This document shows positions 1 through 64,000 of a stretch of DNA of 64,000 nucleotides, in pieces. The stretch spans positions 1 through 64,000 of the forward strand of contig JAFWTC010000027.1 in the NCBI GenBank assembly GCA_017519045.1, given 5' to 3'. The translations under genes were made by a program, and so were the position numbers. Each line of letters opens with the position of its first letter. Within the stretch, counting starts at the first letter, position 1. The DNA comes from Candidatus Methanomethylophilaceae archaeon. GTDB lineage: Archaea; Thermoplasmatota; Thermoplasmata; Methanomassiliicoccales; Methanomethylophilaceae. The notes below the pieces were generated by a model. That model was given only the letters and a program-made list of their open reading frames with translations, had not been told where the DNA came from and ran no database searches.

Positions 1-639
<639 letters not shown>

Positions 640-704
640 GTCTGTCGTCTCTTTGGATGAGTATTTGGCAATTATTATATTTATAAATGCCTATTTTAGT
701 TTAT

Positions 705-726
705 TAATGTATATCTTTATACATTA
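705..726. promoter_or_regulatory. Perfect 9-bp palindrome upstream of pdxS
   Basis: TAATGTATA and TATACATTA face each other across TCTT. The palindrome lies in the A+T-rich spacer between pdxS and the rightward hypothetical gene, about 65 bp upstream of the pdxS start. A TATA-like element (rc of ttataaat, about 681-688) lies between it and pdxS. It could be an operator for pdxS or simply A+T-rich promoter sequence; no second copy was seen. Confidence 0.4.
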
Positions 727-834
727 AAAATACACCATTATGGTATGAATAATGGGCATTTCCAGCGGTTTTCGAAGCCCGTAGCCGTTATATACGGCCA
801 AGTCCGGTGAGATGACCGTAGGCGGGGCGAGGAC

Positions 835-1914
835 ATGGGGAGGCTGCTGAAGCGCATCGACGGCATCAAAGTCCTGAGGAGGACGAGGCCGGGGGAATGT
901 GGGGGCACCGACGCTTATCAGGATACGAAGGCCCCTACGACGATAAAATCCAAGGAGATGGTCCTTTTCGAAGCCGCCTCCGCGCTCGGACGCGACGTCT
1001 CTTCCGGAAGGGGAGTCGAAGAGGCCATGGACTTCGTCTCCGCATTCGCGGCCCCTTCAGGTCCAGGAACGTTCCTCTTCCTGGAGACGGGATGCAGGCA
1101 TCGCCGGGACGACGGTCCGGAGCTCTCCTGGGCGCTCATCAGGGAAGACCTGTTCCCGGAGCTGACCGATCTGGTCGCCGACCTGGGCCTGGCCAAGAAG
1201 AACGGCTTCCATTCCACCACCCACGGGCTGCCGAGGAACTTCGGCGGAAGCGTCTCGATCAGGTACGCCAGCGGCGAGAAGATAAGCTTCTCGAACAACC
1301 AGAGCCCCATATTGTCATTCGATGCCGGTAAGAGGATCGCGGACCTGTTCAGGGAGGCGATGTCCCGTGAGAGGATCCCGCTTCCGGACGTCTCCAGCCT
1401 GAGCAGGATACGGTTCTACGAGAAGCGTTCCGACGGGTTCACCGAGGCGGTCCTCACCCTCGATTCCGACGGCGCCGGCACGAACAGGAAGAAGTCTCAA
1501 TACCTGGGGACGCAGGTCTTCGAGAGCGAGAATCCCGTGGACAGGGAGGCCGTGGCCGCCATCAAGAGGACCATCGAGGAGACGGGGCTTCTGGCTCAGC
1601 GCGGGCTTCCGAGATCGGAGTACAAGGGGACGGGATGCGATAAGATCCTGACGTTCTTCTTCGTCGGAGGCGAGGTGATAACGGTCGACGGCGGAAGAGT
1701 GAGGCCGCCCAGGATTGGGGACGGATTCTTCGACGTGGAGCTCGAGATGACCACGAGACATCGATCGAGGGAATCAAAAAGGAATAAGGGCGGAGGGGCC
1801 TCCTCCGTTTGGATGATCACTCGAGCTCTTCGACGATCTCGGCGTCGGGAGCGTTCCTCTGGATGGAGTCGATCCCGTTCAGGGCGCTCTTCTTGGCTTT
1901 GTATCCCTCGCTGA
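835..1914 (+). CDS. Hypothetical protein, C-terminal end probably displaced
   Basis: Not recognised. The first about 305 residues look like real coding sequence with acidic and hydrophobic blocks such as GTFLFLETGCRH and SVSIRYASGEKISFSN. No membrane segment or catalytic motif was identified. After residue 305 (FFDVELEM) the reading changes to an arginine- and serine-rich tail that runs through the 1791-1807 hairpin and about 98 bp into the oppositely oriented UPF0339 gene. That tail is unlikely to be native. In the +1 frame a TGA occurs at about 1748, right after the last plausible residues, so a one-base indel or stop loss is likely. The TATA-like ttatata near 788-794 could serve as promoter. 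Confidence 0.6.
   Translation: MGRLLKRIDGIKVLRRTRPGECGGTDAYQDTKAPTTIKSKEMVLFEAASALGRDVSSGRGVEEAMDFVSAFAAPSGPGTFLFLETGCRHRRDDGPELSWALIREDLFPELTDLVADLGLAKKNGFHSTTHGLPRNFGGSVSIRYASGEKISFSNNQSPILSFDAGKRIADLFREAMSRERIPLPDVSSLSRIRFYEKRSDGFTEAVLTLDSDGAGTNRKKSQYLGTQVFESENPVDREAVAAIKRTIEETGLLAQRGLPRSEYKGTGCDKILTFFFVGGEVITVDGGRVRPPRIGDGFFDVELEMTTRHRSRESKRNKGGGASSVWMITRALRRSRRRERSSGWSRSRSGRSSWLCIPR
1791..1807. terminator. Hairpin terminator between convergent genes
   Basis: CGGAGG pairs with CCTCCG across a 5-nt loop (ggcct). On the minus strand it follows the UPF0339 stop by about 10 nt and is followed by a T-rich stretch (ccttattccttttt). It sits inside the over-long reading frame of the rightward hypothetical gene, one reason to doubt that gene's C-terminus. 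Confidence 0.55.
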
Positions 1915-2191
1915 CGGCGATGATCTGGCCGTTGGCGGCCTTGAGCCTGAACCTGGTCTCGCCGGCCTTGTCGGTGTAGACCTCGTACTTGGGGTTCTTC
2001 TTGGTCTCGAATCCCTCGACGGTCTGGTCCTCGATCTCGGCCATGCAGTTCTTCTTCACGGACTCGATGCCGTTCTTCGCGCCGTCGATGGCCTTGTAGG
2101 TCTCGGAGGTGCAGATCACCTGGTTGTTGGCTGCGAGGAGGTTGAAGACGAACTGGTCGTTTTTGCTTTTCTTGATGACAAATTTGCCCAT
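1817..2191 (-). CDS. UPF0339/DUF1508 (YegP-like) protein, copy 1
   Basis: Small protein (about 124 residues) made of two tandem DUF1508 repeats of about 50 residues, each ending in a KNGI/LNGI-type segment. Repeat 1 has KFVIKKSKNDQFVFNLLAAN, repeat 2 YEVYTDKAGETRFRLKAANG. The function of the family is not established. I place the start at the ATG giving MGKFVIKK because the paralogue at 56864-57238 begins MGKFVLKK; an upstream in-frame ATG at 2212 would add seven residues. The two copies are close relatives over their whole length but sit about 55 kb apart on opposite strands. A hairpin terminator follows the stop. Confidence 0.9.
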   Translation of the reverse strand: MGKFVIKKSKNDQFVFNLLAANNQVICTSETYKAIDGAKNGIESVKKNCMAEIEDQTVEGFETKKNPKYEVYTDKAGETRFRLKAANGQIIAVSEGYKAKKSALNGIDSIQRNAPDAEIVEELE

Positions 2192-2545
2192 GTGGATAGA
2201 ATTGTCCTTCAAGATAATAAAATAGATACATGGAAAACTGAATGGATGGGTAATCTGTATCGATTCTAGATGTGGTTTCTTTGAATCACTGGATAAGGTT
2301 TTGACGAGTCATATAAAATGGGCTGTCTTTAAGTAGATTAATAGCAATTCGGCATGGTTTTCGGAGTTCGGAAATCATAGTAGTCCGTCGGGAGGCACGA
2401 TGGACCGGGCGCCCCATCCTGGAATGAATGAATCGTCATGGATCCGTACGCGTTTCGCCGGAGGATCCGATCTCGGCCGGCCGGCGGGAACGGCGTCGTC
2501 TATCTCTCTGGCAATCATTATTATCGATACCGCGGATACGTGGGC
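2192..2545. other. Intergenic region between UPF0339 and the zinc-ribbon/LRR gene
   Basis: About 350 bp of A+T-rich sequence to about 2400, then G+C-rich. It should hold the leftward UPF0339 promoter (A+T-rich 2205-2235) and the rightward promoter of the next gene; cattattatcgatacc at 2517-2532 is the nearest A+T element to the chosen start at 2546. No RNA gene, repeat or coding segment was seen. Confidence 0.4.
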
Positions 2546-4246
2546 ATGGCCCTTATATCGCTCAAGTGTCCCAACTGCTCCGGGGACATAGATCTCGAGG
2601 ATTCCCGCGAGTTCGGGTTCTGCATGTACTGCGGTTCCAAGGTCCTCATCACCAAGGACGTCAACCACATCAACATCGAGATGTCCGTCAAGGACCAGAG
2701 GGCCAGCCTCAAGCCCCTCGCCACGGCGTACTGCCAGCAAGGCGAGTTCTCCAGGGCCGAGGAGATGACCAAGAAGCTGATACTCATCAACGCCGCCGAC
2801 GCCGACATATGGCGCATAGACGGCGTGTGCGAACTCATGAAGAGCGACTACCCGTTCTGCGATCCGCCCGAGCCCGCCAAACGCTCGCTGGAGAACAGCT
2901 GCGTGCTCACGGGGGTCCAGTACGGCAAGGACTTCGTGGAGGGGATGGCCATCGAGATGTTCAAGGGGATGGCCAAGCGGGGGGACGTCTAGGCCCAGTA
3001 CAAGCTGTCCTACCTGTATTCGAACAGCGTGCGCTACCGCTCTGACGAGGAGGCCGTCAAGTGGTTCGAACAGGCCTGGTCCAAGAGCCCCTGCAAGAAG
3101 CCCATACGCACGATCATCAAGGGATTCAAGTCCTATGAGCTGCCGAAGGGCGCCTCCCGCGTCGAGACCGACATGTTCCGCGACTGCAAGAGGATGACCA
3201 AGATAACGCTCCCGGACACCGTGAAGTACATCAACGCCCGCGCGTTCTCCGGATGCAAGTCCCTGGAGGCCCTCGACGTCCCTCCCGCGGTCAAGTCCAT
3301 AGGCGACCGCGCCTTCCTCGGATGCACCTCGCTGTCCTCCGTGAAGATCCCGCCTTCGGTGAAGGAGATCGGGTTCGACGCGTTCTCCGGATGCACCTCG
3401 CTGTCCTCCGTGGAGATGTCGCAGGTGGAGTCCATAGGGGTCGGAACCTTCTCCGGATGCAGGTCCCTGGCTTCGGTGTCCCTTCCGTCCACGGTGAAGT
3501 CGATAGGCAGGGGGGCCTTCTCGGACTGCTCTTCGCTCACGGTCTTGGCCATCCCGCCCTCGGTGACCTCCATAGGAGAGAACGCGTTCAACAACTGCAA
3601 CGCCCTCACTTCGGTGTCGTTCCCCCCGTCATTGAAGACCATGGGTGGCCGCGCTTTCTACGGATGCAGGTCCCTGCCCTCGGTCGAGCTTCCCCCTTCC
3701 CTGACGGCACTGGACGCCGGGACGTTCCAGAGCTGCGTGTCCCTGACCTCCGTGACGATTCCGCCCTCGGTGGAGTCCATCGGCGAGAACGCCTTCCGCG
3801 AGTGCACCTCCCTCAGGTCGATCGTCTTGCCGTCCTCAGTGGTCTCGATAGGCGAGAACGCCTTCCGCGACTGCACGGCGCTCTCCTCCGTCTCGTTGTC
3901 GTCGTCTTTGGAGAATATCGGGGACAAGGCCTTCTTCGGGTGCAAGTCACTTGCTTCGGTGGAGATCCCCTCGTCGGTGAAAACCATAGGCAATGCGGCG
4001 TTCTCCGGATGCGCGGCGTTGACGTCCATCTCTATCCCCCAGTCCGTGGAGACGATCGGGGACCGCGCGTTCTCGCTGTGCACTTCCCTCGAATCGGCCG
4101 TAGTCCCCAAATCCGCGACGATCGGGAAGGAGGTTTTCCCGACGAAGACCAAGATCACGTATCGCGGAGGCTCCGCGCCTTCCGGCGGATCGGACGAGCC
4201 GTCGGAGAAGAAGGGGCTTAAGGGCCTGTTCGGACTCAAGTTCTGA
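2546..4246 (+). CDS. Zinc-ribbon, Sel1-like, BspA-type LRR protein interrupted by one in-frame TAG
   Basis: With the TAG at 2990-2992 (codon 149) read through, the frame is one 566-residue protein. Residues 1-40 hold a zinc ribbon (KCPNCSGDI, then CMYCGSK). Residues about 45-185 are a TPR/Sel1-like helical part. From about 209 come some 14 BspA-type leucine-rich repeats (LRR_5). The sequence before TAG (MAKRGDV) and after it (AQYKLSYLYS) together make a normal Sel1 repeat, so both halves belong to one gene. A GTG at 3029 could restart a 405-residue LRR product. None of the other gene ends I checked uses TAG. Options are amber read-through (pyrrolysine is known in Methanomassiliicoccales), a nonsense mutation (TGG to TAG), or a sequencing error. 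A membrane GTPase gene follows after 79 bp. Confidence 0.75.
3170..4130 (+). repeat. Tandem 69-bp repeats encoding 23-residue BspA-like LRRs
   Basis: About 14 degenerate units, each carrying a motif of the form AFxGCxSLxSVxIPxSVxxIG. The key spacing is Phe-x-x-Cys followed by Ser/Ala-Leu, recurring every 23 codons. These are protein-coding repeats and not a CRISPR array: there are no unique spacers and the frame stays open. Confidence 0.85.
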
Positions 4247-4325
4247 ACGGCTCCCTTCTGGCCGCGGCGATACGCGACGGTCCGAGCATAGGATTAAACG
4301 GACGTAACTGCTGCATCAACGGCTC

Positions 4326-5759
4326 ATGAGAAGGCTGAACAAGGCGGTCTGGCGCCTCACATTCCTGATAGCGGCGATTCCCGCCTGTGCAGTCTCGTAC
4401 TGGCTGTTCGGCATATTGCTCACGGTGTTCCCGTTCGAGTACATCGTGGACCTGAACGACGAGTTCCTGGGCCTGGACATGTTCTGGCTTCAGTTCATTC
4501 CCGTCGTTTTCGGGTTTTTGGGGTTCATCGTCAACAGCCTCACGTCCATGAGCGAGGTCTTCGATCTGGTCCCGGAGCCGTCCGACCCCAAGGATTTCCC
4601 GGTGCCGTTCATCGGCATCAGCAAGGGCGTCTTCGAGATGTTCCGCACGATGCTGATCATCACAGGCTGGATGGGGATCTTCTGCATCCTGCTGATTACC
4701 ATCCCCCTCTGCCTGCCGGGATTTGTGGTGTCGGCCTTGAGCGTCCTGTTCGCCTTCCCCGTCCTGGCCGCGATAGATGCCGTCTACTTCGCCGCCATGC
4801 ACATCGCCAAGGCCGTCGACAGGCGCCAGTACGACCGCAACACCGTCTGCTTCGTGTGCCCTGAATGCGGCAAGACGTCCCCCCGTCCCGTGTACGACAT
4901 AGACGGCCTGTGGGTCAGCGGCCTCCGTCCCAGCGCCAAGGGCGTGCTGTCGGTGGAGATGGAGAGTTCCACCTCTCCATGTTTCGGATCCAAGGGCGGC
5001 AGGAAGGACCTTCAGCAGTCGTGTCCCGAATGCGAGTCCCTCGTCGCCACCAAGGAGGGGAGGCCGTTCGTCGTGTCGATGGCCGGTGCGAAGTCCTCCG
5101 GGAAGACGAGCTTCGTCCTGTCGGTTACCGGCGAGCTTATCTCGTCGTCCGGAAACGGGAACGCCTCCGCCGTGCGCAATTATCATTTCGAGCACGACTC
5201 GGACCTTCTAGACTACCGCTCGGGCCTCTGCAGGCCTACGCCCGAATCCAACTGGAAGCCTCATCTGGCGATGATCGAATCGGCCAGATTCGTCACCTGC
5301 AGGAACCTGTACATGTTCGACGTGAGCGGGAAATTCTTCACCGGGGCGGTGGAGACCGACATCCAGCCTCAGTACGCCTTCAACGATGCCATAGTGTTCA
5401 CGTTGGATCCGACTTGCGCCGACCCCGCCGGTGTCGCGAACTCGGCCTACATCGGGTTCATCGAGAAGTACCGCCAGTTCAACAGGCTGGACGCCTCCGA
5501 GAGGATCTCCGTCCCGTTGTTCGTCGTCGTGACGCGTGCGGACAAGAAGGGCCCGCTGAGCGGTCTGGAAGGGAAGGAGCTCAAGGACAGGATGGCCGAG
5601 GGCGGCTATTTCAACCTGGTCAACACGATCGAGAGGGACTTCTCGTCGGTGTCCTTCTTCTCCTGCGCTACCAATAGGGAGGACGGCTCCTCGAGCAGGG
5701 TCATGAGGCGCATCTGTGACGCGACGGGGTCGGAGTTCGGACAGTTCTTCAAAGGATGA
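4326..5759 (+). CDS. Membrane-anchored TRAFAC-like GTPase with split zinc ribbon
   Basis: 477 residues. Hydrophobic segments at about 10-35, 50-75 and 105-165 form an N-terminal membrane part. Next come CxxC pairs C178/C181 and C233/C236, probably one zinc ribbon. The P-loop GAKSSGKT is at 254-261. A DxSG (MFDVSGKF) may serve as the switch II element, and VVVTRADKK near 395 stands at the position of the base-recognition NKxD. The layout resembles the TRAFAC-type GTPase domains Aravind's group describes in bacterial conflict and signalling systems. The P-loop assignment is direct; the exact family is inferred. The upstream neighbour also has a zinc ribbon, so the two may act as a pair on the inner face of the membrane. 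Confidence 0.75.
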   Translation: MRRLNKAVWRLTFLIAAIPACAVSYWLFGILLTVFPFEYIVDLNDEFLGLDMFWLQFIPVVFGFLGFIVNSLTSMSEVFDLVPEPSDPKDFPVPFIGISKGVFEMFRTMLIITGWMGIFCILLITIPLCLPGFVVSALSVLFAFPVLAAIDAVYFAAMHIAKAVDRRQYDRNTVCFVCPECGKTSPRPVYDIDGLWVSGLRPSAKGVLSVEMESSTSPCFGSKGGRKDLQQSCPECESLVATKEGRPFVVSMAGAKSSGKTSFVLSVTGELISSSGNGNASAVRNYHFEHDSDLLDYRSGLCRPTPESNWKPHLAMIESARFVTCRNLYMFDVSGKFFTGAVETDIQPQYAFNDAIVFTLDPTCADPAGVANSAYIGFIEKYRQFNRLDASERISVPLFVVVTRADKKGPLSGLEGKELKDRMAEGGYFNLVNTIERDFSSVSFFSCATNREDGSSSRVMRRICDATGSEFGQFFKG

Positions 5760-5868
5760 ACGCCCCGCATCCGGACGGCGCCGCATTCTGCTTCCGATGA
5801 GGGTGTAAGAGGTTTTGCTCGTAGACAGGGCAGGAGCCGTCGATTCCTGTCCGAATCGGCATTCCCTA

Positions 5869-6447
5869 TCAGCGGAAATGCAGTATGAAGGTGCCTTTGT
5901 CCGTGCTGTACGGGATCAGGAGGCCCTTTTCCCTGTTTGCAAGGCTGTCCAGGCCGGCTATCCTGATCATCCCGTCATTGCAGAACATGTCACCCCAATC
6001 GCAGGGGATCAGCTGGATGAGCTTCCTGTCCGGAGAGGAGTATGCGATGAACGGTTTATCGTCCAGAAGGTCCGAGTACAGCGTGTCCTCGCCCATGTAG
6101 CGGAAGATCTTCCTCCATTTCATCTTGCGGCCGTCCGCCAAGACGGGGTCGTAGTCATCGACGTCGATGTCCTCGTTAATCGTGAACTCCTCGACCGCCT
6201 GCTCGTCCTTCGGCTCCTCCGCGGCCTCGTCCTCCAGCCTGTCCAGGAGTATGGCGAAGTAGTTGACGCCTCCGGGGCCGCTGTTCTCGAATAGGCGGCA
6301 TGTCCAGGTCTCCCCGAGGCTCGCGGGAAGGGAGTCCTTGTGGACGTACACCGGGGTGTCCTCGCCCTCGATTCTGCCGGCGATGCGGCCGTCGGCCATC
6401 CTGTCGAAGCGGACCGTGAAGGTCCCCTCCTTCTCGTGGGTGATCAT
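5869..6447 (-). CDS. Uncharacterised partner of the NYN-domain protein
   Basis: 192 residues, not recognised. The N-terminal about 70 residues look like a small beta-barrel (EGTFTVRFDRMADGRIAGRI, then GETWTCRLFE), similar in feel to OB or TRAM-type nucleic-acid-binding modules. A very acidic linker (EDEAAEEPKDEQAVEEF) follows and then a second domain. The start ATG at 6447 overlaps the stop of the NYN gene by 4 nt (ATGA), which decides the start and indicates translational coupling. Given the coupling, a role with the NYN nuclease in RNA binding or regulation is a reasonable inference, not something seen directly. Confidence 0.7.
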   Translation of the reverse strand: MITHEKEGTFTVRFDRMADGRIAGRIEGEDTPVYVHKDSLPASLGETWTCRLFENSGPGGVNYFAILLDRLEDEAAEEPKDEQAVEEFTINEDIDVDDYDPVLADGRKMKWRKIFRYMGEDTLYSDLLDDKPFIAYSSPDRKLIQLIPCDWGDMFCNDGMIRIAGLDSLANREKGLLIPYSTDKGTFILHFR

Positions 6448-7040
6448 AGGTCCGCCTCCTCGCACTCGTCGGGGCGGATCCTGATCAGCGGCATGCGGTC
6501 TATTAGCTTCACCTTGTCTGCCGTCCTTTCCAGGCACCCGCTGAGGCAGTCCTTGAACGACATGACCTCCACGAGGACGCCCTTCTCATGCAGCCTCCTG
6601 ACAAGAGGCGAGAAGTCCCCGTCGCCGGTGATCAGCAGAACGCAGTCGCACCTTTTCTCGACGGCGTAGTCGTAGGCGACGAGGGTGATCTCCACGTCCG
6701 TGCCTTCTTGCTTTCCGGACCCGTTGGTGGCCGGGACGAGGTCCAGCCTGAAGCCGCTGCTTCTGATGTCCTTCTGAAGCCTGGTGTGGCGGTCCTCGTC
6801 CTCGTAGAAGGTCCCGTCCACGGCGATGGCGGCCACGCAGTCGCGGATCCCCACGGCGTCCATGAGCAGCTTCCTGAAATCGAAATCCTCGTCAGGGTAG
6901 TCGTTGAACAGCTTTTTGGAGATGTTGCGCAAGTCCAGCAGGACAAGGGTCCTGTCCGCGGGCTTTGGCTTGTAGGGGCAGTAGGGAGACTCTCTTATCG
7001 CAAGTTCGTCATATGTCGGTATGGTATTCCTTACAATCAT
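6444..7040 (-). CDS. NYN/LabA-type PIN-like RNase domain protein
   Basis: 198 residues. The fold is shown by LVLLDLRNISKKL with the first acidic residue, AIAVDGTFYEDED, EGTDVEITLVAYDYA, and CVLLITGDGDFSPLVRRL, the strongest NYN_1 signature. It ends VLVEVMSF before a helical tail. NYN proteins are metal-dependent RNases or retain only the fold; all four acidic positions appear to be present here, so activity is plausible. It is first in a two-gene operon with the uncharacterised 5869-6447 gene (4-nt overlap). Substrate unknown. Confidence 0.85.
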   Translation of the reverse strand: MIVRNTIPTYDELAIRESPYCPYKPKPADRTLVLLDLRNISKKLFNDYPDEDFDFRKLLMDAVGIRDCVAAIAVDGTFYEDEDRHTRLQKDIRSSGFRLDLVPATNGSGKQEGTDVEITLVAYDYAVEKRCDCVLLITGDGDFSPLVRRLHEKGVLVEVMSFKDCLSGCLERTADKVKLIDRMPLIRIRPDECEEADL

Positions 7041-7336
7041 ACTATTTTCCCTTCTGTCTGCACCTCATGCAGGCGGTCTATTTCTTTGTTTGACGGTGGT
7101 ATTTAAATATTTCGAGAGCACCGTGGAGGACTCTCGTGCACATAACTTCGTCGATAAGCGTCCTGCGCGGAACCATGCACGTTGCGATCCATGCACGTGC
7201 GGATTCAACGATGTGGATGTCCCACGGCGGAGCCGACTTCCGTGGCATGCGCCTGCATCCCTGTCCGCATGGTTTCGAACTAATTCCTTTTATTCGCTTC
7301 ATCCCGCTGAAGGAACTGTTATTATCGCAGAAACGG

Positions 7337-8701
7337 GTGCCGTGGACAGTGGCTGCGAGCGATACGCATGACGGTTCGGGAAAGCATTCCCGCAGGGAGA
7401 GGAGCGCCGATGGCACGAAGGCCAGGAACATCGCCTCCGTGGCGGCGCTGGCAGTGATTCTCGGCGCGGTCGCCGGCCTGGTGCTCTGGCTTTTCCTACA
7501 GGCGGTGTCTATAGGGACCTCGCTGGTCTGGGACACGGTCCCGTCGTCCGTCGGCGGAATGTGGATCGCGGTGCCAATATGCGCCGTAGGCGGATGCGCG
7601 CTAGGTCTGATCCATAAGCGCTACGGCGACTACCCGGATGAGCTGGACGTGGTCCTGGGAAAGGTCAGGCGGGAGAAGCGCTATGACTACCGTCCGATCC
7701 TGACGATCCTGGTCTGCGCGATGCTTCCTCTTATCCTGGGCGCCAGCGTAGGTCCCGAGGCGGGTCTTACAGGCATCATCGCGGCCCTTTGCTACTGGAT
7801 CGGCGACAATGTCTCCTTTGCAAGGGAGAACGCCTCCATGTACACCGAGCTGGGCGAGGCCGCCACGCTAGGGCAGCTGTTCCATATGCCGCTGTTCGGC
7901 ATACTGGCCGTCGAAGAGACGGGGATGGACGGCGAGGCGCCGAAGCTTCCTAGAATCGGAAAGCTCGTCCTTTATTGCCTGTCCGCAGGTTCCAGCATCC
8001 TCGTCATATGGTGTCTCAATCAGGCGTTCGACACGTCGCTGGAGGGTTTCCCACATTTCATGGAGGCGGAGATCTCTGCGGTCGACTGCGTCGCCGTCCT
8101 GCTGTACATCCCGGTCGGAGTCGCGGTCTACCTTCTCTACAGGGTCGCATGCAAGGCCGCGGAGAAGGGCGCAGGGAAGGTCCCTGCAGTCTGGAAGGAG
8201 ACCTTGTGCGGAGCCGCGGTCGGCGTGATGTGCATCGTGGCGCCCATGGCAATGTTCTCCGGCGAGGACCAGCTGGCCGGCCTCATCGACGGAACGGAGG
8301 ACATCATGCCGTGGATGCTCATCGGATTGTGCGTCCTCAAGGTGCTGATGACGGCGTTCTGCCTCCGCTTCGGCCTCAAGGGAGGGCATTTCTTCCCTCT
8401 GATCTTCGCTTGCTCGTGCATGGGGATGGGAATGGCGATGTTGATGTTTCCCGAATCCGCCGGACATGCGGCCTTCGCGGCTGGGGTCTTGACCGCCGCC
8501 ACCCTGGGGGCGCAGCTGAAGAAGCCTCTGGCGGTCACCATGCTGCTGCTTCTCTGCTTCCCGTTCCGCATGCTGTTCTGGATCTTCGTCGCGGCCGCTG
8601 TCGGCGGATGGATGGCCAGGATGCTGGACAAGAGGGAGTCCCCAGGTTCTGAAGCCGTCGAGGAAGAGGCGTCGGCCCGATGGCAGGGCCAGTCAGTTTA
8701 A
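7337..8701 (+). CDS. ClC-family chloride channel/transporter-like membrane protein
   Basis: About 454 residues from the chosen start. Ten or more hydrophobic helices are visible. ILGASVGPEAGLTG matches the ClC selectivity-filter element GxxxGPE, and LKGGHFFPLIFACSCMGMGM matches the GxFxP element. ClC proteins carry chloride or exchange chloride for protons. No C-terminal CBS domains are present. The start is uncertain: the frame is open back to 7136, but the sequence upstream of 7337 does not look coding; GTG at 7337 lies about 50 bp after a TATA-like ttttattcg (7287-7295). The next gene is also a membrane protein on the same strand. Confidence 0.85.
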   Translation: MPWTVAASDTHDGSGKHSRRERSADGTKARNIASVAALAVILGAVAGLVLWLFLQAVSIGTSLVWDTVPSSVGGMWIAVPICAVGGCALGLIHKRYGDYPDELDVVLGKVRREKRYDYRPILTILVCAMLPLILGASVGPEAGLTGIIAALCYWIGDNVSFARENASMYTELGEAATLGQLFHMPLFGILAVEETGMDGEAPKLPRIGKLVLYCLSAGSSILVIWCLNQAFDTSLEGFPHFMEAEISAVDCVAVLLYIPVGVAVYLLYRVACKAAEKGAGKVPAVWKETLCGAAVGVMCIVAPMAMFSGEDQLAGLIDGTEDIMPWMLIGLCVLKVLMTAFCLRFGLKGGHFFPLIFACSCMGMGMAMLMFPESAGHAAFAAGVLTAATLGAQLKKPLAVTMLLLLCFPFRMLFWIFVAAAVGGWMARMLDKRESPGSEAVEEEASARWQGQSV

Positions 8702-8737
8702 TAACGATACATTCCTTGACTCGAGACCGATGCTTTC

Positions 8738-9661
8738 ATGAGCGGCCGTGATACGATGGTTCTTGGCTTCAGAGATCCGAACGGGAAGCCGTACGTCATA
8801 TGCACGTTGATTTCCGTGGCCGTCATGCTGGCCGCCTCGGTGATTTCCCTGATCTATCTCGTCATCGCGGCCCCTGGCGAAGCCAACGTTCTGACGACCG
8901 GCGACGAGCCCATAGGCATCGTCTATCCGCTGGTCTGCGCGGTCGTCTTCGTCCTGTCGCTCGTATTGCTCGTCAAAGACCTTGCGAAAAGGATGAAGGG
9001 ATGTCCTAAGGGCGAGCAGGACGCCCGTTTCATGAGAGCCCCCGTCAGCAAGGCAGGGATCCTCTTCTCCATCACCGCCTTCACCAGCCTGGCGATGGTA
9101 TTGTTCTCCCATCTGATAGGGGAGGAGATAACCGAGGACTTCATCTCGAACATGGAGGACTATGAGATCATGGTCTCCATGATGTGCGCCGGACCCGAGG
9201 AGGAGTTCATTTGCCGCTTGCTGATGATAGGCCTTCCGGTGACGCTCATATGTCTGGCAAAAGGCCATCCGAAATGCGCGAAGTACCTGTTCGGCGGATT
9301 CGGCATGAGCAGGGCGGCCTTGATCTTCCTGTTCATATCCTCCGTGGCCTTCGGTCTGCTTCACCTGGGCGAATGGAGCATCATGAAGTTCCCGGACACG
9401 TTCATATCGGGGATGCTGTTCGGATACGTGTACATCCAGTACGGAATCCACGCATCCATCGTGATGCATTCCTCCTTCGACCTGCTGGCCAGCTTCGATT
9501 TCTTCATCGACGGGGCCGGGACCTTCCCGCTCGTGGTCATGAGCATACTCGGTATCGTTCTGACGATGAGGTCGTTGCTCAAGATCAGGACCTACATCCC
9601 CAAGGACATGCTGCACGAGCCCATCGAAGGAAGCCTGATCGAGATGTGGGAGAGGTATTGA
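8738..9661 (+). CDS. CPBP (CAAX-like) intramembrane metalloprotease
   Basis: 307 residues with about eight membrane segments. The three CPBP/Abi motifs are present: GPEEEFICR (EExxxR), FGLLHLGEW (FxxxH) and IVMHSSFDL (HxxxD). These ligate zinc in the membrane, so it should be catalytically competent. Family members cleave prenylated proteins or peptides, or protect bacteriocin producers; the target here is unknown. The ATG at 8738 follows the ClC gene by 36 bp, so co-transcription is possible. Its TGA ends one base before the stop of the convergent cupin gene. Confidence 0.88.
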   Translation: MSGRDTMVLGFRDPNGKPYVICTLISVAVMLAASVISLIYLVIAAPGEANVLTTGDEPIGIVYPLVCAVVFVLSLVLLVKDLAKRMKGCPKGEQDARFMRAPVSKAGILFSITAFTSLAMVLFSHLIGEEITEDFISNMEDYEIMVSMMCAGPEEEFICRLLMIGLPVTLICLAKGHPKCAKYLFGGFGMSRAALIFLFISSVAFGLLHLGEWSIMKFPDTFISGMLFGYVYIQYGIHASIVMHSSFDLLASFDFFIDGAGTFPLVVMSILGIVLTMRSLLKIRTYIPKDMLHEPIEGSLIEMWERY

Positions 9662-9662
9662 T

Positions 9663-10044
9663 TTACTCGAGCTGGAAAAGCAGTCTGTAATCGCCTTCGG
9701 AGGAAGCCGGAATGTCGTCGTCTCTTCTCTCGATGGCCTTCCTCGATGACCACGGTCCATAGGACGAGCTCGTCATCGCCGGTGTTGACTATCGAATGTC
9801 TGCTCCCCTTGGGGCAGATGTGGCACGTCCCCGGACGGAGCGGCTCCTCCTTTCCGTCGCAAACGGCGGTCCCCGCTCCAGAGACCACGAAGTTGGCATC
9901 GTCGCCGGTGGTCTGCAGATGCTCGTCTATCGATGATCCGGGCGGCATGCGCGTCTGTATGATCCTGCGGCGTCTGTCGTAGGACATCCTGACAAGCACA
10001 TGACCGACGCCTCCGTTCATGTTGGAAATCCTGACCTCGTCCAC
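9663..10044 (-). pseudogene. Small cupin-domain protein with probable frameshift near its 3' end
   Basis: A single cupin_2 barrel: MPPGSSIDEHLQTTGDDANF supplies the first metal-binding motif region, FVVSGAGTAVCDGKEE the centre, and CHICPKGSRHSIVNTGDDE the second motif. After LWTVVIEE the frame runs on as an arginine-rich tail into the CPBP gene. Shifting one frame at about 9735-9745 gives AIERRDDDIPASSEGDYRLL and then FQLE and a TAA at 9663-9665, immediately beside the CPBP stop. That ending looks native, so I infer a one-base indel (mutation or sequencing error). Upstream, MDEVRISNMNGG begins at the ATG at 10044. Confidence 0.7.
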
Positions 10045-10059
10045 GAATTGAAGTCCACC

Positions 10060-10480
10060 TTCACCGTTACACCGGGAGCTCGGATGCGTTCCACGACTAT
10101 TTGCCGTTTGTCAGAAATGTCACCTGGCCCGTCGTCCCTCCGGTCATTGATACGTCAGAATCTTTGGAACGGCGGTTGCAGAAAGCGACGGACGGCCTCT
10201 CCGCATCGCGGATGGACGGGAAGGCCGCCGTCGCAGGTCAAATCGTTTCACGTTCGGTCAGCTGTTCCAATCGATTCTCTTGTACTTCTCGTCATACGGG
10301 CCTAGGTTGCCGCTCAGGTCGACGTTGGTTTCGCCGATGACCGTGGCTAAGATCGTCTGGCAGGAATCCGGCGGCAATGCCCTTATGGACTTCTTCACGG
10401 GGCCCTACGGCATCGCCGTCATCCTCATCGCCCTGCTGGCGATCCCGGTCTGCTGGTATATCACGAAGAGGAGGCGCTGA
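10060..10480 (+). pseudogene. Decayed remnant of a membrane-anchored (surface) protein
   Basis: There is no complete gene. An open stretch at about 10062-10265 encodes plausible protein (SSDAFHDYLPFVRNVTWPVV, then SESLERRLQKATDGLS) without a start. A second open stretch at 10334-10480 ends in a hydrophobic helix with a basic tail (FFTGPYGIAVILIALLAIP then YITKRRR), the usual form of an archaeal C-terminal membrane anchor. The two are in different frames. I infer leftovers of a surface protein broken by indels. No homologue is claimed. Confidence 0.4.
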
Positions 10481-10834
10481 GCAGGTCTGGACGAGATAAA
10501 CAGGCGATTCCTTTAGGGAACACGGCCAGGGGTGCCGGAACGAGACGGAGCCGGCCCCCTCCGTGCACATTTTTACTCCGTGTGTGCACGCATCCGGGGA
10601 CGACGATGCACGCGTGAGGCCTTTTCGGCAGAAGGGACGAAAAGATATCAGAATTGGATAAGATTCTGGGGCTCTTAGGGAATCAGGGACTCTATCCAGG
10701 TATGATGGTTCGTTGTTTCTACAATTTGTTCAAACCCATCATATACGATGTAGACTAATTGAACGGACATGACAAGACGGTCGTGTCTTTCGATCGGTCG
10801 ACGGACACGCCGCGATAGGAAGGAGTCTCCATAA
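10481..10834. other. Non-coding stretch between two surface-protein remnants
   Basis: About 350 bp without a convincing gene. The start is G+C-rich (ggccaggggtgccgg, ggagccggccccctcc) and the middle is A+T-rich. I see no tRNA, repeat or intact frame. It probably holds further decayed sequence. Confidence 0.4.
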
Positions 10835-11308
10835 TCGACCTGCACGGCTACCACTTGAACCGCGGCCTGGATCGGAACGCCTACGAGCCCTACGGATCGG
10901 TGCTCACGTGTACAACGCCCATCTGATCCTGGGGACTACGGAACCGGTCCAAGCTACATCTATGGGGGCAGCAGCGATTACGGCGGGGGCATCGGAGAAG
11001 CTGGATTCGATCCCTTCCTGATCAGCCTCTCGGTGGACGTTCCCGGCGAATTGCGCAAGGAAGGCCGCACGTACTATCTGCTCCAGAGCCATGATGGCAA
11101 GGCTGTCCAGATGGCGAGGGGAAAGGATCCCGCCCTGACTTGGGAGGGAGACAGGTTCTCCGGATGCCTTCTCGCCTATGCCGAGGCCGGAGGCTCATCC
11201 GGGCCGATCTCCGAAATGCAGGACGGAAGCGGAACCCTTCTCCTGTTGGCGGCGCTCACGGTCCTTGTCGCCGTCGGAGTGGTCTCGGTCGTCATGAGGA
11301 AGAGGTGA
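10835..11308 (+). pseudogene. Second surface-protein remnant with C-terminal membrane anchor
   Basis: From about 10934 to the TGA at 11308 one frame stays open: a Gly/Tyr/Ser-rich start (SYIYGGSSDYGGGIGEAGF), then FLISLSVDVPGELRKEGRTY, a Gly/Ser linker, and a final helix LLLLAALTVLVAVGVVSVVM with RKR. Sequence before 10934 (LNRGLDRNAYEPYG in another frame) also looks coding but is shifted. The first ATG in frame is at 11033, too late for the visible fold. It is probably the 3' part of a broken gene; the 91-residue product from 11033 could still be made. Confidence 0.4.
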
Positions 11309-11418
11309 GCCGTCCAGGGCGCGACGATGAGAATGACGGCCTGATTCAAACCTGGGGGGGGGGCTACGGCCCTCCATTCTTTCCTTGTTAACTAACAAGC
11401 ATTCTGAGCGTGAGACAT

Positions 11419-11514
11419 ACTATAGTTCTATGTCTGGGGCAGAGAATTCACTCGTTACAGCTTATCAGTTGACTTGCTGTCATATCTGCAGAAAATCTGT
11501 AGTAGAACTATAGT
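11419..11514. repeat. 96-bp element bounded by a perfect 12-bp inverted repeat
   Basis: actatagttcta at 11419-11430 is the exact reverse complement of tagaactatagt at 11503-11514, with 72 bp between. The interior includes ctgcagaaaatctgtag, a smaller near-palindrome. It lies just downstream of the thiI pair and may be a transcript-end structure, a small RNA, or a remnant of a miniature inverted-repeat element. No flanking target duplication was recognised. Confidence 0.5.
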
Positions 11515-11573
11515 TATAGATCCCGGAGGGAGCGCACGGATCCTCCGGGAATGATACAAAAGGCTCTGGCCCG

Positions 11574-12200
11574 TCAATAGACCCTTCTTATGCTCCTGAC
11601 GCACTCGTCGACCACAGAATCGATGTCGATGGCGTCCTGCATCTCCGCAACCTTCTCCACCTTGGCCTCGGTCACGGGTCCTTTGGGCACCGCCGCGCAT
11701 CCGGAGGTCCTTATGGTGGAGATGTCGAACGTCCCTATGCGCTTCGCGATGCTGATGACCTCGGTCTTGTCTAGGCCTATGAGCGGTCTGAGGACCGGGA
11801 AGTCCAATCCGTTCTGCTCCGCTCTGATGTTGGTCAGCGTCTGGGAGGCCACCTGGCCGAGGGAGTCTCCCATGACTATGCCGGAAGCCCCTTCGGATAT
11901 GGCGAACTTCTTGCAGACCCTTTGCATTATGCGCTTGCACATGACGCACTGGTAATGCGGGTCGCAGTTGTCCTTGATTATCCTCTGGTTCCTTCCGTGA
12001 TCGGCGACGTACACGGGGAACTCCTTCTTCGTATAGATCTCGAGCTGCTTGGCTATGCTGATGACCTTTTCGAGGTCCTTCGGGTCGCCGAAATCGCCGT
12101 TGCTCATGTGGAGCAAAACCACGTCGGCTCCCGTTTCCGACACGAGATAGGATGCCACCGGGGAATCTATCCCGCCTGAGACAAGAGAAACAAACTTCAC
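11574..12200 (-). CDS. thiI: ThiI-type PP-loop sulfurtransferase domain, stand-alone
   Basis: 208 residues corresponding to only the adenylating PP-loop part of ThiI, which makes 4-thiouridine at tRNA position 8. SGGIDSPVASY at 8-18 is the PP-loop. C85/C88 in YQCVMCKRIMQRV match the ThiI CxxC region. GDSLGQVASQTLTNI and PVLRPLIGLDKTEVI followed by IAKRIGTF are diagnostic ThiI blocks. There is no THUMP domain; that lies in the gene just upstream, 4 nt away. The two proteins probably form one enzyme. The start is the ATG at 12200, spaced normally from the PP-loop. Confidence 0.88.
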   Translation of the reverse strand: MKFVSLVSGGIDSPVASYLVSETGADVVLLHMSNGDFGDPKDLEKVISIAKQLEIYTKKEFPVYVADHGRNQRIIKDNCDPHYQCVMCKRIMQRVCKKFAISEGASGIVMGDSLGQVASQTLTNIRAEQNGLDFPVLRPLIGLDKTEVISIAKRIGTFDISTIRTSGCAAVPKGPVTEAKVEKVAEMQDAIDIDSVVDECVRSIRRVY

Positions 12201-12204
12201 GCAA

Positions 12205-13080
12205 TCACGTCCTTTGATGACAGACGATGTCTATCGCCCGGGCTTCGCCCGATTCAATCTGATTCAGCAGCGCGGCTATCGTTCCGTCGCTCATGCCGAT
12301 CGTGGGCATGAACACCGGAAGCCTGGACTCTCCTATTCCTAGCAGCTGATCAATCTTGCATCCTCTTACGAATCCCAGAATGTTCCCAGGGACCTCCTCG
12401 TCCTTGCCCAGGGTTCTCAGATGAGGATCGTACCTGTTGAGGAGCCGGAGCCCGAAGTCCCCGCACACGGTCACCCTGCACCCTCTTTTCATCATCAGCC
12501 AAGCGGACACCAGCCCGCGGTCGTCGTCGACGTATGCAAGGACGTGGCCCTGGCTGCCTAGGGGGAGGCCGGCATGGCATTCAATGTACGAGGTGAAGAC
12601 GTATGCCTTGTTGGACCTGACCTCTATGAAGACGGTCTTGTCCGGATTTGTGAGGTCCACCCTGACCCCTTTGGCGGAGTTGGCCTCCAGAATGGCTGCT
12701 CCTGCCTCTCTTTTCAGGTCCATGCTGGTGAATCCGTACGTGTCCCCGTCCCTTCTGGCCTCGACCGCGAACGTGTCGCCGGGGGACAGCAGGCCCTCGG
12801 ATATCCTTGAGGCTGTCCGCTTTATGCTGTCCATCGTCGCGTCGCATATCGTCGCGACCGATAAGGATGATATCCCGAAGACTCTCCGCAATGACTCCAC
12901 GGCCGCTGGGATGTCCCTGGTTTCGACATATAGCCGGGAGTTTGCTATCGATACGACGGCTTCCACTGAGTCTCTAGCGAGCATGTCTATTATGTTGCGC
13001 TTGAGTATGCCCTCGAACCTGCGCCTTACAGGGTCGCTCTTGAGGCCGATCTCGCTGTATCTTATCAATATGGTCTCCAC
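12205..13080 (-). CDS. ThiI N-terminal/THUMP protein with a degenerate PP-loop domain
   Basis: 291 residues. Residues 1-60 match the ThiI N-terminal ferredoxin-like domain (LIRYSEIGLKSDPVRRRFEG), and about 60-165 a THUMP RNA-binding domain. From 174 there is a recognisable but dead PP-loop domain: LGSQGHVLAYVDDDRGLVSA replaces the normal SGGIDS-type loop, while AWLMMKRGC is kept as in full ThiI. The domain continues for about 100 residues and ends. The active PP-loop is supplied by the next gene. This looks like gene duplication followed by splitting of labour, not a simple break. It shares the A+T-rich promoter region with divergent mmp8. Confidence 0.82.
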   Translation of the reverse strand: METILIRYSEIGLKSDPVRRRFEGILKRNIIDMLARDSVEAVVSIANSRLYVETRDIPAAVESLRRVFGISSLSVATICDATMDSIKRTASRISEGLLSPGDTFAVEARRDGDTYGFTSMDLKREAGAAILEANSAKGVRVDLTNPDKTVFIEVRSNKAYVFTSYIECHAGLPLGSQGHVLAYVDDDRGLVSAWLMMKRGCRVTVCGDFGLRLLNRYDPHLRTLGKDEEVPGNILGFVRGCKIDQLLGIGESRLPVFMPTIGMSDGTIAALLNQIESGEARAIDIVCHQRT

Positions 13081-13128
13081 TTGATCACCAGGGGTGTTGC
13101 GGAGTCATCGGAATTAATTATATATTTA

Positions 13129-13142
13129 TTTCCTATATGAAA
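13129..13142. promoter_or_regulatory. Candidate operator TTTCCTATATGAAA at the mmp8 start
   Basis: One mismatch from the perfect palindrome TTTCATATATGAAA found at 16696 and 21270, and identical (on the other strand) to the site at 21014. It overlaps the proposed mmp8 ATG at 13137 and lies beside the A+T-rich block 13111-13131 that must carry both divergent promoters. Binding here would block both mmp8 and the thiI pair. Confidence 0.5.
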
Positions 13143-14018
13143 ATAGGATATTGTGGTACGATGACAGCAAGCCATGGAACGCATGTTTTCGACGCCATCG
13201 GCATGACCAGGGTCGTCATCAAGGACGGCAAGGTCGTATCGGTAGGCGAACCGGAGCTGAAATACTGCCCTCTGTTCAAAAAATTCAGGGGGATGGATAG
13301 GATAACGCCTGAAATGGTGAAGGAGAACATCGAATTCCGCATCAAGGATTTCGGATTCTGTACCGAGAACAGGGTGGTCCGCGCAGACGACTACATAACG
13401 TTCGGCGTCTCCGAGATCCTCAGCACCTCTTTGGAGAAGGGGAAGATCGACGCGGCCGTGATAGCGGCGGACGGATGCGGGACGGCGGTGATAACGGACC
13501 CTCACATCCTCCAAGGGCTGTGCGGGAGGATATCCGGGCTGGTGGAGACGTCTCCCTTGAAGGTCGTCCTCGACGCCGTCGGCAGGGACAACGTGGTCGA
13601 TCCGGACACGGTTCCGGTCAACATGGTCGAGGGGGCCCTCCTCGCTGACAGAAAGGGATACGAAAAGTTCTCGGTGACCGTCTGCAAGCCGGAGGACGCC
13701 AGCAGGATAAGGGAGATGTTCGGCGACAGGGCGATCATCGTCGGCGTCCACACCAGCTACATAACCCGTTGCGGCGTTGAGACGATGTTCGACAACTGCG
13801 ATTTCCTGACCGCATGCGGATCCAGATGGACCAGGGAGGTCGCCAAGGAGAGAGGGGTCCTGGTCGCAGGGAACAAGGTCGAGATATTCGGGATCACGGA
13901 TATCGGGAAGAAGCTCGTCCTGGACAAGCTGGAATCCATAGGGAAGAAACCGTATTCCGGCGAGCCGCTTGACGAGCCCTCGCCTCTTCTGGAGTGGAAC
14001 GGGCAGTCTTCCTCATGA
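13137..14018 (+). CDS. Methanogenesis marker protein 8 (DUF2099)
   Basis: 293 residues. Recognised as the DUF2099/methanogenesis marker 8 family from MKIGYCGTMTASHGTHVFDA, the RITPEMVKENIEFRIKDFG block, AVIAADGCGTAVITDPHILQ, and TACGSRWTREVAKERG. Members occur almost only in methanogens and relatives; the molecular role was not known to me. Several cysteines are present (C6, the GCGT cysteine, C in TACGS). The gene is divergent from thiI, and its start overlaps a palindrome shared with the por/paaK/ABC cluster, so it may be co-regulated with them. It ends 6 bp inside the convergent aminotransferase frame. Confidence 0.85.
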   Translation: MKIGYCGTMTASHGTHVFDAIGMTRVVIKDGKVVSVGEPELKYCPLFKKFRGMDRITPEMVKENIEFRIKDFGFCTENRVVRADDYITFGVSEILSTSLEKGKIDAAVIAADGCGTAVITDPHILQGLCGRISGLVETSPLKVVLDAVGRDNVVDPDTVPVNMVEGALLADRKGYEKFSVTVCKPEDASRIREMFGDRAIIVGVHTSYITRCGVETMFDNCDFLTACGSRWTREVAKERGVLVAGNKVEIFGITDIGKKLVLDKLESIGKKPYSGEPLDEPSPLLEWNGQSSS

Positions 14019-15278
14019 GAGGCGCCGGTCGGGGTCCGTCCGCCAAACGATTTCGCTCCGCTCCACCGCCGATGTTTTTCCGGTCGGCGGGGAGCAGGAG
14101 CGGCCTCGGCGGTGCAATCGGCGTTTGAGCCTGCCGATGCCTTCCAGGTTCTTCAGCGCCTTCTCGAGGGTGTCCTCGTTCTTCGCGAAGTGGAGGCGGG
14201 CGAGGTTGTTCACCGGCTTCTTGAAGAAGCTCGATCCGGGGACGGCCCCGACGCCTACATAATGGGCGAGGTCCTCGCAGAACCTCTCGTCGTCGTCATA
14301 ACCGTATTCCGATATGTCGATCAGGACGTAGTACGCCCCTTGTGGAACGTTATGGGCTATCCCCGCCGCGTCCAGGCCTTCCATGAAGAGGTCCCTCTTC
14401 GCGGTGTACCTCTTCTGGAGGTTCTTGTAATAGTCGTCGCCGAAGAGCAGCCCGGGCACCAGCGCCTCCTGCAGAGGGGCCGGGGCCCCCACCGTGAGGA
14501 AATCATGCACCTTCCGGACCGTGTCGATGATCTTCGCGGGACCGATCACGTATCCGAGCCTCCATCCCGTGATGGAATAGGTCTTCGACAGCGAGGATGT
14601 CGAGATGGTGCGTTCCCACATGCCAGGCAATGTGGCGAAATACGTGTGCTCGTTGGGCTTGTAGAGGATGTGCTCGTACACCTCGTCGGTGACCACATAG
14701 GCGTCGTACTCCTCCGCGAGCCTCGCGATCTGCAAAAGCTCCTGCCGAGTGAACACCTTGCCGCAGGGATTCGACGGGTTGCACAGGATCAGGGCCTTGG
14801 GATGCTGCGCGAAGGCGGCCTCCAGCTCCTCCAGGTCGAAATGGAAATCCGGCTGGCGGAGCTCCACGTAAATCGGGACGGCTCCGGACAGTATGGTGTC
14901 TGCGCCGTAGTTCTCGTAGAACGGGGAGAAGATGATCACCTTGTCTCCGGGATCCACTATCGAGAGCATGACGGAGATCATGGCCTCCGTGCCCCCGCAC
15001 GTGACCACGACCTCGGCGTCGGAATCTATCCTGCGACCCATGAAGCGGGTCTGCTTGGCAGCAAGGGCCTCCCTGAAGTTCTGCGCCCCCCAGGTGACCG
15101 AGTATTGATGCGGCCCCTCCCTGGAGACCTCTGCGAGGCGGTCGAGGATCTCCTTGGGCGGATCGAAGTCCGGGAACCCTTGGGAGAGGTTCACGGCCCC
15201 GTATCTGTTGGATATCCTGGTCATCCTGCGGATGACGGAATCGGTGAACGACTGGGTCCTTGCTGCCAATTCGCGCAT
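14013..15278 (-). CDS. PLP-dependent class I/II aminotransferase
   Basis: 421 residues, fold type I. NLSQGFPDFDPP is the N-terminal signature. NPSNPCGKVF binds the cofactor, VVTDEVYEHILY contains the pyridine-binding Asp, and SSLSKTYSITGWRLGY carries the Schiff-base lysine. It is in an operon-like run with the upstream phenylacetate-CoA ligase gene (8-nt gap), suggesting transamination of a 2-oxo acid in the same pathway, such as an arylpyruvate. After GIGRL the C-terminus turns into a basic tail of about 37 residues, which may be an extension caused by stop loss. Aspartate, alanine or aromatic specificity cannot be told from sequence alone. Confidence 0.88.
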   Translation of the reverse strand: MRELAARTQSFTDSVIRRMTRISNRYGAVNLSQGFPDFDPPKEILDRLAEVSREGPHQYSVTWGAQNFREALAAKQTRFMGRRIDSDAEVVVTCGGTEAMISVMLSIVDPGDKVIIFSPFYENYGADTILSGAVPIYVELRQPDFHFDLEELEAAFAQHPKALILCNPSNPCGKVFTRQELLQIARLAEEYDAYVVTDEVYEHILYKPNEHTYFATLPGMWERTISTSSLSKTYSITGWRLGYVIGPAKIIDTVRKVHDFLTVGAPAPLQEALVPGLLFGDDYYKNLQKRYTAKRDLFMEGLDAAGIAHNVPQGAYYVLIDISEYGYDDDERFCEDLAHYVGVGAVPGSSFFKKPVNNLARLHFAKNEDTLEKALKNLEGIGRLKRRLHRRGRSCSPPTGKTSAVERSEIVWRTDPDRRLS

Positions 15279-15286
15279 GACATCAC

Positions 15287-16669
15287 TCAGATGACGTAGT
15301 TGAGCGTCCTCTCGTCGATCACGCGGTGGGCCTTGTGGGTCGCCCTCTCAATGGTGCCGTCCTTGACGACGTTCACCACGGTGGGCTTCACGCCTACGCG
15401 GGCTTTTATCGCGCCCTGCACGCGTGCCGCGATCTCCTCGTCCGTCTCGACCGTGTTTCCTTCCTCCCTCTCCACAGTCACATCGAAATGGGACGTGTGC
15501 TTCAGGTCGTAGATCCTTATCGTGTATTCCCCGGTTATCCCTTTGAGCCCGCGGACGACGGCCTCTATGTCGGACGGGAACACGTTGACTGCGGAGACGA
15601 TGAACATGTCGTCCTTCCTTCCGGTGATGTGGATGCGCCCATGGGTCCTTCCGCAGGGGCAGGGCGTCTTGTCGAACCATCCTATGTCTCCGGTCCTGAA
15701 CCTGATCATCGGCCTGGCCTGCTTCCTCAGGGTGGTGTAGACGAGCTCTCCGGTCTGTCCAGGCTCCAGTATGGCGCCGGTCTTCGGGTCCACGGTCTCC
15801 ACGTAGATGTGGTCCTCCGCGATGTGCAATCCGTTCTTCTCCTCGCACATGGCGGCGCATGCGCCGAAGATGTCCGATAATCCGAAAAAGTCGTAGACGT
15901 CCGCGTCCCACAGGCTCTCTATGGCTTCGCGGGTGGCCTCGATAGAGCCTCCCGGCTCTCCGGCGACGTAGATCTTCTTTATCGCGAGGTCCTTCGCAGG
16001 GTCCACGCCCTGCTTCTTGCAGGTCTCGCCCAAGTACCATGCGTAGGAGGGAGATGTCCACATGACGGTCGGCTGGTACGTCTTGAGGACGAATATCAGC
16101 CTCTCGCTGGGCAGCGTGCCTCCCCAGATGGCCAGAGCCCCGAGGTTCTGCGCGCCGATGGCGTCGGGCCCTCCCACGTACAGGGAGAAGTTTAAGGCAT
16201 GCAGGTAGCGGTCGTTCTTCCTCATCCCGGTCTGGTAGAACCACCTGCTCTCCACATCCTGCCACTCGTCGAAGTCCTTCTTCGTGAAAGGGGACATCGT
16301 CGGAACCCCAGTGGATCCCGACGAGGTCGCCATGAAGATTACGTCCTCCTCGGGGACGGCGCAGAGAAGCCCGAAGAACGAGCCCTTGCCCTGGGTGTCC
16401 CTCTCGGTCAACTTGTTGATGAACGGGAATTTCACCAGGTCGGCGAGCGTCTTGAGGTCTGACGGCTTCACCCCCGCCTTGTCGAACGATTCCTTGTAGT
16501 AAGGCGCGTTCTCGTAGGCGAACTCCAGCTCCCTCTTGAGCTCGGCCAGCTGGAACTCCTCGAACTGGGGGCGGGGCATGGTCTCGATCTCCGGCCTCCA
16601 GTATTTCCCGTCGTCGGTATGCACCGGAACGTTGTAGTTCCGTTCTTCAATTTTTTCCAAATCTATCAT
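15287..16669 (-). CDS. Phenylacetate-CoA ligase family adenylate-forming enzyme
   Basis: 460 residues. The ANL-superfamily PaaK branch is shown by ATSSGSTGVPTMSPFTKKDF (P-loop), FGLSDIFGACAAMCEE, ETGELVYTTLRK-like GQTGELVYTTLRKQARPMIR, RTGDIGWFDKTPCPCGRTHG with its PaaK-type Cys pair, and GRKDDMFIVSAVNVFPSDIE. It activates arylacetates such as phenylacetate or indoleacetate to CoA thioesters. The ATG at 16669 is preferred over the GTG at 16678. A perfect palindrome lies 27-40 bp upstream. Placed between porB and an aminotransferase, it fits a route from arylacetates to aromatic amino acids by reductive carboxylation; that pathway is inferred from context. Confidence 0.9.
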   Translation of the reverse strand: MIDLEKIEERNYNVPVHTDDGKYWRPEIETMPRPQFEEFQLAELKRELEFAYENAPYYKESFDKAGVKPSDLKTLADLVKFPFINKLTERDTQGKGSFFGLLCAVPEEDVIFMATSSGSTGVPTMSPFTKKDFDEWQDVESRWFYQTGMRKNDRYLHALNFSLYVGGPDAIGAQNLGALAIWGGTLPSERLIFVLKTYQPTVMWTSPSYAWYLGETCKKQGVDPAKDLAIKKIYVAGEPGGSIEATREAIESLWDADVYDFFGLSDIFGACAAMCEEKNGLHIAEDHIYVETVDPKTGAILEPGQTGELVYTTLRKQARPMIRFRTGDIGWFDKTPCPCGRTHGRIHITGRKDDMFIVSAVNVFPSDIEAVVRGLKGITGEYTIRIYDLKHTSHFDVTVEREEGNTVETDEEIAARVQGAIKARVGVKPTVVNVVKDGTIERATHKAHRVIDERTLNYVI

Positions 16670-16695
16670 GTTGGTCACTTTTACTAAATTACTAT

Positions 16696-16709
16696 TTTCA
16701 TATATGAAA
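16696..16709. promoter_or_regulatory. Perfect 14-bp palindrome TTTCATATATGAAA upstream of the PaaK-like gene
   Basis: Lies in the 51-bp gap between porB and the ligase gene, 27 bp upstream of the ATG. The same 14-mer occurs at 21270-21283, with variants at 13129 and 21014. The position suggests that the ligase and aminotransferase have their own regulated promoter even though the run is co-oriented with the por operon. Confidence 0.6.
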
Positions 16710-16720
16710 TATACGTAATA

Positions 16721-17602
16721 TCACGGCAGGGATCTTCCCCATCTCGCGTCGCGTGATTCCACGATGTGGGAGATGTCCTCATCCGTGAGGTGGGCGAAGC
16801 GCTTCTGAGACCTGAGATACCCGCGGATCCCGTCCGGGTCCGTGATGTCCCTATTCAGCCTGAACTCGCCGTTCTCGTACTCCGCCAAGCGCCACAGTCC
16901 CGTGTCGACGGCCTTCTTGGCCAGCTCCACCGTCATATCGGTCTGGGCTCCCCATCCCGTCGGGCAGGGGGCGAGGACATGGATGAACTTGGTCCCTTTG
17001 ATGAGGGAGGCCTTCTTGACCTTCATCATGTAATCGTCCAGGTATCCGATGCTGGCGGTGGCCGCATAGGGGATGCCGTGCGCCGCGACGATCTCCAGGA
17101 GGTTCTTCTTCTCCCGGATGTTTCCGCGCACGACGGAACCGGCTGGGGTGGTGGTTGTGGATGCCCCGAACGGGGTGAGAGAGCTCTTCTGGGTCCCCGT
17201 GTTCATGTAGGCCTCGTTGTCGTAGCAGATGTAGATGACGTCGTCGTTCCGGTCTATGCACCCCGAAAGAGCCTGTAACCCTATGTCTGCCGTTCCTCCG
17301 TCGCCAGCGAAACCGACGACCGTATAATCGCTCAGCCCGCGCGCCTTCAACCCCGCTTCGATACCTGTCATCATCGACGCGGTTCCTGCGAACGTGGAGA
17401 TTATGGCGTTGTTGGCGAAGCATAGGTTGGGGAAGTTGAACCCCACGGCAGACATGCAGCCGGCAGGAAGCACGGCCACAGCGTTCTTGCCGAGCACCTT
17501 GAGCGCTATCCTCACCGCCAGCGCGCCTCCGCACCCCGCGCAGGCCTTGTGGCCGTAGAAGTACTCGTCACCGGTTATCGTCCTAGCGTTAGGTCCGCTC
17601 AT
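16721..17602 (-). CDS. porB: Pyruvate:ferredoxin oxidoreductase (2-oxoacid) beta subunit
   Basis: 293 residues. The TPP-binding subunit: HKACAGCGGALAVR with its CxxC for an iron-sulfur cluster, VVGFAGDGGTADIGLQALSG as the TPP/Mg motif, and YDNEAYMNTGTQKSSLTPFG. It acts with PorA, PorG and PorD to interconvert a 2-oxoacid with acyl-CoA, CO2 and reduced ferredoxin. The ATG at 17602 overlaps the porA stop by 4 nt, which sets the start. Substrate could be pyruvate or an aryl 2-oxoacid; the downstream PaaK-like ligase leaves both open. Confidence 0.93.
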   Translation of the reverse strand: MSGPNARTITGDEYFYGHKACAGCGGALAVRIALKVLGKNAVAVLPAGCMSAVGFNFPNLCFANNAIISTFAGTASMMTGIEAGLKARGLSDYTVVGFAGDGGTADIGLQALSGCIDRNDDVIYICYDNEAYMNTGTQKSSLTPFGASTTTTPAGSVVRGNIREKKNLLEIVAAHGIPYAATASIGYLDDYMMKVKKASLIKGTKFIHVLAPCPTGWGAQTDMTVELAKKAVDTGLWRLAEYENGEFRLNRDITDPDGIRGYLRSQKRFAHLTDEDISHIVESRDARWGRSLP

Positions 17603-18759
17603 GATGCCGACCCCCCGATGAAGCCCACATCCGTAGGGCGATTCTCGAGCTCCTCGAATATGGCGAGTATGTCGTCGAACGAGATGTCGCGTCCGCCGAG
17701 GCCCGCTATGCGATTGCATATGGCACAACTGCATCCGCTCCCGTACAAAGCTGATTTGATCTCGCTGAAGACCACGCCGGCGTTGCCGAAGGACACGTCC
17801 TTCTCCAGGACGCAGACCGCCTTGGCGTTCAGCAGAGCGGATTGGACCTCCCTGTCAGGGAAGGGACGCATGTACCTGATGCGAAGGACTCCAGCCTTTA
17901 CCCCGTCCTCGCGCAGACGGTCGGCGACATCCATGCACAGCCCCGAAACGCATCCTAACGTGACGATCACGAGCTCGGCATCTTCCAGGAGATGTCCCTC
18001 GACCATGCCGGAGTACCTGCGCCCGAAAATCCTCATGAACTCGTCCTCCACCGGAGGAACGACGTCCCTAGCGTTCAGCATGCCCATGTGCTCGCTCATC
18101 TTGAACAGCACGTTGTATGCCGGCCCGGCGGTGAAACCCATGTTGACAGGCTTTTCGAGATCTATCTTGTTCGTCGTCGAGTAAGGCGGCAGGAACGAGT
18201 CCACCTGTTCCTGGTCCGGGACGTCGACGTTCTCGTACGTATGGGTGAGATTGAAGCCGTCCAGATTGACCATGAACGGGGTGGATACCCTATGGTCCTC
18301 GGCGATGCGGTATGACATGATCGCCATGTCCAGGGCCTCCTGTGCGTTCATGGCGTAGAACTGGATCCACCCTGAGCTGATCTGGGACAGGGAATCGCTC
18401 TGGTCCCCGTATATGTTCCACGGCAGAGCCACGGAGCGGTCTGCGTTCATCATTACTATCGGAAACCTTCCGCCGGCCGCGTACGGAAGGCACTCCGCCA
18501 TGTACAGCAGCCCTTGGGAGGATGTAGCGGTGAACACGCGCACCCCGGCGGCCGACGCTCCGATGGCGCAGGACATCGCCGAATGCTCGGACTCGACATG
18601 GATGAAATTCGAATCCAGCTCCCCGTCGGCCACCATCTCCGACAACCTCTCGACGACGACGGTCTGAGGGGTTATCGGATACGCCGAGACGACGGCCGGC
18701 CTGGCTAGCCGGATCCCCTGAGCGAAGGCCTCGTTTCCGGATACGAACGCCTTGGTCAT
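17599..18759 (-). CDS. porA: Pyruvate:ferredoxin oxidoreductase (2-oxoacid) alpha subunit
   Basis: 386 residues. AFAQGIRLARPAVVSAYPIT is the start of the pyrimidine-binding domain, followed by VESEHSAMSCAIGASAAGVR, TATSSQGLLYMAECLPYAAG, and the C-terminal VIVTLGCVSGLCMDVADRLR segment. PorA pairs with PorB to hold thiamine diphosphate. The gene begins MTKAFVSGNEAF at the ATG at 18759, overlapping the porD stop by 4 nt; its stop overlaps the porB start in the same way. The tight coupling indicates stoichiometric synthesis. Confidence 0.93.
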   Translation of the reverse strand: MTKAFVSGNEAFAQGIRLARPAVVSAYPITPQTVVVERLSEMVADGELDSNFIHVESEHSAMSCAIGASAAGVRVFTATSSQGLLYMAECLPYAAGGRFPIVMMNADRSVALPWNIYGDQSDSLSQISSGWIQFYAMNAQEALDMAIMSYRIAEDHRVSTPFMVNLDGFNLTHTYENVDVPDQEQVDSFLPPYSTTNKIDLEKPVNMGFTAGPAYNVLFKMSEHMGMLNARDVVPPVEDEFMRIFGRRYSGMVEGHLLEDAELVIVTLGCVSGLCMDVADRLREDGVKAGVLRIRYMRPFPDREVQSALLNAKAVCVLEKDVSFGNAGVVFSEIKSALYGSGCSCAICNRIAGLGGRDISFDDILAIFEELENRPTDVGFIGGSAS

Positions 18760-19052
18760 TCCTCGGCCTCCATCGTTATGCAATCGAACGGGCATATGCG
18801 GGCGCAGATCCCGCATCCTTTGCAGAAATTATAATCGACAGACGCTTTCCCGGAATCCATGCCGATGGTCCCGTCGGGACAATGCAGGTAGCACTTGTAG
18901 CACCCCTTGCATCTCTCGGCGTCCACCACCGGACGGACGGTCCTCCATCCGGCGTTGAGGTCCGCCAGGATCCCGGCACGGCAGCACGTGTCGGGAGGGA
19001 GGTTCCCAGCGTTCCACTCGGGGATGTCGCTGGTCAGCTCCGGCCGCATCAT
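18756..19052 (-). CDS. porD: 2-oxoacid:ferredoxin oxidoreductase delta subunit, 2[4Fe-4S] ferredoxin
   Basis: About 98 residues. Two cluster motifs are seen: CKGCYKCYLHCPDGTI and CKGCGICARICPF. They carry electrons from the TPP centre to external ferredoxin. The start is the ATG at 19052, in an ATGATG where the porG TGA is embedded; the second ATG at 19049 is an alternative. It is the shortest gene of the por operon and is coupled on both sides by 4-nt overlaps. It lies in the reading frame of a longer spurious frame starting upstream. Confidence 0.92.
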   Translation of the reverse strand: MMRPELTSDIPEWNAGNLPPDTCCRAGILADLNAGWRTVRPVVDAERCKGCYKCYLHCPDGTIGMDSGKASVDYNFCKGCGICARICPFDCITMEAEE

Positions 19053-19579
19053 TGGCCCACCGCCATCTCGGAATAGGCCTTCTCCATCACGGCCAGGTTC
19101 TTCTGTCTGAGACGAGGCGGCATGCAGGCGTCTACGCCCACGCTCAATGCCTGGGGATCCAAGCCCTCTACGAAGGACCCGAGGACTCCGGCCATGACCG
19201 TATTGGTTATCGGGACTCCGAGCATGGACTGGGCGAGCCTGGACGCGTCGAACGACACGACCCCGTCCAGCCCGAAATCCTCCTTGCTGTTTACCAGGGC
19301 GATGCCCGAAGCCGGCGACCTCCGAGGGAAGAGGCCCTCGTCCAGATACACCGAGAAATCCGGGTGCGAGACCTGGCTGCGATCGTTGATGGGGGCCGTC
19401 GAGAGCTTGGTGAACGCTCTGACGGGCGCGCCGCGACGTTCCGGTCCGAATGATGGGAAGGACATGGCGTACCTGCCCTCCTTCCCCAATGCGTATGCAG
19501 CCCCGACGATGCGGGCGGCCGTGAACGCGCCCTGTCCTCCGCGGCCATGCCAAACGATTTCAATCCTCTTCTCAGTCAT
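19049..19579 (-). CDS. porG: 2-oxoacid:ferredoxin oxidoreductase gamma subunit
   Basis: 176 residues. IEIVWHGRGGQGAFTAARIV is the gamma-subunit signature. It continues YAMSFPSFGPERRGAPVRAF, both strongly conserved. The subunit is thought to bind the CoA moiety. It is the first gene of the porGDAB operon. The start is taken as the ATG at 19579 (MTEKRIEIVW). An 81-bp gap with a G+C-rich hairpin-like stretch (ccgccccacgacgggacgg, about 19630-19648) separates it from the upstream substrate-binding protein gene on the same strand. Confidence 0.93.
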   Translation of the reverse strand: MTEKRIEIVWHGRGGQGAFTAARIVGAAYALGKEGRYAMSFPSFGPERRGAPVRAFTKLSTAPINDRSQVSHPDFSVYLDEGLFPRRSPASGIALVNSKEDFGLDGVVSFDASRLAQSMLGVPITNTVMAGVLGSFVEGLDPQALSVGVDACMPPRLRQKNLAVMEKAYSEMAVGQ

Positions 19580-19660
19580 GTGTAACAAATCCTGTGCTTC
19601 TCCGATGTAATGTGCAAGGGGTTTGGGGCCGCCCCACGACGGGACGGCCGGGAATAAGCT

Positions 19661-21004
19661 TCAAGCGGTGGTCTGCTTGTTGTTGATGTCATAAAGGATG
19701 ACCGCCGGCTGTGCGGCGACGCCGAACTGGGCCTGATTGGAGTTCAGGGCGGTGACGACGCCGTTCGATCCGGTGGCGTCGATGAACTTCACGTTCAGAC
19801 CAGCCTGCTCGTAAAGCGTCTTGTCGTCGCTGAGCCCGGGCTTGATCGCGCTGAGGCCAGGGAGCTTCTCGTCGGCGAGATGCGTAGGAAGCTGGTGGAG
19901 GTCGTTGACGATCACGCTGAGGGTTATGGTCTTCAAGCTGGAGGGGCTCCTGTAGGAGGACTTGTCGAGGACCGCCCTGATGACGGAATCGTCGACGAAC
20001 TTCTCCGCGAACTCGGACGAGTTCTTGAATCCGAGATCGGAAAGGGAGTTGTTGGCGAGGCCTCCGATGTCGTACAGGGTCTGGGTCTGGTTGGATATAT
20101 CGGACTTGATCTTGCTGAGCGGATCGCTGGGATTCACCCTGTCGTATGTCTTCTCGTCTCCCCAGGCGTACTCGATGGCGTCGAACGCGCTGAGTATCTG
20201 CTCGGTGGTGAGGCCGCTGCTCGCGCCACCGGCATGCTTGTACGCGTAGTCGACCAGCGCCTTATGGGAGGCGTCGGAGGAATCGTATCCGTTCGCCTGG
20301 ACGTCTTCAATGACATGGTTGAGCCAGTCGGTGGCGTTCTTCACCGCCCAGACCAGCCTTTCCGACGTGTCCCGGTTGTCTTTTATGTAATGGGAGTTGC
20401 CGTAGAGAACGCAGCAGGTCACATGAGGGAAGAGTACGTCGGTAGTGACGAGGTTCTGATAGGTGGCGGAATCCCCGATCACGAGAGCGCTGAACTGGGG
20501 CTCCCAGGTGATTCCGATGGCAAGGCCGGTCGAGGCCTGAACCTCCTTGATCCTCGCCGCGGACCCCTGCGTGACCGTATACCCGACCTGTCCATCGCCG
20601 GGGTTCCCTGCCACAAGGGAGAGATTCAGCGTCCCGCCGTCGGTGTACGCGGGATCGGCGAGGTAAACCTCCACTATCGTCTTGAGCTGGTAGTACTGAA
20701 TGGATCCCACCGTCGGCACTCCGAAGAGGAGCTTCTCCCATCCGGCGGCTTTGAAGATCGCGATCTCTCCGACGCCCGGGACGTTGTGCGTCTTCAGCGT
20801 ACGGTCGTCGTTGAGTACGAACAGGTCCCCCTTGTCCACTTTCGTTTCATCGAAGTAGAATCCGGAGCCGACGCCTTCGAGCCCGGAGATGAGATTGATC
20901 TCGGTGCTCTCCGCCTCGCTTCCCTTGTTGGTCAGCAATACGACTGCGCTGGCTGCGAGGATGATGGCGACCGCCGCGATGGCTATGATTTTATATCTTT
21001 GCAT
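19661..21004 (-). CDS. ABC transporter substrate-binding protein, nitrate/sulfonate/NMT1-like
   Basis: 447 residues, longer than the usual about 330. The N-terminal YKIIAIAAVAIILAASAVVL is a signal-anchor helix without an obvious lipobox cysteine. The mature part has the periplasmic-binding fold pattern (INLISGLEGVGSGFYFDET, then KAAGWEKLLFGVPTVGS) and ends FGVAAQPAVILYDINNKQTT. The ATG at 21004 is preceded by GGTG at a good distance; an ATG at 21019 is alternative. The divergent permease and ATPase complete a SsuABC/TauABC-type importer. The ligand is unknown: an arylacetate or a sulfonate such as coenzyme M are context-based guesses. A palindrome lies 10 bp upstream. Confidence 0.8.
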   Translation of the reverse strand: MQRYKIIAIAAVAIILAASAVVLLTNKGSEAESTEINLISGLEGVGSGFYFDETKVDKGDLFVLNDDRTLKTHNVPGVGEIAIFKAAGWEKLLFGVPTVGSIQYYQLKTIVEVYLADPAYTDGGTLNLSLVAGNPGDGQVGYTVTQGSAARIKEVQASTGLAIGITWEPQFSALVIGDSATYQNLVTTDVLFPHVTCCVLYGNSHYIKDNRDTSERLVWAVKNATDWLNHVIEDVQANGYDSSDASHKALVDYAYKHAGGASSGLTTEQILSAFDAIEYAWGDEKTYDRVNPSDPLSKIKSDISNQTQTLYDIGGLANNSLSDLGFKNSSEFAEKFVDDSVIRAVLDKSSYRSPSSLKTITLSVIVNDLHQLPTHLADEKLPGLSAIKPGLSDDKTLYEQAGLNVKFIDATGSNGVVTALNSNQAQFGVAAQPAVILYDINNKQTTA

Positions 21005-21013
21005 TTTTACACC

Positions 21014-21027
21014 TTTCATATAGGAAA
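21014..21027. promoter_or_regulatory. Candidate operator TTTCATATAGGAAA upstream of the substrate-binding protein
   Basis: Reverse complement is TTTCCTATATGAAA, exactly the 13129 site, and one base from the perfect palindrome. It lies 10 bp upstream of the chosen start of the substrate-binding protein gene, where a repressor would block initiation or where the site would fall in the short leader. Confidence 0.55.
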
Positions 21028-21269
21028 TATGAACAATTCACCATTCTATTTCTCCTATATTAATTTGACTACTATCGATATTCGAATAAGAATAGCATTA
21101 CGCCGCTGTGACAGCAATGATCACTTTTTAGGGGTTAATGATAGAAAGAAATCCACCATTTCAATGATGAAATGACGATTCTATCGGAATAATGGACTTG
21201 TCCAGCTCAATAATATTCATATAAGCATATCATCGACAGTCGATTTTATCTATGAGTTATTTTATCCTA

Positions 21270-21283
21270 TTTCATATATGAAA
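21270..21283. promoter_or_regulatory. Perfect palindrome TTTCATATATGAAA upstream of the ABC permease
   Basis: Extended symmetry is visible (CTATTTCATATATG then AAAATAG). It sits in the 314-bp A+T-rich divergent spacer between the substrate-binding protein and permease genes, 35 bp upstream of the permease ATG. The rest of the spacer contains short A+T-rich tracts and a half-site-like ctcctatatt at 21052-21061; no RNA gene was seen. Confidence 0.6.
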
Positions 21284-21318
21284 ATAGTACTAATGCTATT
21301 CACCACCGGGGGCGGGAC

Positions 21319-22200
21319 ATGACCGGTCTCAAAGCCTGGCTCATGGAGGACATAGGATCTTCGAAAGATCAGGAACATCAATCCGCGAAGAATGGAAGGG
21401 CCGTCGACAAGGACAGCAGACGCTACAAGCTGTGCGTCAACGCAGCGTACGTCGCCATTTCCATAACAATGCTGGTGGTGACTTGGTACTTCATATCATG
21501 GTATGTCAACAAGACCGTCATCCCTACGCCGATGGAGACGTGGGACGCGCTGGTGAGCTTCTTCGAAAACGGCGATTCGACCGCCGGAGGAAGCGCTTGG
21601 AGCTACATCAGGTCGAGTTTCGGAACCCTTCTGAAAGGATTCCTGCTCGCGTTGGTGTTCGCATTCCCGGTCGGGCTCCTCCTCGGTTCGGTCAACGTCC
21701 TGGACAGGCTGTTCAGCCCGGCGCTCAACGTCCTGAGGCCGATCGCGCCCGTGGCTTGGGCCCCTGTGCTAATCATCCTGCTCCAATCGGATGCCAGCGG
21801 AGCCATGATGGTGGTGTTCATCGGAGCGTTCTTCCCTATACTCACCACGGTGAGCTTCGGCGTCAAAAAGATCGACGTGAACCTGATCAACGCGACCAAG
21901 GTCCTCGGCGCCAGCTGGAGCCAGACCTTCTTCAAGATCACGGTACCGGCGTCTATACCATTTCTCATGAACGGCATCAAGACCGCCCTCGGGATAGGAT
22001 GGATGTGCATAGTGTCCGCCGAACTGTACGCCTCCGGAGTGGGGGGCCTTGGAAACTACATAACCAACCAGGCAGGGCTAGGAGCATGGCCGCAGGTGTA
22101 TGCGGGAATCGTGATCGTAGGCGTGCTCGGGTTGATCACCGTCCTGGTGGCGGACTACATATCAAAAGTTCTAAACAAGAAATGGGGAGTGGAAGAATGA
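21319..22200 (+). CDS. ABC transporter permease, SsuC/TauC type
   Basis: 293 residues. A charged N-terminal tail of about 37 residues precedes six membrane helices. The EAA-type coupling loop is INATKVLGASWSQTFFKITV, followed by PASIPFLMNGIKTALGIGWM, typical for nitrate/sulfonate/taurine permeases. GLLLGSVNVLDRLFSPALNV and LRPIAPVAWAPVLIILLQSD are also family-typical. The stop overlaps the ATPase ATG (ATGA). It imports the same ligand as the divergent substrate-binding protein. It is probably controlled through the palindrome at 21270. Confidence 0.9.
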   Translation: MTGLKAWLMEDIGSSKDQEHQSAKNGRAVDKDSRRYKLCVNAAYVAISITMLVVTWYFISWYVNKTVIPTPMETWDALVSFFENGDSTAGGSAWSYIRSSFGTLLKGFLLALVFAFPVGLLLGSVNVLDRLFSPALNVLRPIAPVAWAPVLIILLQSDASGAMMVVFIGAFFPILTTVSFGVKKIDVNLINATKVLGASWSQTFFKITVPASIPFLMNGIKTALGIGWMCIVSAELYASGVGGLGNYITNQAGLGAWPQVYAGIVIVGVLGLITVLVADYISKVLNKKWGVEE

Positions 22201-23204
22201 GCATCGTTGAATGGCTGAAGGAAGACCCTTCGGCGGGAAAGGAGCGTGCGGATGGCAGAAGGAACAGACCCTCCGTAACAGAGTGGCTGAAGGGCGACGC
22301 AGGCAAAAGGCCCGAAGCCCCCGTCGAAAGACCATCCTACAGCATGGGATCGGACTACGACGTCCAAATCAGCATACGCAATATCGGGAAGACCTACGTG
22401 AAGAACGGCATCGAGACGAAGGCCATAGACGACATTTCAATCGATGTCAGGAAGGGGGAGCTCGTATCGTTCATAGGCCCGTCAGGCTGCGGCAAGACGA
22501 CGCTTCTGAACCTGATCGCCGGTCTCCTTCCGCCGACCTCCGGCGTCGTGTACGTCGGCGACAGGGAGTGCGTCGGGCCGGGCAGGGACAGGGGGATGGT
22601 GTTCCAGGACTTCGCCTTGCTGCCTTGGCGCACGGTCAAGAGCAACGTGGAGCTGGGACTGGAGATCGCCGGGGTGCCGAAGGCGGAGCGGAGCGCCAAG
22701 GCCGATGAATACCTGCGCATCGTGGGCCTCGAAAAGTTCGCGAACTCCCACATCAACGAGCTCTCCGGAGGCATGAAGCAGCGCGTAGGGATCGCCAGGG
22801 CGCTGATCGTGGAGCCGGACGTCATCCTTATGGACGAACCGTTCGGAGCCTTGGATGCCCAGACCAGGAACCTAATGCAAGCGCAGCTGATAGAGATCCT
22901 CAAGAACACCAAGCAGACCATCATATTCATCACCCACTCCGTGGACGAGGCGGTGTACCTTTCGGACAAGGTCGTGGTCCTGACGAAGAGGCCTACGACC
23001 GTCAACGAGGTCGTCGAGATACCGTGGTCGAGGCCGAGAAACCGCACGACGCCCGAGTTCAACAGCATCAAGAGGGAGATAGTCGAATACCTCGAGCATG
23101 AGAACGTGATGGTAGACCGATGCCATCCGTCTCCGCTGGAATCGTCCGCGGTTCCAGCGGTCATGCCCGGACATTTTTCCTCGGATTCCGGCGTCTCGAC
23201 GTGA
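22197..23204 (+). CDS. ABC transporter ATP-binding protein, SsuB/TauB type
   Basis: 335 residues. Walker A is GPSGCGKTT, the Q-loop FQDFALLPWRTV is typical of SsuB/TauB, signature LSGGMKQRVGIARAL, Walker B VILMDEPFGALDA, and the H-loop FITHSVDEAVYL. An unusual N-terminal part of about 45 residues has two copies of a short motif (VEWLKEDPSAGK and VTEWLKGDAGK); the permease N-terminus has a similar LKAWLMEDIG. The start is set by the 4-nt overlap with the permease. The last about 330 bp overlap the open frame of a convergent ABC ATPase; the SsuB reading looks native to near the end. Confidence 0.9.
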   Translation: MSIVEWLKEDPSAGKERADGRRNRPSVTEWLKGDAGKRPEAPVERPSYSMGSDYDVQISIRNIGKTYVKNGIETKAIDDISIDVRKGELVSFIGPSGCGKTTLLNLIAGLLPPTSGVVYVGDRECVGPGRDRGMVFQDFALLPWRTVKSNVELGLEIAGVPKAERSAKADEYLRIVGLEKFANSHINELSGGMKQRVGIARALIVEPDVILMDEPFGALDAQTRNLMQAQLIEILKNTKQTIIFITHSVDEAVYLSDKVVVLTKRPTTVNEVVEIPWSRPRNRTTPEFNSIKREIVEYLEHENVMVDRCHPSPLESSAVPAVMPGHFSSDSGVST

Positions 23205-23918
23205 TCGGCCGAGGAACGCGCCCTTGATGTTGGACCTCAGGGAGCCAAGGCGGTCCGTGACGTCGCGGATCTTGCCGGATTCCATATAGAAAAGGCGCTT
23301 CCCATAGATCGCCGCGTCGTACTCGTGCGTGACCATCATGACCGTGGTGCCCGCTTCGTTTATCTCGGAGAGCAGCCTCATGACCGCGTCGGTGCTGTCC
23401 CTGTCCAGGTCCGACGTCGGCTCGTCGGCCAGAAGAACGTCGGGCTTGTTGGCCAGGGCCCTTGCGATGGATGCCCGGCGCTGCTCCCCACCGGAGAGCT
23501 CCCTGGGGAACCTGTCGGCCAAGTCCCCTATCCCCAGCCTGTCGAGGATGTCGTGCGCCTCCTGCGGGCTCTTCCCGCGTCCGTAAAGCTGGGTCGGAAG
23601 GAGGACGTTCTCCAGCACGGTCAGCGATTGGAGGAGGCCATGCTTCTGCGGAACGTAGCCTATGACATCGTTGCGGAACCTGGACGCCTCCCTGTCGTTC
23701 ATCGAGGAAAGGTCCCTGCCGGCGACCGTCACCCTGCCGGAGGTCGGACGCTGCACGCCTGCGACCATGTTCAGAAGGGTCGTCTTCCCGCTGCCGGATC
23801 TCCCCATGATCGCCACGAAGTCCCCTGATTCGAGCTTCAAGGACACGTGGTCCACCGCATTAAACGCTATGTTCCCGCGCACGTAGGTGACGGTTGCATC
23901 CTGGATCTCGATCAGCAT
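22872..23918 (-). CDS. LolD/MacB-type ABC ATPase, stop apparently lost
   Basis: Residues 1 to about 230 are a normal LolD-like ATPase: Walker A GRSGSGKTT, Q-loop YVPQKHGLLQSL, signature LSGGEQRRASIARAL, Walker B VLLADEPTSDLDRDS, H-loop MMVTHEYDAAIYG. A LolD protein should end near 23200. Here the frame runs on for about 120 arginine-rich residues antisense to the SsuB gene, which is not credible coding sequence, so the true stop was probably lost or shifted. It follows the FtsX-type permease gene directly (adjacent stop and start) and must work with it. Confidence 0.8.
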   Translation of the reverse strand: MLIEIQDATVTYVRGNIAFNAVDHVSLKLESGDFVAIMGRSGSGKTTLLNMVAGVQRPTSGRVTVAGRDLSSMNDREASRFRNDVIGYVPQKHGLLQSLTVLENVLLPTQLYGRGKSPQEAHDILDRLGIGDLADRFPRELSGGEQRRASIARALANKPDVLLADEPTSDLDRDSTDAVMRLLSEINEAGTTVMMVTHEYDAAIYGKRLFYMESGKIRDVTDRLGSLRSNIKGAFLGRSRRDAGIRGKMSGHDRWNRGRFQRRRMASVYHHVLMLEVFDYLPLDAVELGRRAVSRPRPRYLDDLVDGRRPLRQDHDLVRKVHRLVHGVGDEYDGLLGVLEDLYQLRLH

Positions 23919-25115
23919 TCACTCGCCCTCCCTCAGAAGGGTGTAAGCCTCCTTCCTCGACATCGAGTATGCGGCCGCTAGCGAGACGAGCGGGCCTATC
24001 GCGAAGGCTATGGCGAAGGCCGACAGCGCTCCTGGGATCAGCGAGGACAGGGAGGGCGTCGAATAAGGCATCCCCAGCGCGTCGCCTATCATGCCGCTGA
24101 ACGGCAGGATCGTCGCCAGGGCCAGGACCACTCCCGCCAGGGCCCCCAGGGCGCTCATCGCCGCGGACTCGTAGACGGCCATGGACACGACATGCCGACG
24201 GGTGGCCCCGATCATCCTCAGCACGGCGAACTCCCCCTTGCGGGAACCGACAGCGGTTACGAACAGCGCCGCTAGGATCACCGCCGATATGCCGACGACC
24301 ACCGACTCCAGGACCTCCACATACCCTGTCAGGGATCCCATCTGCGCAGTTATCCTGGATACCACATCGGTGGAGGCCACCACATCGACCTCCGAACCCG
24401 ATCCGACGCTCTGGATGCGTCTGGACACCTGGGACGCGGAATAGTCCTGATCCACGTCCACCAGCACCACGGAGATCTCCGAATCGACGTCTCCGCCGAT
24501 TATGAATCCCAGCTCGGACGCGTACTCGGCCATATGACGGATGGTGTCCTTGGTCATGAACACGGAGTTGTCCATCCCGGTGCCGGACTCCGCAAGCTTG
24601 GCCACGACCTCGAACATGTGGTCGAACAGGCGGATAGAGCCGTCTTTCACCTGGATGTTCGATCCGACCACCAGTTGGTCGATGCCCACCTCGGACGAAT
24701 AGCTCTCCGATATCCACGGCGTGACCGTGAAATCGGTCTCCGGATCGTATCCTATCAGCTGGACCAGGAATTCGCAGCAGTCGGCGTCGGATATGGACGT
24801 CATATAGAACTGGGAGCTGGTCCTCTCCACTCCGGTGACGGCTCCGATCTCGGACTCGATCCCGGCCGGCATATAGAACGAGGAGGCCGTTCCGTTGACA
24901 AGTATGGATTCCTCTGCGTATCCGCTCCCTGCGGGGACCGCCATGAGGTCGGCGCCCAGCCTCTTCTCCACGTTAGTCTCGCCCGCTTTCAAACTATCCA
25001 CGACGATGGTCCCAGTCAGCAGGACGAACGCGATCGCCAGCACGATGAGGGTGATGCCGGAGGTCCTGCCTAGACGGTCCATCAGGCTCCTGTTGGAAAG
25101 GCCGATTACGCCCAT
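23919..25115 (-). CDS. FtsX/MacB-like ABC transporter permease
   Basis: 398 residues with the four-helix MacB/FtsX layout. The first helix is at about 20-43 (ITLIVLAIAFVLLTGTIVV), followed by a large extracytoplasmic domain to about 285, and then three helices. The region from AVILAALFVTAVGSRKGEFA to VLRMIGATRRHVVSMAVYES is the characteristic FtsX motif before the coupling helix. The product probably exports a small molecule or lipid, or acts as a mechanotransmitter with the downstream ATPase. The start at 25115 overlaps the DUF4418 gene end by 10 bp, giving a three-gene operon DUF4418-FtsX-LolD. Confidence 0.88.
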   Translation of the reverse strand: MGVIGLSNRSLMDRLGRTSGITLIVLAIAFVLLTGTIVVDSLKAGETNVEKRLGADLMAVPAGSGYAEESILVNGTASSFYMPAGIESEIGAVTGVERTSSQFYMTSISDADCCEFLVQLIGYDPETDFTVTPWISESYSSEVGIDQLVVGSNIQVKDGSIRLFDHMFEVVAKLAESGTGMDNSVFMTKDTIRHMAEYASELGFIIGGDVDSEISVVLVDVDQDYSASQVSRRIQSVGSGSEVDVVASTDVVSRITAQMGSLTGYVEVLESVVVGISAVILAALFVTAVGSRKGEFAVLRMIGATRRHVVSMAVYESAAMSALGALAGVVLALATILPFSGMIGDALGMPYSTPSLSSLIPGALSAFAIAFAIGPLVSLAAAYSMSRKEAYTLLREGE

Positions 25116-25525
25116 CGTACCATTCTCGAATCCCTTTTGATCAAGACGACGTTCACGACGCTGACCATCGCGGCTATCGTGCCCGTCGCGATCATCCCGG
25201 GCTTCCCGGTCCTGTTGCATGCCATCATTCCGCTGTCGCATGTGCCGATGATCGTAGTGACGACCAGGACTGATAGCACCGAAAGCGCTAGGACGGCGAA
25301 TCCCAGGCACATGCGTCTTCTGCCGTCGTTCACGAACAGCATCGAAACGGAAAGAACGGCGATCGACGCCCCTATGAGGATCTCCGCATGACCCGTATCA
25401 TTGCATGGCCCCGCCATCGATTCGTCGCATATGCGGTAGAGGACGTACGGTCCGACGGCGATGATCAGTCCGAGGATCGCCAGCGCGATTGCGGAATATT
25501 TTGACATTCCAGGGTGTATCGACAT
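25106..25525 (-). CDS. DUF4418 family membrane protein
   Basis: 139 residues, four hydrophobic helices. The first has LAILGLIIAVGPYVLYRICD, followed by GHAEILIGASIAVLSVSMLF; the gap between helices is rich in Cys and Gly (CDSGMMACNRTGKPG). DUF4418 proteins commonly sit beside FtsX/LolD-type ABC genes, as here; their role is unknown. The ATG at 25525 is used; an internal ATG at 25507 (MSKYSAIAL) is equally plausible. A degenerate copy of the cluster palindrome lies about 17 bp upstream. Confidence 0.72.
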   Translation of the reverse strand: MSIHPGMSKYSAIALAILGLIIAVGPYVLYRICDESMAGPCNDTGHAEILIGASIAVLSVSMLFVNDGRRRMCLGFAVLALSVLSVLVVTTIIGTCDSGMMACNRTGKPGMIATGTIAAMVSVVNVVLIKRDSRMVRWA

Positions 25526-25541
25526 GACAAAAATACCTATA

Positions 25542-25554
25542 TCTACATAGGAAA
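25542..25554. promoter_or_regulatory. Degenerate copy of the TTTCATATATGAAA-type palindrome
   Basis: TCTACATAGGAAA (reverse complement TTTCCTATGTAGA) resembles the 13129/21014 variant TTTCCTATATGAAA in one half-site. It lies just upstream of the DUF4418 operon. Support is weaker than for the other four sites. Confidence 0.3.
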
Positions 25555-25639
25555 TATAGATTTTGGACCGGGACCTATCTGATATGATTCAGACCCCGCC
25601 ATATGGTGCACGGTTTCGTCATGCTGGATCGTTCATCAG

Positions 25640-26464
25640 TCATCGTCGATACTCTTCCTTCCAGTTGGGATCTACCCTCAGAATGGACCTCCTGGCGCCC
25701 TCGTTCTCCCATTCGGCGGAATCCGCGTACAGCTCCTTCGCCTTGTCGACAGAACGCGGCACTCCTTTTCCGGCTTCGTACAGGCATCCGAGGTGGTACT
25801 TCGCCAGCGCGTTCTGTCCGGCGGCCTTGGCGTACCATTCCGCCGCCTTATCGTAGGATTGCTCCGTGCCTTCCCCGTGCTCGTACATGTAGCCGAGGTT
25901 GTTCTGCGACTTGGAATAGCCCTGCCGGGCGGCCTTGAGGGTTCATCTGAACGATTCCGTCTCGGACTTCTCCATGCCGTGTCCGGCGCCGTACATCCAC
26001 GCTATCTGCTTGAACGCTTCCGCCAGCCCTCCGTCGGAGGCCCTTTCCAGCATCTCGAAGGCCTTCTCAGGGGATTCGTGGACCCCGATTCCGAACAGGT
26101 AGAAGCCGGCCATGTCATGGAGGGCAGGTAGGTGTCCTTGGTCGATTGTTTTCCTGTACCATTCAAATGACTTCTCGTCAGAATGTTCCAGGCCCAGGCC
26201 GTACTGGTACGCGGTCCCGAGTACGTATTGGGCGTCAGGGTCGCCCTCGTCAGCCATTCCCTTGATGGCAGATACGAGCTCCTCGTCCGTGATGTCGTCG
26301 CGCATAAGGCCGTCTATCAGGGATTGCACTTCGACGTACGGTTCGCTCCTCTTCCCGTCGTTCAGGAACCAATGCGTCAGCCTAGGCGGACCGCCGCCGT
26401 CTCCCATGGGCGAAGGATGCGCCATCGCATATTTCGTTTCCGCCCAAGGGATGACGCGTGGCAT
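25640..26464 (-). pseudogene. Sel1-repeat protein interrupted by in-frame TGA
   Basis: The frame is open from 26464 to a TGA at 25943-25945, then open again in the same frame to a TGA at 25640. Joined, it is 274 codons with about five Sel1 repeats (DAQYVLGTAYQYGLGL, ALHDMAGFYLFGIGVH, AEAFKQIAWMYGAGHG, KSQNNLGYMYEHGEGT, AKYHLGCLYEAGKGV). The internal TGA falls where Sel1 repeats usually have Trp (SFR then TLKAARQG), so TGG to TGA is the simplest explanation. UGA read-through as Trp or Sec is not supported by anything else here. It is at the left edge of the accessory region. Confidence 0.75.
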
Positions 26465-26675
26465 TTTTCAAGGGTCGAAGGCCGAGGGCACGGTCCTTTC
26501 GGGCTTCTCGCTATGACGTTATATGATGACATCGGAGCCAGATCTTCCGGCGGACGGGAACAGAAGGCGTTGGACAAGTACCGACGAAGGTGCTTTGGCT
26601 CATTGATAATTGGTCAGTTCCGATGACTTCGTAGCGGACAATGAGCGGTATCTGTGATTTGAATGGTTGTTGTTT

Positions 26676-27374
26676 TTATACATCTCTTACGAATCTGGCC
26701 TCCATCTGTCCTTGCTGTGTAAGCTTTATGCTGTTGTGGCGGAAGTCCTTGGCTTTCTTTTTGGGATCGTAGATCCCCATCTCCGTGACAATGAGCCCTT
26801 CTTCTCTGAGATTCCTGACGTAGTAGGATACTTGTTGTTTCTTCATGTCAAATTCCGATTCAATGTCTTGGCTGGAGACGTTTCCTCCGTTCAGGGTCCT
26901 TCCATAGATGAACCTAAGTATTTCCCGGCCTTTTTTATCGGATCTGCCGCTCTTCGGTGCCTTGGTCGTCATTATTGTAAGCAGCTGTTTCTGAAGAGGC
27001 AGGTCGTTCCTTTCTTGCACATAGTAGACGGTGGCCCCGATGAAATAGGCAGAAGAATACGCCGCAAAAGCCATCAGCTTGGTCCCTCCGGTGACATTGA
27101 TGGAATAAGAATGCGGGCCGGAGGGCCTTTCATAATCAATGACCTGCGATATCTTCTCCATAACGTCCGAGAAATCAAATTCGTCGACTTCCACCAGCCT
27201 CGAATCTATCCCTCCGCTATCAAGAAATTTTTTGACGCTCAGTGCCGAATCGACGTATCTGCCGCTGTGCATCAGATACACCTTTTCGATGCCCGATATC
27301 AGATTGAATCCCTTCAGTATGGGCTCCGTCCGCTCCCCTAGCGTCGCTATGTGTATATGCATCTCCAATCGCAT
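26676..27374 (-). CDS. CARF-domain winged-helix regulator (Csa3/DUF6293-like)
   Basis: 232 residues. The N-terminal Rossmann-like domain has HIHIATLGERTEPILKGF and the CARF signature YSINVTGGTKLMAFAAY at about 90-106, followed by FIGATVYYVQERND. Residues about 145-232 form a winged helix (EILRFIYGRTLNGGNVSSQD, KKQQVSYYVRNLREEGLIV). CARF domains sense cyclic oligoadenylates, or sit in relatives such as Csa3 that control CRISPR genes; no CRISPR locus is visible here. The gene is divergent from the SF1 helicase operon and has a direct-repeat operator beside its start. The locus is visibly more A+T-rich than its neighbours. An alternative start is the ATG at 27362. Confidence 0.8.
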   Translation of the reverse strand: MRLEMHIHIATLGERTEPILKGFNLISGIEKVYLMHSGRYVDSALSVKKFLDSGGIDSRLVEVDEFDFSDVMEKISQVIDYERPSGPHSYSINVTGGTKLMAFAAYSSAYFIGATVYYVQERNDLPLQKQLLTIMTTKAPKSGRSDKKGREILRFIYGRTLNGGNVSSQDIESEFDMKKQQVSYYVRNLREEGLIVTEMGIYDPKKKAKDFRHNSIKLTQQGQMEARFVRDV

Positions 27375-27383
27375 CTTAATCTA

Positions 27384-27412
27384 TGTACTGTACAATAAAT
27401 ATTTGTACTGTA
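27384..27412. promoter_or_regulatory. Direct-repeat operator TGTACTGTA x2 between regulator and helicase
   Basis: Two exact copies, at 27384-27392 and 27404-27412, are 20 bp apart, nearly two helical turns. They flank an A+T-rich box (caataaatatt) that can act as TATA element for the leftward CARF-HTH gene. An inverted GTACAA/TTGTAC pair is nested inside. This is what an autoregulated winged-helix dimer site would look like. Confidence 0.6.
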
Positions 27413-27515
27413 TGAACATCAAATCATATCATTTTATCGCCATGAGGTTCTAGCATCCGTTAAATGCGAAGAACGCGAACGGGTGCTGCTTAGCGATTTG
27501 ACCGGAAGGTGAAAA

Positions 27516-30500
27516 ATGGCTGAAGAACGTGCGTATATGGATTTCAGTTCCAACTCCGAGATCGACGAGGATTGGAACAGGGACAAGATCTACAAGGTCG
27601 GGCTGAAGGACCAGTTCGAGATGCTCCAGATAGGAGTCGACTACGACTATTTCGTCAGGAGCATGATCGCCGGGACCGATGTGCCCCTCGGCATTTCATT
27701 TCCCAATTTCGACAGGTCTCCTCCGTCCAGGAGCGAGAGAAACAGATGGTTCAACATCGCGGTCAGGATGCCAGTAGCAGGATTGGACTACTACATAGTC
27801 TTCATGTGCGACCTCGACGAGTACAAGCCTAAGAACAAGGAGGAGGTCCATCGCTTTTTCAGAGTAAAGGGCATAACCACGCTCGACAAGGGGACCGTGG
27901 CATGCGGCGAGATCCAGGTCACCTGCGACGTCTTCACCCGCCTGTACTTCCAGGGATACTGGAGCAACGTCGGGTCCGAGGATGTGAAGTACCTCTCGGA
28001 CGAGGACATGAGACGCTCGGTCCTCTCCATCGACTTCCTCTCCCGCCTCTCCGAGCAGTTCGTCGTCAAGGAGCCTCAGAAGGTCCTGGACAGGCTATCC
28101 AAATGGGGGAGGTACCTCGATGCCAAGAAGGAGATAATGGAGAAGGACCTAGGGGTCTCGTATTCCGTGGATGAGCGCCCCGAGGTGTTCGTCGCATATT
28201 ATAAAGCAGACTGCTCCGAGGAGGAGAAGGAGGAGTCCATCCCGTTCCTCAGGGTCAAGGACCGCAACGGCGTCTGGTCCTTCAAGGAGCTGCCAGGATC
28301 CGAGAAGGCACCTCTCGTCCACATCGTCCACGACTTCCTCAAGAAGGACTACGACGAGGATCCGTCCCTCAGGAAGAAGTTCGAGTCCTTCACAAGCGCC
28401 CGCTCGCTGATATTATCGGAAGAGCTCGTCTTCGAGGATGTGAAGAGGGGCAAGTCCACCGAGAGAAGGCCTGTTTTCAAGTCGAAGGTCGGGATAATGG
28501 ACGGGAGGATATCCTCGAGGGCCGACGAGGAGGTCATCCCCAACAAGGCGAAGATCGACAACATAATCAGGGAAGGAAAAGAAGCCATAGAGAGGATGAG
28601 GAAGGAGACCGAGGGCGAGCGCGAAAGGGAGTTCCGCTCTCTGATGAGCAGCTACGAGAGCGAGACGCTTCCGCCTCTTATCGAGGAATATAAGATCAAA
28701 GAGCGCGAGAGACGCCTTCCCTCATGCATCGCCGTCCGCGAGGAGAGAATCGCCAAGGAAAGGAGTTCGCTAGAAGCATCCATATCTTCATTCAAGTCTG
28801 ATCTCGATGCCGCTCAGAGGTCCGTCGAAGACTTACGCAGAAGGCTCGAGTCCGAGGATGATCTTGACGAATCTTCTAGGAAGAACATCGAATCCTCGAT
28901 CGGGAAGATCGAGTCCGAGGCATCCGGCATCCGGGACAAGATGGCGTCCGCGGAGGACAGGCTAGGGAGGCTCGGAGAGATCCACGACCTGGACTCCATC
29001 GTCGAGAAGACAATATCCCCTTTCGTGAGCTCGTACAGATCCGGACTCATGGAGGAGCGCAGGGACGTGGTGGACGCTGAGCTGAGGGTCAAGTACGTGA
29101 ACATCTTCAAGGCGAGGGAGGAGGACCGCAACCGCCAGACCGAGGAGATGGTGGAGACGGTGAAACTGGAGGAGACGAGGATGCGCCTCCATGTATTCTA
29201 CCGCCTCGACACGGAGTCTGCGGGGGACCCGGAGTCCATATCGAAGAGCGTTTCTGAAACCATCCGCGGGAAGACCCTGTTCCTCTACAAGGATCCCAGC
29301 GGGGACATGTCCATCATGAATCGTCAGAGGGCCGCCCTGGACAACCTGAGGAAAGGCTACGTCATGAACCCGTTCCTGGCCTCAGCCCTCTTCGACAGCT
29401 CCAGCCAGCTATTCAGAGGACAGGCCGCGGTGGATCGCTTCTACAGCAAGAGGCTCAATGAGAAGCAGAAGGAGGCCATCAGGAAGGCTGTGGCCTCCAA
29501 CGGCATGTTCCTAATAAGGGGGCCTCCGGGAACCGGAAAGACGGAGGTTATCGCGGAGATCACTGCCCAGCTCGTGACCAGGAACAAGAAGGTCCTCATA
29601 GCCAGCGAGAACCACAAGGCCGTGGACAACGCCTTCCTCAGGCTTCCGGAGATCCCCACGCTGAGGCGCGTCCGCCTCTTCGGAGGATACGCCCGCAAGA
29701 GGGAGGACTCCAATCCTTTCTCTGCGAATAACCAGACCCGCATATTCTACCGCGACATAGCGAAGCGTCTGGAGGGGGAGATACAGAAGGCCTCCTCATC
29801 AAGGATGTACTCCGAGAGCATTGTCCCTTTGCTGAATGACCTTAAGGACCGCGCCAAGCGCCTGAGGGAGCTCGAGTCAAGAGCACAGGATCTTTTGAAG
29901 AGCATTGCCTCCGCTTCGGAGGAGATGGACCGGGTCAACAGGAAGATTATCCGCGACCGCGAGGAGAACTCGGACTCCGAGTCGAGGATGTCGGCGATGA
30001 GGGAGGCCATCGACTCAATACGCGGATTCGAATGGGACGACGCCAAGGAGTACGTCGCCGATATCTCCATATCATTCGAGGGCGAGGATCTCACGATGGA
30101 CACCGTACGCAGCCTGTACGCGATCGGGAAGCCTGAAATAAGGAAGGAATACCGCTTCATCGACGAGCACCGCGGCTTCTTCGATTTGCTGGAGAAGAGG
30201 GCGACCGCCAGCGAATCCGATGCGAAGGCGATAGAGATCGAGATGCTCAGCTATCAGAGCGAGCATTCATTCAATGTGTTCGAGTTCAAGATGGCCAAGC
30301 TGTTCCCGCGCGGGGTGCCGCAGCGCGATGCCGCCCTCGAGTTGAAGGAGGAGGTCGACTCCGCCGTCGAGGGGATAATCGCGGACATCGAGAAGAAGAT
30401 CAGCGAGGAGGCGGAGCTCTGCAACGACACTTCCCGCGACGAGCAGCGCGTCAGGATGCTCGAGAGGGACATCCAGGCATATCGCGCCGACCCCGTCTTC

Positions 30501-31838
30501 AAGGCGTTCGAGGAGGCCCGCGAGGCCCTCGACTCCGACATCAGGAGGGCCCTCTCCGACAACAACATCCTGGGCCAGTTCAAGGAACCAGAGGAGGGGA
30601 TCGGTTTCCTGGAGCAGGAGGTCCAGCACATCCGCTCTGCGGCAAGCAGCGGTATGTCTCAGGAGCTCCAGGCCGCTTACGGCAAGATGGCCGGATACCT
30701 CCGCGACGAGGGCGTCGTAGAGAAGGACTCGGAGCAGCTCAACGACGAGCTCCTGGACTACGCGAACGTCATCGGCCTGACCTGCACCACGAGCGACAGC
30801 ATCAAGACCGACGCCGGGACAGTGGACCTGAAGAGGGCGAACATAGACGTGGTCATTGTGGATGAAGTGAGCAAGGTGTCGTTCCTGGAGGTCCTGTACC
30901 CGATCCTCTACGGGAAGACGGTCATCCTGGTCGGGGACGACAAGCAGCTGCCCCCCATCTACCAGTCCAACGTCCTCGACGGCGACTACAGCAGGTACGA
31001 CCCCGGCCTCATCAACAAGAACCTGGAGGACGAGTTCAGGCGCATGTACGAGACCTCGTTCTTCAAGGAGCTCTACAGGACCATGCCCGAGTGCAACAAG
31101 ACCATGCTGACCGTCCAGTACAGGATGCACCCCCACATCATGGACGCGGACAACATCTTCTACGGAAACCAGCTCACCTACGGCGGCGCGGAGGGCAACA
31201 GGGAGCACTACCTCGAGGTCAAGGGCGGCTTCAGCCGGAACATAATCTCCAAGGACACCCACCTCGTGTTCGTCGACGTGGACGGAAGGGAGGAGAGGGG
31301 CTACTCCGGCGGGAGGTCCCGCATAAACCAGAGGGAAGCCGACGTCGTCGTCAGCATCCTCCGCAAGATGGAGTACAGCTGCACCAAGGACGCCGCAGGC
31401 GAGGATCTGGGTGGGCGCAAGTTCACCAAGGACTACGATCCTCGCCTCAGTCTCGGGGTCATCTGCGGATACTCGGACCAGGCCAAGCTAATACGCAGGA
31501 GCCTCAAGGGCTTCAAGTTCCAGTCGTTCAACAGGAAAGACGACGAGCAGTTCATGGTCGACACCGTAGACAACTTCCAGGGAGACGAGAGGGACATCAT
31601 AGTGCTGTCCCTGGTCGCCACGAACCGCCTCGAGAACAGCTTCATGAAGGTGTACAACAGGATCAACGTGGCCATAAGCCGCGCTAGATGCCTCCTCGTG
31701 ATCGTAGGGAACGGAAGGGCGTTCTCCAATCTTCGCACGGAGATAGACGGTAGGAACGATTTCGTTTACAGGAGAATTGTCGATCAGGCGAAGTTCCACC
31801 GCGGCTACATAACCGAGAGGGACGTCATGGGGGAATGA
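27516..31838 (+). CDS. Large SF1 (Upf1/Dna2-like) helicase with coiled-coil insertions
   Basis: 1440 residues. Walker A GPPGTGKT is at 669-676, Walker B VIVDEVSK with D1116/E1117, motif III GDDKQLPP at 1140-1147, motif IV VQYRMHP around 1201, motif V DNFQGDERD at about 1352, and motif VI NVAISRARC near 1384. The Walker A-B interval of about 440 residues is much longer than usual and is largely charged and coiled-coil-like. The first about 350 residues form an unrecognised domain, followed by a long coiled coil (about 355-560). The core matches AAA_11/AAA_12-type SF1B helicases acting on RNA or DNA. No nuclease motif was found. The next gene starts 3 nt after the stop, so both are one operon, divergent from the CARF regulator. 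Confidence 0.9.
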   Translation: MAEERAYMDFSSNSEIDEDWNRDKIYKVGLKDQFEMLQIGVDYDYFVRSMIAGTDVPLGISFPNFDRSPPSRSERNRWFNIAVRMPVAGLDYYIVFMCDLDEYKPKNKEEVHRFFRVKGITTLDKGTVACGEIQVTCDVFTRLYFQGYWSNVGSEDVKYLSDEDMRRSVLSIDFLSRLSEQFVVKEPQKVLDRLSKWGRYLDAKKEIMEKDLGVSYSVDERPEVFVAYYKADCSEEEKEESIPFLRVKDRNGVWSFKELPGSEKAPLVHIVHDFLKKDYDEDPSLRKKFESFTSARSLILSEELVFEDVKRGKSTERRPVFKSKVGIMDGRISSRADEEVIPNKAKIDNIIREGKEAIERMRKETEGEREREFRSLMSSYESETLPPLIEEYKIKERERRLPSCIAVREERIAKERSSLEASISSFKSDLDAAQRSVEDLRRRLESEDDLDESSRKNIESSIGKIESEASGIRDKMASAEDRLGRLGEIHDLDSIVEKTISPFVSSYRSGLMEERRDVVDAELRVKYVNIFKAREEDRNRQTEEMVETVKLEETRMRLHVFYRLDTESAGDPESISKSVSETIRGKTLFLYKDPSGDMSIMNRQRAALDNLRKGYVMNPFLASALFDSSSQLFRGQAAVDRFYSKRLNEKQKEAIRKAVASNGMFLIRGPPGTGKTEVIAEITAQLVTRNKKVLIASENHKAVDNAFLRLPEIPTLRRVRLFGGYARKREDSNPFSANNQTRIFYRDIAKRLEGEIQKASSSRMYSESIVPLLNDLKDRAKRLRELESRAQDLLKSIASASEEMDRVNRKIIRDREENSDSESRMSAMREAIDSIRGFEWDDAKEYVADISISFEGEDLTMDTVRSLYAIGKPEIRKEYRFIDEHRGFFDLLEKRATASESDAKAIEIEMLSYQSEHSFNVFEFKMAKLFPRGVPQRDAALELKEEVDSAVEGIIADIEKKISEEAELCNDTSRDEQRVRMLERDIQAYRADPVFKAFEEAREALDSDIRRALSDNNILGQFKEPEEGIGFLEQEVQHIRSAASSGMSQELQAAYGKMAGYLRDEGVVEKDSEQLNDELLDYANVIGLTCTTSDSIKTDAGTVDLKRANIDVVIVDEVSKVSFLEVLYPILYGKTVILVGDDKQLPPIYQSNVLDGDYSRYDPGLINKNLEDEFRRMYETSFFKELYRTMPECNKTMLTVQYRMHPHIMDADNIFYGNQLTYGGAEGNREHYLEVKGGFSRNIISKDTHLVFVDVDGREERGYSGGRSRINQREADVVVSILRKMEYSCTKDAAGEDLGGRKFTKDYDPRLSLGVICGYSDQAKLIRRSLKGFKFQSFNRKDDEQFMVDTVDNFQGDERDIIVLSLVATNRLENSFMKVYNRINVAISRARCLLVIVGNGRAFSNLRTEIDGRNDFVYRRIVDQAKFHRGYITERDVMGE

Positions 31839-31841
31839 GGG

Positions 31842-33842
31842 ATGAAATCCAGAGTCACAGTCAAGGTGCCTGTCGTGGAGCTCAGCGTCAGCGGGGAGTA
31901 CAGCAGGTTTAAAAAACCGACCGGTCTTGAGAACATGGTTCTTACCGCCATTGGCACGCCCGCGCTGAGATCCGACACGTGGAGGGAGTTCTTCGCGAGG
32001 ATCGGGGTTCCGGAGCGCATGTTCCCGTTGTTTGAGAACGTAATCGAGGGCCTATGCCGGAACGAGGTCATTAGGATGGCCGGCTTCAGCCCGGACGACA
32101 GGATATCGTCGGCCGAGTTCACGGAGACGGGGCGCGACATGTTCGAGCAGGGCCGCATCAAGCAGGAGCCGAAGAGGTTCCGCGAGACGGTGTTCTACAC
32201 TCCATATGCCAGGGCCGGCGACGAGCCGTTTCTGTTCGCAATTAATGTCTCCGACGAGGGGGATTTCGAAAGGGACAGGTTTGCGGACGTGGTCTACGAC
32301 GAGGAGGGGCTTAGGCTATTCCTAGTGAAGAACAAGAAGCGCCTCGGGGCGGATACCGAGGACGAGATACTTACGATCGCCCTTGACGACGAGCCGGCGG
32401 TCTGCTGCGTGGACAAGGAGATCTATCTTCAGATGGACGAGTCGTCGGGGGACTTCTACTTCGAGTCTAGCATGGATCCAAACTTCGTGAAGGGCCACTA
32501 TGACTCCCGGGACTTGATATCTTCCATCGAGGGTCTTGGATCCAATCCGAAGAACATGATCCTCACTCCTGTCCAGACGGTTCCAGAGGGCTGGGAGGCG
32601 GTGAGGTACGACCTTCCAAAGGACTTCTCCTTCAGAGGGAAGTTCATCGCCTACGACAGGGGCCTCTGCACCGCCGTAGGAGCCACGCCTGTGGACGGCA
32701 TCGGGTGCGCGTTCGCGGACATAACCAGTGCGAGCATCGGGAGGGGTTATGTGCTTATGAGCAGGATGGCCTCCGTCTTCGGTCTGAAGGAATCAGTCGA
32801 GGTCTCCGAGTTGGTCTCCCGTCCGCTTTCCAGACAGGAGATAGCTTCGGTATTCGATCGCGCGCTCGAGGCGGTCCATCTGTCTAGCTACGATCAGATG
32901 ATGTCGTTCATAGAGAAGGCCGAAGTTCTGGGCGATCCAGAGTACCAGCTGCGCGTTGTGCGTAAACATCTCGATTCAGTGGAGGACCCTACCATATCCC
33001 TCTCGAAGCTCTCGACTACCAAGGCAAAATGGTCCAAAGGCCTTCCAGAGACAGTCGAGCAGTACATGCTGGAAATGAACAAGGGGGTCGACACGGTGGT
33101 TAGCATGGTGGTGGGGTCGTCCTTGAAACTCGGATGCGAGTCCTTGGCAGACAAGTATCGCACTGGTGATGTGGATAGGAACATAGACGTCGCTGACAAG
33201 CTGTTCAGGATCTCGAGATTTCCCGGCCTCGTATCTGCCAGGATGGGAATCGGAGAGCGTATTGCTGATATGGTGCTGAATGGTTTCCATGGGGGTTACA
33301 TTTCCAAGGAGATGCAGGCAGCAGGCATGGCCTCTGCAAATTTGTCGAAGCTCAAGGGAATGTTCGGTGTAGAGTCTCTCGGAAAATACGATGTCTCGTC
33401 GTTCAAGGAGTCAGACACCGACTCCATGATGGCCTGCTACGATGCTTTGGTCAAGTCCATGGCCGACGTAAAGCCCTTGGTTAGGGGAACAGAGGGCGAT
33501 AGAGAAATAGAGGGATACATCGACCTGTTTCAGAACTTTGCCGAGATCTACGGCAAGGACGTCCCCTTGCAGAGGCTTAACGGATACCAGTTTGGGATAG
33601 GGGTTCGCAGAAAAGCGGAGACCGTCCTCCGCAAGTTGCTTGGTTCCAATGACAATCTTGCGAAGCTCATAGGCGACGCAGCAGAAGAAAACCTAATTTC
33701 CGACGAAGAACAACGGATCCTGGATAAAATTAGGAACTACGGGAACACTTCAGCCCATACCACCAATGTCGATCCCATCGACAGCAAGGAGAAGAAGAGG
33801 TGGATCCGTTTAGTGGAGGATATCGAGAATAGGGATTCCTGA
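31842..33842 (+). CDS. Unknown helicase partner with C-terminal HEPN/DUF4145-like motif
   Basis: 666 residues, not recognised over most of its length. Residues about 1-120 look like a helical/wHTH-type region (WREFFARIGVPERMFPLFEN, VIEGLCRNEVIRMAGFSPDD). The middle is beta-rich, then helical after about 330. The C-terminus has IRNYGNTSAH at about 630-639, with R631 and H639 and the Gly-Asn as in DUF4145, a family of the HEPN clan. HEPN domains with an R/H motif are often RNases in conflict systems. The motif is seen directly; RNase activity is inference. It is almost certainly co-translated with the helicase and followed by a large hairpin. Confidence 0.7.
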   Translation: MKSRVTVKVPVVELSVSGEYSRFKKPTGLENMVLTAIGTPALRSDTWREFFARIGVPERMFPLFENVIEGLCRNEVIRMAGFSPDDRISSAEFTETGRDMFEQGRIKQEPKRFRETVFYTPYARAGDEPFLFAINVSDEGDFERDRFADVVYDEEGLRLFLVKNKKRLGADTEDEILTIALDDEPAVCCVDKEIYLQMDESSGDFYFESSMDPNFVKGHYDSRDLISSIEGLGSNPKNMILTPVQTVPEGWEAVRYDLPKDFSFRGKFIAYDRGLCTAVGATPVDGIGCAFADITSASIGRGYVLMSRMASVFGLKESVEVSELVSRPLSRQEIASVFDRALEAVHLSSYDQMMSFIEKAEVLGDPEYQLRVVRKHLDSVEDPTISLSKLSTTKAKWSKGLPETVEQYMLEMNKGVDTVVSMVVGSSLKLGCESLADKYRTGDVDRNIDVADKLFRISRFPGLVSARMGIGERIADMVLNGFHGGYISKEMQAAGMASANLSKLKGMFGVESLGKYDVSSFKESDTDSMMACYDALVKSMADVKPLVRGTEGDREIEGYIDLFQNFAEIYGKDVPLQRLNGYQFGIGVRRKAETVLRKLLGSNDNLAKLIGDAAEENLISDEEQRILDKIRNYGNTSAHTTNVDPIDSKEKKRWIRLVEDIENRDS

Positions 33843-33883
33843 CGTTACAATCGATGTTGTTTGGAATACGATTCTAAAAACAC

Positions 33884-33942
33884 GGAGCAGGACTCCGGCA
33901 CGGAAACAATTTGGATGACCGTTTCCGACAGGCTCCTGCTCC
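33884..33942. terminator. Large two-part hairpin downstream of the helicase operon
   Basis: Outer stem GGAGCAGGA/TCCTGCTCC (33884-33892 with 33934-33942) and an inner stem CGGAAAC/GTTTCCG (33901-33907 with 33921-33927). A T-rich stretch (ctttctcttaatttt) follows. It ends the operon or is a structured RNA; no ORF covers it. Confidence 0.5.
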
Positions 33943-34002
33943 ACACTTTCTCTTAATTTTAACAAGAGCAGGTATCCATACTGGTGAAGTTCCTAATATC
34001 TG

Positions 34003-34782
34003 TCAGATAGTCCATATCTCTGGTTTTTCGCTTGCGCATCCGTTCGGAAGGGTCTCCCTCGTCCTATGGCGGTAGGCCGGACGTTCCGACAGGAGCCGTC
34101 GGCGGTATCCGAAGAACTCCCTGAGGCCCTTCTTCCTCCTCAGATGCTCCGCGGTGAACCCGTAATGGGCTGCGCGGACGAGGGTCACGAGGTTCTTCAG
34201 GAGCTCGTCGTAAGGCAGGTCCAGCCATTCCTCCGGGACCTCCTGGCGCATGGTGCCGCCGTCGTTGTGGCCGCCTCCCCACCACCATGCCTCGTCCAGC
34301 TCGGCCTCGAATGTCCCGTCGTCCTTCCTGTTGATGCAGTACCAGGACGCCCATTCCCTCATGCCCTCGATGGGGCCGGAGCCCTCGCAGTGCGGGGCCG
34401 AGTGATCCTCCTTGTCGTCGTCGGCCGTCCCGCGCTTATATATGCGGAAGCTGTCCACGTCCTTGGGGATGCGAGTCACGGTCACGTCGCCCCTTCTGTA
34501 GACGGTCTTCCTCGTTCTCGGGACGCGGTTCTCACCGGTCATGAGGTCTCTGAAGTAGGGGATGCGGCTGCCGGACCTCGAATTCTTCCTCAAGGCGTCC
34601 GGAACGTCCTCCATGTCGTTGCACGTCGAGCCGCCGCCGAAGTATCTGCCGCTGCCGTCCTCGCAGATCCAGTAGCGCCCGATCTCCCGGTCCTTGAAGC
34701 AGACCTTGTATTCCTCTTCGATGTCCATGGCCTGGCCCATTCCATCCCCCATATGCGCGATGCATGACGCGGAGATATTCAT
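34003..34782 (-). CDS. Hypothetical protein of unknown function
   Basis: 259 residues, not recognised. A Gly/Asp-rich N-terminal half (EDGSGRYFGGGSTCNDMEDV) precedes basic segments (RTRKTVYRRGDVTVTRIPKD), a Trp-rich patch (EAWWWGGGHNDGGT), and a helical C-terminus ending with Arg-rich sequence. There is no signal peptide and no obvious membrane helix. The start is the ATG at 34782 (MNISASCIAHMGDG); the same frame stays open up to 35238 only because it runs antisense to other sequence. It lies just downstream of the broken Big_2-like gene, in the same orientation, within the accessory region. Confidence 0.55.
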   Translation of the reverse strand: MNISASCIAHMGDGMGQAMDIEEEYKVCFKDREIGRYWICEDGSGRYFGGGSTCNDMEDVPDALRKNSRSGSRIPYFRDLMTGENRVPRTRKTVYRRGDVTVTRIPKDVDSFRIYKRGTADDDKEDHSAPHCEGSGPIEGMREWASWYCINRKDDGTFEAELDEAWWWGGGHNDGGTMRQEVPEEWLDLPYDELLKNLVTLVRAAHYGFTAEHLRRKKGLREFFGYRRRLLSERPAYRHRTRETLPNGCASEKPEIWTI

Positions 34783-34796
34783 TTGCTCGTCTTCAT

Positions 34797-35459
34797 TCAG
34801 GATCGTCCCACGGTGACGTGGCACACGGCGGAATAGAATCCTAGCGACGCTGTCAGGTCGCATTTGCCGGCCTTGTGGGCGACGGCGATGACCGTCCCGG
34901 CCACGGGGTCCGCCATTACCGTGCAGACTGAAGGATCGGAGGACGACCACTGGACCATGGAGAGGAGGGACAGGTACTCGGAGGGGACGCCGATGGCCTT
35001 CGAGCCTTCTGGCGTCAGTTCCAGGCTCACCTCCATCGCCGGTGAGGCTCCGGGGATGGCGGCCCCCGGTATGTCCGCAGGCAGATCGGAGCCAAGCACA
35101 TTGACCCGGCAGCTCGCGAATTCCTCGCCAGACGTCGCGGTCAGGGTGCATTCCCCGGCTTTCAGGGCGACCACGACACAGCTCTTGCCGTCGCTGGAGA
35201 CTGTCACGGAGCATACCGTGGCGTCGGAGGCGGACCATTCAGCTTTCTTGCTGGCCATCGTCGCCCCGGCACCTCAGGGCGTAAGTGTCATGATGGCAGG
35301 GCTCAGCACCAGGGGACCGTCGGGTTCGACCAGCGCAGGGGTTGTTTCTTTAATTATAGTTACGTGGCAGGTCGCGGTCTTGCCGCCTGCCGACGCGGTC
35401 ACGTCGCATTCCCAGGTTCCGACAGCTTCAATGATACAGCAAGAATCTAACTTATGCAT
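34797..35459 (-). pseudogene. Big_2-like repeat protein, truncated 5' and interrupted by TGA
   Basis: The frame is open from about 35459 to a TGA at 35274-35276, then in the same frame to a TGA at 34797. Three Ig-like modules show GTWECDVTASAGGKTATCHV, ECTLTATSGEEFASCRVNVL and KCDLTASLGFYSAVCHVTVG, with WSASDATVCSVTV and WSSSDPSVCTVM in between, typical for Big_2 domains of surface proteins. The N-terminal part is missing: the first domain begins in mid-fold about 60 bp from the 3' end of tRNA-Ala. An ATG at 35246 could restart a shorter product. No signal peptide or anchor remains. Confidence 0.65.
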
Positions 35460-35521
35460 AAGGGGGGTGCGGACAATGGATTTTGACAAGGTTTTCAGAT
35501 GTCTGGCTAGGGTGAAGGGAG

Positions 35522-35595
35522 TGGACAAGGCGAGATTCGAACTCGCGACTTCTGCCTTGCGAAGGCAGCGATCTACCGGGCTGATCTACTTGCCC
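35522..35595 (-). tRNA. tRNA-Ala, anticodon CGC
   Basis: Full cloverleaf on the minus strand, 74 nt without CCA. The acceptor stem GGGCAAG/CTTGTCC contains the G3-U70 pair that identifies alanine tRNA. D stem GATC/GATC, anticodon stem CTGCC/GGCAG with loop TTCGCAA (CGC), T stem GCGAG/CTCGC with loop TTCGAAT. It lies at the right edge of the accessory region, a common integration site. Confidence 0.95.
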
Positions 35596-35721
35596 ACCTA
35601 GACAAACCGGTAAGATGCCGATGGATAGACGGTATAAAAGCATTATGGCACGGACGCGCGCATTGCCAGAGCGGACCACATCCGTGTCAACTATAAATGC
35701 GATGCTATCGATTACCGGCGC

Positions 35722-36126
35722 ATGTCGAAGATAACGCCTGAGATAGAGTCCATGATGAAGAAGCAGGGCGTGTACGCGCTCGCCACCGCATCCAAGGGCG
35801 GGGTCCCGAACGTCGTTCCCGTGGGGATGATGTTCCTCGGAGAGGACGGCAAGGTCTGGCTCGTCGACAACTACCTGAAGAAGACCCTCAGGAACATCCA
35901 GGAGAACCCTCTGGTCTCGTTCTACGTCTGGAACCCCGAGTCCAAGGAGTCCTACCAGCTCAAAGGCAACGCAACGGTGTCCAACTCCGGCGCGGACTAC
36001 GAGAAGGCGGTGGCTTTCGCTCACTCCAAGAGGGAGACCTTCCCCGCCAAGAACCTGATCAAGATCGAGGTCACCGAGATCTACTACACCACGCCCGGCC
36101 CCCACGCGGGCGACCTGGTCCAGTGA
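35722..36126 (+). CDS. Pyridoxamine 5'-phosphate oxidase-like flavin protein
   Basis: 134 residues, a small split-barrel flavin-binding protein of the PNPOx-like superfamily. KQGVYALATASKGGVPNVVP, FLGEDGKVWLVDNYLKKTLR and NIQENPLVSFYVWNPESKES are characteristic. It binds FMN or a deazaflavin such as F420 in family members; the substrate is unknown. A TATA-like ctataaatg (35690-35698) lies about 30 bp from the ATG, so the transcript may be nearly leaderless. A hairpin terminator follows. Confidence 0.85.
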   Translation: MSKITPEIESMMKKQGVYALATASKGGVPNVVPVGMMFLGEDGKVWLVDNYLKKTLRNIQENPLVSFYVWNPESKESYQLKGNATVSNSGADYEKAVAFAHSKRETFPAKNLIKIEVTEIYYTTPGPHAGDLVQ

Positions 36127-36132
36127 GAAAAC

Positions 36133-36147
36133 GGGGGATGAGCCCCC
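36133..36147. terminator. Hairpin terminator between PNPOx-like gene and purB operon
   Basis: GGGGG and CCCCC pair around ATGAG (stem 36133-36137 with 36143-36147), followed by ttccttctttc on the plus strand. It ends the PNPOx-like gene and may also serve the convergent small membrane gene. Confidence 0.55.
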
Positions 36148-36156
36148 TTCCTTCTT

Positions 36157-36330
36157 TCAATCCTCGTCGGCGGGCTTCAGAAGCTGCGGCGCCAGCCCCA
36201 TGAGGGCTCCGAACGGGACCAGGAGCATGCAGAGCCAGTTCCCGGTCATTATGGAGAACGGCACGCCGATTATGGCTCCGGCTATCGCTCCGAAGAACAT
36301 GCCCTGCTTCGCCCTCGGCTCCAACCTCAC
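36157..36330 (-). CDS. Small two-helix membrane protein coupled to purB
   Basis: 57 residues: a short basic start, then two hydrophobic helices (MFFGAIAGAIIGVPFSIM and LCMLLVPFGALMGLAPQL) and an acidic tail (KPADED). The GTG at 36330 overlaps the purB TGA (GTGA), giving translational coupling; an ATG at 36300 (MFFGAIAGAI) is an alternative start. Function unknown. A longer open frame upstream of 36330 is only the purB shadow. Confidence 0.6.
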   Translation of the reverse strand: MRLEPRAKQGMFFGAIAGAIIGVPFSIMTGNWLCMLLVPFGALMGLAPQLLKPADED

Positions 36331-37691
36331 ACCTTCCTTCCGAGGACCTTCTCCGCCTCTGCGACCATGTTGTCGACTATCTCGCGCGACTTGCCGACGT
36401 AGTTGGCCGCATCCATGGCGGCGGCGATCTCCTCCTTGGACAGGACCCCCTCGAGGTCCTTCCTCTCGTACAGGACGTCGCGCAGATGCCTCCCGGTGTC
36501 CTCCGCTATCATGGACGACTCGCGGATTATCTCGTGGGCGTCCTGCCTTCCGATGCCTTTCCTTGTGAGGGCCATCATCAGGGGCTCCGCCATCACCAGG
36601 CCCTTGGAGGACTCGATGTTGTACAGCATCCTCTCGCGATGGACGTCGAGGCCGTCGAATATCCACTCGGTCTTCCTGAGAATCTCGTCCATCAGTATGA
36701 ACGCGTGGGGGAGCGTGAACCTCTCCGTGGAGGAGTTCGACAGGTCCCTCTCGTGCCAGAGGACCTGGCTCTCGAACGTGGGGACGACCATGCTCCTGAC
36801 GACCCTGGCCAGGCCGCAGACGTTCTCCGAGTTCATTGGGTTGCGCTTCTGGGCCATGGTGGAGCTTCCGACTTGCTTGGCCACGTCGAAGTATTCCGAA
36901 GCCTCCCCTATCTCGGACCTCTGGAGGTTCCTGACCTCGGTGCAGTACCTCTCCAGGGAGGTGGCGATGTTCGCGAGTATGCAGATCGCCTCGGTGTACC
37001 TGTCGCGCCCGACGACCTGGGTGGCGGCCGGCTCGTAGGAGAGCCCGAGGTCGGACATGACCGTCTCCTGGATCCGGAAGAAGTTCTCGCCGAGCGCGGC
37101 TCCCGTCCCGACGGCTCCGGCCATCTTCCCGGCGCATATCCTGGGCATGGCCTGGATGATCCTCTCCCTGTGCCTGAGCATCTCCGCGACGTACCCCGCG
37201 ATCTTGAATCCGAAGGTGATGGGTATGGCGAACTGGGCGTGGGTCCTTCCGATCTCCAGCGTGTCCCTCTCTCTCTTGGCCAGGCGGGCGAGGGTGCAGA
37301 TGAGGTTGTCCACGTCCTCGAGGACGATCTCCATCGCCGCCTTCATCTGGAGAGCGGTGGCGGTGTCCACTATGTCGTTGGAGGTGGCGCCGAGATGCAC
37401 GTATTTCCCGGCGTCGCCGGAGCATTTCTCGGTCATCGCCTTGACCATGGCCATGAGGTCGTGCCTGGTCTCCTTCTCGATCTCCTTGATCCTGCCGACG
37501 CTGACCGCTCCGGATCCCGCCACGCGGGTTATCTCGTCCGCGTCGGCCTTGGATATGGTGCCGAGCGAGGCGTGCGCTCTGGCCAGGGCGGCCTCTACGT
37601 TCATCTGGTACTGTATGCGGCTCTCCTCGCTGAAGACCGCCTTCATACCCTCGCGCCCGTATCTGTAGTCAAGGGGACAGACGTTGCTCAT
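36327..37691 (-). CDS. purB: Adenylosuccinate lyase
   Basis: 454 residues. It splits adenylosuccinate to AMP and fumarate and SAICAR to AICAR in purine synthesis. The fumarase/aspartase superfamily signature SSTMAQKRNPMNSEN is complete, with GATSNDIVDTATALQMK and EIGRTHAQFAIPITFGFKIA supplying the catalytic histidines. The ATG at 37691 gives MSNVCPLDYRYGREGMKAVF, the standard N-terminus with the SxxVxPxxYRYxxxxM pattern. Its stop overlaps the small membrane gene. Confidence 0.96.
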   Translation of the reverse strand: MSNVCPLDYRYGREGMKAVFSEESRIQYQMNVEAALARAHASLGTISKADADEITRVAGSGAVSVGRIKEIEKETRHDLMAMVKAMTEKCSGDAGKYVHLGATSNDIVDTATALQMKAAMEIVLEDVDNLICTLARLAKRERDTLEIGRTHAQFAIPITFGFKIAGYVAEMLRHRERIIQAMPRICAGKMAGAVGTGAALGENFFRIQETVMSDLGLSYEPAATQVVGRDRYTEAICILANIATSLERYCTEVRNLQRSEIGEASEYFDVAKQVGSSTMAQKRNPMNSENVCGLARVVRSMVVPTFESQVLWHERDLSNSSTERFTLPHAFILMDEILRKTEWIFDGLDVHRERMLYNIESSKGLVMAEPLMMALTRKGIGRQDAHEIIRESSMIAEDTGRHLRDVLYERKDLEGVLSKEEIAAAMDAANYVGKSREIVDNMVAEAEKVLGRKV

Positions 37692-37933
37692 CGGAATCGT
37701 CCCGCCAATCGCTAAGTCGTTATAATAAGTTGCCCACATCGTATCCGGCCCGGAGGACGGGATACGGGGCGAACGAACGCGGAGATCGGGCCGCGTCGCG
37801 ATGCATCCATCCCCGCCCCGCCTCATTATATAATGCGAAACTATAGAAACACTTATAAGCAAGTCACGGATAGCCGTTTCAGAAGTGGGTCATGCTTCTG
37901 CTCATGGCCAAGTCGAATATTGAGTGATGATTT

Positions 37934-38953
37934 ATGGAAGATTTTGTGGAGGAAGTTCAGCAGCAGGATTCTCAGGTGGAGGAGCAGGTTTCTACGGCGA
38001 CCGAGGAAAAGACGGAAGAAACCCCCTGTGAGACCGGAGAGTCCGCAGTCGAGAAGGCGGCCGTCGAATCCGAAGAGGGACTCGTGGAGCTTGAGGAGAA
38101 GCGCGGCATCGTCAACGAGGATGCGGAGAAGCACAGGAAGCTCAGGGACGAGCTCAACAGCCAGACCAGGGAGTGGAAGTCCAAGAGGGACGCGCTCAAC
38201 GGACAGGTCAGGGAGCTCGTCGACGAGGCCGGAAAGTGCAGGGAGGAACGCGACGCCCTCAACCAGAAGGTCAGGGAGACCAAGGAGCTGAGGGACGAGT
38301 GGAACCAGAAAGTGACCGCGCTCAAGGAGCAGCTCGCTCCTTACAGGAACACCGAGAAGAACGACGAGAAGAACGAGGTTCCCGTCAAGCAGCTGAAGAA
38401 ACAGCTCCAGGATCTTGAGTACACCCAGCAGACCAAGGCTCTCGGAAAGGACAAGGAGAACGAGATCATCAAGCAGATCTCGGTCCTCGCCAAGGAGATC
38501 GCGGACAGGGAGAAGACCTACGAGCAGAACGACGAGATCAAAGGGCTCGTCGCGCAGCTCAGGGAGGCCAAGGCCCAGGCCGAGACCTACCACCGCCAGG
38601 TGTCCGAGTACGCCGAGAAGGCCCAGGCCGCCCACGACAAGATGATCGGCTACTACGAGCAGGCCGACAAGCTGAGAAAGGAGGCGGACGCCGCCCAGGC
38701 CAAGTTCATCGAGTGCAAGCAGGCTGCCGACGAGGAGCACAAGAAGCACATCGAGCAGATCAAGTCCGTCCACCAGATGGACCGCGACATCAGCGACTCC
38801 AAGGGCGGAAAGGCCCGCGGACCTCGCGACAAGAAGAAGAAGTTCGACTCCGACGGCAAGAAGGAGGCCAAGGAGATCTTCGAGCGCTTCAAGTCCGGAG
38901 ACAAGCTCTCCACCGAGGACCTCATGGCCCTCCAGAAGTCCGGGTACCTCTGA
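37934..38953 (+). CDS. Archaeal coiled-coil protein (COG1340-like)
   Basis: 339 residues, mostly heptad-repeat coiled coil from about 45 to 275 (KHRKLRDELNSQTREWKSKR, DALNGQVRELVDEAGKCREE, DALNQKVRETKELRDEWNQK). It has an acidic N-terminus and a basic linker GPRDKKKKFDSDGKK before a conserved tail EIFERFKSGDKLSTEDLMAL with KSGYL. This layout matches COG1340-type archaeal coiled-coil proteins, whose role is poorly defined, possibly with ribosomes. A TATA-like cttataag lies about 37853-37860. A stable G+C-rich hairpin ends it. Confidence 0.8.
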   Translation: MEDFVEEVQQQDSQVEEQVSTATEEKTEETPCETGESAVEKAAVESEEGLVELEEKRGIVNEDAEKHRKLRDELNSQTREWKSKRDALNGQVRELVDEAGKCREERDALNQKVRETKELRDEWNQKVTALKEQLAPYRNTEKNDEKNEVPVKQLKKQLQDLEYTQQTKALGKDKENEIIKQISVLAKEIADREKTYEQNDEIKGLVAQLREAKAQAETYHRQVSEYAEKAQAAHDKMIGYYEQADKLRKEADAAQAKFIECKQAADEEHKKHIEQIKSVHQMDRDISDSKGGKARGPRDKKKKFDSDGKKEAKEIFERFKSGDKLSTEDLMALQKSGYL

Positions 38954-38960
38954 TCCGGCC

Positions 38961-38978
38961 GGGAGGGGCATCCCTCCC
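38961..38978. terminator. Hairpin terminator after the coiled-coil gene
   Basis: GGGAGGG (38961-38967) pairs with CCCTCCC (38972-38978) around a 4-nt loop, 8 nt after the stop codon. The spacer to SRP54 continues with A+T-rich sequence and another inverted repeat ATACCAT/ATGGTAT (39051-39057 with 39068-39074). Confidence 0.55.
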
Positions 38979-39163
38979 CTTCAAACCATTTGTCTTCTTC
39001 ACAATCCCGTTCTAACAGTGAATATTGGATTATTTTCAAGTAAAGTTCATATACCATTTGTGAGAATATGGTATCGTAGGGAGTCGGTCGGGTAAGTGCA
39101 TCCCATCCCTTCTAATACCCGCCCGATCCCCCGCTTATGATTCCTCGACCGTCTGTAGGAACG

Positions 39164-39172
39164 TTTAATATA
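39164..39172 (+). promoter_or_regulatory. TATA element of the SRP54 operon
   Basis: TTTAATATA lies 26 bp upstream of the SRP54 ATG at 39198. At this spacing transcription would start at or within a few bases of the ATG, suggesting a leaderless mRNA. Confidence 0.5.
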
Positions 39173-39197
39173 ATCCCGACCATCCAGCGTCGATCAC

Positions 39198-40553
39198 ATG
39201 GGCTTGGACGGATTGGGAAAATCACTCAGGAATGTCCTAGGGCGCATCGGCACCGCCTCATCGGTAGACGAGGCGCTCATCAAGGACGTATGCAAAGACA
39301 TACAGCGCGCCCTTCTGGAGGCGGACGTCAACGTCAGGCTCGTGCTGGAGCTCACCAACAGGGTCAAGGAGCGCGCGCTGAACGAGCCTCCAGCCGCCGG
39401 CAGGAGCATGAAGGACCATCTCACCCAGATCGTGTATCAGGAGCTGGTCGCCCTGGTGGACAACGGCAAGGGCATCGAGCTGAAGCCTCAGAAGATAATG
39501 ATGGTGGGCCTGTACGGACAGGGAAAGACCACCACCACCGGCAAGCTGGCCCTGTACTTCTCCAAGAAGGGATTCTCCGTCGGGCTCATCGGGGCGGACG
39601 TGTACAGGCCGGCCGCATTGGACCAGCTGAAGCAGCTGGGGGAGAAGGTCGGCGTAGAGGTGTATGGCGAGCCCGGCAACCCCGACGCCGCCGGCATCGT
39701 GAAGAACGGCCTCGAGAGGTTCAAGGACAAGAAGATAGTAATCATAGACACGTCTGGCCGCCACGCCCTCGAGGACGACCTCATAGAGGAGGTCAAGAGG
39801 ATCGCCGAGGTGGCCAAGCCCGACGAGAGGGTCCTCGTTCTGGATTCTCAGGTGGGCCAGCAGGCCGGGCCTCAGGCGGAGGCGTTCCACAACGCCGTCG
39901 GGGTCACCGGGGTCATCCTCACCAAGATGGACGGAACCGCCAAAGGAGGCGGCGCCATATCCGCCATCTCCAAGACCAACGCCAGGATCGTCTTCCTCGG
40001 TACCGGGGAGCACATCCGCGACCTGGAGGCGTTCGATGCGAACAAGTTCATATCCAGGCTGCTGGGGATGGGAGACCTGTCCGGCCTCATGGACCTGGTG
40101 AAGGACGACGTGGACGACCCCGAGGCGATGGCGAAGGTCACCGAGGCCATGATGTCCGGCAAGTTCACCCTGAAGGACATGTACTACCAGATGTCCGCGG
40201 TGGGCAAGATGGGGCCGCTCCAGAAGGTCATGAGCATGATTCCAGGGTTCAGCAGCGTCGAGGACAAGATCGACTACGAGGCGTCCCAGAAGAAGCTTCA
40301 GGTCTTCCGTACGATAATGGATTCCATGACCGACGCCGAGAAGGAGGACCCCTCTATCATCAAGTCCAAGCGCATCGACAGGATAGCCAACGGCGCAGGG
40401 GTCTCGTCCCATGACGTGAGGGAGCTGCTCAAGCAGTACAACCAGACCAAGAAGACCATGGCCGCCGTCGGGAAGAACCGCAAGATGCGCAAGCAGATGA
40501 TGAAGCAGCTGGGCGGAATGGACCTGGAAGCGCTGAAGAACATGCAGTCGTGA
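39198..40553 (+). CDS. Signal recognition particle 54 kDa protein
   Basis: 451 residues. N domain (GLGKSLRNVLGRIGTASSVD), G domain with GLYGQGKTTTTGKLALYF at about 105-122 (P-loop Ser replaced by Gln compared with the usual GSGKTT), DVYRPAALDQLKQLGEKVGV, IIDTSGRHALEDDL, LVLDSQVGQQAGPQAEAF, and TKMDGTAKGGGAISA. The M domain from about 300 includes SRLLGMGDLSGL and the methionine-rich helices (GKNRKMRKQMMKQLGGMDLE). It targets membrane and secreted proteins to FtsY with 7S RNA. It heads an operon with trmY, 4 nt apart. Confidence 0.96.
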   Translation: MGLDGLGKSLRNVLGRIGTASSVDEALIKDVCKDIQRALLEADVNVRLVLELTNRVKERALNEPPAAGRSMKDHLTQIVYQELVALVDNGKGIELKPQKIMMVGLYGQGKTTTTGKLALYFSKKGFSVGLIGADVYRPAALDQLKQLGEKVGVEVYGEPGNPDAAGIVKNGLERFKDKKIVIIDTSGRHALEDDLIEEVKRIAEVAKPDERVLVLDSQVGQQAGPQAEAFHNAVGVTGVILTKMDGTAKGGGAISAISKTNARIVFLGTGEHIRDLEAFDANKFISRLLGMGDLSGLMDLVKDDVDDPEAMAKVTEAMMSGKFTLKDMYYQMSAVGKMGPLQKVMSMIPGFSSVEDKIDYEASQKKLQVFRTIMDSMTDAEKEDPSIIKSKRIDRIANGAGVSSHDVRELLKQYNQTKKTMAAVGKNRKMRKQMMKQLGGMDLEALKNMQS

Positions 40554-40557
40554 TCCG

Positions 40558-41154
40558 ATGAGGTATTTCGTGATCGTCGGCCACAGGGCCGCAACCACCG
40601 GGGACTTCAAGCTCGACGACATAGCCGGAGGCGCCGGCAGGCTCGACATCCTTGTCAGGTGCGTCAACTCCGCATTCTTCCTGAGCCACGACCTCCGCAA
40701 GGACGTGGAGGCGTACCTCGTCTGCGAAGGCGGCCGGGACGCCCCCAAGACCGTCGTCTTCAGAGGGTCCGAGCTCCGCTATCTGAATCCCGACGAGAGG
40801 AGCACCGCCTCCTTGATACGCAACGCGCTTCTCAAGCCCCTGGAGGACGGCGAGGTCAAATCGTCTCCGGGAGTGTACGTCTCCAGGTCGTCGTTCTCGG
40901 ATGTGATAAAAACTCTTTCCGAGAAGGGGAGGCTGGTGTACATGAAGGAGGACGGGCAGGACTGCAGGGAGTACGAATATCCGGAGGACCCGGTCTTCGT
41001 CCTGGGGGACAATCGCGACCTCACGGAAGAGGAGGAGGCGGAGCTGCTCTCGTACTCCCCGGATCGCATATGCATCGGCCCCTGCAGCCTCCACGCCGAC
41101 CATTGCATGATCGTGGTCCACAACGACATGGACCGCAGGGAGGTCTGCCCATGA
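40558..41154 (+). CDS. trmY: tRNA (pseudouridine54-N1)-methyltransferase TrmY
   Basis: 198 residues, SPOUT-type methyltransferase (DUF358). RYFVIVGHRAATTGDFKLDD and AGRLDILVRCVNSAFFLSHD are the family N-terminus. The SAM-binding trefoil knot comes later with PVFVLGDNRDLTEEEE and YSPDRICIGPCSLHADHCMI. It makes N1-methylpseudouridine at position 54 of archaeal tRNAs. It starts 4 nt after SRP54; its TGA overlaps the next ATG, so four genes run as one operon. Confidence 0.93.
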   Translation: MRYFVIVGHRAATTGDFKLDDIAGGAGRLDILVRCVNSAFFLSHDLRKDVEAYLVCEGGRDAPKTVVFRGSELRYLNPDERSTASLIRNALLKPLEDGEVKSSPGVYVSRSSFSDVIKTLSEKGRLVYMKEDGQDCREYEYPEDPVFVLGDNRDLTEEEEAELLSYSPDRICIGPCSLHADHCMIVVHNDMDRREVCP

Positions 41155-41351
41155 GCGAGATCCAGGAGAGGATCCCCCAGCACAGGCACTGCGTCAACTG
41201 CGGAAAGGCCTTCACCGGCCCCGGCCAGTACTGCTCCGACCAGTGCAAGGAGGCCGCCGGCAGGGAGGTCAAGGGGAAGCTGAAGAAGCTGGCCGGCATA
41301 TGGCTGGCGATCGTCGTGGCGACGATAGCGCTCGTGTTGCTGGTAAGATGA
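41151..41351 (+). CDS. Zinc-ribbon membrane protein (DUF2116-like)
   Basis: 66 residues. RHCVNCGKAFTGPGQYCSDQ and CKEAA form a CxxC...CxxxC zinc ribbon, followed by a basic segment and one C-terminal membrane helix (LAGIWLAIVVATIALVLLVR). Such tail-anchored zinc-ribbon proteins are common in archaea; role unknown. ATGA overlaps with trmY and with the following gene set both ends. Confidence 0.85.
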   Translation: MSEIQERIPQHRHCVNCGKAFTGPGQYCSDQCKEAAGREVKGKLKKLAGIWLAIVVATIALVLLVR

Positions 41352-42706
41352 CAGTCTCCGCCGTCGCAGGGACGTTCGACGTCCTCCATGAAGGGCATAA
41401 GGCCCTCATCAGACGCGCGTTCGAGGTCGGCGACAAGGTCTTAATAGGCATGACCTCCGACCGCATGGCGGCCGCCGGGCGTTCCGTGACGGTCCCCATG
41501 GGGATCCGCAGGAGGGAGCTAGAGGACTTCGTCAGAGGCCTCGGGGAGGCGGAGATATTCGAGATAGACGACATCTACGGCCCGGACTCGGTCATGGACG
41601 GCGTGGACGTCCTGGTGGTCTCGGAGGAGACCGTCGAGAACGGCCGGAAGGTGAACGAGAGGCGCATCTCCAGGGGGCTCCCGCCGCTGGAGCTGTCCGT
41701 GGTCCCGCTGAAGATGTCGGATAGCGGAGAGAAGATATCGTCCTCGTCCATCCTTCGCGGCCGCTACGGCCGTTCAGGGACCGGGGGCGTCATGGATATC
41801 GCCGTGGGGTCCGCCAACATGGTCAAGGTGGCCGCCGTGCGTTCGGTGATGGAACGCGTCTACGGCGACGTCAGGGTCACGCCCGTCGACGTGGACAGCG
41901 GGGTCCCGCCACAGCCGTTCGGCGAGCAGACGCCCCGCGGAGCCAGGAATAGGGCGGAGGCCGCATTGGGGGGCCACGACCTTTCCGTCGGGATAGAGGC
42001 GGGGGTGTTCGAGATGTTCGACGGCCTGTACGACATCCAGCACTGCGCTATCGTGGACCGCGACGGCGGGATCACCTACGGCACCGGGCCCGGATTCCGC
42101 TATCCGGACGCCGTGGCCGGCCTGGTCCGCGCCGGCAGCACCGTCGGTGACGCCATGCGCCAGGTATACGGAAGCGAAGGCGTAGGGAAGAGGCAGGGCG
42201 CGATCGGGCTCCTCAGCAAGGGGCTGATGGACCGCAAGACGCTCACCGAGCAGGCGGTCATCGCGGCCATGGTGCCGCGCATTTGGGATGAGCGAGATGT
42301 TCCAGAGACAGAGGATAGGACAGAGCAGGAAATACCTCACAGACGAATCCAAGATGACCGGCCGCGCCGACAATGTCCTTCTGCCCAGCACCGAGCAGGA
42401 GCTCAGGGAAATCCTGAGGGTTTACAGCTCGAAGGGAACCCCGGTGACGGTCGCCGCCATGAGGACCGGCGTGTCCGGGGGGAGCGTGCCCATGGGAGGG
42501 GACGTCCTGTCCTTGGAGCGCATGACAGGCGTGGTGGGAGTCGGAAGGGACGAAAGAGGGTACTTTCTCCGCGCCCTCCCGTGCACGACCTTGGACGAGA
42601 TGGACCGCATCCTCAGGCGCAGGGACTTCTCCGGGCTATCCGACGTCACGGAGGGCGCCGCGGACGCGTTGCGCTCCGAGCCTGGAACGTATTTCTATCC
42701 GGTTGA
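41348..42706 (+). CDS. Fusion of phosphopantetheine adenylyltransferase and DUF84 NTP phosphatase; stop displaced
   Basis: Residues 1 to about 150 are an archaeal CoaD-type nucleotidyltransferase (AGTFDVLHEGHKALIRRAFE with the HxGH motif, IGMTSDRMAA, KISSSSILRGRYG). It transfers AMP to 4'-phosphopantetheine in CoA synthesis. From about 155 to 310 is a YjjX/DUF84 non-canonical purine NTP phosphatase (IAVGSANMVKVAAVRSVMER, EQTPRGARNRAEAAL, SVGIEAGVFEMFDGLYDIQH). Native sequence ends near AAMVPRI (about 42282); the remaining about 140 residues overlap the next gene in another frame and are Arg-rich, so the stop was probably lost. The ATG at 41348 overlaps the upstream TGA. Confidence 0.85.
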   Translation: MTVSAVAGTFDVLHEGHKALIRRAFEVGDKVLIGMTSDRMAAAGRSVTVPMGIRRRELEDFVRGLGEAEIFEIDDIYGPDSVMDGVDVLVVSEETVENGRKVNERRISRGLPPLELSVVPLKMSDSGEKISSSSILRGRYGRSGTGGVMDIAVGSANMVKVAAVRSVMERVYGDVRVTPVDVDSGVPPQPFGEQTPRGARNRAEAALGGHDLSVGIEAGVFEMFDGLYDIQHCAIVDRDGGITYGTGPGFRYPDAVAGLVRAGSTVGDAMRQVYGSEGVGKRQGAIGLLSKGLMDRKTLTEQAVIAAMVPRIWDERDVPETEDRTEQEIPHRRIQDDRPRRQCPSAQHRAGAQGNPEGLQLEGNPGDGRRHEDRRVRGERAHGRGRPVLGAHDRRGGSRKGRKRVLSPRPPVHDLGRDGPHPQAQGLLRAIRRHGGRRGRVALRAWNVFLSG

Positions 42707-43841
42707 TCCGACCGAGACCGGGGGCTCCATAGGCGGCAACGTCGCGACCAATGCCTCCGGACCGAGGACCTATCGCTACGGGCCCACCAGGGACTGGGTC
42801 AGGAGGATCAGGGTGGTGCTGGCCGACGGGACGTTCACCGACGTGGTCAGAGGCGAGACCAGGGCCGAGGGCAGGAGGATGTCGTTCTCCGCCGGCAGGA
42901 ACTACTTCTCCTTCGACATCCCCGGCTACGATTTCAACGGCAGGGTGAAGAACTCGGCGGGACCCATGATCTCCGAAGGCATGGACCTTCTGGACCTTTT
43001 CATAGGCTCCGAGGGGATCTTCGGGGTGATTTCGGAGGTCGACGTGTATCTAACGCCGCGCCGTCCGCTCCTGTCCGTCATCCTGTTCTTCCCGGACGAC
43101 GCGTCCGCGCTGGAGGCGGTCAAGGACATCCGCTCCGACGACATCCTCAATCCGGAGTTCCTGGAGTTCATGGACGGGCGCTCGCTGGACCTGATCAGGT
43201 CCGTGAAGTCCCGCGACCCCCTCTCCGTGCCCATCCCCGACCTTCCCGCAGGGGCGGACTCGGCGTTGTTCTTCGACCTTTCCATGGACGATATGGACGG
43301 CAAGATGGCCAAGCTGGGGGAGATCGCCGGCAGGCACGGCTCGGCCCTCTCCGAATCCTGGTGCGGGCACGAGGAGCGCGATCAGGAGCGCATGAGGAAG
43401 CTGCGCCATTCCATCCCCAGCGTGATATTCGAGTACGTCGCATCGTTGAAGGGCGGGATGCCCAAGATACACAAGCTAGGAAGCGACATGTCCGTGCCGG
43501 ACGAGGCCGCCGACGAGATGATGGCGTTCTACAAGGAGCGTCTGGAGCAGGAGGGCTTGGAGTATTGCATGTTCGGGCACATCGGGAACAACCATCCCCA
43601 CGTCGAGATCATCCTGAAGTCGATGGACGAGTTCGAGAGGGCCAGATCCGTGTACGAGGAGTTCGCCAGGAAGGCCATAGAGCTCGGAGGGTCCCCCAGC
43701 GCCGAGCACGGGATAGGGAAGATAAAGACGTCCTACTTCCGCATGCTCTACGGGGATGACGGCCTTTCGGAGATGCGCAGGGTCAAGGCCGTCCTGGATC
43801 CGAAGGGGATACTTTGTCCCGGAAACATTCTGGGTGATTGA
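42288..43841 (+). CDS. GlcD-type FAD-linked oxidase (lactate dehydrogenase-like subunit)
   Basis: 517 residues. The FAD_binding_4 domain has VAAMRTGVSGGSVPMGGDVL, YFYPVDPTETGGSIGGNVAT and NASGPRTYRYGPTRDWVRRI, with LLDLFIGSEGIFGVISEVDV before the FAD-oxidase C-terminal domain (EYCMFGHIGNNHPHVEIILK, AEHGIGKIK). It resembles glycolate/D-lactate dehydrogenases. With the following EtfB and EtfA genes it matches the lactate dehydrogenase-Etf complex (LctBCD) of Acetobacterium woodii, which uses electron confurcation with ferredoxin. The substrate here (lactate, glycolate or another 2-hydroxyacid) is unproven. The start ATG at 42288 follows the true end of DUF84. Confidence 0.88.
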   Translation: MSEMFQRQRIGQSRKYLTDESKMTGRADNVLLPSTEQELREILRVYSSKGTPVTVAAMRTGVSGGSVPMGGDVLSLERMTGVVGVGRDERGYFLRALPCTTLDEMDRILRRRDFSGLSDVTEGAADALRSEPGTYFYPVDPTETGGSIGGNVATNASGPRTYRYGPTRDWVRRIRVVLADGTFTDVVRGETRAEGRRMSFSAGRNYFSFDIPGYDFNGRVKNSAGPMISEGMDLLDLFIGSEGIFGVISEVDVYLTPRRPLLSVILFFPDDASALEAVKDIRSDDILNPEFLEFMDGRSLDLIRSVKSRDPLSVPIPDLPAGADSALFFDLSMDDMDGKMAKLGEIAGRHGSALSESWCGHEERDQERMRKLRHSIPSVIFEYVASLKGGMPKIHKLGSDMSVPDEAADEMMAFYKERLEQEGLEYCMFGHIGNNHPHVEIILKSMDEFERARSVYEEFARKAIELGGSPSAEHGIGKIKTSYFRMLYGDDGLSEMRRVKAVLDPKGILCPGNILGD

Positions 43842-43842
43842 C

Positions 43843-44619
43843 ATGAGGTTCGCGGTGGCTGTGAAGCAGGTCCCGGACGCCTCGGAGGTCTCGGTCGATG
43901 CGAACGGGTCTCTGGTGAGGCTAGGCGTCCCAGCTATATTGGATCCGTTCAGCGAGTACGCCTTGCGCAGGATCATCGCCATGAAGGAGGAGGGGGACGA
44001 GGTCTCCGTTTTCGCCATGGGCCCTCCCCAGGCCTCCGAGGCCCTGAGGCGCTGCCTCTGCCTCGGCGCGGACAAGGCCTTCCTTCTCTCCGACCCCTCG
44101 TTCGCAGGGGCCGACACGTGGGCCACGGCCAGGACCCTGGCGGCCTTCATCGGCCGTTACATGTCAGATGCCGATCTGATAGCGTTCGGGCGCCAGGCGG
44201 CGGACGGGGAGACGGGGCAGGTCCCCTACGAGACCGCCGGCCTGATGTCAGTGAGGCAGTTCGCATACGTCACGGACCTGCATAAGGCGGCGGACGGCTT
44301 CGTCGCAACCCAGGACTACGGGGACGTGGCCAGGAGCGTCAAGGTTCCGAAGGGGTCCGTCGTCTCCTTCTACGGCACCGACCCTTGCGGCACCCTCATG
44401 TCCTTGACGGACCGCATCAGAGGATACGGCATTCCGATCGAAACCGTGGACCGCGTCGCCATCGGGCTGGGGGCCTATTCCGTCGGGCTGAAGGGCTCCA
44501 AGACCAGGATAGTCAGGACGGACTCCAAGAGCATGCTGAGGAAGAATAGGAAGGTAGCCATGAGCAGCCCCGGGAGGGCGGCGGAGGTCCTTCTGGAAGA
44601 GCTGGAGGCGCGCAGATGA
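43843..44619 (+). CDS. etfB: Electron transfer flavoprotein beta subunit
   Basis: 258 residues. RFAVAVKQVPDASEVSVDAN is the EtfB start and LDPFSEYALRRIIAMKEEGD, AFLLSDPSFAGADTWATART and LIAFGRQAADGETGQVPYET follow. The last matches the loop that binds the extra (bifurcating) FAD in bifurcating-type EtfB proteins. The ATG at 43843 comes 1 nt after the dehydrogenase stop; the EtfA ATG overlaps its TGA. The longer open frame upstream of 43843 is antisense-type shadow. Confidence 0.9.
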   Translation: MRFAVAVKQVPDASEVSVDANGSLVRLGVPAILDPFSEYALRRIIAMKEEGDEVSVFAMGPPQASEALRRCLCLGADKAFLLSDPSFAGADTWATARTLAAFIGRYMSDADLIAFGRQAADGETGQVPYETAGLMSVRQFAYVTDLHKAADGFVATQDYGDVARSVKVPKGSVVSFYGTDPCGTLMSLTDRIRGYGIPIETVDRVAIGLGAYSVGLKGSKTRIVRTDSKSMLRKNRKVAMSSPGRAAEVLLEELEARR

Positions 44620-45686
44620 GCCAATGCTCCGGAGGATCATGCCAGACATGTTCCGACGACCCCGACAGGCTTCCTCCCGGGATGCTTCGCAGGTACGATC
44701 TCAACGAGTCGACCGCGGACGGCGTCATGGTATGGATAGAGGCGGACGGCGGAAAGGTCTCGCGTCCGAGCGCCGAGATCCTGGCCGCGGCGAAGGGCCT
44801 GACCGATGGACGCGTTTACGGCATCATATTCGGAGATGCGGGCCTCAAGTCGGAATACCCTCGCATATTCGGCTACGGCGTCGATACGCTGTATCATGTG
44901 CGCGGAATCGCGTCTTATTCGCCGGAGGCCTACGCGGAGGCCGTCTCACAGGTGGCCGAGCGCGTGAATCCTGCCGCCATATTAGTCAGCGCCACGCCCA
45001 GGGGCAGGGAACTGGCACCGAGGATAGCCTCCCTTCTTGGGGCCGGGCTGACGGCCGACTGCACCCGTCTGGAATCGGACGGCAGGAGGATCGTCATGAC
45101 CAGGCCCGCTTTCGGAGGAAACCTGATGGCCGACATAGAGTGCGTCGGATTCCCTCAGATGGCAACCGTGAGGCCGGGGGTGTTCCCCCTTCCGGAGCCC
45201 AAGGAGGGAAAGGGCACCGCCATCTACTGGCAGTATCCGCCCGAGCAGGATTCCGGAGTTGTTTCGGAGGAGGCCGTCCAGACCGAGGCCGCCGACATAT
45301 CGGATGCCAGGATCCTCATAGCCCTGGGGGCCGGAATACGCGACAGGGGCCTGGTGGACGTCGCGGAGGAGATCGCCGCCTCCATTGACGGGGCGATGGT
45401 CTGCTGCTCCAGGGCAGTTGCCGAAAGAGGCTGGCTTCCCCGCTCGAGGCAGGTCGGCATGTCCGGAAGGACCGTCAGGCCCGACCTGTACGTAGCGTTC
45501 GGGATCTCCGGCGCGGTCCAGCATCGCGTAGGCATCTCCGGGGCCAAGAGGATAATCGCTGTCAACAGAGACCCTGAGGCCCCCATACATGCGTTCTCGG
45601 ATCTTAGCCTTCTAACGGATGCCGAGGAGGCCTTGAAGGAGCTGAGGGATCTGGTCGCCGGGAAGCCCCGTCGACGATCTTCTTGA
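44616..45686 (+). CDS. etfA: Electron transfer flavoprotein alpha subunit
   Basis: 356 residues. A short Cys-rich start (MSQCSGGSCQTCSDD) may be a remnant of the ferredoxin-like extension seen in some EtfA proteins. Then come the alpha/beta domain and the FAD domain with RPAFGGNLMADIECVGFPQM, CCSRAVAERGWLPRSRQVGM, SGRTVRPDLYVAFGISGAVQ and HRVGISGAKRIIAVNRDPEA. It forms the EtfAB dimer for the GlcD-like dehydrogenase. The C-terminus overlaps the convergent DUF6270-Sel1 gene by 83 bp. Confidence 0.92.
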   Translation: MSQCSGGSCQTCSDDPDRLPPGMLRRYDLNESTADGVMVWIEADGGKVSRPSAEILAAAKGLTDGRVYGIIFGDAGLKSEYPRIFGYGVDTLYHVRGIASYSPEAYAEAVSQVAERVNPAAILVSATPRGRELAPRIASLLGAGLTADCTRLESDGRRIVMTRPAFGGNLMADIECVGFPQMATVRPGVFPLPEPKEGKGTAIYWQYPPEQDSGVVSEEAVQTEAADISDARILIALGAGIRDRGLVDVAEEIAASIDGAMVCCSRAVAERGWLPRSRQVGMSGRTVRPDLYVAFGISGAVQHRVGISGAKRIIAVNRDPEAPIHAFSDLSLLTDAEEALKELRDLVAGKPRRRSS

Positions 45687-48090
45687 GGCTCAGGTACTCG
45701 CGTTCGAAAGCTTTGCTCGACTTGGCGGCCTTCTCGGCGAGCTCAAGCGCCTTGTTCAGGTCCTTGGGGACCCCTTTTCCTTCACGATAGGCCTTGCTGA
45801 GACGGAAGATGCATTTGGCGTTCTCCTTCTTGGCATGGAGAGTCAGGAACCCTATCGCTTTCTTGAGATAATCTTCGTTATCGAGGCCCCATCCAAGGTC
45901 GAAAAGGTCGCATGCGGCGCTGGCGTTGTTCTTCTTGGAGGCAAGCGTCAGCCACTCGGCGGATTTGTCCACGTTCTTTTCTACGCCCTTTCCACGCCTG
46001 TAGGCGTCACCCAGCCTCCTCATCGCCCATGCCTCGCCCTTGGCGGCGTATTTGTTGGCGAGTTCTATCATCTCTTTTCTGGAATCTTCGGTGTCCATGT
46101 CGCATAGTATGTCGTACAGGTCCGCCGGGGCGAAAGAATTTCCTTTATCGACGGCGTTCCTCATCCATTCAGCGGCGGTTTCGAAGTTCGTCTCGACGCC
46201 TATGCCACGCCAGTACATCGTCCCCATGCGTCTGCAGGCCCATGACTCGCCCTTGGCGGCGGCGGACGTGGTTATCTCCGCTATCTCTTTGACGGCGTCC
46301 TCAGTGCCTTTGGAATTGAGCATCTCGAAAAGGTCGCTTCCTGCTCCGGGTGCGCCGTTCTTCATGGCGGCCCTCATGTACTCCATGGACTTTTCCAGGT
46401 CCTTCGGAACGCCTTTTCCGAAGCGGTATGCTCTGCCCATGCGCCAAAGGGCCTTTCCGTCACCGTCTTCAGCGAAAGGCCTGACGATGTTCACCATGCG
46501 TTCGTAATCAGCCTTGTTCTTCCTGTCCCACAGGATGTCGAATAGTTCGTTGGCCCCCTGCGACAAGCCGATTTCTGCGGCGGATTGGAAGTATTTCTCT
46601 GCTTTATCTAGATTTACGGGGACGCCCTTTCCGTATTTGCATGCCAACCCCATGCGAATCATGGCTTGCCCGTTGAAGTCAGCATATTTGGAAACGGCAT
46701 TCACCATGGTCTGATATTGCGAGGAATCGTCAATCTTCCATAGCACATCGAAAACATCGCATGCTTGTGACGGCGTGCTGACCGATGTAGCGGCGTCGAC
46801 TATCCATCCTGTGGCCTTTTCCACGTCTGCTTCGGTTCCTTTTCCATTCTTGTAGGCTCTTCCGAGTCTGATCATGGAGCTGACGCGTCCGCGATCGGCG
46901 GATTCCCTCAAGGCTTCGAACGCAACGTCGCCAATACCGGAGTCGAACGTCATGTCGAACAGAGTATCGGCGGCGTTCCCGAGATCCGCGCGATGGGCAG
47001 CTAGCATGTATTCGGCCGCCTTGTCCATGTCACGGGTTACTCCGATCCCTTTCGCATACATTCTGCCCAGCTGAAGCATAGAACGGGGTTCTCCGCGTGC
47101 GGACAGGGTCTTCAATATCTTCAGGGCTCCTGCGTAGTCTTTCGCCTTCATGAGGTCTTTGCATATCCCCATCTGGTTGTTGGCACTGGTAGAGACTCCG
47201 CCGAGAATCTTCGCAATGGACGTGTTGCATCTGCATCTAAGATCCTCTATCCTATCATCGGCATCCTCCGCTCCAGACATTATCAGGGACATGGCTTCAA
47301 AAGCATACCAGTAGTATTCTTCAGCATAATGTACAGGGCGCAGGTCCCACCTGTGATGGGCGTCAGAAATCATGAAGTCCGGTTGTCTTATGCGATGGCA
47401 TTTGGTTTCAGCGGCGAATTCCTTTTCGAACCTGCGAAGAATCGCGTTCCTGTCCTCCAAATCACCGTCTTTGAACGCCTTGACCTCGCCGTTCAGGTCC
47501 ATGTAGAACCTTGATTCCTCTGCATCCACCATGATGATGTTGCTGCCGTATCTTTTTTTGACGAACTCCACCAGCTTGTTCAGACACTTCCTGTTCAATT
47601 TGCCTGGATAGTTAAGCCCCAAGTCCTCAACGATATGCTCCACGCCCTTGCGGGTTAGAATTTCGTCGATGGCTCTGACGAACTTCTGGGTCTTGTTGGA
47701 CATGTACTCGCCGGTTCCGTCCCCGTACACTATTCTTTTCAATCCGTATACGGCCGTCCTCCAGTCGATGATGAGCCACTTTGCGTTCGACTCTTCTAAC
47801 TCGCGGATCACGGTCTTGTTGTAGTCCCTGATGGCGCTGGTCACCGAGTATCTGTGGCTGAAGAACTCCTTGTCCGTTTCGATTCCGATGAAGTCGTCCG
47901 CGGTCAGGTCCGGACCGACGTGTTCCGTGAACTGGGTTATGAAGGATGTAGCTCTGTAGTAGTTTATTTTCAAGTTGCCGTCGCACCCGAAGTAGTCCGA
48001 GATCACACTGAATATATCGCGGCTGACGCAGACGCCCCATATGTCGACGGTGACTTTCTCGTTTCCGCTATACAGCCAATAGTGGTCCAT
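45604..48090 (-). CDS. DUF6270-like domain with C-terminal Sel1 repeats
   Basis: 828 residues. The N-terminal about 270 residues begin VTVDIWGVCVSRDIFSVISD, matching the DUF6270 start (WGxCvsRd), continue YYRATSFITQFTEH and LIIDWRTAVYGLKRIVYGDG, and end HRIRQPDFMISDAHHRWDLR with conserved-looking histidines; this group has a SGNH-hydrolase-like feel. Residues about 325-800 hold about 12 Sel1 repeats (SMLQLGRMYAKGIGVTRDMD; ALWRMGRAYRFGKGVPKDLE). The ATG at 48090 is chosen over the GTG at 48138. The tail after KIVDGAS overlaps etfA antisense. Possibly a surface-polysaccharide or signalling protein; this is inferred. Confidence 0.7.
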   Translation of the reverse strand: MDHYWLYSGNEKVTVDIWGVCVSRDIFSVISDYFGCDGNLKINYYRATSFITQFTEHVGPDLTADDFIGIETDKEFFSHRYSVTSAIRDYNKTVIRELEESNAKWLIIDWRTAVYGLKRIVYGDGTGEYMSNKTQKFVRAIDEILTRKGVEHIVEDLGLNYPGKLNRKCLNKLVEFVKKRYGSNIIMVDAEESRFYMDLNGEVKAFKDGDLEDRNAILRRFEKEFAAETKCHRIRQPDFMISDAHHRWDLRPVHYAEEYYWYAFEAMSLIMSGAEDADDRIEDLRCRCNTSIAKILGGVSTSANNQMGICKDLMKAKDYAGALKILKTLSARGEPRSMLQLGRMYAKGIGVTRDMDKAAEYMLAAHRADLGNAADTLFDMTFDSGIGDVAFEALRESADRGRVSSMIRLGRAYKNGKGTEADVEKATGWIVDAATSVSTPSQACDVFDVLWKIDDSSQYQTMVNAVSKYADFNGQAMIRMGLACKYGKGVPVNLDKAEKYFQSAAEIGLSQGANELFDILWDRKNKADYERMVNIVRPFAEDGDGKALWRMGRAYRFGKGVPKDLEKSMEYMRAAMKNGAPGAGSDLFEMLNSKGTEDAVKEIAEITTSAAAKGESWACRRMGTMYWRGIGVETNFETAAEWMRNAVDKGNSFAPADLYDILCDMDTEDSRKEMIELANKYAAKGEAWAMRRLGDAYRRGKGVEKNVDKSAEWLTLASKKNNASAACDLFDLGWGLDNEDYLKKAIGFLTLHAKKENAKCIFRLSKAYREGKGVPKDLNKALELAEKAAKSSKAFEREYLSLKKIVDGASRRPDPSAPSRPPRHPLEG

Positions 48091-48140
48091 TCTTCTGGAA
48101 GGCGCCTCGTCGTTCACGGCGAGCGCACGGTGGAACACGG

Positions 48141-48620
48141 TTAAACCGTTTTCGTCAGAACTCGTCGGGACGACGTCCTTTCAAGGACCCTGGCCGCATG
48201 GCCGCCCGCTTTGACGTTCATCATGGCGGCCTCGACCTTCCCGTCCTTTCCGACTATGAAGGTGGAGCGGATGGTGCCCGTCACCTCCTTCCCGTAGTTC
48301 ATCTTCTTGCCCCAGGCTCCGACGGCCTCCATGAGGACATGGTCTGGATCGCTCAGAAGTTTTACCTTCAGGCCCTTGGATTCGATGAACCTGCGATGGG
48401 ATTCCGGAGAATCCTTGCTGACTCCGATGACCCTCACTCCTTTCGCGGCGAAGTCGTCCAGAAGGCCGGTGAACTCGACCGCCTCCTTGGTGCAGCCAGG
48501 GGTGTTGTCCTTCGAGTAGAAGAATATGACGTAGCGCGTCCCGTCCAGGGAGCGGCTGTCGAACGTCTTTCCGTTCTCGTCCTTGAGCTCGAAATGCGGG
48601 AAAGCGTCTCCTTCTTGCAT
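48141..48620 (-). CDS. Peroxiredoxin, BCP/PrxQ type
   Basis: 159 residues. FFYSKDNTPGCTKEAVEFTG holds the peroxidatic cysteine in TPGCT. VIGVSKDSPESHRRFIESKG and LLSDPDHVLMEAVGAWGKKM are typical. It has no resolving cysteine five residues on (KEAVEF instead of C), so it is a 1-Cys type. It detoxifies hydrogen peroxide and organic peroxides, with rubrerythrin (52280) the second oxidative-stress enzyme nearby. It lies 9 nt downstream of pheT on the same strand. Confidence 0.93.
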   Translation of the reverse strand: MQEGDAFPHFELKDENGKTFDSRSLDGTRYVIFFYSKDNTPGCTKEAVEFTGLLDDFAAKGVRVIGVSKDSPESHRRFIESKGLKVKLLSDPDHVLMEAVGAWGKKMNYGKEVTGTIRSTFIVGKDGKVEAAMMNVKAGGHAARVLERTSSRRVLTKTV

Positions 48621-48629
48621 CCTGTCACC

Positions 48630-50288
48630 TCAGAAAAGCGTCTCCTTCCTGCCTGCCAGTATGGGTCCGAGATCGATCTCCGCGAACATCACGGGGTGCG
48701 TGAGGTCGTAGTCCAGTATGATTGCGGGCGACATCTCTCCGAAGAACCCTATGGGCTTGCCGTCCATGAGTATCTCCGCTCCCCTGCCGTCTATGAACGC
48801 TGGGTAGGCGCACGGCCTGAGCGAATGCTCGCATCCCATCTCCCTCAGCATTCCTTCGGTCACGGACTTCATCTCGGTGAACGGGGTCTTGGAGGCGGTG
48901 CACATCATGCAGAGATGCGGGACGGTCTTCTCGTCCCTGACCACGTATCCGATCTCGAAGATCTTCTGGGGAAGGTCGCGGTGCCTGTTGCGCCTGAGTA
49001 TGCGGACGAGGCTGGGCATCAGATACGACCTGAGGCAGGTGTGGTCCTCGGTTATTGGGTTGAGGACCCTCACGTTATCCAGCCTGGGAAGGCCGGAGAG
49101 CTCGAACTCCTCCTTCTCGCTGCTCAGGGTCAGGGTGTTGACCTCGGTGTATCCCATCCCGATGGCTATGTCCCTGATGCTCTCCGAGAACGTCGTGATG
49201 GGCTCCAATCCTCCCGCGGTCTGGTCGAGGCTGTATTTTCCGCCGAAGCGATCGAACCCGTATCCGGTCGCGACGTCCTCGAAGATGTCCACCTTGTGCA
49301 TTATGTCAAGCCTCACGGACGGGTACGTGACGTGGATCACGTCTCCTTCGTAGGACGCGTCCATCCCCATGCGGCGGAGGCATTCGCATGCTCCGTCGGG
49401 ACCCAGGCTCAACCCCAGGAACTTGTCGCACTCGGACGCTGAGACGTCCATTCTGGAAGGCTGCAGGTCGGGGGAGGAGAACGTCTTGCCGTCCTCATGC
49501 ATCCTCACGGACATGATCCTCCCTCCGCGCTCGGAGAGGGCTGTGCAGACTATGTCCAGTGCGCCCTTGACCGCCTTGCGGTCGTTGCCGGTGACGTCGA
49601 TGAAAAGGTTCCTCTTGCCGACCGTGACCGCGGTCAGCGCGCCGTTGATGATCGGAGGGAAGGACAGCACCCTGCCCTCCTTGTCCTGGATCACGGGGTA
49701 CCTGTCCATGCCGTCGAGGAGATGGGCGTACTCCTTCCCCTTCTCATGGGTCTTGAGGATCTCGTCCATGTCGGCCTCCTCGGTCTTCGCCAGCGGCACG
49801 AATCTGATGGAATGCGGATCAGCGAGCCTGTAGGTGAAGGGGGGCTCCACCTTGTCCATGTCGTGTATCCCGATGGCCAGCTTGCTCCTCTTCCTCCCTA
49901 TCGTGATGTGGAGCTTCTCCTGGAGCTCCATCATGGATTTCAGAAGGGTGTCGTCCATCTCGACGCCTGTCACCACGCCGCACAGGAAATAGGGCCTGAC
50001 GCTCTTCACGCTGTCGTCTATGTAGACGTCGATGTCCGAATCGCCGACGTCGTACGTCTTCATCCCCGGCTCGATGTCCAGGAACGCCCTCATGCCTCTC
50101 GCAAGTCCCTCGACGCTGTATAGGTCCGGGCGGTCGGGGAAGAATTCTACGGACATGTCCTCGCAGCCGCTCTCGGTCTCGTGCATGTCCGCCCCGATCA
50201 TGGGTATCCTCTCGACAAGGACGTCCTGGGACACCTCGCGCCCGAGCATCGTGCACAGGTCGCTGTACTTGAAGTTTATGACAGGCAT
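48630..50288 (-). CDS. pheT: Phenylalanyl-tRNA synthetase beta subunit, archaeal type
   Basis: 552 residues, the length of archaeal/eukaryotic PheT. MPVINFKYSDLCTMLGREVS, EFFPDRPDLYSVEGLARGMR with the B3 region FPPIINGALTAVTVGKRNLF, VTYPSVRLDIMHKVDIFEDV, TTFSESIRDIAIGMGYTEVN, and LPQKIFEIGYVV in the catalytic-like core. It binds tRNA-Phe and completes the alpha2beta2 synthetase; pheS is elsewhere. The start is the ATG at 50288, where the protein begins as expected. Confidence 0.96.
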   Translation of the reverse strand: MPVINFKYSDLCTMLGREVSQDVLVERIPMIGADMHETESGCEDMSVEFFPDRPDLYSVEGLARGMRAFLDIEPGMKTYDVGDSDIDVYIDDSVKSVRPYFLCGVVTGVEMDDTLLKSMMELQEKLHITIGRKRSKLAIGIHDMDKVEPPFTYRLADPHSIRFVPLAKTEEADMDEILKTHEKGKEYAHLLDGMDRYPVIQDKEGRVLSFPPIINGALTAVTVGKRNLFIDVTGNDRKAVKGALDIVCTALSERGGRIMSVRMHEDGKTFSSPDLQPSRMDVSASECDKFLGLSLGPDGACECLRRMGMDASYEGDVIHVTYPSVRLDIMHKVDIFEDVATGYGFDRFGGKYSLDQTAGGLEPITTFSESIRDIAIGMGYTEVNTLTLSSEKEEFELSGLPRLDNVRVLNPITEDHTCLRSYLMPSLVRILRRNRHRDLPQKIFEIGYVVRDEKTVPHLCMMCTASKTPFTEMKSVTEGMLREMGCEHSLRPCAYPAFIDGRGAEILMDGKPIGFFGEMSPAIILDYDLTHPVMFAEIDLGPILAGRKETLF

Positions 50289-50343
50289 GCCGCCGCAATC
50301 CGCTGGGCAGTATTATATTCTTGCGAGGACGCCGTTGGAAGTC

Positions 50344-51498
50344 TCATCTTCCGAGCGCCGCATGGGCGCTTCCCAGCTGGCCCGCCGCCTGCGCCGCCAG
50401 GGTGGACAGCTCCCCGGCGAGGATGGTGACGGCGACTATCTCCGCCAGCCTCCTGGCCTTCCCGTCCCCCAGGCAGCCGATCATCTCCAAGGCCTCCCTT
50501 TGGCATGGAAGGCGGGTGCCTCCTCCGACGGTCCCCACTTCTATGGCGGGGACCCTCACGCATATGTACAGGTCGCCGTCCAGGTCCTCGCATGTGGTGA
50601 GGGTCATGCTGCATCCTATCACCTGCGCCGGGTCCTGCCCCGTCGCTATGTATAGCGCGGCGGCCATGTTCGCCGCATGGGCGTTAGCCCCCAGGGTGCC
50701 CGACATGATGCTTCCCACCAGGTTTTTCCTGATGTTGGTCTCGGCGATGGAGGCCGCGGTGGCATGCAATGACGATTCCACCAGGTCTTTCGGTATCAAG
50801 GCTTCCGCGACGGCCGTCTTGCCGCGTCCTTCGATGAGATTGATCGCGGCCGGCTTCTTGTCGGAGCACATGTTTCCGGATACCGAGACCATCGTCGCCC
50901 CGGTCGCCTCCTCTATCTCCCTGCAGACCGCCTCCGAGGCTATGGTGGCCATGTTCATGCCCATGGCGTCCCCGGTGGAGAACGACAGCCTGAGATAGAG
51001 GTTCCTCCCGTCGGGGAACTTCTCTATGCGGACCAGGGATCCGTGGGACGTCGTGCCCGCCACCGCCTTCTTCAGCAGCCCCTCGTTCTCGTCCACCCAG
51101 CGCATGACCTCGATGCAATGTTCGAGACCTTTGGTCCTCAGCACCGGCGCCCGGGTCATGGCGTCGCCGAAAATGCGCGCCTTCGCCCCTCCGGATTTCG
51201 TGATCACGGACATGCCGCGGGAGATGGAGGCCACCAGCGCCCCCTCCGTCGTGGCCAGGGGCACGAGGAAATCCCCTTTTGCGTCTCCTCCGTCGATATG
51301 GACGGGGCCGGCGAATCCGAGGGGAATCTGTGTCGCGCCTATCATGTTCTCGATGTTCTTCGAGGCGCAGGGCGGTTCGAATCCGAATTTGGAGACAGTC
51401 GTCATCTTCGCGCCGGTGAATTCCTCGACTGCTGATCTGCGGTCCTCGACGTCTTCGGCCTCGTAACCGCGGTTCTTCAGCCCCTTGCGCTCGCTCAT
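50344..51498 (-). CDS. 3-hydroxy-3-methylglutaryl-CoA reductase, class I
   Basis: 384 residues. It makes mevalonate for archaeal isoprenoid lipids. ENMIGATQIPLGFAGPVHID with the catalytic Glu region, VPLATTEGALVASISRGMSV, FSTGDAMGMNMATIASEAVC (HMGR signature 2), LGANAHAANMAAALYIATGQ with catalytic Asp in the following D and EVGTVGGGTRLPCQREALEM are all conserved. Class I NADPH type, as usual for archaea. The start is the ATG at 51498. Confidence 0.96.
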   Translation of the reverse strand: MSERKGLKNRGYEAEDVEDRRSAVEEFTGAKMTTVSKFGFEPPCASKNIENMIGATQIPLGFAGPVHIDGGDAKGDFLVPLATTEGALVASISRGMSVITKSGGAKARIFGDAMTRAPVLRTKGLEHCIEVMRWVDENEGLLKKAVAGTTSHGSLVRIEKFPDGRNLYLRLSFSTGDAMGMNMATIASEAVCREIEEATGATMVSVSGNMCSDKKPAAINLIEGRGKTAVAEALIPKDLVESSLHATAASIAETNIRKNLVGSIMSGTLGANAHAANMAAALYIATGQDPAQVIGCSMTLTTCEDLDGDLYICVRVPAIEVGTVGGGTRLPCQREALEMIGCLGDGKARRLAEIVAVTILAGELSTLAAQAAGQLGSAHAALGR

Positions 51499-51581
51499 AT
51501 CGGATAATTCTTTCGCTGTTATAAATCGGTGACGAGCGGATTCTTCACCATACTTATATCCAGAAGCCCATCCCCTCCACG

Positions 51582-52205
51582 ATGTCCGATCCGGCGTATG
51601 AGGCGATAAGCAAGGCTAGAAGGCAGGCGGGGAGCGGCAACCCCAAAGGCGCGGTGCAGACCCTGGAGGCGTACCTGGCGACGGACCCCCACAACACGAA
51701 GCCCCGTCTGGAGCTCGCCAGAATCGCCATCTACGATCTGGACGACATGGAGTACGGGCTGATGCAGCTTGACATCGTGCAGGACCTCGAGCCGGACAAC
51801 AAGGACGCCTTGAAGGCCGCCGTCACCGTGATGTCCAAGCACAAGAAGTACAACAAGGAGACCGCGGAGAAGTTCGAGAGGCTACTCTCCATGGAAAGCT
51901 CCGCCGAGTTGTACAACCTTTATGCGAAGTTCCTGAGGCGCCAGATGGCCGATTTCAAAAAGGCCGGGGAGTACTACGAGAAGGCCCTTGCGCTCAGCCC
52001 CAACGACTACGACATCCATCAGAACTACGCCGTCCTGCTCCTGAACGATCTTCGCGACTACGAGAAGGCGAGAAAGGAGCTGGAGTATCTGCTCTCCGTC
52101 AAGCCTCACGATCCGGTCCTCAAGAAGAACTACGACCGTCTCATGAAGCAGAAGTTCGACAAGAACGGGAACCTTAAGAAGCCGATCCTGGGATTCCGTC
52201 GCTGA
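51582..52205 (+). CDS. TPR-repeat protein
   Basis: 207 residues, all-helical. About five tetratricopeptide-like repeats (AVQTLEAYLATDPHNTKPRL, ADFKKAGEYYEKALALSPND, YDIHQNYAVLLLNDLRDYEK, ARKELEYLLSVKPHDPVLKK) end with a basic tail. No other domain, so a scaffolding or chaperone role. A TATA-like cttatatcc at about 51555-51563 lies under 30 bp from the ATG, suggesting a leaderless mRNA. Confidence 0.85.
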   Translation: MSDPAYEAISKARRQAGSGNPKGAVQTLEAYLATDPHNTKPRLELARIAIYDLDDMEYGLMQLDIVQDLEPDNKDALKAAVTVMSKHKKYNKETAEKFERLLSMESSAELYNLYAKFLRRQMADFKKAGEYYEKALALSPNDYDIHQNYAVLLLNDLRDYEKARKELEYLLSVKPHDPVLKKNYDRLMKQKFDKNGNLKKPILGFRR

Positions 52206-52279
52206 CCTCCCGTCATCGCCGTTCCTTCCGTCTGACAACCATTAATAACCGTATCGGGATACGCAGTTGAGGTATGCCT

Positions 52280-52819
52280 ATGGAACTCAAAGGATCCAAG
52301 ACGGAGAAGAATCTCGAGGCGGCTTTCGCCGGCGAGAGCATGGCCAGGAACAAGTACACCTATTTCGCCTCCCAGGCCGCGAAAGAGGGATACGAGCAGA
52401 TCGCCGACATCTTCCTCGAGACCGCCGGCAACGAGAAGGAGCACGCCAAGATCTGGTTCAAGCAGCTTCACGGAGGCTCCGTTCCCAAGACCGTGGAGAA
52501 CCTCAAGGCCGCCGCCGAGGGCGAGAACTACGAGTACACCACGATGTACGCCGACTTCGCCAAGGAGGCCAGAGAGGAGGGCTTCATGGAGATTGCCGAT
52601 CTCTTCGAGGCCGTCGGGAAGATCGAGAAGGAGCACGAGGAGAGGTACCTCGCCCTGCTGAAGAACATCGAGGAGGGCGTCGTCTTCAAGAAGGACAAGG
52701 TCGTCATGTGGAAGTGCCGCAACTGCGGATACATACACATCGGCACCGAGGCCCCCAAGTTCTGCCCCGTGTGCAAGCACCCCCAGTCCTTCTTCGAGGT
52801 CAGGGCCACCAACTGGTGA
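52280..52819 (+). CDS. Rubrerythrin
   Basis: 179 residues. A four-helix ferritin-like domain has the two ExxH-type diiron motifs ([11 protein letters not shown] and [11 protein letters not shown]; then [20 protein letters not shown]), followed by a rubredoxin domain with [20 protein letters not shown]. It reduces hydrogen peroxide to water in anaerobes. I prefer the ATG at 52280 because GAGGT lies 6 nt before it; an ATG at 52274 would add two residues and have no spacing. Confidence 0.95.
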
Positions 52820-52843
52820 AAAAACCGGCCCTTGACAGGGCTT

Positions 52844-52868
52844 CGCCTCCTCCGTCACGGGGGAGGCG
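52844..52868. terminator. Hairpin terminator with T-tract after rubrerythrin
   Basis: CGCCTCC (52844-52850) pairs with GGAGGCG (52862-52868), extended by CCG/CGG inside; TTTTT follows at 52869-52873. The convergent ABC exporter stop (52872) lies within the T-tract. Confidence 0.65.
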
Positions 52869-52871
52869 TTT

Positions 52872-54557
52872 TTACGATTCCGTCACCGTTCCGTCGCGGA
52901 CGGTCAGCTTCCTATCGGCCTGGTCCACGAGCATGCGGTCGTGTCCCACGATGATCACCGTGCGGTCGTCCATCATCTTTTTCAAGCCGTCGAACACCGC
53001 CAGCCTGGTCACCGGGTCCAGTCCCTCCAAGGCCTCGTCCAGGACGAGTATGCGGGGATTCCCGAGGATGGCCCTGGTCATGGCTATCATGCGCTTCTGA
53101 GCCAGCGGAAGCACGTGGATGTCGTTCCCGACCTTCGTGTCCAGGCCCTGCGGCAAAGTCTTCACGAATCCCGACAGCCCCGTGATCTCCATCGCTTTCT
53201 CCACGTCCTCGTCTGTCGCCCACTCCCTGTTGTACACGACGTTCTCGCGTATGGTCCCGTCGAATACCCAGGGCTCCTGCATCACGGCTCCGATCACCTT
53301 GCTGAGGTCCTTGCGGGGGACGTCGCTCACGTCCTCCCCGTCTATCCTGACGGTTCCGGAGGTCGGATGGTAGAAACGGAGCAAGAGGTTGACTATCGTG
53401 GACTTCCCCGAGCCGGTGGGCCCTGTAAGAGCCACCGTCTCGCCGGGATTGACCTCGAAGGAGACTCCGTGCAGTATCTCGTCCGAATCCCTGTAGGAGA
53501 ATGACACATCTTCGAACTCCACCCTTCCTTCCGGAGCCGAATGCAACGGGGTGCTACCGTCCTCGGCGCTGGGGGAGCGGAACACCTCCACCAGCCTGTC
53601 CAGGGACGTCATCTCCGACCTGATGCTGCTCAGGGCAGTCGTGGCCAGAGTCACGGGACTTCCTAGCAGACGGACGTAGACCATGAACGCGAGGAAGGCC
53701 CCCAGCGTCAGCGACCCCTGGAGCATCATGATCGCGCCCAGGACCGACGTCATCACGTATCCCAGATTGCTCGTGATGGTCACCAGGGGCTGTATGAATC
53801 CGGACCTGGTCTCGGACCTCACCATGGCCTCCGTGAACCTGCGGTTGGACGTCTCGAATCTCTCGGCGACTATTCCTTCGAGGTTGTGGGTCTTGATCTC
53901 GCGATGGTTCGAGACTATCTCGCTCATCTCGGAGTCGATCCTCCCGATCATCGCCTTCTGGGTGGCGTAATCCTTCTCAGATCTCTTCGTTATGCGCCGG
54001 GAAACCATTATCGTGGCCGGAAGGGTGATCAGGTACGTGAGGGCGAGAATCGGCGACACCAACACCATTATGGCGAGTATGAGGACGGTCAGCAGGATTC
54101 CCGAGAGGAATGCCAGATAGTCCCTTGAAATCAGGTCGACGACCGCAGGGAGGTCTCCGGCAATCCTCGAGGTCATGTCGCCGGAGGGGATCTTCTCCAG
54201 GTCCTCTATGGGCATGGTGATCATCTTTTCATGCAGCTTGCTTCTGATCTTTTTCGACGTCTCGAGCGAGAGCTTGTTCATCTCCTTCCCGCTATGGGCC
54301 GTCGTCACATACCAGACGGCGATGAGGAATATTATGGCGGTCGCCACGTCGATGGCGCCGTACATGTCGACAAGGCTGTGCGCTCCGCCAGTGTTGATGA
54401 TGTTCTGCAGAAAGAGTCCGCAGAAATAGGGCACCAGCGAAATCGACACAGTCGAAATCATCGAGAGCAGGATGCAGACCCTGATCCTCTTGTCGGACTT
54501 CCCGACGTATTCTTCCAACGGCTTCAGGATGTTCTGGCCGAAGAATCCCATCCTCAT
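52872..54557 (-). CDS. ABC exporter half with degenerate signature motif
   Basis: 561 residues: six-helix membrane domain then ATPase. Walker A GPTGSGKST, Walker B ILVLDEALEGLDPVT with catalytic Glu, H-loop IIVGHDRML. The signature is HVLPLAQKRMIAMTRA in place of LSGGQxxRxxxARA, so the ATP site using this signature should be weak. The partner gene upstream supplies a normal MSGGQ but lacks the Walker B Glu. Together they form a heterodimer with one good and one poor site, as in TM287/288-like exporters. The start overlaps the upstream gene by 4 nt. Confidence 0.9.
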   Translation of the reverse strand: MRMGFFGQNILKPLEEYVGKSDKRIRVCILLSMISTVSISLVPYFCGLFLQNIINTGGAHSLVDMYGAIDVATAIIFLIAVWYVTTAHSGKEMNKLSLETSKKIRSKLHEKMITMPIEDLEKIPSGDMTSRIAGDLPAVVDLISRDYLAFLSGILLTVLILAIMVLVSPILALTYLITLPATIMVSRRITKRSEKDYATQKAMIGRIDSEMSEIVSNHREIKTHNLEGIVAERFETSNRRFTEAMVRSETRSGFIQPLVTITSNLGYVMTSVLGAIMMLQGSLTLGAFLAFMVYVRLLGSPVTLATTALSSIRSEMTSLDRLVEVFRSPSAEDGSTPLHSAPEGRVEFEDVSFSYRDSDEILHGVSFEVNPGETVALTGPTGSGKSTIVNLLLRFYHPTSGTVRIDGEDVSDVPRKDLSKVIGAVMQEPWVFDGTIRENVVYNREWATDEDVEKAMEITGLSGFVKTLPQGLDTKVGNDIHVLPLAQKRMIAMTRAILGNPRILVLDEALEGLDPVTRLAVFDGLKKMMDDRTVIIVGHDRMLVDQADRKLTVRDGTVTES

Positions 54558-56266
54558 CGCGATCCGCCCCTTTCGAGGTTGAACATCCTCGCGTATTCTT
54601 TCGAACGGGAAAGGAGCCCTTCGTGGTCTCCGAAGTCCTCTATGCGGCCTCCGGACATGTAGTACACGTCATCCGATATAGCGACGGTGATCGTGTCATG
54701 AAGCGTGAACAGCACGGTCTTTCCTTTGCAACGGCGTATGACGGCATCTATCGCGGTCTTGCGGGAGTCCTCGTCCAGGGAGAAGAAGCAGTCGTCCAGG
54801 ACGTAGACGTCGGCTTCCCTGAGTAGGCAGCGGGTCAGGGACATGAGCTGGTTTTGGCCTCCTGACATCCTCTCGGGTGACATCTTGGTGTCGAGGCCGT
54901 GCGGAAGGCTTCTGACGTATTTCGCCAGACCCGTGTCCTCGCATGCTTCCAAGATGCCGGCGTCGTCGTGATTCCCGTACGGGTCCAGGTTGAATCTTAG
55001 AGTACCGCCGAAGACGTTCGACTGCTTGCCGGAGTAGGAGACCCTGGAGCGTATGGCCCTCGGATCGCAGGAGGCGACGTCCATCCCCATGACCTTGAGG
55101 GTTCCCGATGTGGGCCTTTCGAACGCCAGAATCATGTCAACGAGCTCCGTCTTCCCGCATCCGTTGGGTCCGATCACGGTCGATATGCGGCCTTCCGGTA
55201 TCTTCAGGTCCAGGTCGTTGACGGTATGGCGTCCGAACCTGTCTATGAAGCTGACCTTCGATGCGCAGATGGCGAATCCGTTGGGTTCGGGGCGGCCTTC
55301 ACGCCTATCCGTCTTGACTTCCATGCTGTCCTCGATTCTTCTGAAGCTGATGCTGGCGCGCGGCGCTTTGAGGCAGATGTAAGGTATCAGCGAGAGGGCG
55401 CTGACGGTACAGGTGGTGTACTGCAGGAAAAGCGTCAGGTCCACCGGCGAGATGACCTTTCCGGAGTTGTCCAAGGCGGATGCGAGATAGACCAGGATGA
55501 TGAAGATCCAGAGGAAGGCGGTGGTCATGAACGGTATGTAATAGCTTTTGAGGACCGTCTGCTTGGTGAGGAACCCGAACCTGTCGCTCGCTACATCGAA
55601 CTTCCTGGTCTCGTACTCGCTTCCGCCGTACGACCTGATCGTCCTGGCGCCCGGGATCTTCTCCCTCATCGTGACGTTCATCATGTCGAGCGCGTCCGTC
55701 CTTTCCGCATGCAGCCTGGTGATGCGCTTGGACAGGTAGTAGGTCAGGGCGAAGATGGCGACCACCGTGAAGAACAGGACCTTCCCCACGTCTTCGCTGA
55801 CGGTGTACGTCGCCACCAGCATGAACAAGACCAGGATCGGCATCGGAAGGTAGGTCTTCAGGCAGAGGAGCACGTGCTCCTGGACGACGGCGATGTCCGC
55901 GGTCAGACATGTCATCGCATACGTCGTGCTCTTGTTCAAGCGTCCCAGGTCGTCGGAGCGCAGGGACGATTCCAATATGTCGCTCCTCATCATGGCCGCG
56001 ACCGAGGCGGCCACCTTCGACGACAGCCTTGAGGAGAGCGCCACGGCGATTCCCATGATCATGGCCGCCAGGAGGAGCAGGGCCCCCATGTAAAGGATGA
56101 CGTCCGTCCCTTCTCCGCTCGTGCTGGCGTCCACGATAGGCTTGAGGAGCCCTATGGAGACGACCTGTGCGACGACTCCGACGGTCTGCAGGAAAACGAT
56201 GACGCAGATCCTCGGCATGCACGGCTTGAGGTATTTCCACATGCCGTTGGGACTTCTGGGGGGCAT
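54554..56266 (-). CDS. ABC exporter half with degenerate Walker B
   Basis: 570 residues: N-terminal membrane domain (LKPCMPRICVIVFLQTVGVV, LYMGALLLLAAMIMGIAVAL and others) and ATPase. Walker A is GPNGCGKTE, signature RMSGGQNQLMSLTRCLL, Walker B VYVLDDCFFSLDED with Asp in place of the catalytic Glu, H-loop LFTLHDTI. It complements the defects of the downstream partner, so the two are likely obligate heterodimers. The substrate may be a drug, lipid or peptide. The start at 56266 is 18 bp from a divergent frame. Confidence 0.9.
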   Translation of the reverse strand: MPPRSPNGMWKYLKPCMPRICVIVFLQTVGVVAQVVSIGLLKPIVDASTSGEGTDVILYMGALLLLAAMIMGIAVALSSRLSSKVAASVAAMMRSDILESSLRSDDLGRLNKSTTYAMTCLTADIAVVQEHVLLCLKTYLPMPILVLFMLVATYTVSEDVGKVLFFTVVAIFALTYYLSKRITRLHAERTDALDMMNVTMREKIPGARTIRSYGGSEYETRKFDVASDRFGFLTKQTVLKSYYIPFMTTAFLWIFIILVYLASALDNSGKVISPVDLTLFLQYTTCTVSALSLIPYICLKAPRASISFRRIEDSMEVKTDRREGRPEPNGFAICASKVSFIDRFGRHTVNDLDLKIPEGRISTVIGPNGCGKTELVDMILAFERPTSGTLKVMGMDVASCDPRAIRSRVSYSGKQSNVFGGTLRFNLDPYGNHDDAGILEACEDTGLAKYVRSLPHGLDTKMSPERMSGGQNQLMSLTRCLLREADVYVLDDCFFSLDEDSRKTAIDAVIRRCKGKTVLFTLHDTITVAISDDVYYMSGGRIEDFGDHEGLLSRSKEYARMFNLERGGSR

Positions 56267-56347
56267 CGTGCACCCATTATTGTCATGATAATAATCGTTT
56301 GCCGTACGAAGCGCTCTCGAATAAATACGGGAAGCCGATTAGGGGCC

Positions 56348-56782
56348 GTGACGGAGGAGCGCCCCTACTCGGCCAACTATTCCATAGGGTTCATGTTCGT
56401 CGTATGCGTCTATTACATACTGTGCGGCGTATGCTCCCTCGTCTTCCCGGACTATTACAGCGGCATACCTGGGATCAACAGGGGCGACGAGGAAGTGGAG
56501 TTCGCCATCGCCCTTATCATTCTCGCCATCCTGATATTGCTGTACTGCGGCATCCCCTTTGCGCACAAGCTGTCCTTGATGATCCTTCTGCCGCTTTCCG
56601 TCGTGTACCTACATTATTTGTTCATTTTCGAAAATGTCGACGTCATCGACGTCATCTCCACGATCGCATTCGTATCATCCGTCGTCCTGCTCGCCTTGAA
56701 GCCTTGCAGGGAGTATTACGAAGGGTGGGGATTCTGTCCGAACCACGGCAGGCCGTGGCGTGAGCTCCCTCCGCTGTTGTGA
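56348..56782 (+). CDS. Hypothetical four-helix membrane protein
   Basis: 144 residues from the GTG at 56348, not recognised. Helices at about 15-37, 50-73, 78-95 and 97-117 (GFMFVVCVYYILCGVCSLVF; FAIALIILAILILLYCGIPF; LSLMILLPLSVVYLHYLFIF; VDVIDVISTIAFVSSVVLLA), then a short tail with a Cys/His-containing GFCPNHGRPWRELP. The frame is open back to an ATG at 56285, but a TATA-like aataaatac near 56323 suggests initiation at the GTG. Confidence 0.65.
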   Translation: MTEERPYSANYSIGFMFVVCVYYILCGVCSLVFPDYYSGIPGINRGDEEVEFAIALIILAILILLYCGIPFAHKLSLMILLPLSVVYLHYLFIFENVDVIDVISTIAFVSSVVLLALKPCREYYEGWGFCPNHGRPWRELPPLL

Positions 56783-56863
56783 AGCGGAAAGTCTTGTTAA
56801 ATATCCATTTTTCTGCTTTTTTACGGTGGATGATTTAAATATCCATAACTCAGTTCGTTCGGC

Positions 56864-57238
56864 ATGGGAAAATTTGTCCTTAAGAAAACCGCAAACGGCA
56901 AAGTGATGTTCAACCTTCTCGCTGGAAACAGCCAGATTATTTGCACCTCGCAGATGTATGCTTCCGAGGCCACCGCCAAGAACGGCATCGAGTCCGTTCG
57001 CAAGAACGTCGGCTCCGATATCGAGGATCAGACCGTCGAGGGCTTCGAGGCCAAGAAATGTCCCAAATGGGAGCTGTACACCGACAAGGCCGGGGAGACG
57101 AGGTTCAGGCTCAAAGCGTCCAACGGCGAGATAATCGCCTCCGGAGAGGGGTACAAGGCCAAGTCCAGCGCCCTTAACGGAATCGAGTCCATCCGCAAGA
57201 ACGCCCCCGAGGCCGAGATCGTCAAGGATTACGAGTGA
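56864..57238 (+). CDS. UPF0339/DUF1508 (YegP-like) protein, copy 2
   Basis: 124 residues, two DUF1508 repeats (KFVLKKTANGKVMFNLLAGN; WELYTDKAGETRFRLKASNG), closely resembling the copy at 1817-2191, with matching segments such as YTDKAGETRFRLKA. The duplication inside each protein and between loci suggests repeated use of this small fold; YegP-like proteins have no established activity. A TATA-like tttaaatat (56833-56841) lies about 25 bp from the ATG. It stands alone between a membrane protein and the chagasin-like gene. Confidence 0.9.
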   Translation: MGKFVLKKTANGKVMFNLLAGNSQIICTSQMYASEATAKNGIESVRKNVGSDIEDQTVEGFEAKKCPKWELYTDKAGETRFRLKASNGEIIASGEGYKAKSSALNGIESIRKNAPEAEIVKDYE

Positions 57239-57314
57239 TTCTCATCCAAAACCCTTTGCCAAACCCTTTTTTTCTCACGTAAGTGTTATTTTGATTCGAT
57301 GCCTTCGAGCAGTC

Positions 57315-58433
57315 ATGGCGGATTTGAAGGTGAGGACCCTCCCAGGAGAGATCTACAAGCACGAGATGGACTCGAATGATACCACGGGCTTCGTCTGGTC
57401 GGTGGAGTCCTATGGAGGGCTTCACTGCAAATTGTATTACGTTCCCGACGACAATCCTGACTGTCTTGACGGAGTGGGGGGAACCCAGTTCGTGGAGGTG
57501 TCGGCGGATTCCGCCGGGAAGCGCACCCTTGTTCTCTTATGCAGCCGTTCTCCTGACGAGATCGGATCCAGGCTCGTCATGGAGGTGGTCACGTCGCCTG
57601 CCCCTGAAGTGCGTCGCGTCATCGCCAAGCCTGGCGAGCCTGCAAGATTGGAGCTGGATTCCGCAGGATGGGAGGTCATAGACTCCGACGGGCTGACGTG
57701 GACGTCCTCCGAAGCCGACGGCTTTACCGTATTTACCGTAGAGGCGGCGGATGAAGGCATACACAGTCTTCTGGCGGTCAGAGGCGACGATGCCACGGAG
57801 TTCGTCATGGACACGAGGCCCTGCAACGTCATGAATGTGGATGCGGAGGTCAGGAGGCAGGCCGTTTTCGATCTCAAGGCCAACATCACCACAGGGTTCG
57901 CATGGGAGGTGGTGGATGACGGCGGATTGAGATATTCAAGCAGCTATGTGTCCAACCCCAATCCGAAGGGGATGTGCGGCGTCGGCGGCAGGCAGCACGT
58001 CGCTCTAGTCGCCGATTCGCCTGGGGTCTACAAGTTCTCGATGTCCTATCGTCGCGGATGGGAGGAGGGGCCCGGGTCCAATCTGCTGGTGACCCTCAAT
58101 GCGAAGCCGGCCCGGCAGCCTGCGGTCGTGAACATGAAGCCAGGAAAGAGCGAAGACTTGGAGCTGGCCTGCGACCCGTCCGGGAAGACGCGCTGGACCG
58201 TCATCGATTCGGGAGGAATCGGATGGGAGGACGGGGGCATTGTCCAAGGGGCGTCGGAGCTGGAAGGCGTCCAGCGCTTCAGGGCGAGATGCTCGTCCGA
58301 GGGGACGTTCAGCTCCGTGCTGTCATACTGTCGCGCCGACGGCGTCGAAGTCGACCGCATGCGCTTCGAGTTCCAGGTCGAGCCTCCCAAGAAGGCCTTT
58401 TGGAAGTTCGGAAAGAGCCGAGGCCTCATTTGA
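57315..58433 (+). CDS. Chagasin-like (I42) cysteine-protease-inhibitor repeat protein
   Basis: 372 residues, built of about four Ig-like units. Units 1 (about 1-95) and 3 (about 175-270) carry chagasin motifs: NDTTGFVW and DGVGGTQF in the first, NITTGFAW and CGVGGRQH in the second, each followed by an R-rich loop (CSRSPDE, YRRGWEEG) where chagasin has RPW. Units 2 and 4 (about 100-168 and 280-370) have the same scaffold but lack the NTTGF loop. No signal peptide is seen. It may inhibit papain-type proteases; an intracellular role is possible. The ATG at 57315 gives MADLKVRTLPGE. The 3' end overlaps aCPSF1 by 8 bp. Confidence 0.75.
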   Translation: MADLKVRTLPGEIYKHEMDSNDTTGFVWSVESYGGLHCKLYYVPDDNPDCLDGVGGTQFVEVSADSAGKRTLVLLCSRSPDEIGSRLVMEVVTSPAPEVRRVIAKPGEPARLELDSAGWEVIDSDGLTWTSSEADGFTVFTVEAADEGIHSLLAVRGDDATEFVMDTRPCNVMNVDAEVRRQAVFDLKANITTGFAWEVVDDGGLRYSSSYVSNPNPKGMCGVGGRQHVALVADSPGVYKFSMSYRRGWEEGPGSNLLVTLNAKPARQPAVVNMKPGKSEDLELACDPSGKTRWTVIDSGGIGWEDGGIVQGASELEGVQRFRARCSSEGTFSSVLSYCRADGVEVDRMRFEFQVEPPKKAFWKFGKSRGLI

Positions 58434-60327
58434 GGCGGATCGTCTCAAGGTTCTGAGGGGCCTTTGTCTCGATTCCGAACTTCTTGTATATGGAAGAGGC
58501 CAGGTCGGTGCATTTCCTGTCCTCGCCATGGCCAATGACGATCTTGTCGGGCTTCGGCTCGAGGGATCCGATGTAGCGCATGAGCTGCTTCCGGTCGGAG
58601 TGACCGGAGAATCCGTCCACGGTCGCCCTCCTCATCTTGATGTCGAGGTCGATGGACTTCCCCCTCATGTTCAGGGTGATTTCGGTCCTCCCCCTCTGGA
58701 TGGTCCTTCCGATGCTGCCTTCCGACTGGTATCCGACGAACAGGAGCCAGTTCTTCTCATCGTCCGCCCATTCCCTGAAGTACTCCATGACCGGGCCTCC
58801 GGACATCATACCGCTGGTGGCCAGGACGATGCAAGGGTCGGGCGAGTGGCATATCTCCTCTCTCATAGAGGCCGTCTCCACCCTCTTGAATATGGGGGAG
58901 AGGAACGGGTTCTCGTTCTGCTGGAATATCTGGGTTCTGAGCTGGTTGTTCAGATACTCGGGATACGCGGTGTGGATCGCGGTCGCCTCCCAGATCATGC
59001 CGTCCAGATAGACGGGGCATTTGGGAAGGCGTCCTCCCCTCATGAGCTCCTCGATGACCAGCATGACCTCCTGCGACCTTCCGACGGCGAAGACCGGTAT
59101 GAGGACCTTTCCGCCATGCTCCACGGCGGATTGCAGGTAGCTTCCGAGCTCCTCCGATGCGTCCGTCCTCGAGGGCTGCACATCTTTCTGGCCGCCGTAT
59201 GTGGACTCTATCACCAGGGTCTCCAGCCTGGGGAACCTGTTGGCGGCCGGGTTGAACAGCCAGGTCTTCTCGTATTTCGTGTCGCCGGAGAACGCTACGT
59301 TGTGCAGGCCGTCGCCGATGTGGAAATGCGCGATGGCGGACCCGAGGATGTGTCCCGCGTTGTGGAAGGTCAGCCTCACGTCAGGCGCGATGTCCGTGGT
59401 CTCGTTGTATTTCAGCGTGATCGTGTGGAGGATCTCGGTCCTGACGTCCTTGGCCTCGTAATAGTTCTTCTTGTTCTCTCCGAATCCCAGCTTGATGTTG
59501 TCCAGCTGCAGGAGGGCCATCAGGTCCCTGGTGGGAGGGGTGCAGTAAACGGGTCCCTTGTACCCGTATTTGAAGAGTGCGGGAAGGGTCCCGCAGTGGT
59601 CCAGGTGCGCATGCGTCACGACCACCGCGTCGATCTTGCTTATGTCCGCCTCGGGTATGCTGAAATAGGGGGTGGCGTCCGAGCCGGGGTCGAGCCCGCA
59701 GTCAATGAGCACCCTGCTCTCCTTGGTCATAAGGAGGGATGCGGACCTTCCGACCTGCCTGAAGCCGCCCATGGTGGTCATCCTGACCCATTGCTCTCCG
59801 GGCAGAGGCTCCCTGGATATGTTCCTGGCCACGCTCTTCAGCATGGAAAGCCTCTCGTCGTGGTTCGCCCTCAGGTAGCCTCTCACGTCGGATACGGTCT
59901 TGGACGGTATCGGAGGGGCCCTTGCGACCTTCACGTTCCATCCGGTCTCCGATCTCAGCTCCCAGAGGCGCTGGTTCTCCTTCCCGCTCACCTCGCTGGT
60001 GTTGATGGCCTCGATGGTGGCCACTCCGGTCTCCTCGGTGAAGTATATGTCGTAGATCTCGGCGCTCTCGGGGATCATTGAGCGGATCTTCTTCTCGACC
60101 TCCGCGGGATCGGCCAGGGTGGAGGGGTCTGGCCTGATGTCCACCCTGCGGTGGAGGTTCAGGGCCAGCATGCGGCCGAGGGAGTCGTTGGAGGAGTACT
60201 TGTCGTACTCGGGAGTGTATATGACGACGAGCGGGCCCTCGAACTCTATGGAGGTGATCTTCATGTCCTTCGGGACGAGGCGTCTGACTTCCTGAGTCAG
60301 GTTCTCGAACAGTTTCTCGACATTCAT
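58426..60327 (-). CDS. Transcription termination RNase aCPSF1/FttA (KH-beta-CASP)
   Basis: 633 residues. Two N-terminal KH domains (about 1-165), then a metallo-beta-lactamase domain with VVTHAHLDHCGTLPALFKYG (HxHxDH), followed by the beta-CASP insert (LIPVFAVGRSQEVMLVIEEL; LATSGMMSGGPVMEYFREWA) and the C-terminal GFSGHSDRKQLMRYI. It cleaves U-rich 3' ends and terminates transcription in archaea. Every key metal ligand is present. The ATG at 60327 gives MNVEKLFENLTQEVRRLVPK, the family N-terminus. It lies 64 bp downstream of psmB. Confidence 0.96.
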   Translation of the reverse strand: MNVEKLFENLTQEVRRLVPKDMKITSIEFEGPLVVIYTPEYDKYSSNDSLGRMLALNLHRRVDIRPDPSTLADPAEVEKKIRSMIPESAEIYDIYFTEETGVATIEAINTSEVSGKENQRLWELRSETGWNVKVARAPPIPSKTVSDVRGYLRANHDERLSMLKSVARNISREPLPGEQWVRMTTMGGFRQVGRSASLLMTKESRVLIDCGLDPGSDATPYFSIPEADISKIDAVVVTHAHLDHCGTLPALFKYGYKGPVYCTPPTRDLMALLQLDNIKLGFGENKKNYYEAKDVRTEILHTITLKYNETTDIAPDVRLTFHNAGHILGSAIAHFHIGDGLHNVAFSGDTKYEKTWLFNPAANRFPRLETLVIESTYGGQKDVQPSRTDASEELGSYLQSAVEHGGKVLIPVFAVGRSQEVMLVIEELMRGGRLPKCPVYLDGMIWEATAIHTAYPEYLNNQLRTQIFQQNENPFLSPIFKRVETASMREEICHSPDPCIVLATSGMMSGGPVMEYFREWADDEKNWLLFVGYQSEGSIGRTIQRGRTEITLNMRGKSIDLDIKMRRATVDGFSGHSDRKQLMRYIGSLEPKPDKIVIGHGEDRKCTDLASSIYKKFGIETKAPQNLETIRLK

Positions 60328-60391
60328 CTAAATCAGCTTCTAAAGGTTGGACAAACCGGAAAACGGGTTGGGGAAGAGGTTTGATGATTCT

Positions 60392-61024
60392 TCAGTTGGG
60401 GAACTGGAACCCGAGGGCGGCGCAGCGGGACCTGATCTCCTCGTTGGAGATGTCCTCGTATCCGTCGGGCCCGATGAACGCTATGAGCATCCCGTCGCCG
60501 GTGCAGTTGTCCCTCCTCCTGGCGGAGTTGAGGGCGGTTATGGCGACGTTTATGCCCTCGTCCCTGGTCATATCGGGCTTGTATTCCGCCTCCAGGGCGC
60601 CCAGGGCGAACACGGATCCGGATCCGACGGACATGTAGTTGTCCTCGATGTATCCTCCGGCGCCGTCGATGCTGAACACGTGGCCGCCGGTCTGGTCGTA
60701 GCCGCCGACGATGAGGCCCAGGTAGAATCCCTGGCGTATGACGCTGGCGACGAGCGTCGCCGCCGTGCTGACCGACATCGGCGCGCCTTTCTTCATCGCA
60801 TAGATGGCGATCTCGCTCTGCATGTAGCGGACCATGAGCTGGGCGTCTCCCACGACGCCTGCGATGGTCATGCCTATGTTCTCGGACAGGGGATAGAGCT
60901 TCTGGACATGGCTGTGAGCGATCAGGTTCCCCATCGTCGCCCTCTGATCCGTAGCGAGGATGACGCCCTCCTTGAGCTTTATTCCGATTGTGGTCGTACC
61001 GGTTTTAAGAGTATCCTCAGTCAT
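60392..61024 (-). CDS. psmB: Archaeal 20S proteasome beta subunit
   Basis: 210 residues. A nine-residue propeptide ends in G9, leaving T10 of LKTGTTTIGIKLKEG as the N-terminal nucleophile. DQRATMGNLIAHSHVQKLYP, IAGVVGDAQLMVRYMQSEIA, the catalytic lysine region, and SVGSGSVFALGALEAEY are typical. It forms the inner rings of the 20S core for protein turnover. The alpha subunit is not in the window. It is followed by aCPSF1 on the same strand. Confidence 0.96.
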   Translation of the reverse strand: MTEDTLKTGTTTIGIKLKEGVILATDQRATMGNLIAHSHVQKLYPLSENIGMTIAGVVGDAQLMVRYMQSEIAIYAMKKGAPMSVSTAATLVASVIRQGFYLGLIVGGYDQTGGHVFSIDGAGGYIEDNYMSVGSGSVFALGALEAEYKPDMTRDEGINVAITALNSARRRDNCTGDGMLIAFIGPDGYEDISNEEIRSRCAALGFQFPN

Positions 61025-61333
61025 AGTAATCCCCTTAGTGAGAGAAAACGCACCGTCCTCGACTGTGCTGAGGCATGATTGACCGATTGGTATTTAATGA
61101 ATTCTATTAAGAGCAACAGTCGCATCGTTCGGGATGCGGAATGCTTCTGTCATCACCAATCCAACAATTTTTCTTGGCCGGTGCTTTCGAGATAAATAGT
61201 AGGATGTATATGCCAACATGACGTCCCGCACGGCTTCGGAACCGTTCGACTGTGGGGTTAAATAAGCGTTCGGCATCCCCTAGCCATTGAGCGGGACGGG
61301 ACAGGCCGCCTCGCGGTTCTAGGGGAAATCGAG
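61025..61333. other. Divergent promoter region between psmB and nrdJ
   Basis: 309 bp. A TATA-like TTAAATAAG at 61258-61266 precedes nrdJ by about 70 bp; an A+T-rich stretch near 61075-61110 serves psmB. A short frame on the minus strand (61094-61276, 60 codons) has no recognisable content and I do not call it. No cobalamin-type riboswitch or tRNA was seen. Confidence 0.5.
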
Positions 61334-63568
61334 ATGGAAATCAAGGAATGGCTGGGAGAGGACAATCAGCTGGGCGTGGACATCTGGGAGAAGAAGTATT
61401 GCCATAGGGGTGAGAGCTTCGACCAATGGCTGGACCGCATCAGCGCTGGAGACGCCAAGGTAAGGAAGCTGATGGAGGAGAAGAAGTTCCTGTTCGGAGG
61501 AAGGATCCTAGCCAACAGGGGCCTTAAGAACAGCGGCCTCAAGATCACCCTTTCCAACTGCTACGTCCTGTCCTCGCCGGAGGATTCCATCGAATCCATC
61601 TTCGAAACCGCCGGAAAGCTCGCCCGCACGTTCAGCTATGGCGGAGGGGCGGGCATAGACATATCCAAGCTGGCCCCTCGCGGAGCCAGGATCAACAACA
61701 CGGCCTCCCAGACCTCCGGGGCCGTCTCGTTCACCGACCTCTATTCCATGGTGACCGGGCTGATCGGCCAGCATGGCCGCCGCGGAGCGCTCATGCTCAC
61801 CATCTCGTGCGAGCACCCGGACATGGAGGAGTTCATGGCGGTGAAGACCGACCTAGAGAGGGTCACGAAGGCCAACATGTCCATCCGCATGACCGACGAG
61901 TTCATGGAGGCGGTCCGCGACAGGAAGACCTTCACCCAGAGGTTCTACCGTCCCGAGAGCGAGGAGCACATAGTCAAAGAAATCAATGCGGCCGAGTTCT
62001 TCGCGAAGATGTGCGCCGCCAACTGGGATTACGGGGAGCCGGGATGCCTGTTCTGGAACAGGATATCCAGCTGGAACCTTCTCAGCGAGTTCCCCGACTA
62101 CCATTACGAGTCCACCAACCCCTGCGCCGAGGAGCCTCTTCCCGCCGGCGGCAGCTGTCTGCTGGGCAGCATGAATCTGGCGGCGTTCGTCGAGGGCGGC
62201 GTGTTCCAGATGGACGACTTCAAGGAGGCCGTCAGGATCTGCGTCCGCGCCTTGAACGACGTCCTGGACGAGGGGCTCCCCCTCCATCCCCTGCAGGAGC
62301 AGAGGGAGTCCGTCAGGGACTGGAGGCAGATCGGGCTCGGCATCATGGGTCTGGCCGACATGCTGATCGGTCTCGGATACAGATACGGTTCGATGGAGGC
62401 CGCCGACTTCTGCAACAAGCTAGGAAAGATAATGGCGGACACGGCGATGAACGAGTCCGCCTTGATGGCCAAGGAGCTAGGAATGTTCCCCAAGTGCGTT
62501 CCCCAGCAGATCGTGGACTCCGCCTACTTCAGGGAGAACGCGTCCGAGGAGACCAAGGAGCTCGTCCTGAAGTACGGCCTCAGGAACTCCCAGCTCCTCA
62601 CCATAGCCCCGACGGGGACCTTGTCCACCATGATAGGCATCTCCGGCGGGATCGAGCCGATATTCGCCATCTCCTACGAGAGAAGGACGACGTCCCTATC
62701 GGACCATGACGAGTACTACAAGGTCTATACCCCGGTAGTACAGGCGTACATGGACGCGCACCCGGAGGTAAGGACGGAGGAGGACCTTCCGGACATCTTC
62801 GTCACAGCGCAGAACCTCGACTATCGTGAGAGGATCGACATGCAGGCCACTTGGCAGAAGCACATCGACGCCTCCATATCCTCGACGGTCAATCTTCCGG
62901 TGGAGTTCCCGCAGGAGAGCGTGTATGACATCTACATGTACGCGTGGGAGTCCGGATGCAAGGGCGTCACCGTGTTCAGGGACGGCTGCAAGAGGCTGGG
63001 GATACTCTCCACGAAGAGCTCCGAGAAGACGCCCGAACCCGAGAAGGCGGAGGAGCCGAGGAAGAAGCTGGTCATGAGGGCGGTCAACGACAACGTAGTC
63101 GGCAAGAAGCGCAAGCTGATGACCGGCTGCGGAAGCCTCCATTGCACTGCGTTCTTCGACCCCGACACCGGCGATCTGGTGGAGGCCTATCTCAATAAGG
63201 GATCGACGGGAGGATGCAACAACTTCATGGTCGGGCTGTCCAGGATGATATCCCTGGCGGCCAGGTCCGGATGCGGCGTGGACGCCATAATTGACCAGCT
63301 GAAGTCCTGTGGATCCTGTCCGTCCTACGTGGTCCGCACACACACCAAGAGGGACACCAGCATCGGGTCCTGCTGTCCGATGGCGGTCGGATGGGCCCTT
63401 AGGGACATGTACGACGAGATGCAGAGCCAGCTCAAGGGCATACCCGAGGCCAAGGACCCCGAGATGTCCAGGGATATCAAGAACCCGTGCCCCAAGTGCG
63501 GCGCGGAGCTCGAGTTCCAGGGCGGATGCAACACCTGTAAGAGCTGCGGATGGTCCAAGTGCGATTGA
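61334..63568 (+). CDS. nrdJ: Adenosylcobalamin-dependent (class II) ribonucleoside reductase
   Basis: 744 residues. It reduces ribonucleotides to deoxyribonucleotides with a coenzyme B12 radical. LSNCYVLSSPEDSIESIFET contains the first redox Cys; STNPCAEEPLPAGGSCLLGS carries the catalytic Asn-Cys-Glu loop; TIAPTGTLSTMIGISGGIEP is the phosphate-binding region. The C-terminal TSCPD domain (CGSCPSYVVRTHTKRDTS then IGSCCPMAVGWALRDMYDEM) and a final CPKCGAELEFQGGCNTCKSC zinc finger match type II NrdJ proteins. GGGG lies 9 nt before the ATG at 61334. A strong hairpin follows. Confidence 0.96.
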   Translation: MEIKEWLGEDNQLGVDIWEKKYCHRGESFDQWLDRISAGDAKVRKLMEEKKFLFGGRILANRGLKNSGLKITLSNCYVLSSPEDSIESIFETAGKLARTFSYGGGAGIDISKLAPRGARINNTASQTSGAVSFTDLYSMVTGLIGQHGRRGALMLTISCEHPDMEEFMAVKTDLERVTKANMSIRMTDEFMEAVRDRKTFTQRFYRPESEEHIVKEINAAEFFAKMCAANWDYGEPGCLFWNRISSWNLLSEFPDYHYESTNPCAEEPLPAGGSCLLGSMNLAAFVEGGVFQMDDFKEAVRICVRALNDVLDEGLPLHPLQEQRESVRDWRQIGLGIMGLADMLIGLGYRYGSMEAADFCNKLGKIMADTAMNESALMAKELGMFPKCVPQQIVDSAYFRENASEETKELVLKYGLRNSQLLTIAPTGTLSTMIGISGGIEPIFAISYERRTTSLSDHDEYYKVYTPVVQAYMDAHPEVRTEEDLPDIFVTAQNLDYRERIDMQATWQKHIDASISSTVNLPVEFPQESVYDIYMYAWESGCKGVTVFRDGCKRLGILSTKSSEKTPEPEKAEEPRKKLVMRAVNDNVVGKKRKLMTGCGSLHCTAFFDPDTGDLVEAYLNKGSTGGCNNFMVGLSRMISLAARSGCGVDAIIDQLKSCGSCPSYVVRTHTKRDTSIGSCCPMAVGWALRDMYDEMQSQLKGIPEAKDPEMSRDIKNPCPKCGAELEFQGGCNTCKSCGWSKCD

Positions 63569-63588
63569 GGGATGCCGATTGAATGATC

Positions 63589-63630
63589 GGACGCCGGCGG
63601 GGCGGAAGGGATGCAGCGCCGCCGGCGTCC
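63589..63630. terminator. 12-bp perfect-stem hairpin between nrdJ and the nitrogenase-like gene
   Basis: GGACGCCGGCGG (63589-63600) pairs exactly with CCGCCGGCGTCC (63619-63630) around an 18-nt loop. It is likely a shared terminator of two convergent genes. Confidence 0.65.
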
Positions 63631-63657
63631 TCGATGCTTCCATGTCTTGACGCTATA

Positions 63658-63693
63658 ATAACTGCTGTCTGTTATCCCAGTTATAGCAGTTAT
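63658..63693. repeat. Inverted repeat ATAACTGCT/AGCAGTTAT at the nitrogenase-like gene end
   Basis: ATAACTGCT at 63658-63666 and AGCAGTTAT at 63685-63693 pair around 18 nt that contain gttat/ataac-like sub-repeats. It sits directly where the nitrogenase-like protein should stop and may be its own transcript-end structure, or a short repeat insertion. Confidence 0.45.
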
Positions 63694-64000
63694 CTTCACT
63701 CGATTGAAGAGGGCGTCCAACAGGTACATCGCTCCCTCCAGCCCCATCAGCGGCTTCTTCAGGAAGTCGGATCCGTATGATGAAGGGAATCCTATGTCCA
63801 CCCCTTTCCCGCATCCGCCTGACGCCTCCTCAAGGCGCGCCATGTCGCCGGGCGCAAAGAGGAAGTCCGGGCGGTCGCCGCATTCGACCATTCCGAACGA
63901 GTCCGTAAGCCAATCGCGGAGCGGAACGCTGGTGGATTCGGGGGCGACGATGCTGAACGTGGAACCTGTCAAATCCTTTCCCGACGCGACCACCCCGTCG
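63694..64000 (-). CDS. Nitrogenase component 1-like protein, C-terminal part (cut by window edge)
   Basis: The last about 100 residues: PDFLFAPGDMARLEEASGGC, then VDIGFPSSYGSDFLKKPLMG and LEGAMYLLDALFNRVK, the C-terminal signature shared by NifD/NifK-like, BchN/CfbD-like and other nitrogenase-like proteins. The gene enters from the right edge. Its frame continues past the native-looking end through two hairpins and 240 bp antisense into nrdJ (to 63325). A one-base shift gives TAA right after NRVK, so a lost stop is likely. Which nitrogenase-like group it belongs to (for example F430 synthesis) cannot be told. Confidence 0.7.

Follow-up and report, generated by a model that had tools for sequence, protein, structure and literature searches.

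Does the TAG codon at positions 2990-2992 end a gene, or does it stand for an amino acid inside a longer one? In the stretch of DNA analysed here (the window, 64,000 nucleotides), the forward-strand frame 2438..2992 closes with this TAG, and the same frame then runs on for 417 codons to a TGA at 4244-4246. An initial annotation had proposed an amber codon, read as pyrrolysine or another residue, inside a zinc-ribbon/Sel1/LRR gene, and had kept a fresh pseudogene and a sequencing error as further options. The TAG is kept in four of four orthologues and the pyrrolysine machinery is present in the genome, which speaks for read-through: on comparative grounds the TAG is very probably a sense codon, with pyrrolysine at residue 149 and translation continuing to the TGA at 4246.

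A gene that spans the TAG

The genome that holds the window (G000) is that of a methanogenic archaeon of the gut, a 1.9-Mb assembly in 86 contigs. At the window's GC content of 59%, an open frame flanking a TAG is not rare by itself: when both strands and all frames are counted, 4 of the 740 TAG triplets in the window are preceded by 150 or more open codons and followed by 300 or more. A long open frame on both sides was therefore dropped as proof of read-through.

Coding potential is present both upstream and downstream of the TAG according to a codon-usage gene caller, in agreement with the initial annotation. The gene probably starts at ATG 2546, where all four orthologues start, which makes the TAG codon number 149 in a gene of 566 codons that closes with TGA 4246 (2546..4246, forward strand). 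The predicted protein begins with a zinc ribbon (2567..2632; C8xxC11 ... C26xxC29), whose cysteines are invariant in all four orthologues and whose Pfam zinc-ribbon matches are weak, none being over the cut-off. TPR-like helices follow at residues 48-98 (2687..2839), where there is a profile match to TPR structures and where AlphaFold2 places helices at 48-64, 68-85 and 88-98 with low confidence. A Sel1 repeat region at residues 133-182 (2942..3091) crosses the TAG, and BspA/TpLRR-type leucine-rich repeats occupy residues 195-541 (3128..4168; Pfam LRR_5, E 1e-102; Foldseek best match 4fs7). The part after the TAG scores 343 bits for LRR_5, against a curated cut-off of 27.7.

The earlier claim that a Sel1 repeat joins over the TAG is upheld by a profile of the four orthologues, which matches Sel1 structures across the site (4bwr, E 1.6e-10; 6onw, E 1.4e-6), a Sel1 helix pair extending over it; the Pfam Sel1 match alone, with the single read-through sequence as query, is sub-threshold (E 0.0021). 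The modelled helix 148-160 adjoins the TAG codon. Since no signal sequence is evident by eye at the N-terminus (MALISLKCPNC), we take the protein to be intracellular, and its zinc ribbon, TPR/Sel1 and LRR parts suggest a putative function as an intracellular binding scaffold.

The same TAG in four species

The read-through protein served as query against 31 genomes of the genus, and a profile of its N-terminal part as query against 102 genomes of the family. Full-scoring relatives lie in three genomes beyond its own (G008, G013 and G020); in the profile search of the 102 genomes four proteins score 432-452 bits and the next best 214. The three orthologues are 64, 70 and 62% identical to the window's protein across its entire length. 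Each of the four genes has a single TAG, always at the identical codon, in the contexts GDV-TAG-AQYKLSYLYSNS, GDA-TAG-AQYKLAYLYSNS, GDV-TAG-AQYKLSYLYSNS and GDV-TAG-SQYKLSYIYSNS, and the orthologue-bearing MAG records (SIG7, Tb.RUG.20 and RGIG6908) were separately assembled. A scan of named genomes, which may omit records of the window's own genome, returned 13 loci. Three of them span the full query of 215 residues, with best segments that are 69-78% identical; these loci, in Tb.RUG.20, RGIG6908 and SIG7, are the same orthologues as those on contigs C85 of G013, C11 of G020 and C62 of G008, not extra ones. A paralogue in G012 (L072) spans 215 residues at 44%, and the nine others are shorter or weaker. 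No further orthologues were found in viral contigs.

All four orthologue-bearing species appear to be rumen inhabitants. The sequences are best explained if the TAG became fixed in an ancestor shared by at least four rumen Methanomethylophilaceae species and was retained after they diverged. The four genes sit in differing neighbourhoods, and the distances between their proteins disagree with the UMP kinase tree. Horizontal transfer was considered and rejected: the synonymous distances of the gene are close to those of UMP kinase in five of the six pairs (for G008-G020, 0.74 vs 0.81; the sixth pair, G013-G020, gives 1.12 vs 1.68), and vertical descent with fast protein change therefore suffices.

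Selection on both sides of the TAG

Over the whole gene the synonymous distance among the four orthologues is 0.74-1.12. Among the 12 codons that follow the TAG, five are identical, four vary silently and three change the amino acid to a similar residue (A/S, S/A, L/I). Past the TAG, none of the four genes has an in-frame start codon ahead of these 12 codons, the first in-frame ATG, GTG or TTG lying 13, 39, 22 and 22 codons on. The conserved TAG, together with silent change in codons that precede any start, excludes both a sequencing error and a fresh pseudogene and speaks against re-initiation.

Purifying selection acts on the frame on both sides of the TAG. Across the six pairs dN/dS is 0.10-0.35 upstream of it, 0.21-0.75 in the 70 codons downstream and 0.22-0.50 in the LRR part; the highest value in those 70 codons, 0.75 for the pair G008-G020, is the weakest support for downstream selection. 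A neutral codon would be retained as TAG in all four genes by chance in about 0.6% of cases, rising to 7.8% at half the neutral rate and 18.5% at a third, rough estimates that depend on a fourfold-site tree length of 2.19 from only 111 sites, near saturation. Columns identical in all four make up 93 of 509 overall and 43 of 148 upstream of the TAG. The retention of the TAG does not go beyond that of other well-kept codons of the gene and is unremarkable.

Decoding machinery and the use of TAG

The Pyl cassette that the initial annotation had proposed to look for is present in genome G000. Its pylS (258 bits, NCBIfam cut-off 178), pylB (426, cut-off 348), pylC (307, cut-off 248) and pylD (199, cut-off 150) are grouped on contig C8 with a tRNA-Pyl of anticodon CTA, called by ARAGORN in a scan of the window and 15 further stretches of the genome. 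One TAG each is found in mtbB and mttB, on the same contig, and in both mtmB copies. Five of seven genomes carry pylS over the cut-off (G000, G008, G012, G019 and G020); it was not found over the cut-off in G013, one of the four orthologue genomes (82% complete), or in G021 (61% complete). A PYLIS-type RNA element, which is not obligatory, gave no Rfam match after the TAG up to E 5, nor did structured RNA emerge there from folding z-scores (0.26, 1.07, -0.94 and 0.23) or covariation (term +1.06).

Stop codon usage was sampled in the window and the 15 stretches, 359,519 bases of G000 in all, with one simple codon-usage gene caller made for this analysis. The 261 called gene ends comprise 217 TGA, 28 TAA and 16 TAG. 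The initial annotation had held that every gene stop it checked in the window is TGA or TAA. This largely stands for the 51 called window genes (44 TGA, 6 TAA and a single TAG, that of the zinc-ribbon/Sel1/LRR gene), but it fails at least for an ABC ATPase frame on the reverse strand (22872-23918, 348 codons), which ends in TAG and was skipped by the caller for overlap. The last ~110 codons of that frame are antisense to a convergent ABC ATPase gene at 22344-23204 on the forward strand.

Reading of the translations places 8 of the 16 TAG ends inside genes, takes 4 as seemingly real ends and assigns 4 to spurious antisense frames. The eight interrupted genes are the zinc-ribbon/Sel1/LRR gene, a UMP kinase, an ABC transporter, a 757-aa protein, two giant LRR proteins, mttB and mtbB. 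The seemingly real ends are two in L083, one in L084 and L090:3904; three of them have another stop within 14 codons, and L090:3904 does not. TAG may thus still terminate in places. The frame that ends at L090:3904 (L090:3904-5352, reverse strand) and window 4326-5759 (forward strand) encode paralogous membrane proteins which, by eye, have a zinc-ribbon-like segment and a P-loop-like motif. The window copy stops at TGA; the L090 copy stops at TAG, and the 149 codons that follow look non-coding and include three further TAGs.

In a start-free count over the same 359,519 bases, in-frame coding extends beyond 10 of 27 TAG, 14 of 214 TGA and 3 of 30 TAA stops (Fisher p 5e-5), where the 10 TAG pairs include at least two judged spurious (window 22872 and L092:2246) and the UMP kinase is absent from them. 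Most of the TGA pairs are adjacent genes, with a start codon within 4 codons in 9 of 14, vs none of the 10 TAG pairs. The best reading of this usage is a near-complete reassignment of TAG in this archaeon, with pyrrolysine as an ordinary sense residue.

Species-specific and conserved TAGs in other genes

Four TAG-interrupted genes that are not methyltransferases were compared across genomes. Two of them, the UMP kinase and the ABC transporter, have species-specific TAGs; the zinc-ribbon/Sel1/LRR gene and the 757-aa protein keep theirs. UMP kinase is taken to be essential. Its gene (pyrH_arch, over the cut-off; L085:7743-8471 on contig C4) is the single match in the genome at E 1e-30, and its TAG falls in the GGT-x-PGHTTD loop, at a position held by E, V or T in relatives. 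The TAG occurs in 1 of 26 genomes, the other 25 having GTC (9), GAG (8), GAA (3), ACC (2), GTG (2) or GTA (1). The TAG of the ABC transporter is missing from its three nearest orthologues, and both TAGs look like passing changes. The 757-aa protein (L090:5352-7622 on contig C68), which has no Pfam match, keeps its TAG in all three genomes that have the protein (relatives L135 and L136), in the context VPFAP[VE]-TAG-GYLA. A paralogue of the zinc-ribbon/Sel1/LRR gene in G020 (L097, contig C21) has a sense codon at the TAG site and a TAG elsewhere, between its Sel1 and LRR parts.

Residue 149

Comparison at the site, which the initial annotation had suggested, yields TAG in four of four orthologues and a variable residue in paralogues (K, D, M, M, R, W, Q and Q in eight alignments from seven loci). 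The equivalent residues in Sel1 structures, with the alignments read by eye, are K, Q, W, I, D, T and A in 4bwr and K, R, M and D in 6onw. With Lys standing in at position 149, an AlphaFold2 model built from four sequences (mean pLDDT 77.6, with blocks of 73-80 round the site) puts this residue second in helix 148-160. Because the site is variable and lies at the first turn of a helix, a pyrrolysine there is more likely to be tolerated or structural than catalytic; against a merely tolerated residue counts the fact that four orthologues keep the codon.

Probable pyrrolysine read-through and its alternatives

We infer that pyrrolysine is actually incorporated and that it is the residue at 149, rather than another amino acid, because a known decoding system is present. 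The tRNA-Pyl with its CUA anticodon would be charged by the short PylRS of the order, and pyrrolysine would be put in at residue 149, in the first turn of the first Sel1 helix. The ribosome would then proceed through the Sel1 and leucine-rich repeats to the TGA at 4246. If TAG scarcely ever terminates translation in this genome, no special RNA signal would be needed.

The alternative that survives best, although we consider it improbable, is that the TAG is both a stop and a read codon. Two products would then arise, a short one with the zinc ribbon and TPR and a long one with the LRR, in a ratio set by the supply of pyrrolysine, and hence of methylamine, and the TAG would be conserved for this switch. 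Such a switch would fit the position of the TAG, exactly where the N-terminal part gives way to the Sel1/LRR part in all four genes, and the low expectation of about 0.6% for a neutral codon, even if this grows to 8-19% when the rate is reduced to between a half and a third of neutral. It fits poorly with the species-specific TAGs in the UMP kinase and the ABC transporter, where a switch is implausible, with the lack of structured RNA found after the TAG, and with the apparent rarity of TAG stops.

Still less probable is a pair of separate genes, in which translation does end at the TAG and another gene begins downstream, for example at GTG 3029. The window does have this GTG 13 codons past the TAG, opening a 405-aa frame, but it is present in one of the four genes; the first in-frame starts of the others are at +39, +22 and +22, yet the codons right after the TAG are conserved. 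Nor would a second gene keep AQYKLSYLYSNS in frame with the first, or finish a Sel1 repeat over the junction.

We give slightly less credence again to a TAG that is sense but decoded by a tRNA other than tRNA-Pyl, such as a near-cognate Gln, Lys or Tyr tRNA. With the tRNA scan covering the window and 15 stretches, another CUA tRNA could lie elsewhere, but the genome has a complete Pyl system including the CTA tRNA. A sequencing error or fresh pseudogene, which would require nothing besides a lone TAG, is refuted by the identical TAG codon in four of four separately assembled species at a synonymous divergence of 0.74-1.12, with purifying selection on both sides, and both options of the initial annotation can be discarded with near certainty.

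Within the preferred reading, pyrrolysine read as a sense residue, it is conceivable, if unlikely, that pyrrolysine at 149 is selected for itself, with a binding or redox role for its side chain where the Sel1 helix begins, or that the TAG ties the proportion of short and long protein to methylamine. If true, a selected pyrrolysine at 149 would be a conserved archaeal function of this residue outside the methylamine methyltransferases. As the unrelated 757-aa protein also keeps its TAG in three of three genomes, a small set of such proteins may exist.

Comparison with known systems

Several features of the gene have known counterparts. BspA/TpLRR proteins such as 4fs7 share its LRR_5 repeats (Foldseek E 6e-17, TM 0.82 by target length). 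The 4fs7 match is limited to the LRR part; the present protein has a zinc ribbon and a Sel1 part as well, and several solved BspA/TpLRR proteins are titled cell-surface proteins, whereas the present protein is presumably intracellular. The mtmB, mtbB and mttB genes share with it an in-frame TAG and the same decoding machinery, in the same genome. In those methylamine methyltransferases pyrrolysine is catalytic, whereas the site of the present gene varies among paralogues. Kivenson and colleagues are said to have described, in Science in 2025, an archaeal code in which all TAG is pyrrolysine; a general reading of TAG as pyrrolysine is likewise what we propose here.

The closest precedents come from the same order. 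In 'Ca. Methanomethylophilus alvus', 16 putative non-methyltransferase Pyl proteins were listed (Borrel et al. 2014, PMC4153887, Table 7), and TAG makes up 1.6% of its stops. Like the present gene, these are non-methyltransferase genes with an in-frame TAG. They were predicted through BLAST joins in one genome, and half have TAG-free homologues. The set includes a 389-aa 'Sel-1 domain containing protein' (AGI86303.1), whose length differs from that of the present protein (389 vs 566 residues); the available text of PMC4153887 reports no cross-species conservation of its TAG, whereas that of the present gene is kept in four of four genomes. In ISO4-H5, a rumen member of the order, 46 genes have an in-frame amber codon (PMC5011839), and the genes named in the available text of that paper do not include a zinc-ribbon/Sel1/LRR protein such as this one. 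Within the literature searched, pyrrolysine and leucine-rich repeat terms co-occur only in PMC7883539, whose available text draws no link between them, and in one unrelated paper, and no description of the present protein was found.

Pyrrolysine as a sense residue in non-methyltransferase genes has thus already been published for this order; the present gene is a new, unusually conserved member of this kind, and has better comparative support than a single-genome prediction. Conserved in-frame TAGs show that standard annotation splits such genes in two, and they are a natural place to seek real use of pyrrolysine beyond methylamine metabolism.

Follow-up and report, generated by a model that had tools for sequence, protein, structure and literature searches.

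A divergent CARF-wHTH regulator beside a Mokosh-like helicase operon in a Methanomethylophilaceae archaeon

We analysed a window of 64,000 nucleotides, meaning the whole stretch of DNA from a Candidatus Methanomethylophilaceae archaeon, and found a CARF-wHTH regulator gene that is divergent from a two-gene operon of a UPF1-like helicase and a partner with a HEPN-type C-terminus (Table 1). On sequence comparison, we put it at somewhat better than an even chance that the locus is a defence-type two-gene operon of an MkoA/MkoB-like helicase-RNase pair, controlled by the divergent HFX_2341-type CARF-wHTH regulator; the helicase/partner operon itself is probably antiviral. The original prediction had called the cassette undescribed. 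This holds for the combination, as a CARF regulator and a Mokosh-like helicase operon are each of a known general kind and their pairing is new, but it fails in part, because the helicase is MkoA-like and combinations of CARF, UPF1-like helicase and HEPN have already been discussed for CoCoNuTs (PMC11090510). Of greater interest than the single locus is that CARF-wHTH genes have HEPN modules as neighbours in genomes where the cyclase families searched for were not found.

Table 1 Features of the locus (positions of the window)
Feature	Position	Strand	Basis or remark
CARF-wHTH regulator gene, HFX_2341/Crr-like, 232 aa	26676..27374	-	Pfam and PADLOC
Imperfect palindrome TACAGTACAA-N7-TTGTACAGTA, candidate operator	27386..27412		12-38 nt 5' of CARF ATG
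SF1 UPF1/IGHMBP2-like helicase gene, MkoA-like, 1440 aa	27516..31838	+	Pfam, PADLOC, PDB
Walker A-Walker B insertion, residues 677-1113	29544..30854	+	common to relatives
Partner gene, 666 aa, MkoB-like N-terminus, HEPN/DUF4145 C-terminus	31842..33842	+	Pfam, alignments
Partner N-terminal module, about residues 5-209	31854..32468	+	common to bacterial PIN-carrying partners
DUF4145 (HEPN superfamily) domain, residues 586-648	33597..33785	+	PF13643, 31.2 bits, cutoff 23.1
IRNYGNTSAH, residues 630-639	33729..33758	+	pairwise alignment with G078 homologue

The three open reading frames, with the CARF gene divergent from the other two, lie exactly where the original prediction had placed them, and its domain calls (CARF-wHTH, SF1 helicase and HEPN/DUF4145) are backed by Pfam and PADLOC. 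The N-terminus of the regulator matches HFX_2341_N (PF19810, 51.5 bits against a cutoff of 30), the protein also matches CARF_Card1 (29.7 bits, cutoff 24.6), and the PADLOC model CARF3--CARF covers its full length (2.7e-70). The CARF motif NxTGGTK is intact, contained in the predicted YSINVTGGTK, and the wHTH scores slightly below cutoff (MarR_2, 24.9 bits against 27); the predicted structure has a pLDDT of 38. An identity with Csa3, the regulator of type I-A CRISPR, was rejected, with TIGR01884 at 28 bits against a cutoff of 60.2 and none of the neighbours scanned being a cas gene. The CARF and helicase genes are separated by 141 bp (27375-27515), and the palindrome 5' of the CARF start has no significance by itself (shuffle p = 0.14). 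A similar promoter element, of the approximate form TAATACCGTAAAA, lies 5' of several CARF genes (L032, L033, L034, L036, L043) and was not seen at the window CARF.

The helicase carries AAA_12 (4e-41) and AAA_11 (5e-33) domains, matches the PADLOC model of the Mokosh protein MkoA (PDLC03920) at 3e-93, and has SMUBP-2, UPF1 and SEN1 as its nearest solved structures (PDB matches to 8e-22). Its motifs GPPGTGKT (Walker A, 669) and VIVDEVSK (Walker B, 1113) lie 447 residues apart. The long insertion that the original prediction had noticed is real, but it is not extraordinary: since the gap is also 419-519 aa in relatives with both motifs found, the insertion is a feature of the family. The helicase of a so-called PLuB system was tried as an identity and rejected, its model matching at 3e-56, far under its cutoff; no further PLuB model matched the rest of the Microbacterium operon, and the literature searched has no mention of PLuB.

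The partner gene starts 3 bp past the helicase stop. Profiles of the archaeal and bacterial partners align at 96.7 % (E 4e-10) over the N-terminal ~200-209 residues only, and so one N-terminal module is joined to PIN in bacteria or to HEPN in the window and in G078, a genome of the same family and another genus. Towards PADLOC MkoB, the window partner shows a weak match (0.011) that covers only the N-terminal ~110 residues and involves a non-specific model, which as a genome-wide probe matches 9/14 controls; the Polaromonas partner reaches 1.4e-4 over residues 9-209. The structure model of the partner has a pLDDT of 41 overall and of 66-87 at residues 11-120, being usable at most there; in this low-confidence model the N-terminal module is winged-helix-like, and Foldseek returned MarR-like and similar PDB matches, all with E of at least 0.47. 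At the other end of the protein, the sequence IRNYGNTSAH was found as predicted. In the pairwise alignment, its Gly634 falls at the position where the G078 homologue has its catalytic Arg (GNTSAH vs RNKCAH), and the catalytic Rx4-6H motif, conserved in ~80 % of DUF4145 proteins according to a HEPN survey (PMC3710099), is not present in the window partner. The RNase activity assumed for this copy is therefore unsupported, and since Gly634 replaces the catalytic Arg, the window partner may be an RNA binder rather than a cutter.

Five other partner homologues from the same genus or the host genome each lie directly 3' of a related helicase. Bacterial relatives came from a scan of public genomes (Microbacterium, Fervidicella, Veillonellaceae), to which tblastn added plasmids of Polaromonas, Moellerella and Photobacterium. 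The bacterial gene order is helicase, partner, a protein of ~380 aa, a ClpB-like AAA ATPase and an NrdG-like radical SAM protein; PIN forms the partner C-terminus in five of the six bacterial relatives, the Veillonellaceae protein giving no Pfam match, and ArdA, integrases and R-M genes adjoin the plasmid-borne homologues. This five-gene operon (MkoA-like helicase, PIN/HEPN partner, coiled coil, ClpB-like AAA, NrdG-like radical SAM) is found on bacterial chromosomes and plasmids (L047, L048, L050, L071, L072, L073) and in a complete archaeal copy (L088 6585-16564), and has no system name in the libraries searched.

The divergent layout of CARF, helicase and HEPN partner recurs in G078, making two genomes in all. 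The G078 operon has five genes, namely the helicase, the HEPN partner and three further genes, and is preceded by a short PemK-like gene that shares 50 % identity with a PemK at G017 for which Pfam gives support. Identity to the window is 34-37 % for the helicase, 25-26 % for the HEPN partner and only 25 % for the CARF. The G078 partner scores 19.8 bits for DUF4145, under the cutoff of 23.1, aligns with the window partner over its full length and ends in RNKCAH. The window and G078 helicases form one clade (support 98/98); from this clade and the five-gene G078 operon, the window pair looks like a reduced, two-gene form of the five-gene operon, whose AAA gene was not found elsewhere in the host genome. 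The host genome also has a second helicase/partner pair (L007 4556-10818, G000:C8), which is without a CARF and without a DUF4145 match. Additionally, genes of the Sel1-repeat type lie near or divergent from several pairs (window 25640-26464; L007 3658-4539; L009 6641-7450; L085 14977-15825).

If the locus works as we favour, the UPF1-like motor would recognise and translocate on foreign or aberrant RNA and hand it to the partner, whose C-terminal domain would cut it if this domain is PIN or a HEPN that retains its motif, the window copy perhaps only binding it. Acting on the shared 141-bp promoter region, the CARF-wHTH protein would repress its own gene and the operon, whose products are potentially toxic, and this repression would be lifted once a nucleotide or RNA-end ligand from infection or RNA damage occupies the CARF pocket. 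RNA is indicated as the target of the Mokosh-like operon, because the partner carries different RNase-type domains (PIN, HEPN) on a shared N-terminal module.

Alternatively, the CARF gene could stand here by chance or be linked only loosely, encoding a Crr-like global regulator, with the helicase/partner pair acting as a self-sufficient Mokosh-like defence. We regard this as unlikely, while giving weight to the facts that varied genes stand beside CARFs of this family, that HFX_2341 influences many genes (PMC11434293), and that CARF-less pairs exist: none of the five other archaeal pairs with a readable upstream side (L007, L061, L083, L085, L009) has a CARF, and their partners gave no DUF4145 match where scanned. 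These same pairs also speak against it, as a CARF is present at 2/2 HEPN-type vs 0/5 non-HEPN operons (Fisher exact p = 0.048, a value from small numbers and related sequences); in addition, both layouts are divergent, and each of the six HEPN_LA2681 genes that the order's 147 genomes contain has a CARF of this family next to it. Against control of the operon by the CARF protein, the pairings in the window and in G078 may be independent, since the G078 CARF is so distant and the exact triad was seen in two genomes only.

Relatives of the window CARF (P0001) were detected in 15/147 genomes of the order, and 15 CARF loci, the window included, were inspected; two distant matches from a different family (G138, G142) were set aside. 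A HEPN gene lies in the immediate neighbourhood at 11 of these loci (window, G078 twice, G075, G121, G026, G029, G017, G125, G027, G034), a count that, like the HEPN_LA2681 one, comes from related and hence non-independent genomes. Five of the six CARF-adjoining HEPN_LA2681 genes are at loci with a viperin-like gene, identified by pVip (4.9e-70) for G078 and by reading as the same radical SAM gene at the others; at L038, L039, L040, L041 and L042 (12951-18207 in the last), the CARF-wHTH gene is directly 3' of HEPN_LA2681 with the viperin-like radical SAM gene close by. Three CARF loci have an SF1 helicase of the HEPN_Swt1 type (near or above the Pfam cutoff) and an Hsp70-like gene, the Hsp70 assignment having been tested in G034; in L032, L033 and L034, these two genes flank paired CARF-wHTH genes. 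The second CARF-wHTH gene of the host genome (C84; L036 8430-9865) adjoins a 120-aa ORF, a fragment similar (4e-5) to the N-terminal part of the HEPN gene at G017, a HEPN_LA2681 type. Elsewhere, the G086 CARF has a sub-threshold PemK-like neighbour, and the G083 locus is a contig of 3.6 kb. Small PemK/MazF-like genes adjoin CARFs at L042 7542-7877, L035 9935-10336 and L043 3072-3437, one above the Pfam cutoff and the rest weaker. As family members also have type I R-M genes (G062) and, in other families, non-defence genes for neighbours, the CARF family is, by these neighbourhoods, not dedicated to the helicase/partner operon. Both HEPN and PemK/MazF proteins are metal-independent RNases that leave 2',3'-cyclic phosphate ends.

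Cyclic oligoadenylates are the ligands for which CARF domains are best known, and the original prediction assumed such a ligand here. This is unsupported, because in the 15 CARF-bearing genomes, host included, no Cas10 (TIGR02578, TIGR02577), SMODS-type CD-NTase or diadenylate cyclase (DAC) was found above cutoff; two sub-threshold TIGR02578 fragments appeared in this search, known control genomes matched, and the genomes include the host at 91 % completeness and two single-contig ones at 99 %. It is thus unlikely that a known synthase supplies the CARF protein with a cyclic oligoadenylate as its ligand. That the regulator nevertheless senses such a molecule and switches on helicase-RNase effectors in the style of type III CRISPR is consistent with the intact NxTGGTK and with the cA4 binding of Csa3 CARF-wHTH proteins (PMC8699464), yet is improbable, as none of the synthases searched for was found in the host or the 14 other CARF-bearing genomes, even if an undescribed synthase may exist. 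Precedents for other modes exist: HFX_2341 represses genes in a haloarchaeon that has no type III cyclase (PMC11434293), the RtcR CARF binds tRNA halves with 2',3'-cyclic phosphate ends (PMC7790460), and 2',3'-cyclic-phosphate sensing with feedback by HEPN cleavage was proposed for the RtcR-like CARFs of CoCoNuTs (PMC11090510). By analogy with RtcR, RNA ends with 2',3'-cyclic phosphates are our leading ligand candidate. A bolder proposal is an order-wide layer independent of cyclic oligoadenylates, in which CARF-wHTH repressors would sense these ends and derepress neighbouring RNase modules in a feed-forward manner; we hold it to be speculative and rather unlikely. If true, helicase-RNase, HEPN-viperin and HEPN-helicase-Hsp70 modules would all be so controlled, as a split counterpart of the CARF-HEPN fusion. 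Because RNase-module neighbours were found in genomes without Cas10, SMODS and DAC, the ligand question for HFX_2341-type CARFs in archaea without type III CRISPR becomes directly testable.

A housekeeping RNA surveillance or decay machine, made of a Upf1-like helicase and an RNA-binding partner with no defence role, is also very doubtful: SMUBP-2, UPF1 and SEN1 are indeed the nearest solved relatives and the synteny of some sister pairs is kept across species of the genus (L007, L008, L011), but the helicase/partner distribution is very patchy (10/147 genomes of the order), the purB/PPOX flank is conserved across the genus while the region beyond it showed no cassette in any of seven relatives, a few of which offered short contigs for inspection, bacterial homologues are plasmid-borne and have antirestriction and integrase genes as neighbours, and a pVip gene lies near the G078 operon. 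As to origin, two candidates were rejected: the viral_contigs search gave no relatives of any of the three proteins, and no exact repeat of 13 nt or longer of the tRNA-Ala region, such as integration there might leave, occurs elsewhere in the window.

Returning to a CARF-controlled Mokosh-like operon, the locus can be set beside several known systems. Like Mokosh type I, it has an SF1 helicase of the COG1112 type followed by a partner gene, with the strong MkoA match and an N-terminal resemblance to MkoB that is weak in the window and stronger in the bacterial homologue; it differs in the C-terminal HEPN of the window partner and in the CARF regulator, and relatives differ in having three additional genes. 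A Ser/Thr kinase domain is reported for Mokosh type I (PMC11672841), and none was seen in the helicase (P0002) among the best 25 of 30 Pfam families at E <= 1. Because no kinase domain was found and the MkoB match is weak, we do not file the locus as Mokosh type I. CoCoNuT types II and III (CnuH helicase with HEPN, and CARF regulators; PMC11090510) share HEPN, CARF and the UPF1-family helicase, in which Walker A is again followed by a large helical insertion; the CoCoNuT CARF is RtcR-like, whereas that of the window is an HFX_2341-type CARF-wHTH. No homologue of the GTPase McrB or of McrC was found among the seven proteins scanned (23.9-35.3 kb), which is why the locus is not filed as a CoCoNuT either. 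HFX_2341/Crr of haloarchaea (PMC11434293) has the same CARF-like N-terminus with an HTH, and its host likewise has no type III cyclase; Crr, however, is a conserved global regulator, while the window CARF gene is patchy and adjoins defence-type genes. Csm6 and Csx1, the CARF-HEPN RNases of type III CRISPR, likewise combine CARF sensing with HEPN, whereas here the two domains belong to different proteins, a DNA-binding domain accompanies the CARF in its own protein, and Cas10 was not found. Finally, the BrxR-type WYL regulators (PMC9122601) are also a family of ligand-domain and HTH proteins that stand beside many unrelated defence systems; their sensor domain is WYL, whereas the window regulator is archaeal and carries a CARF domain.
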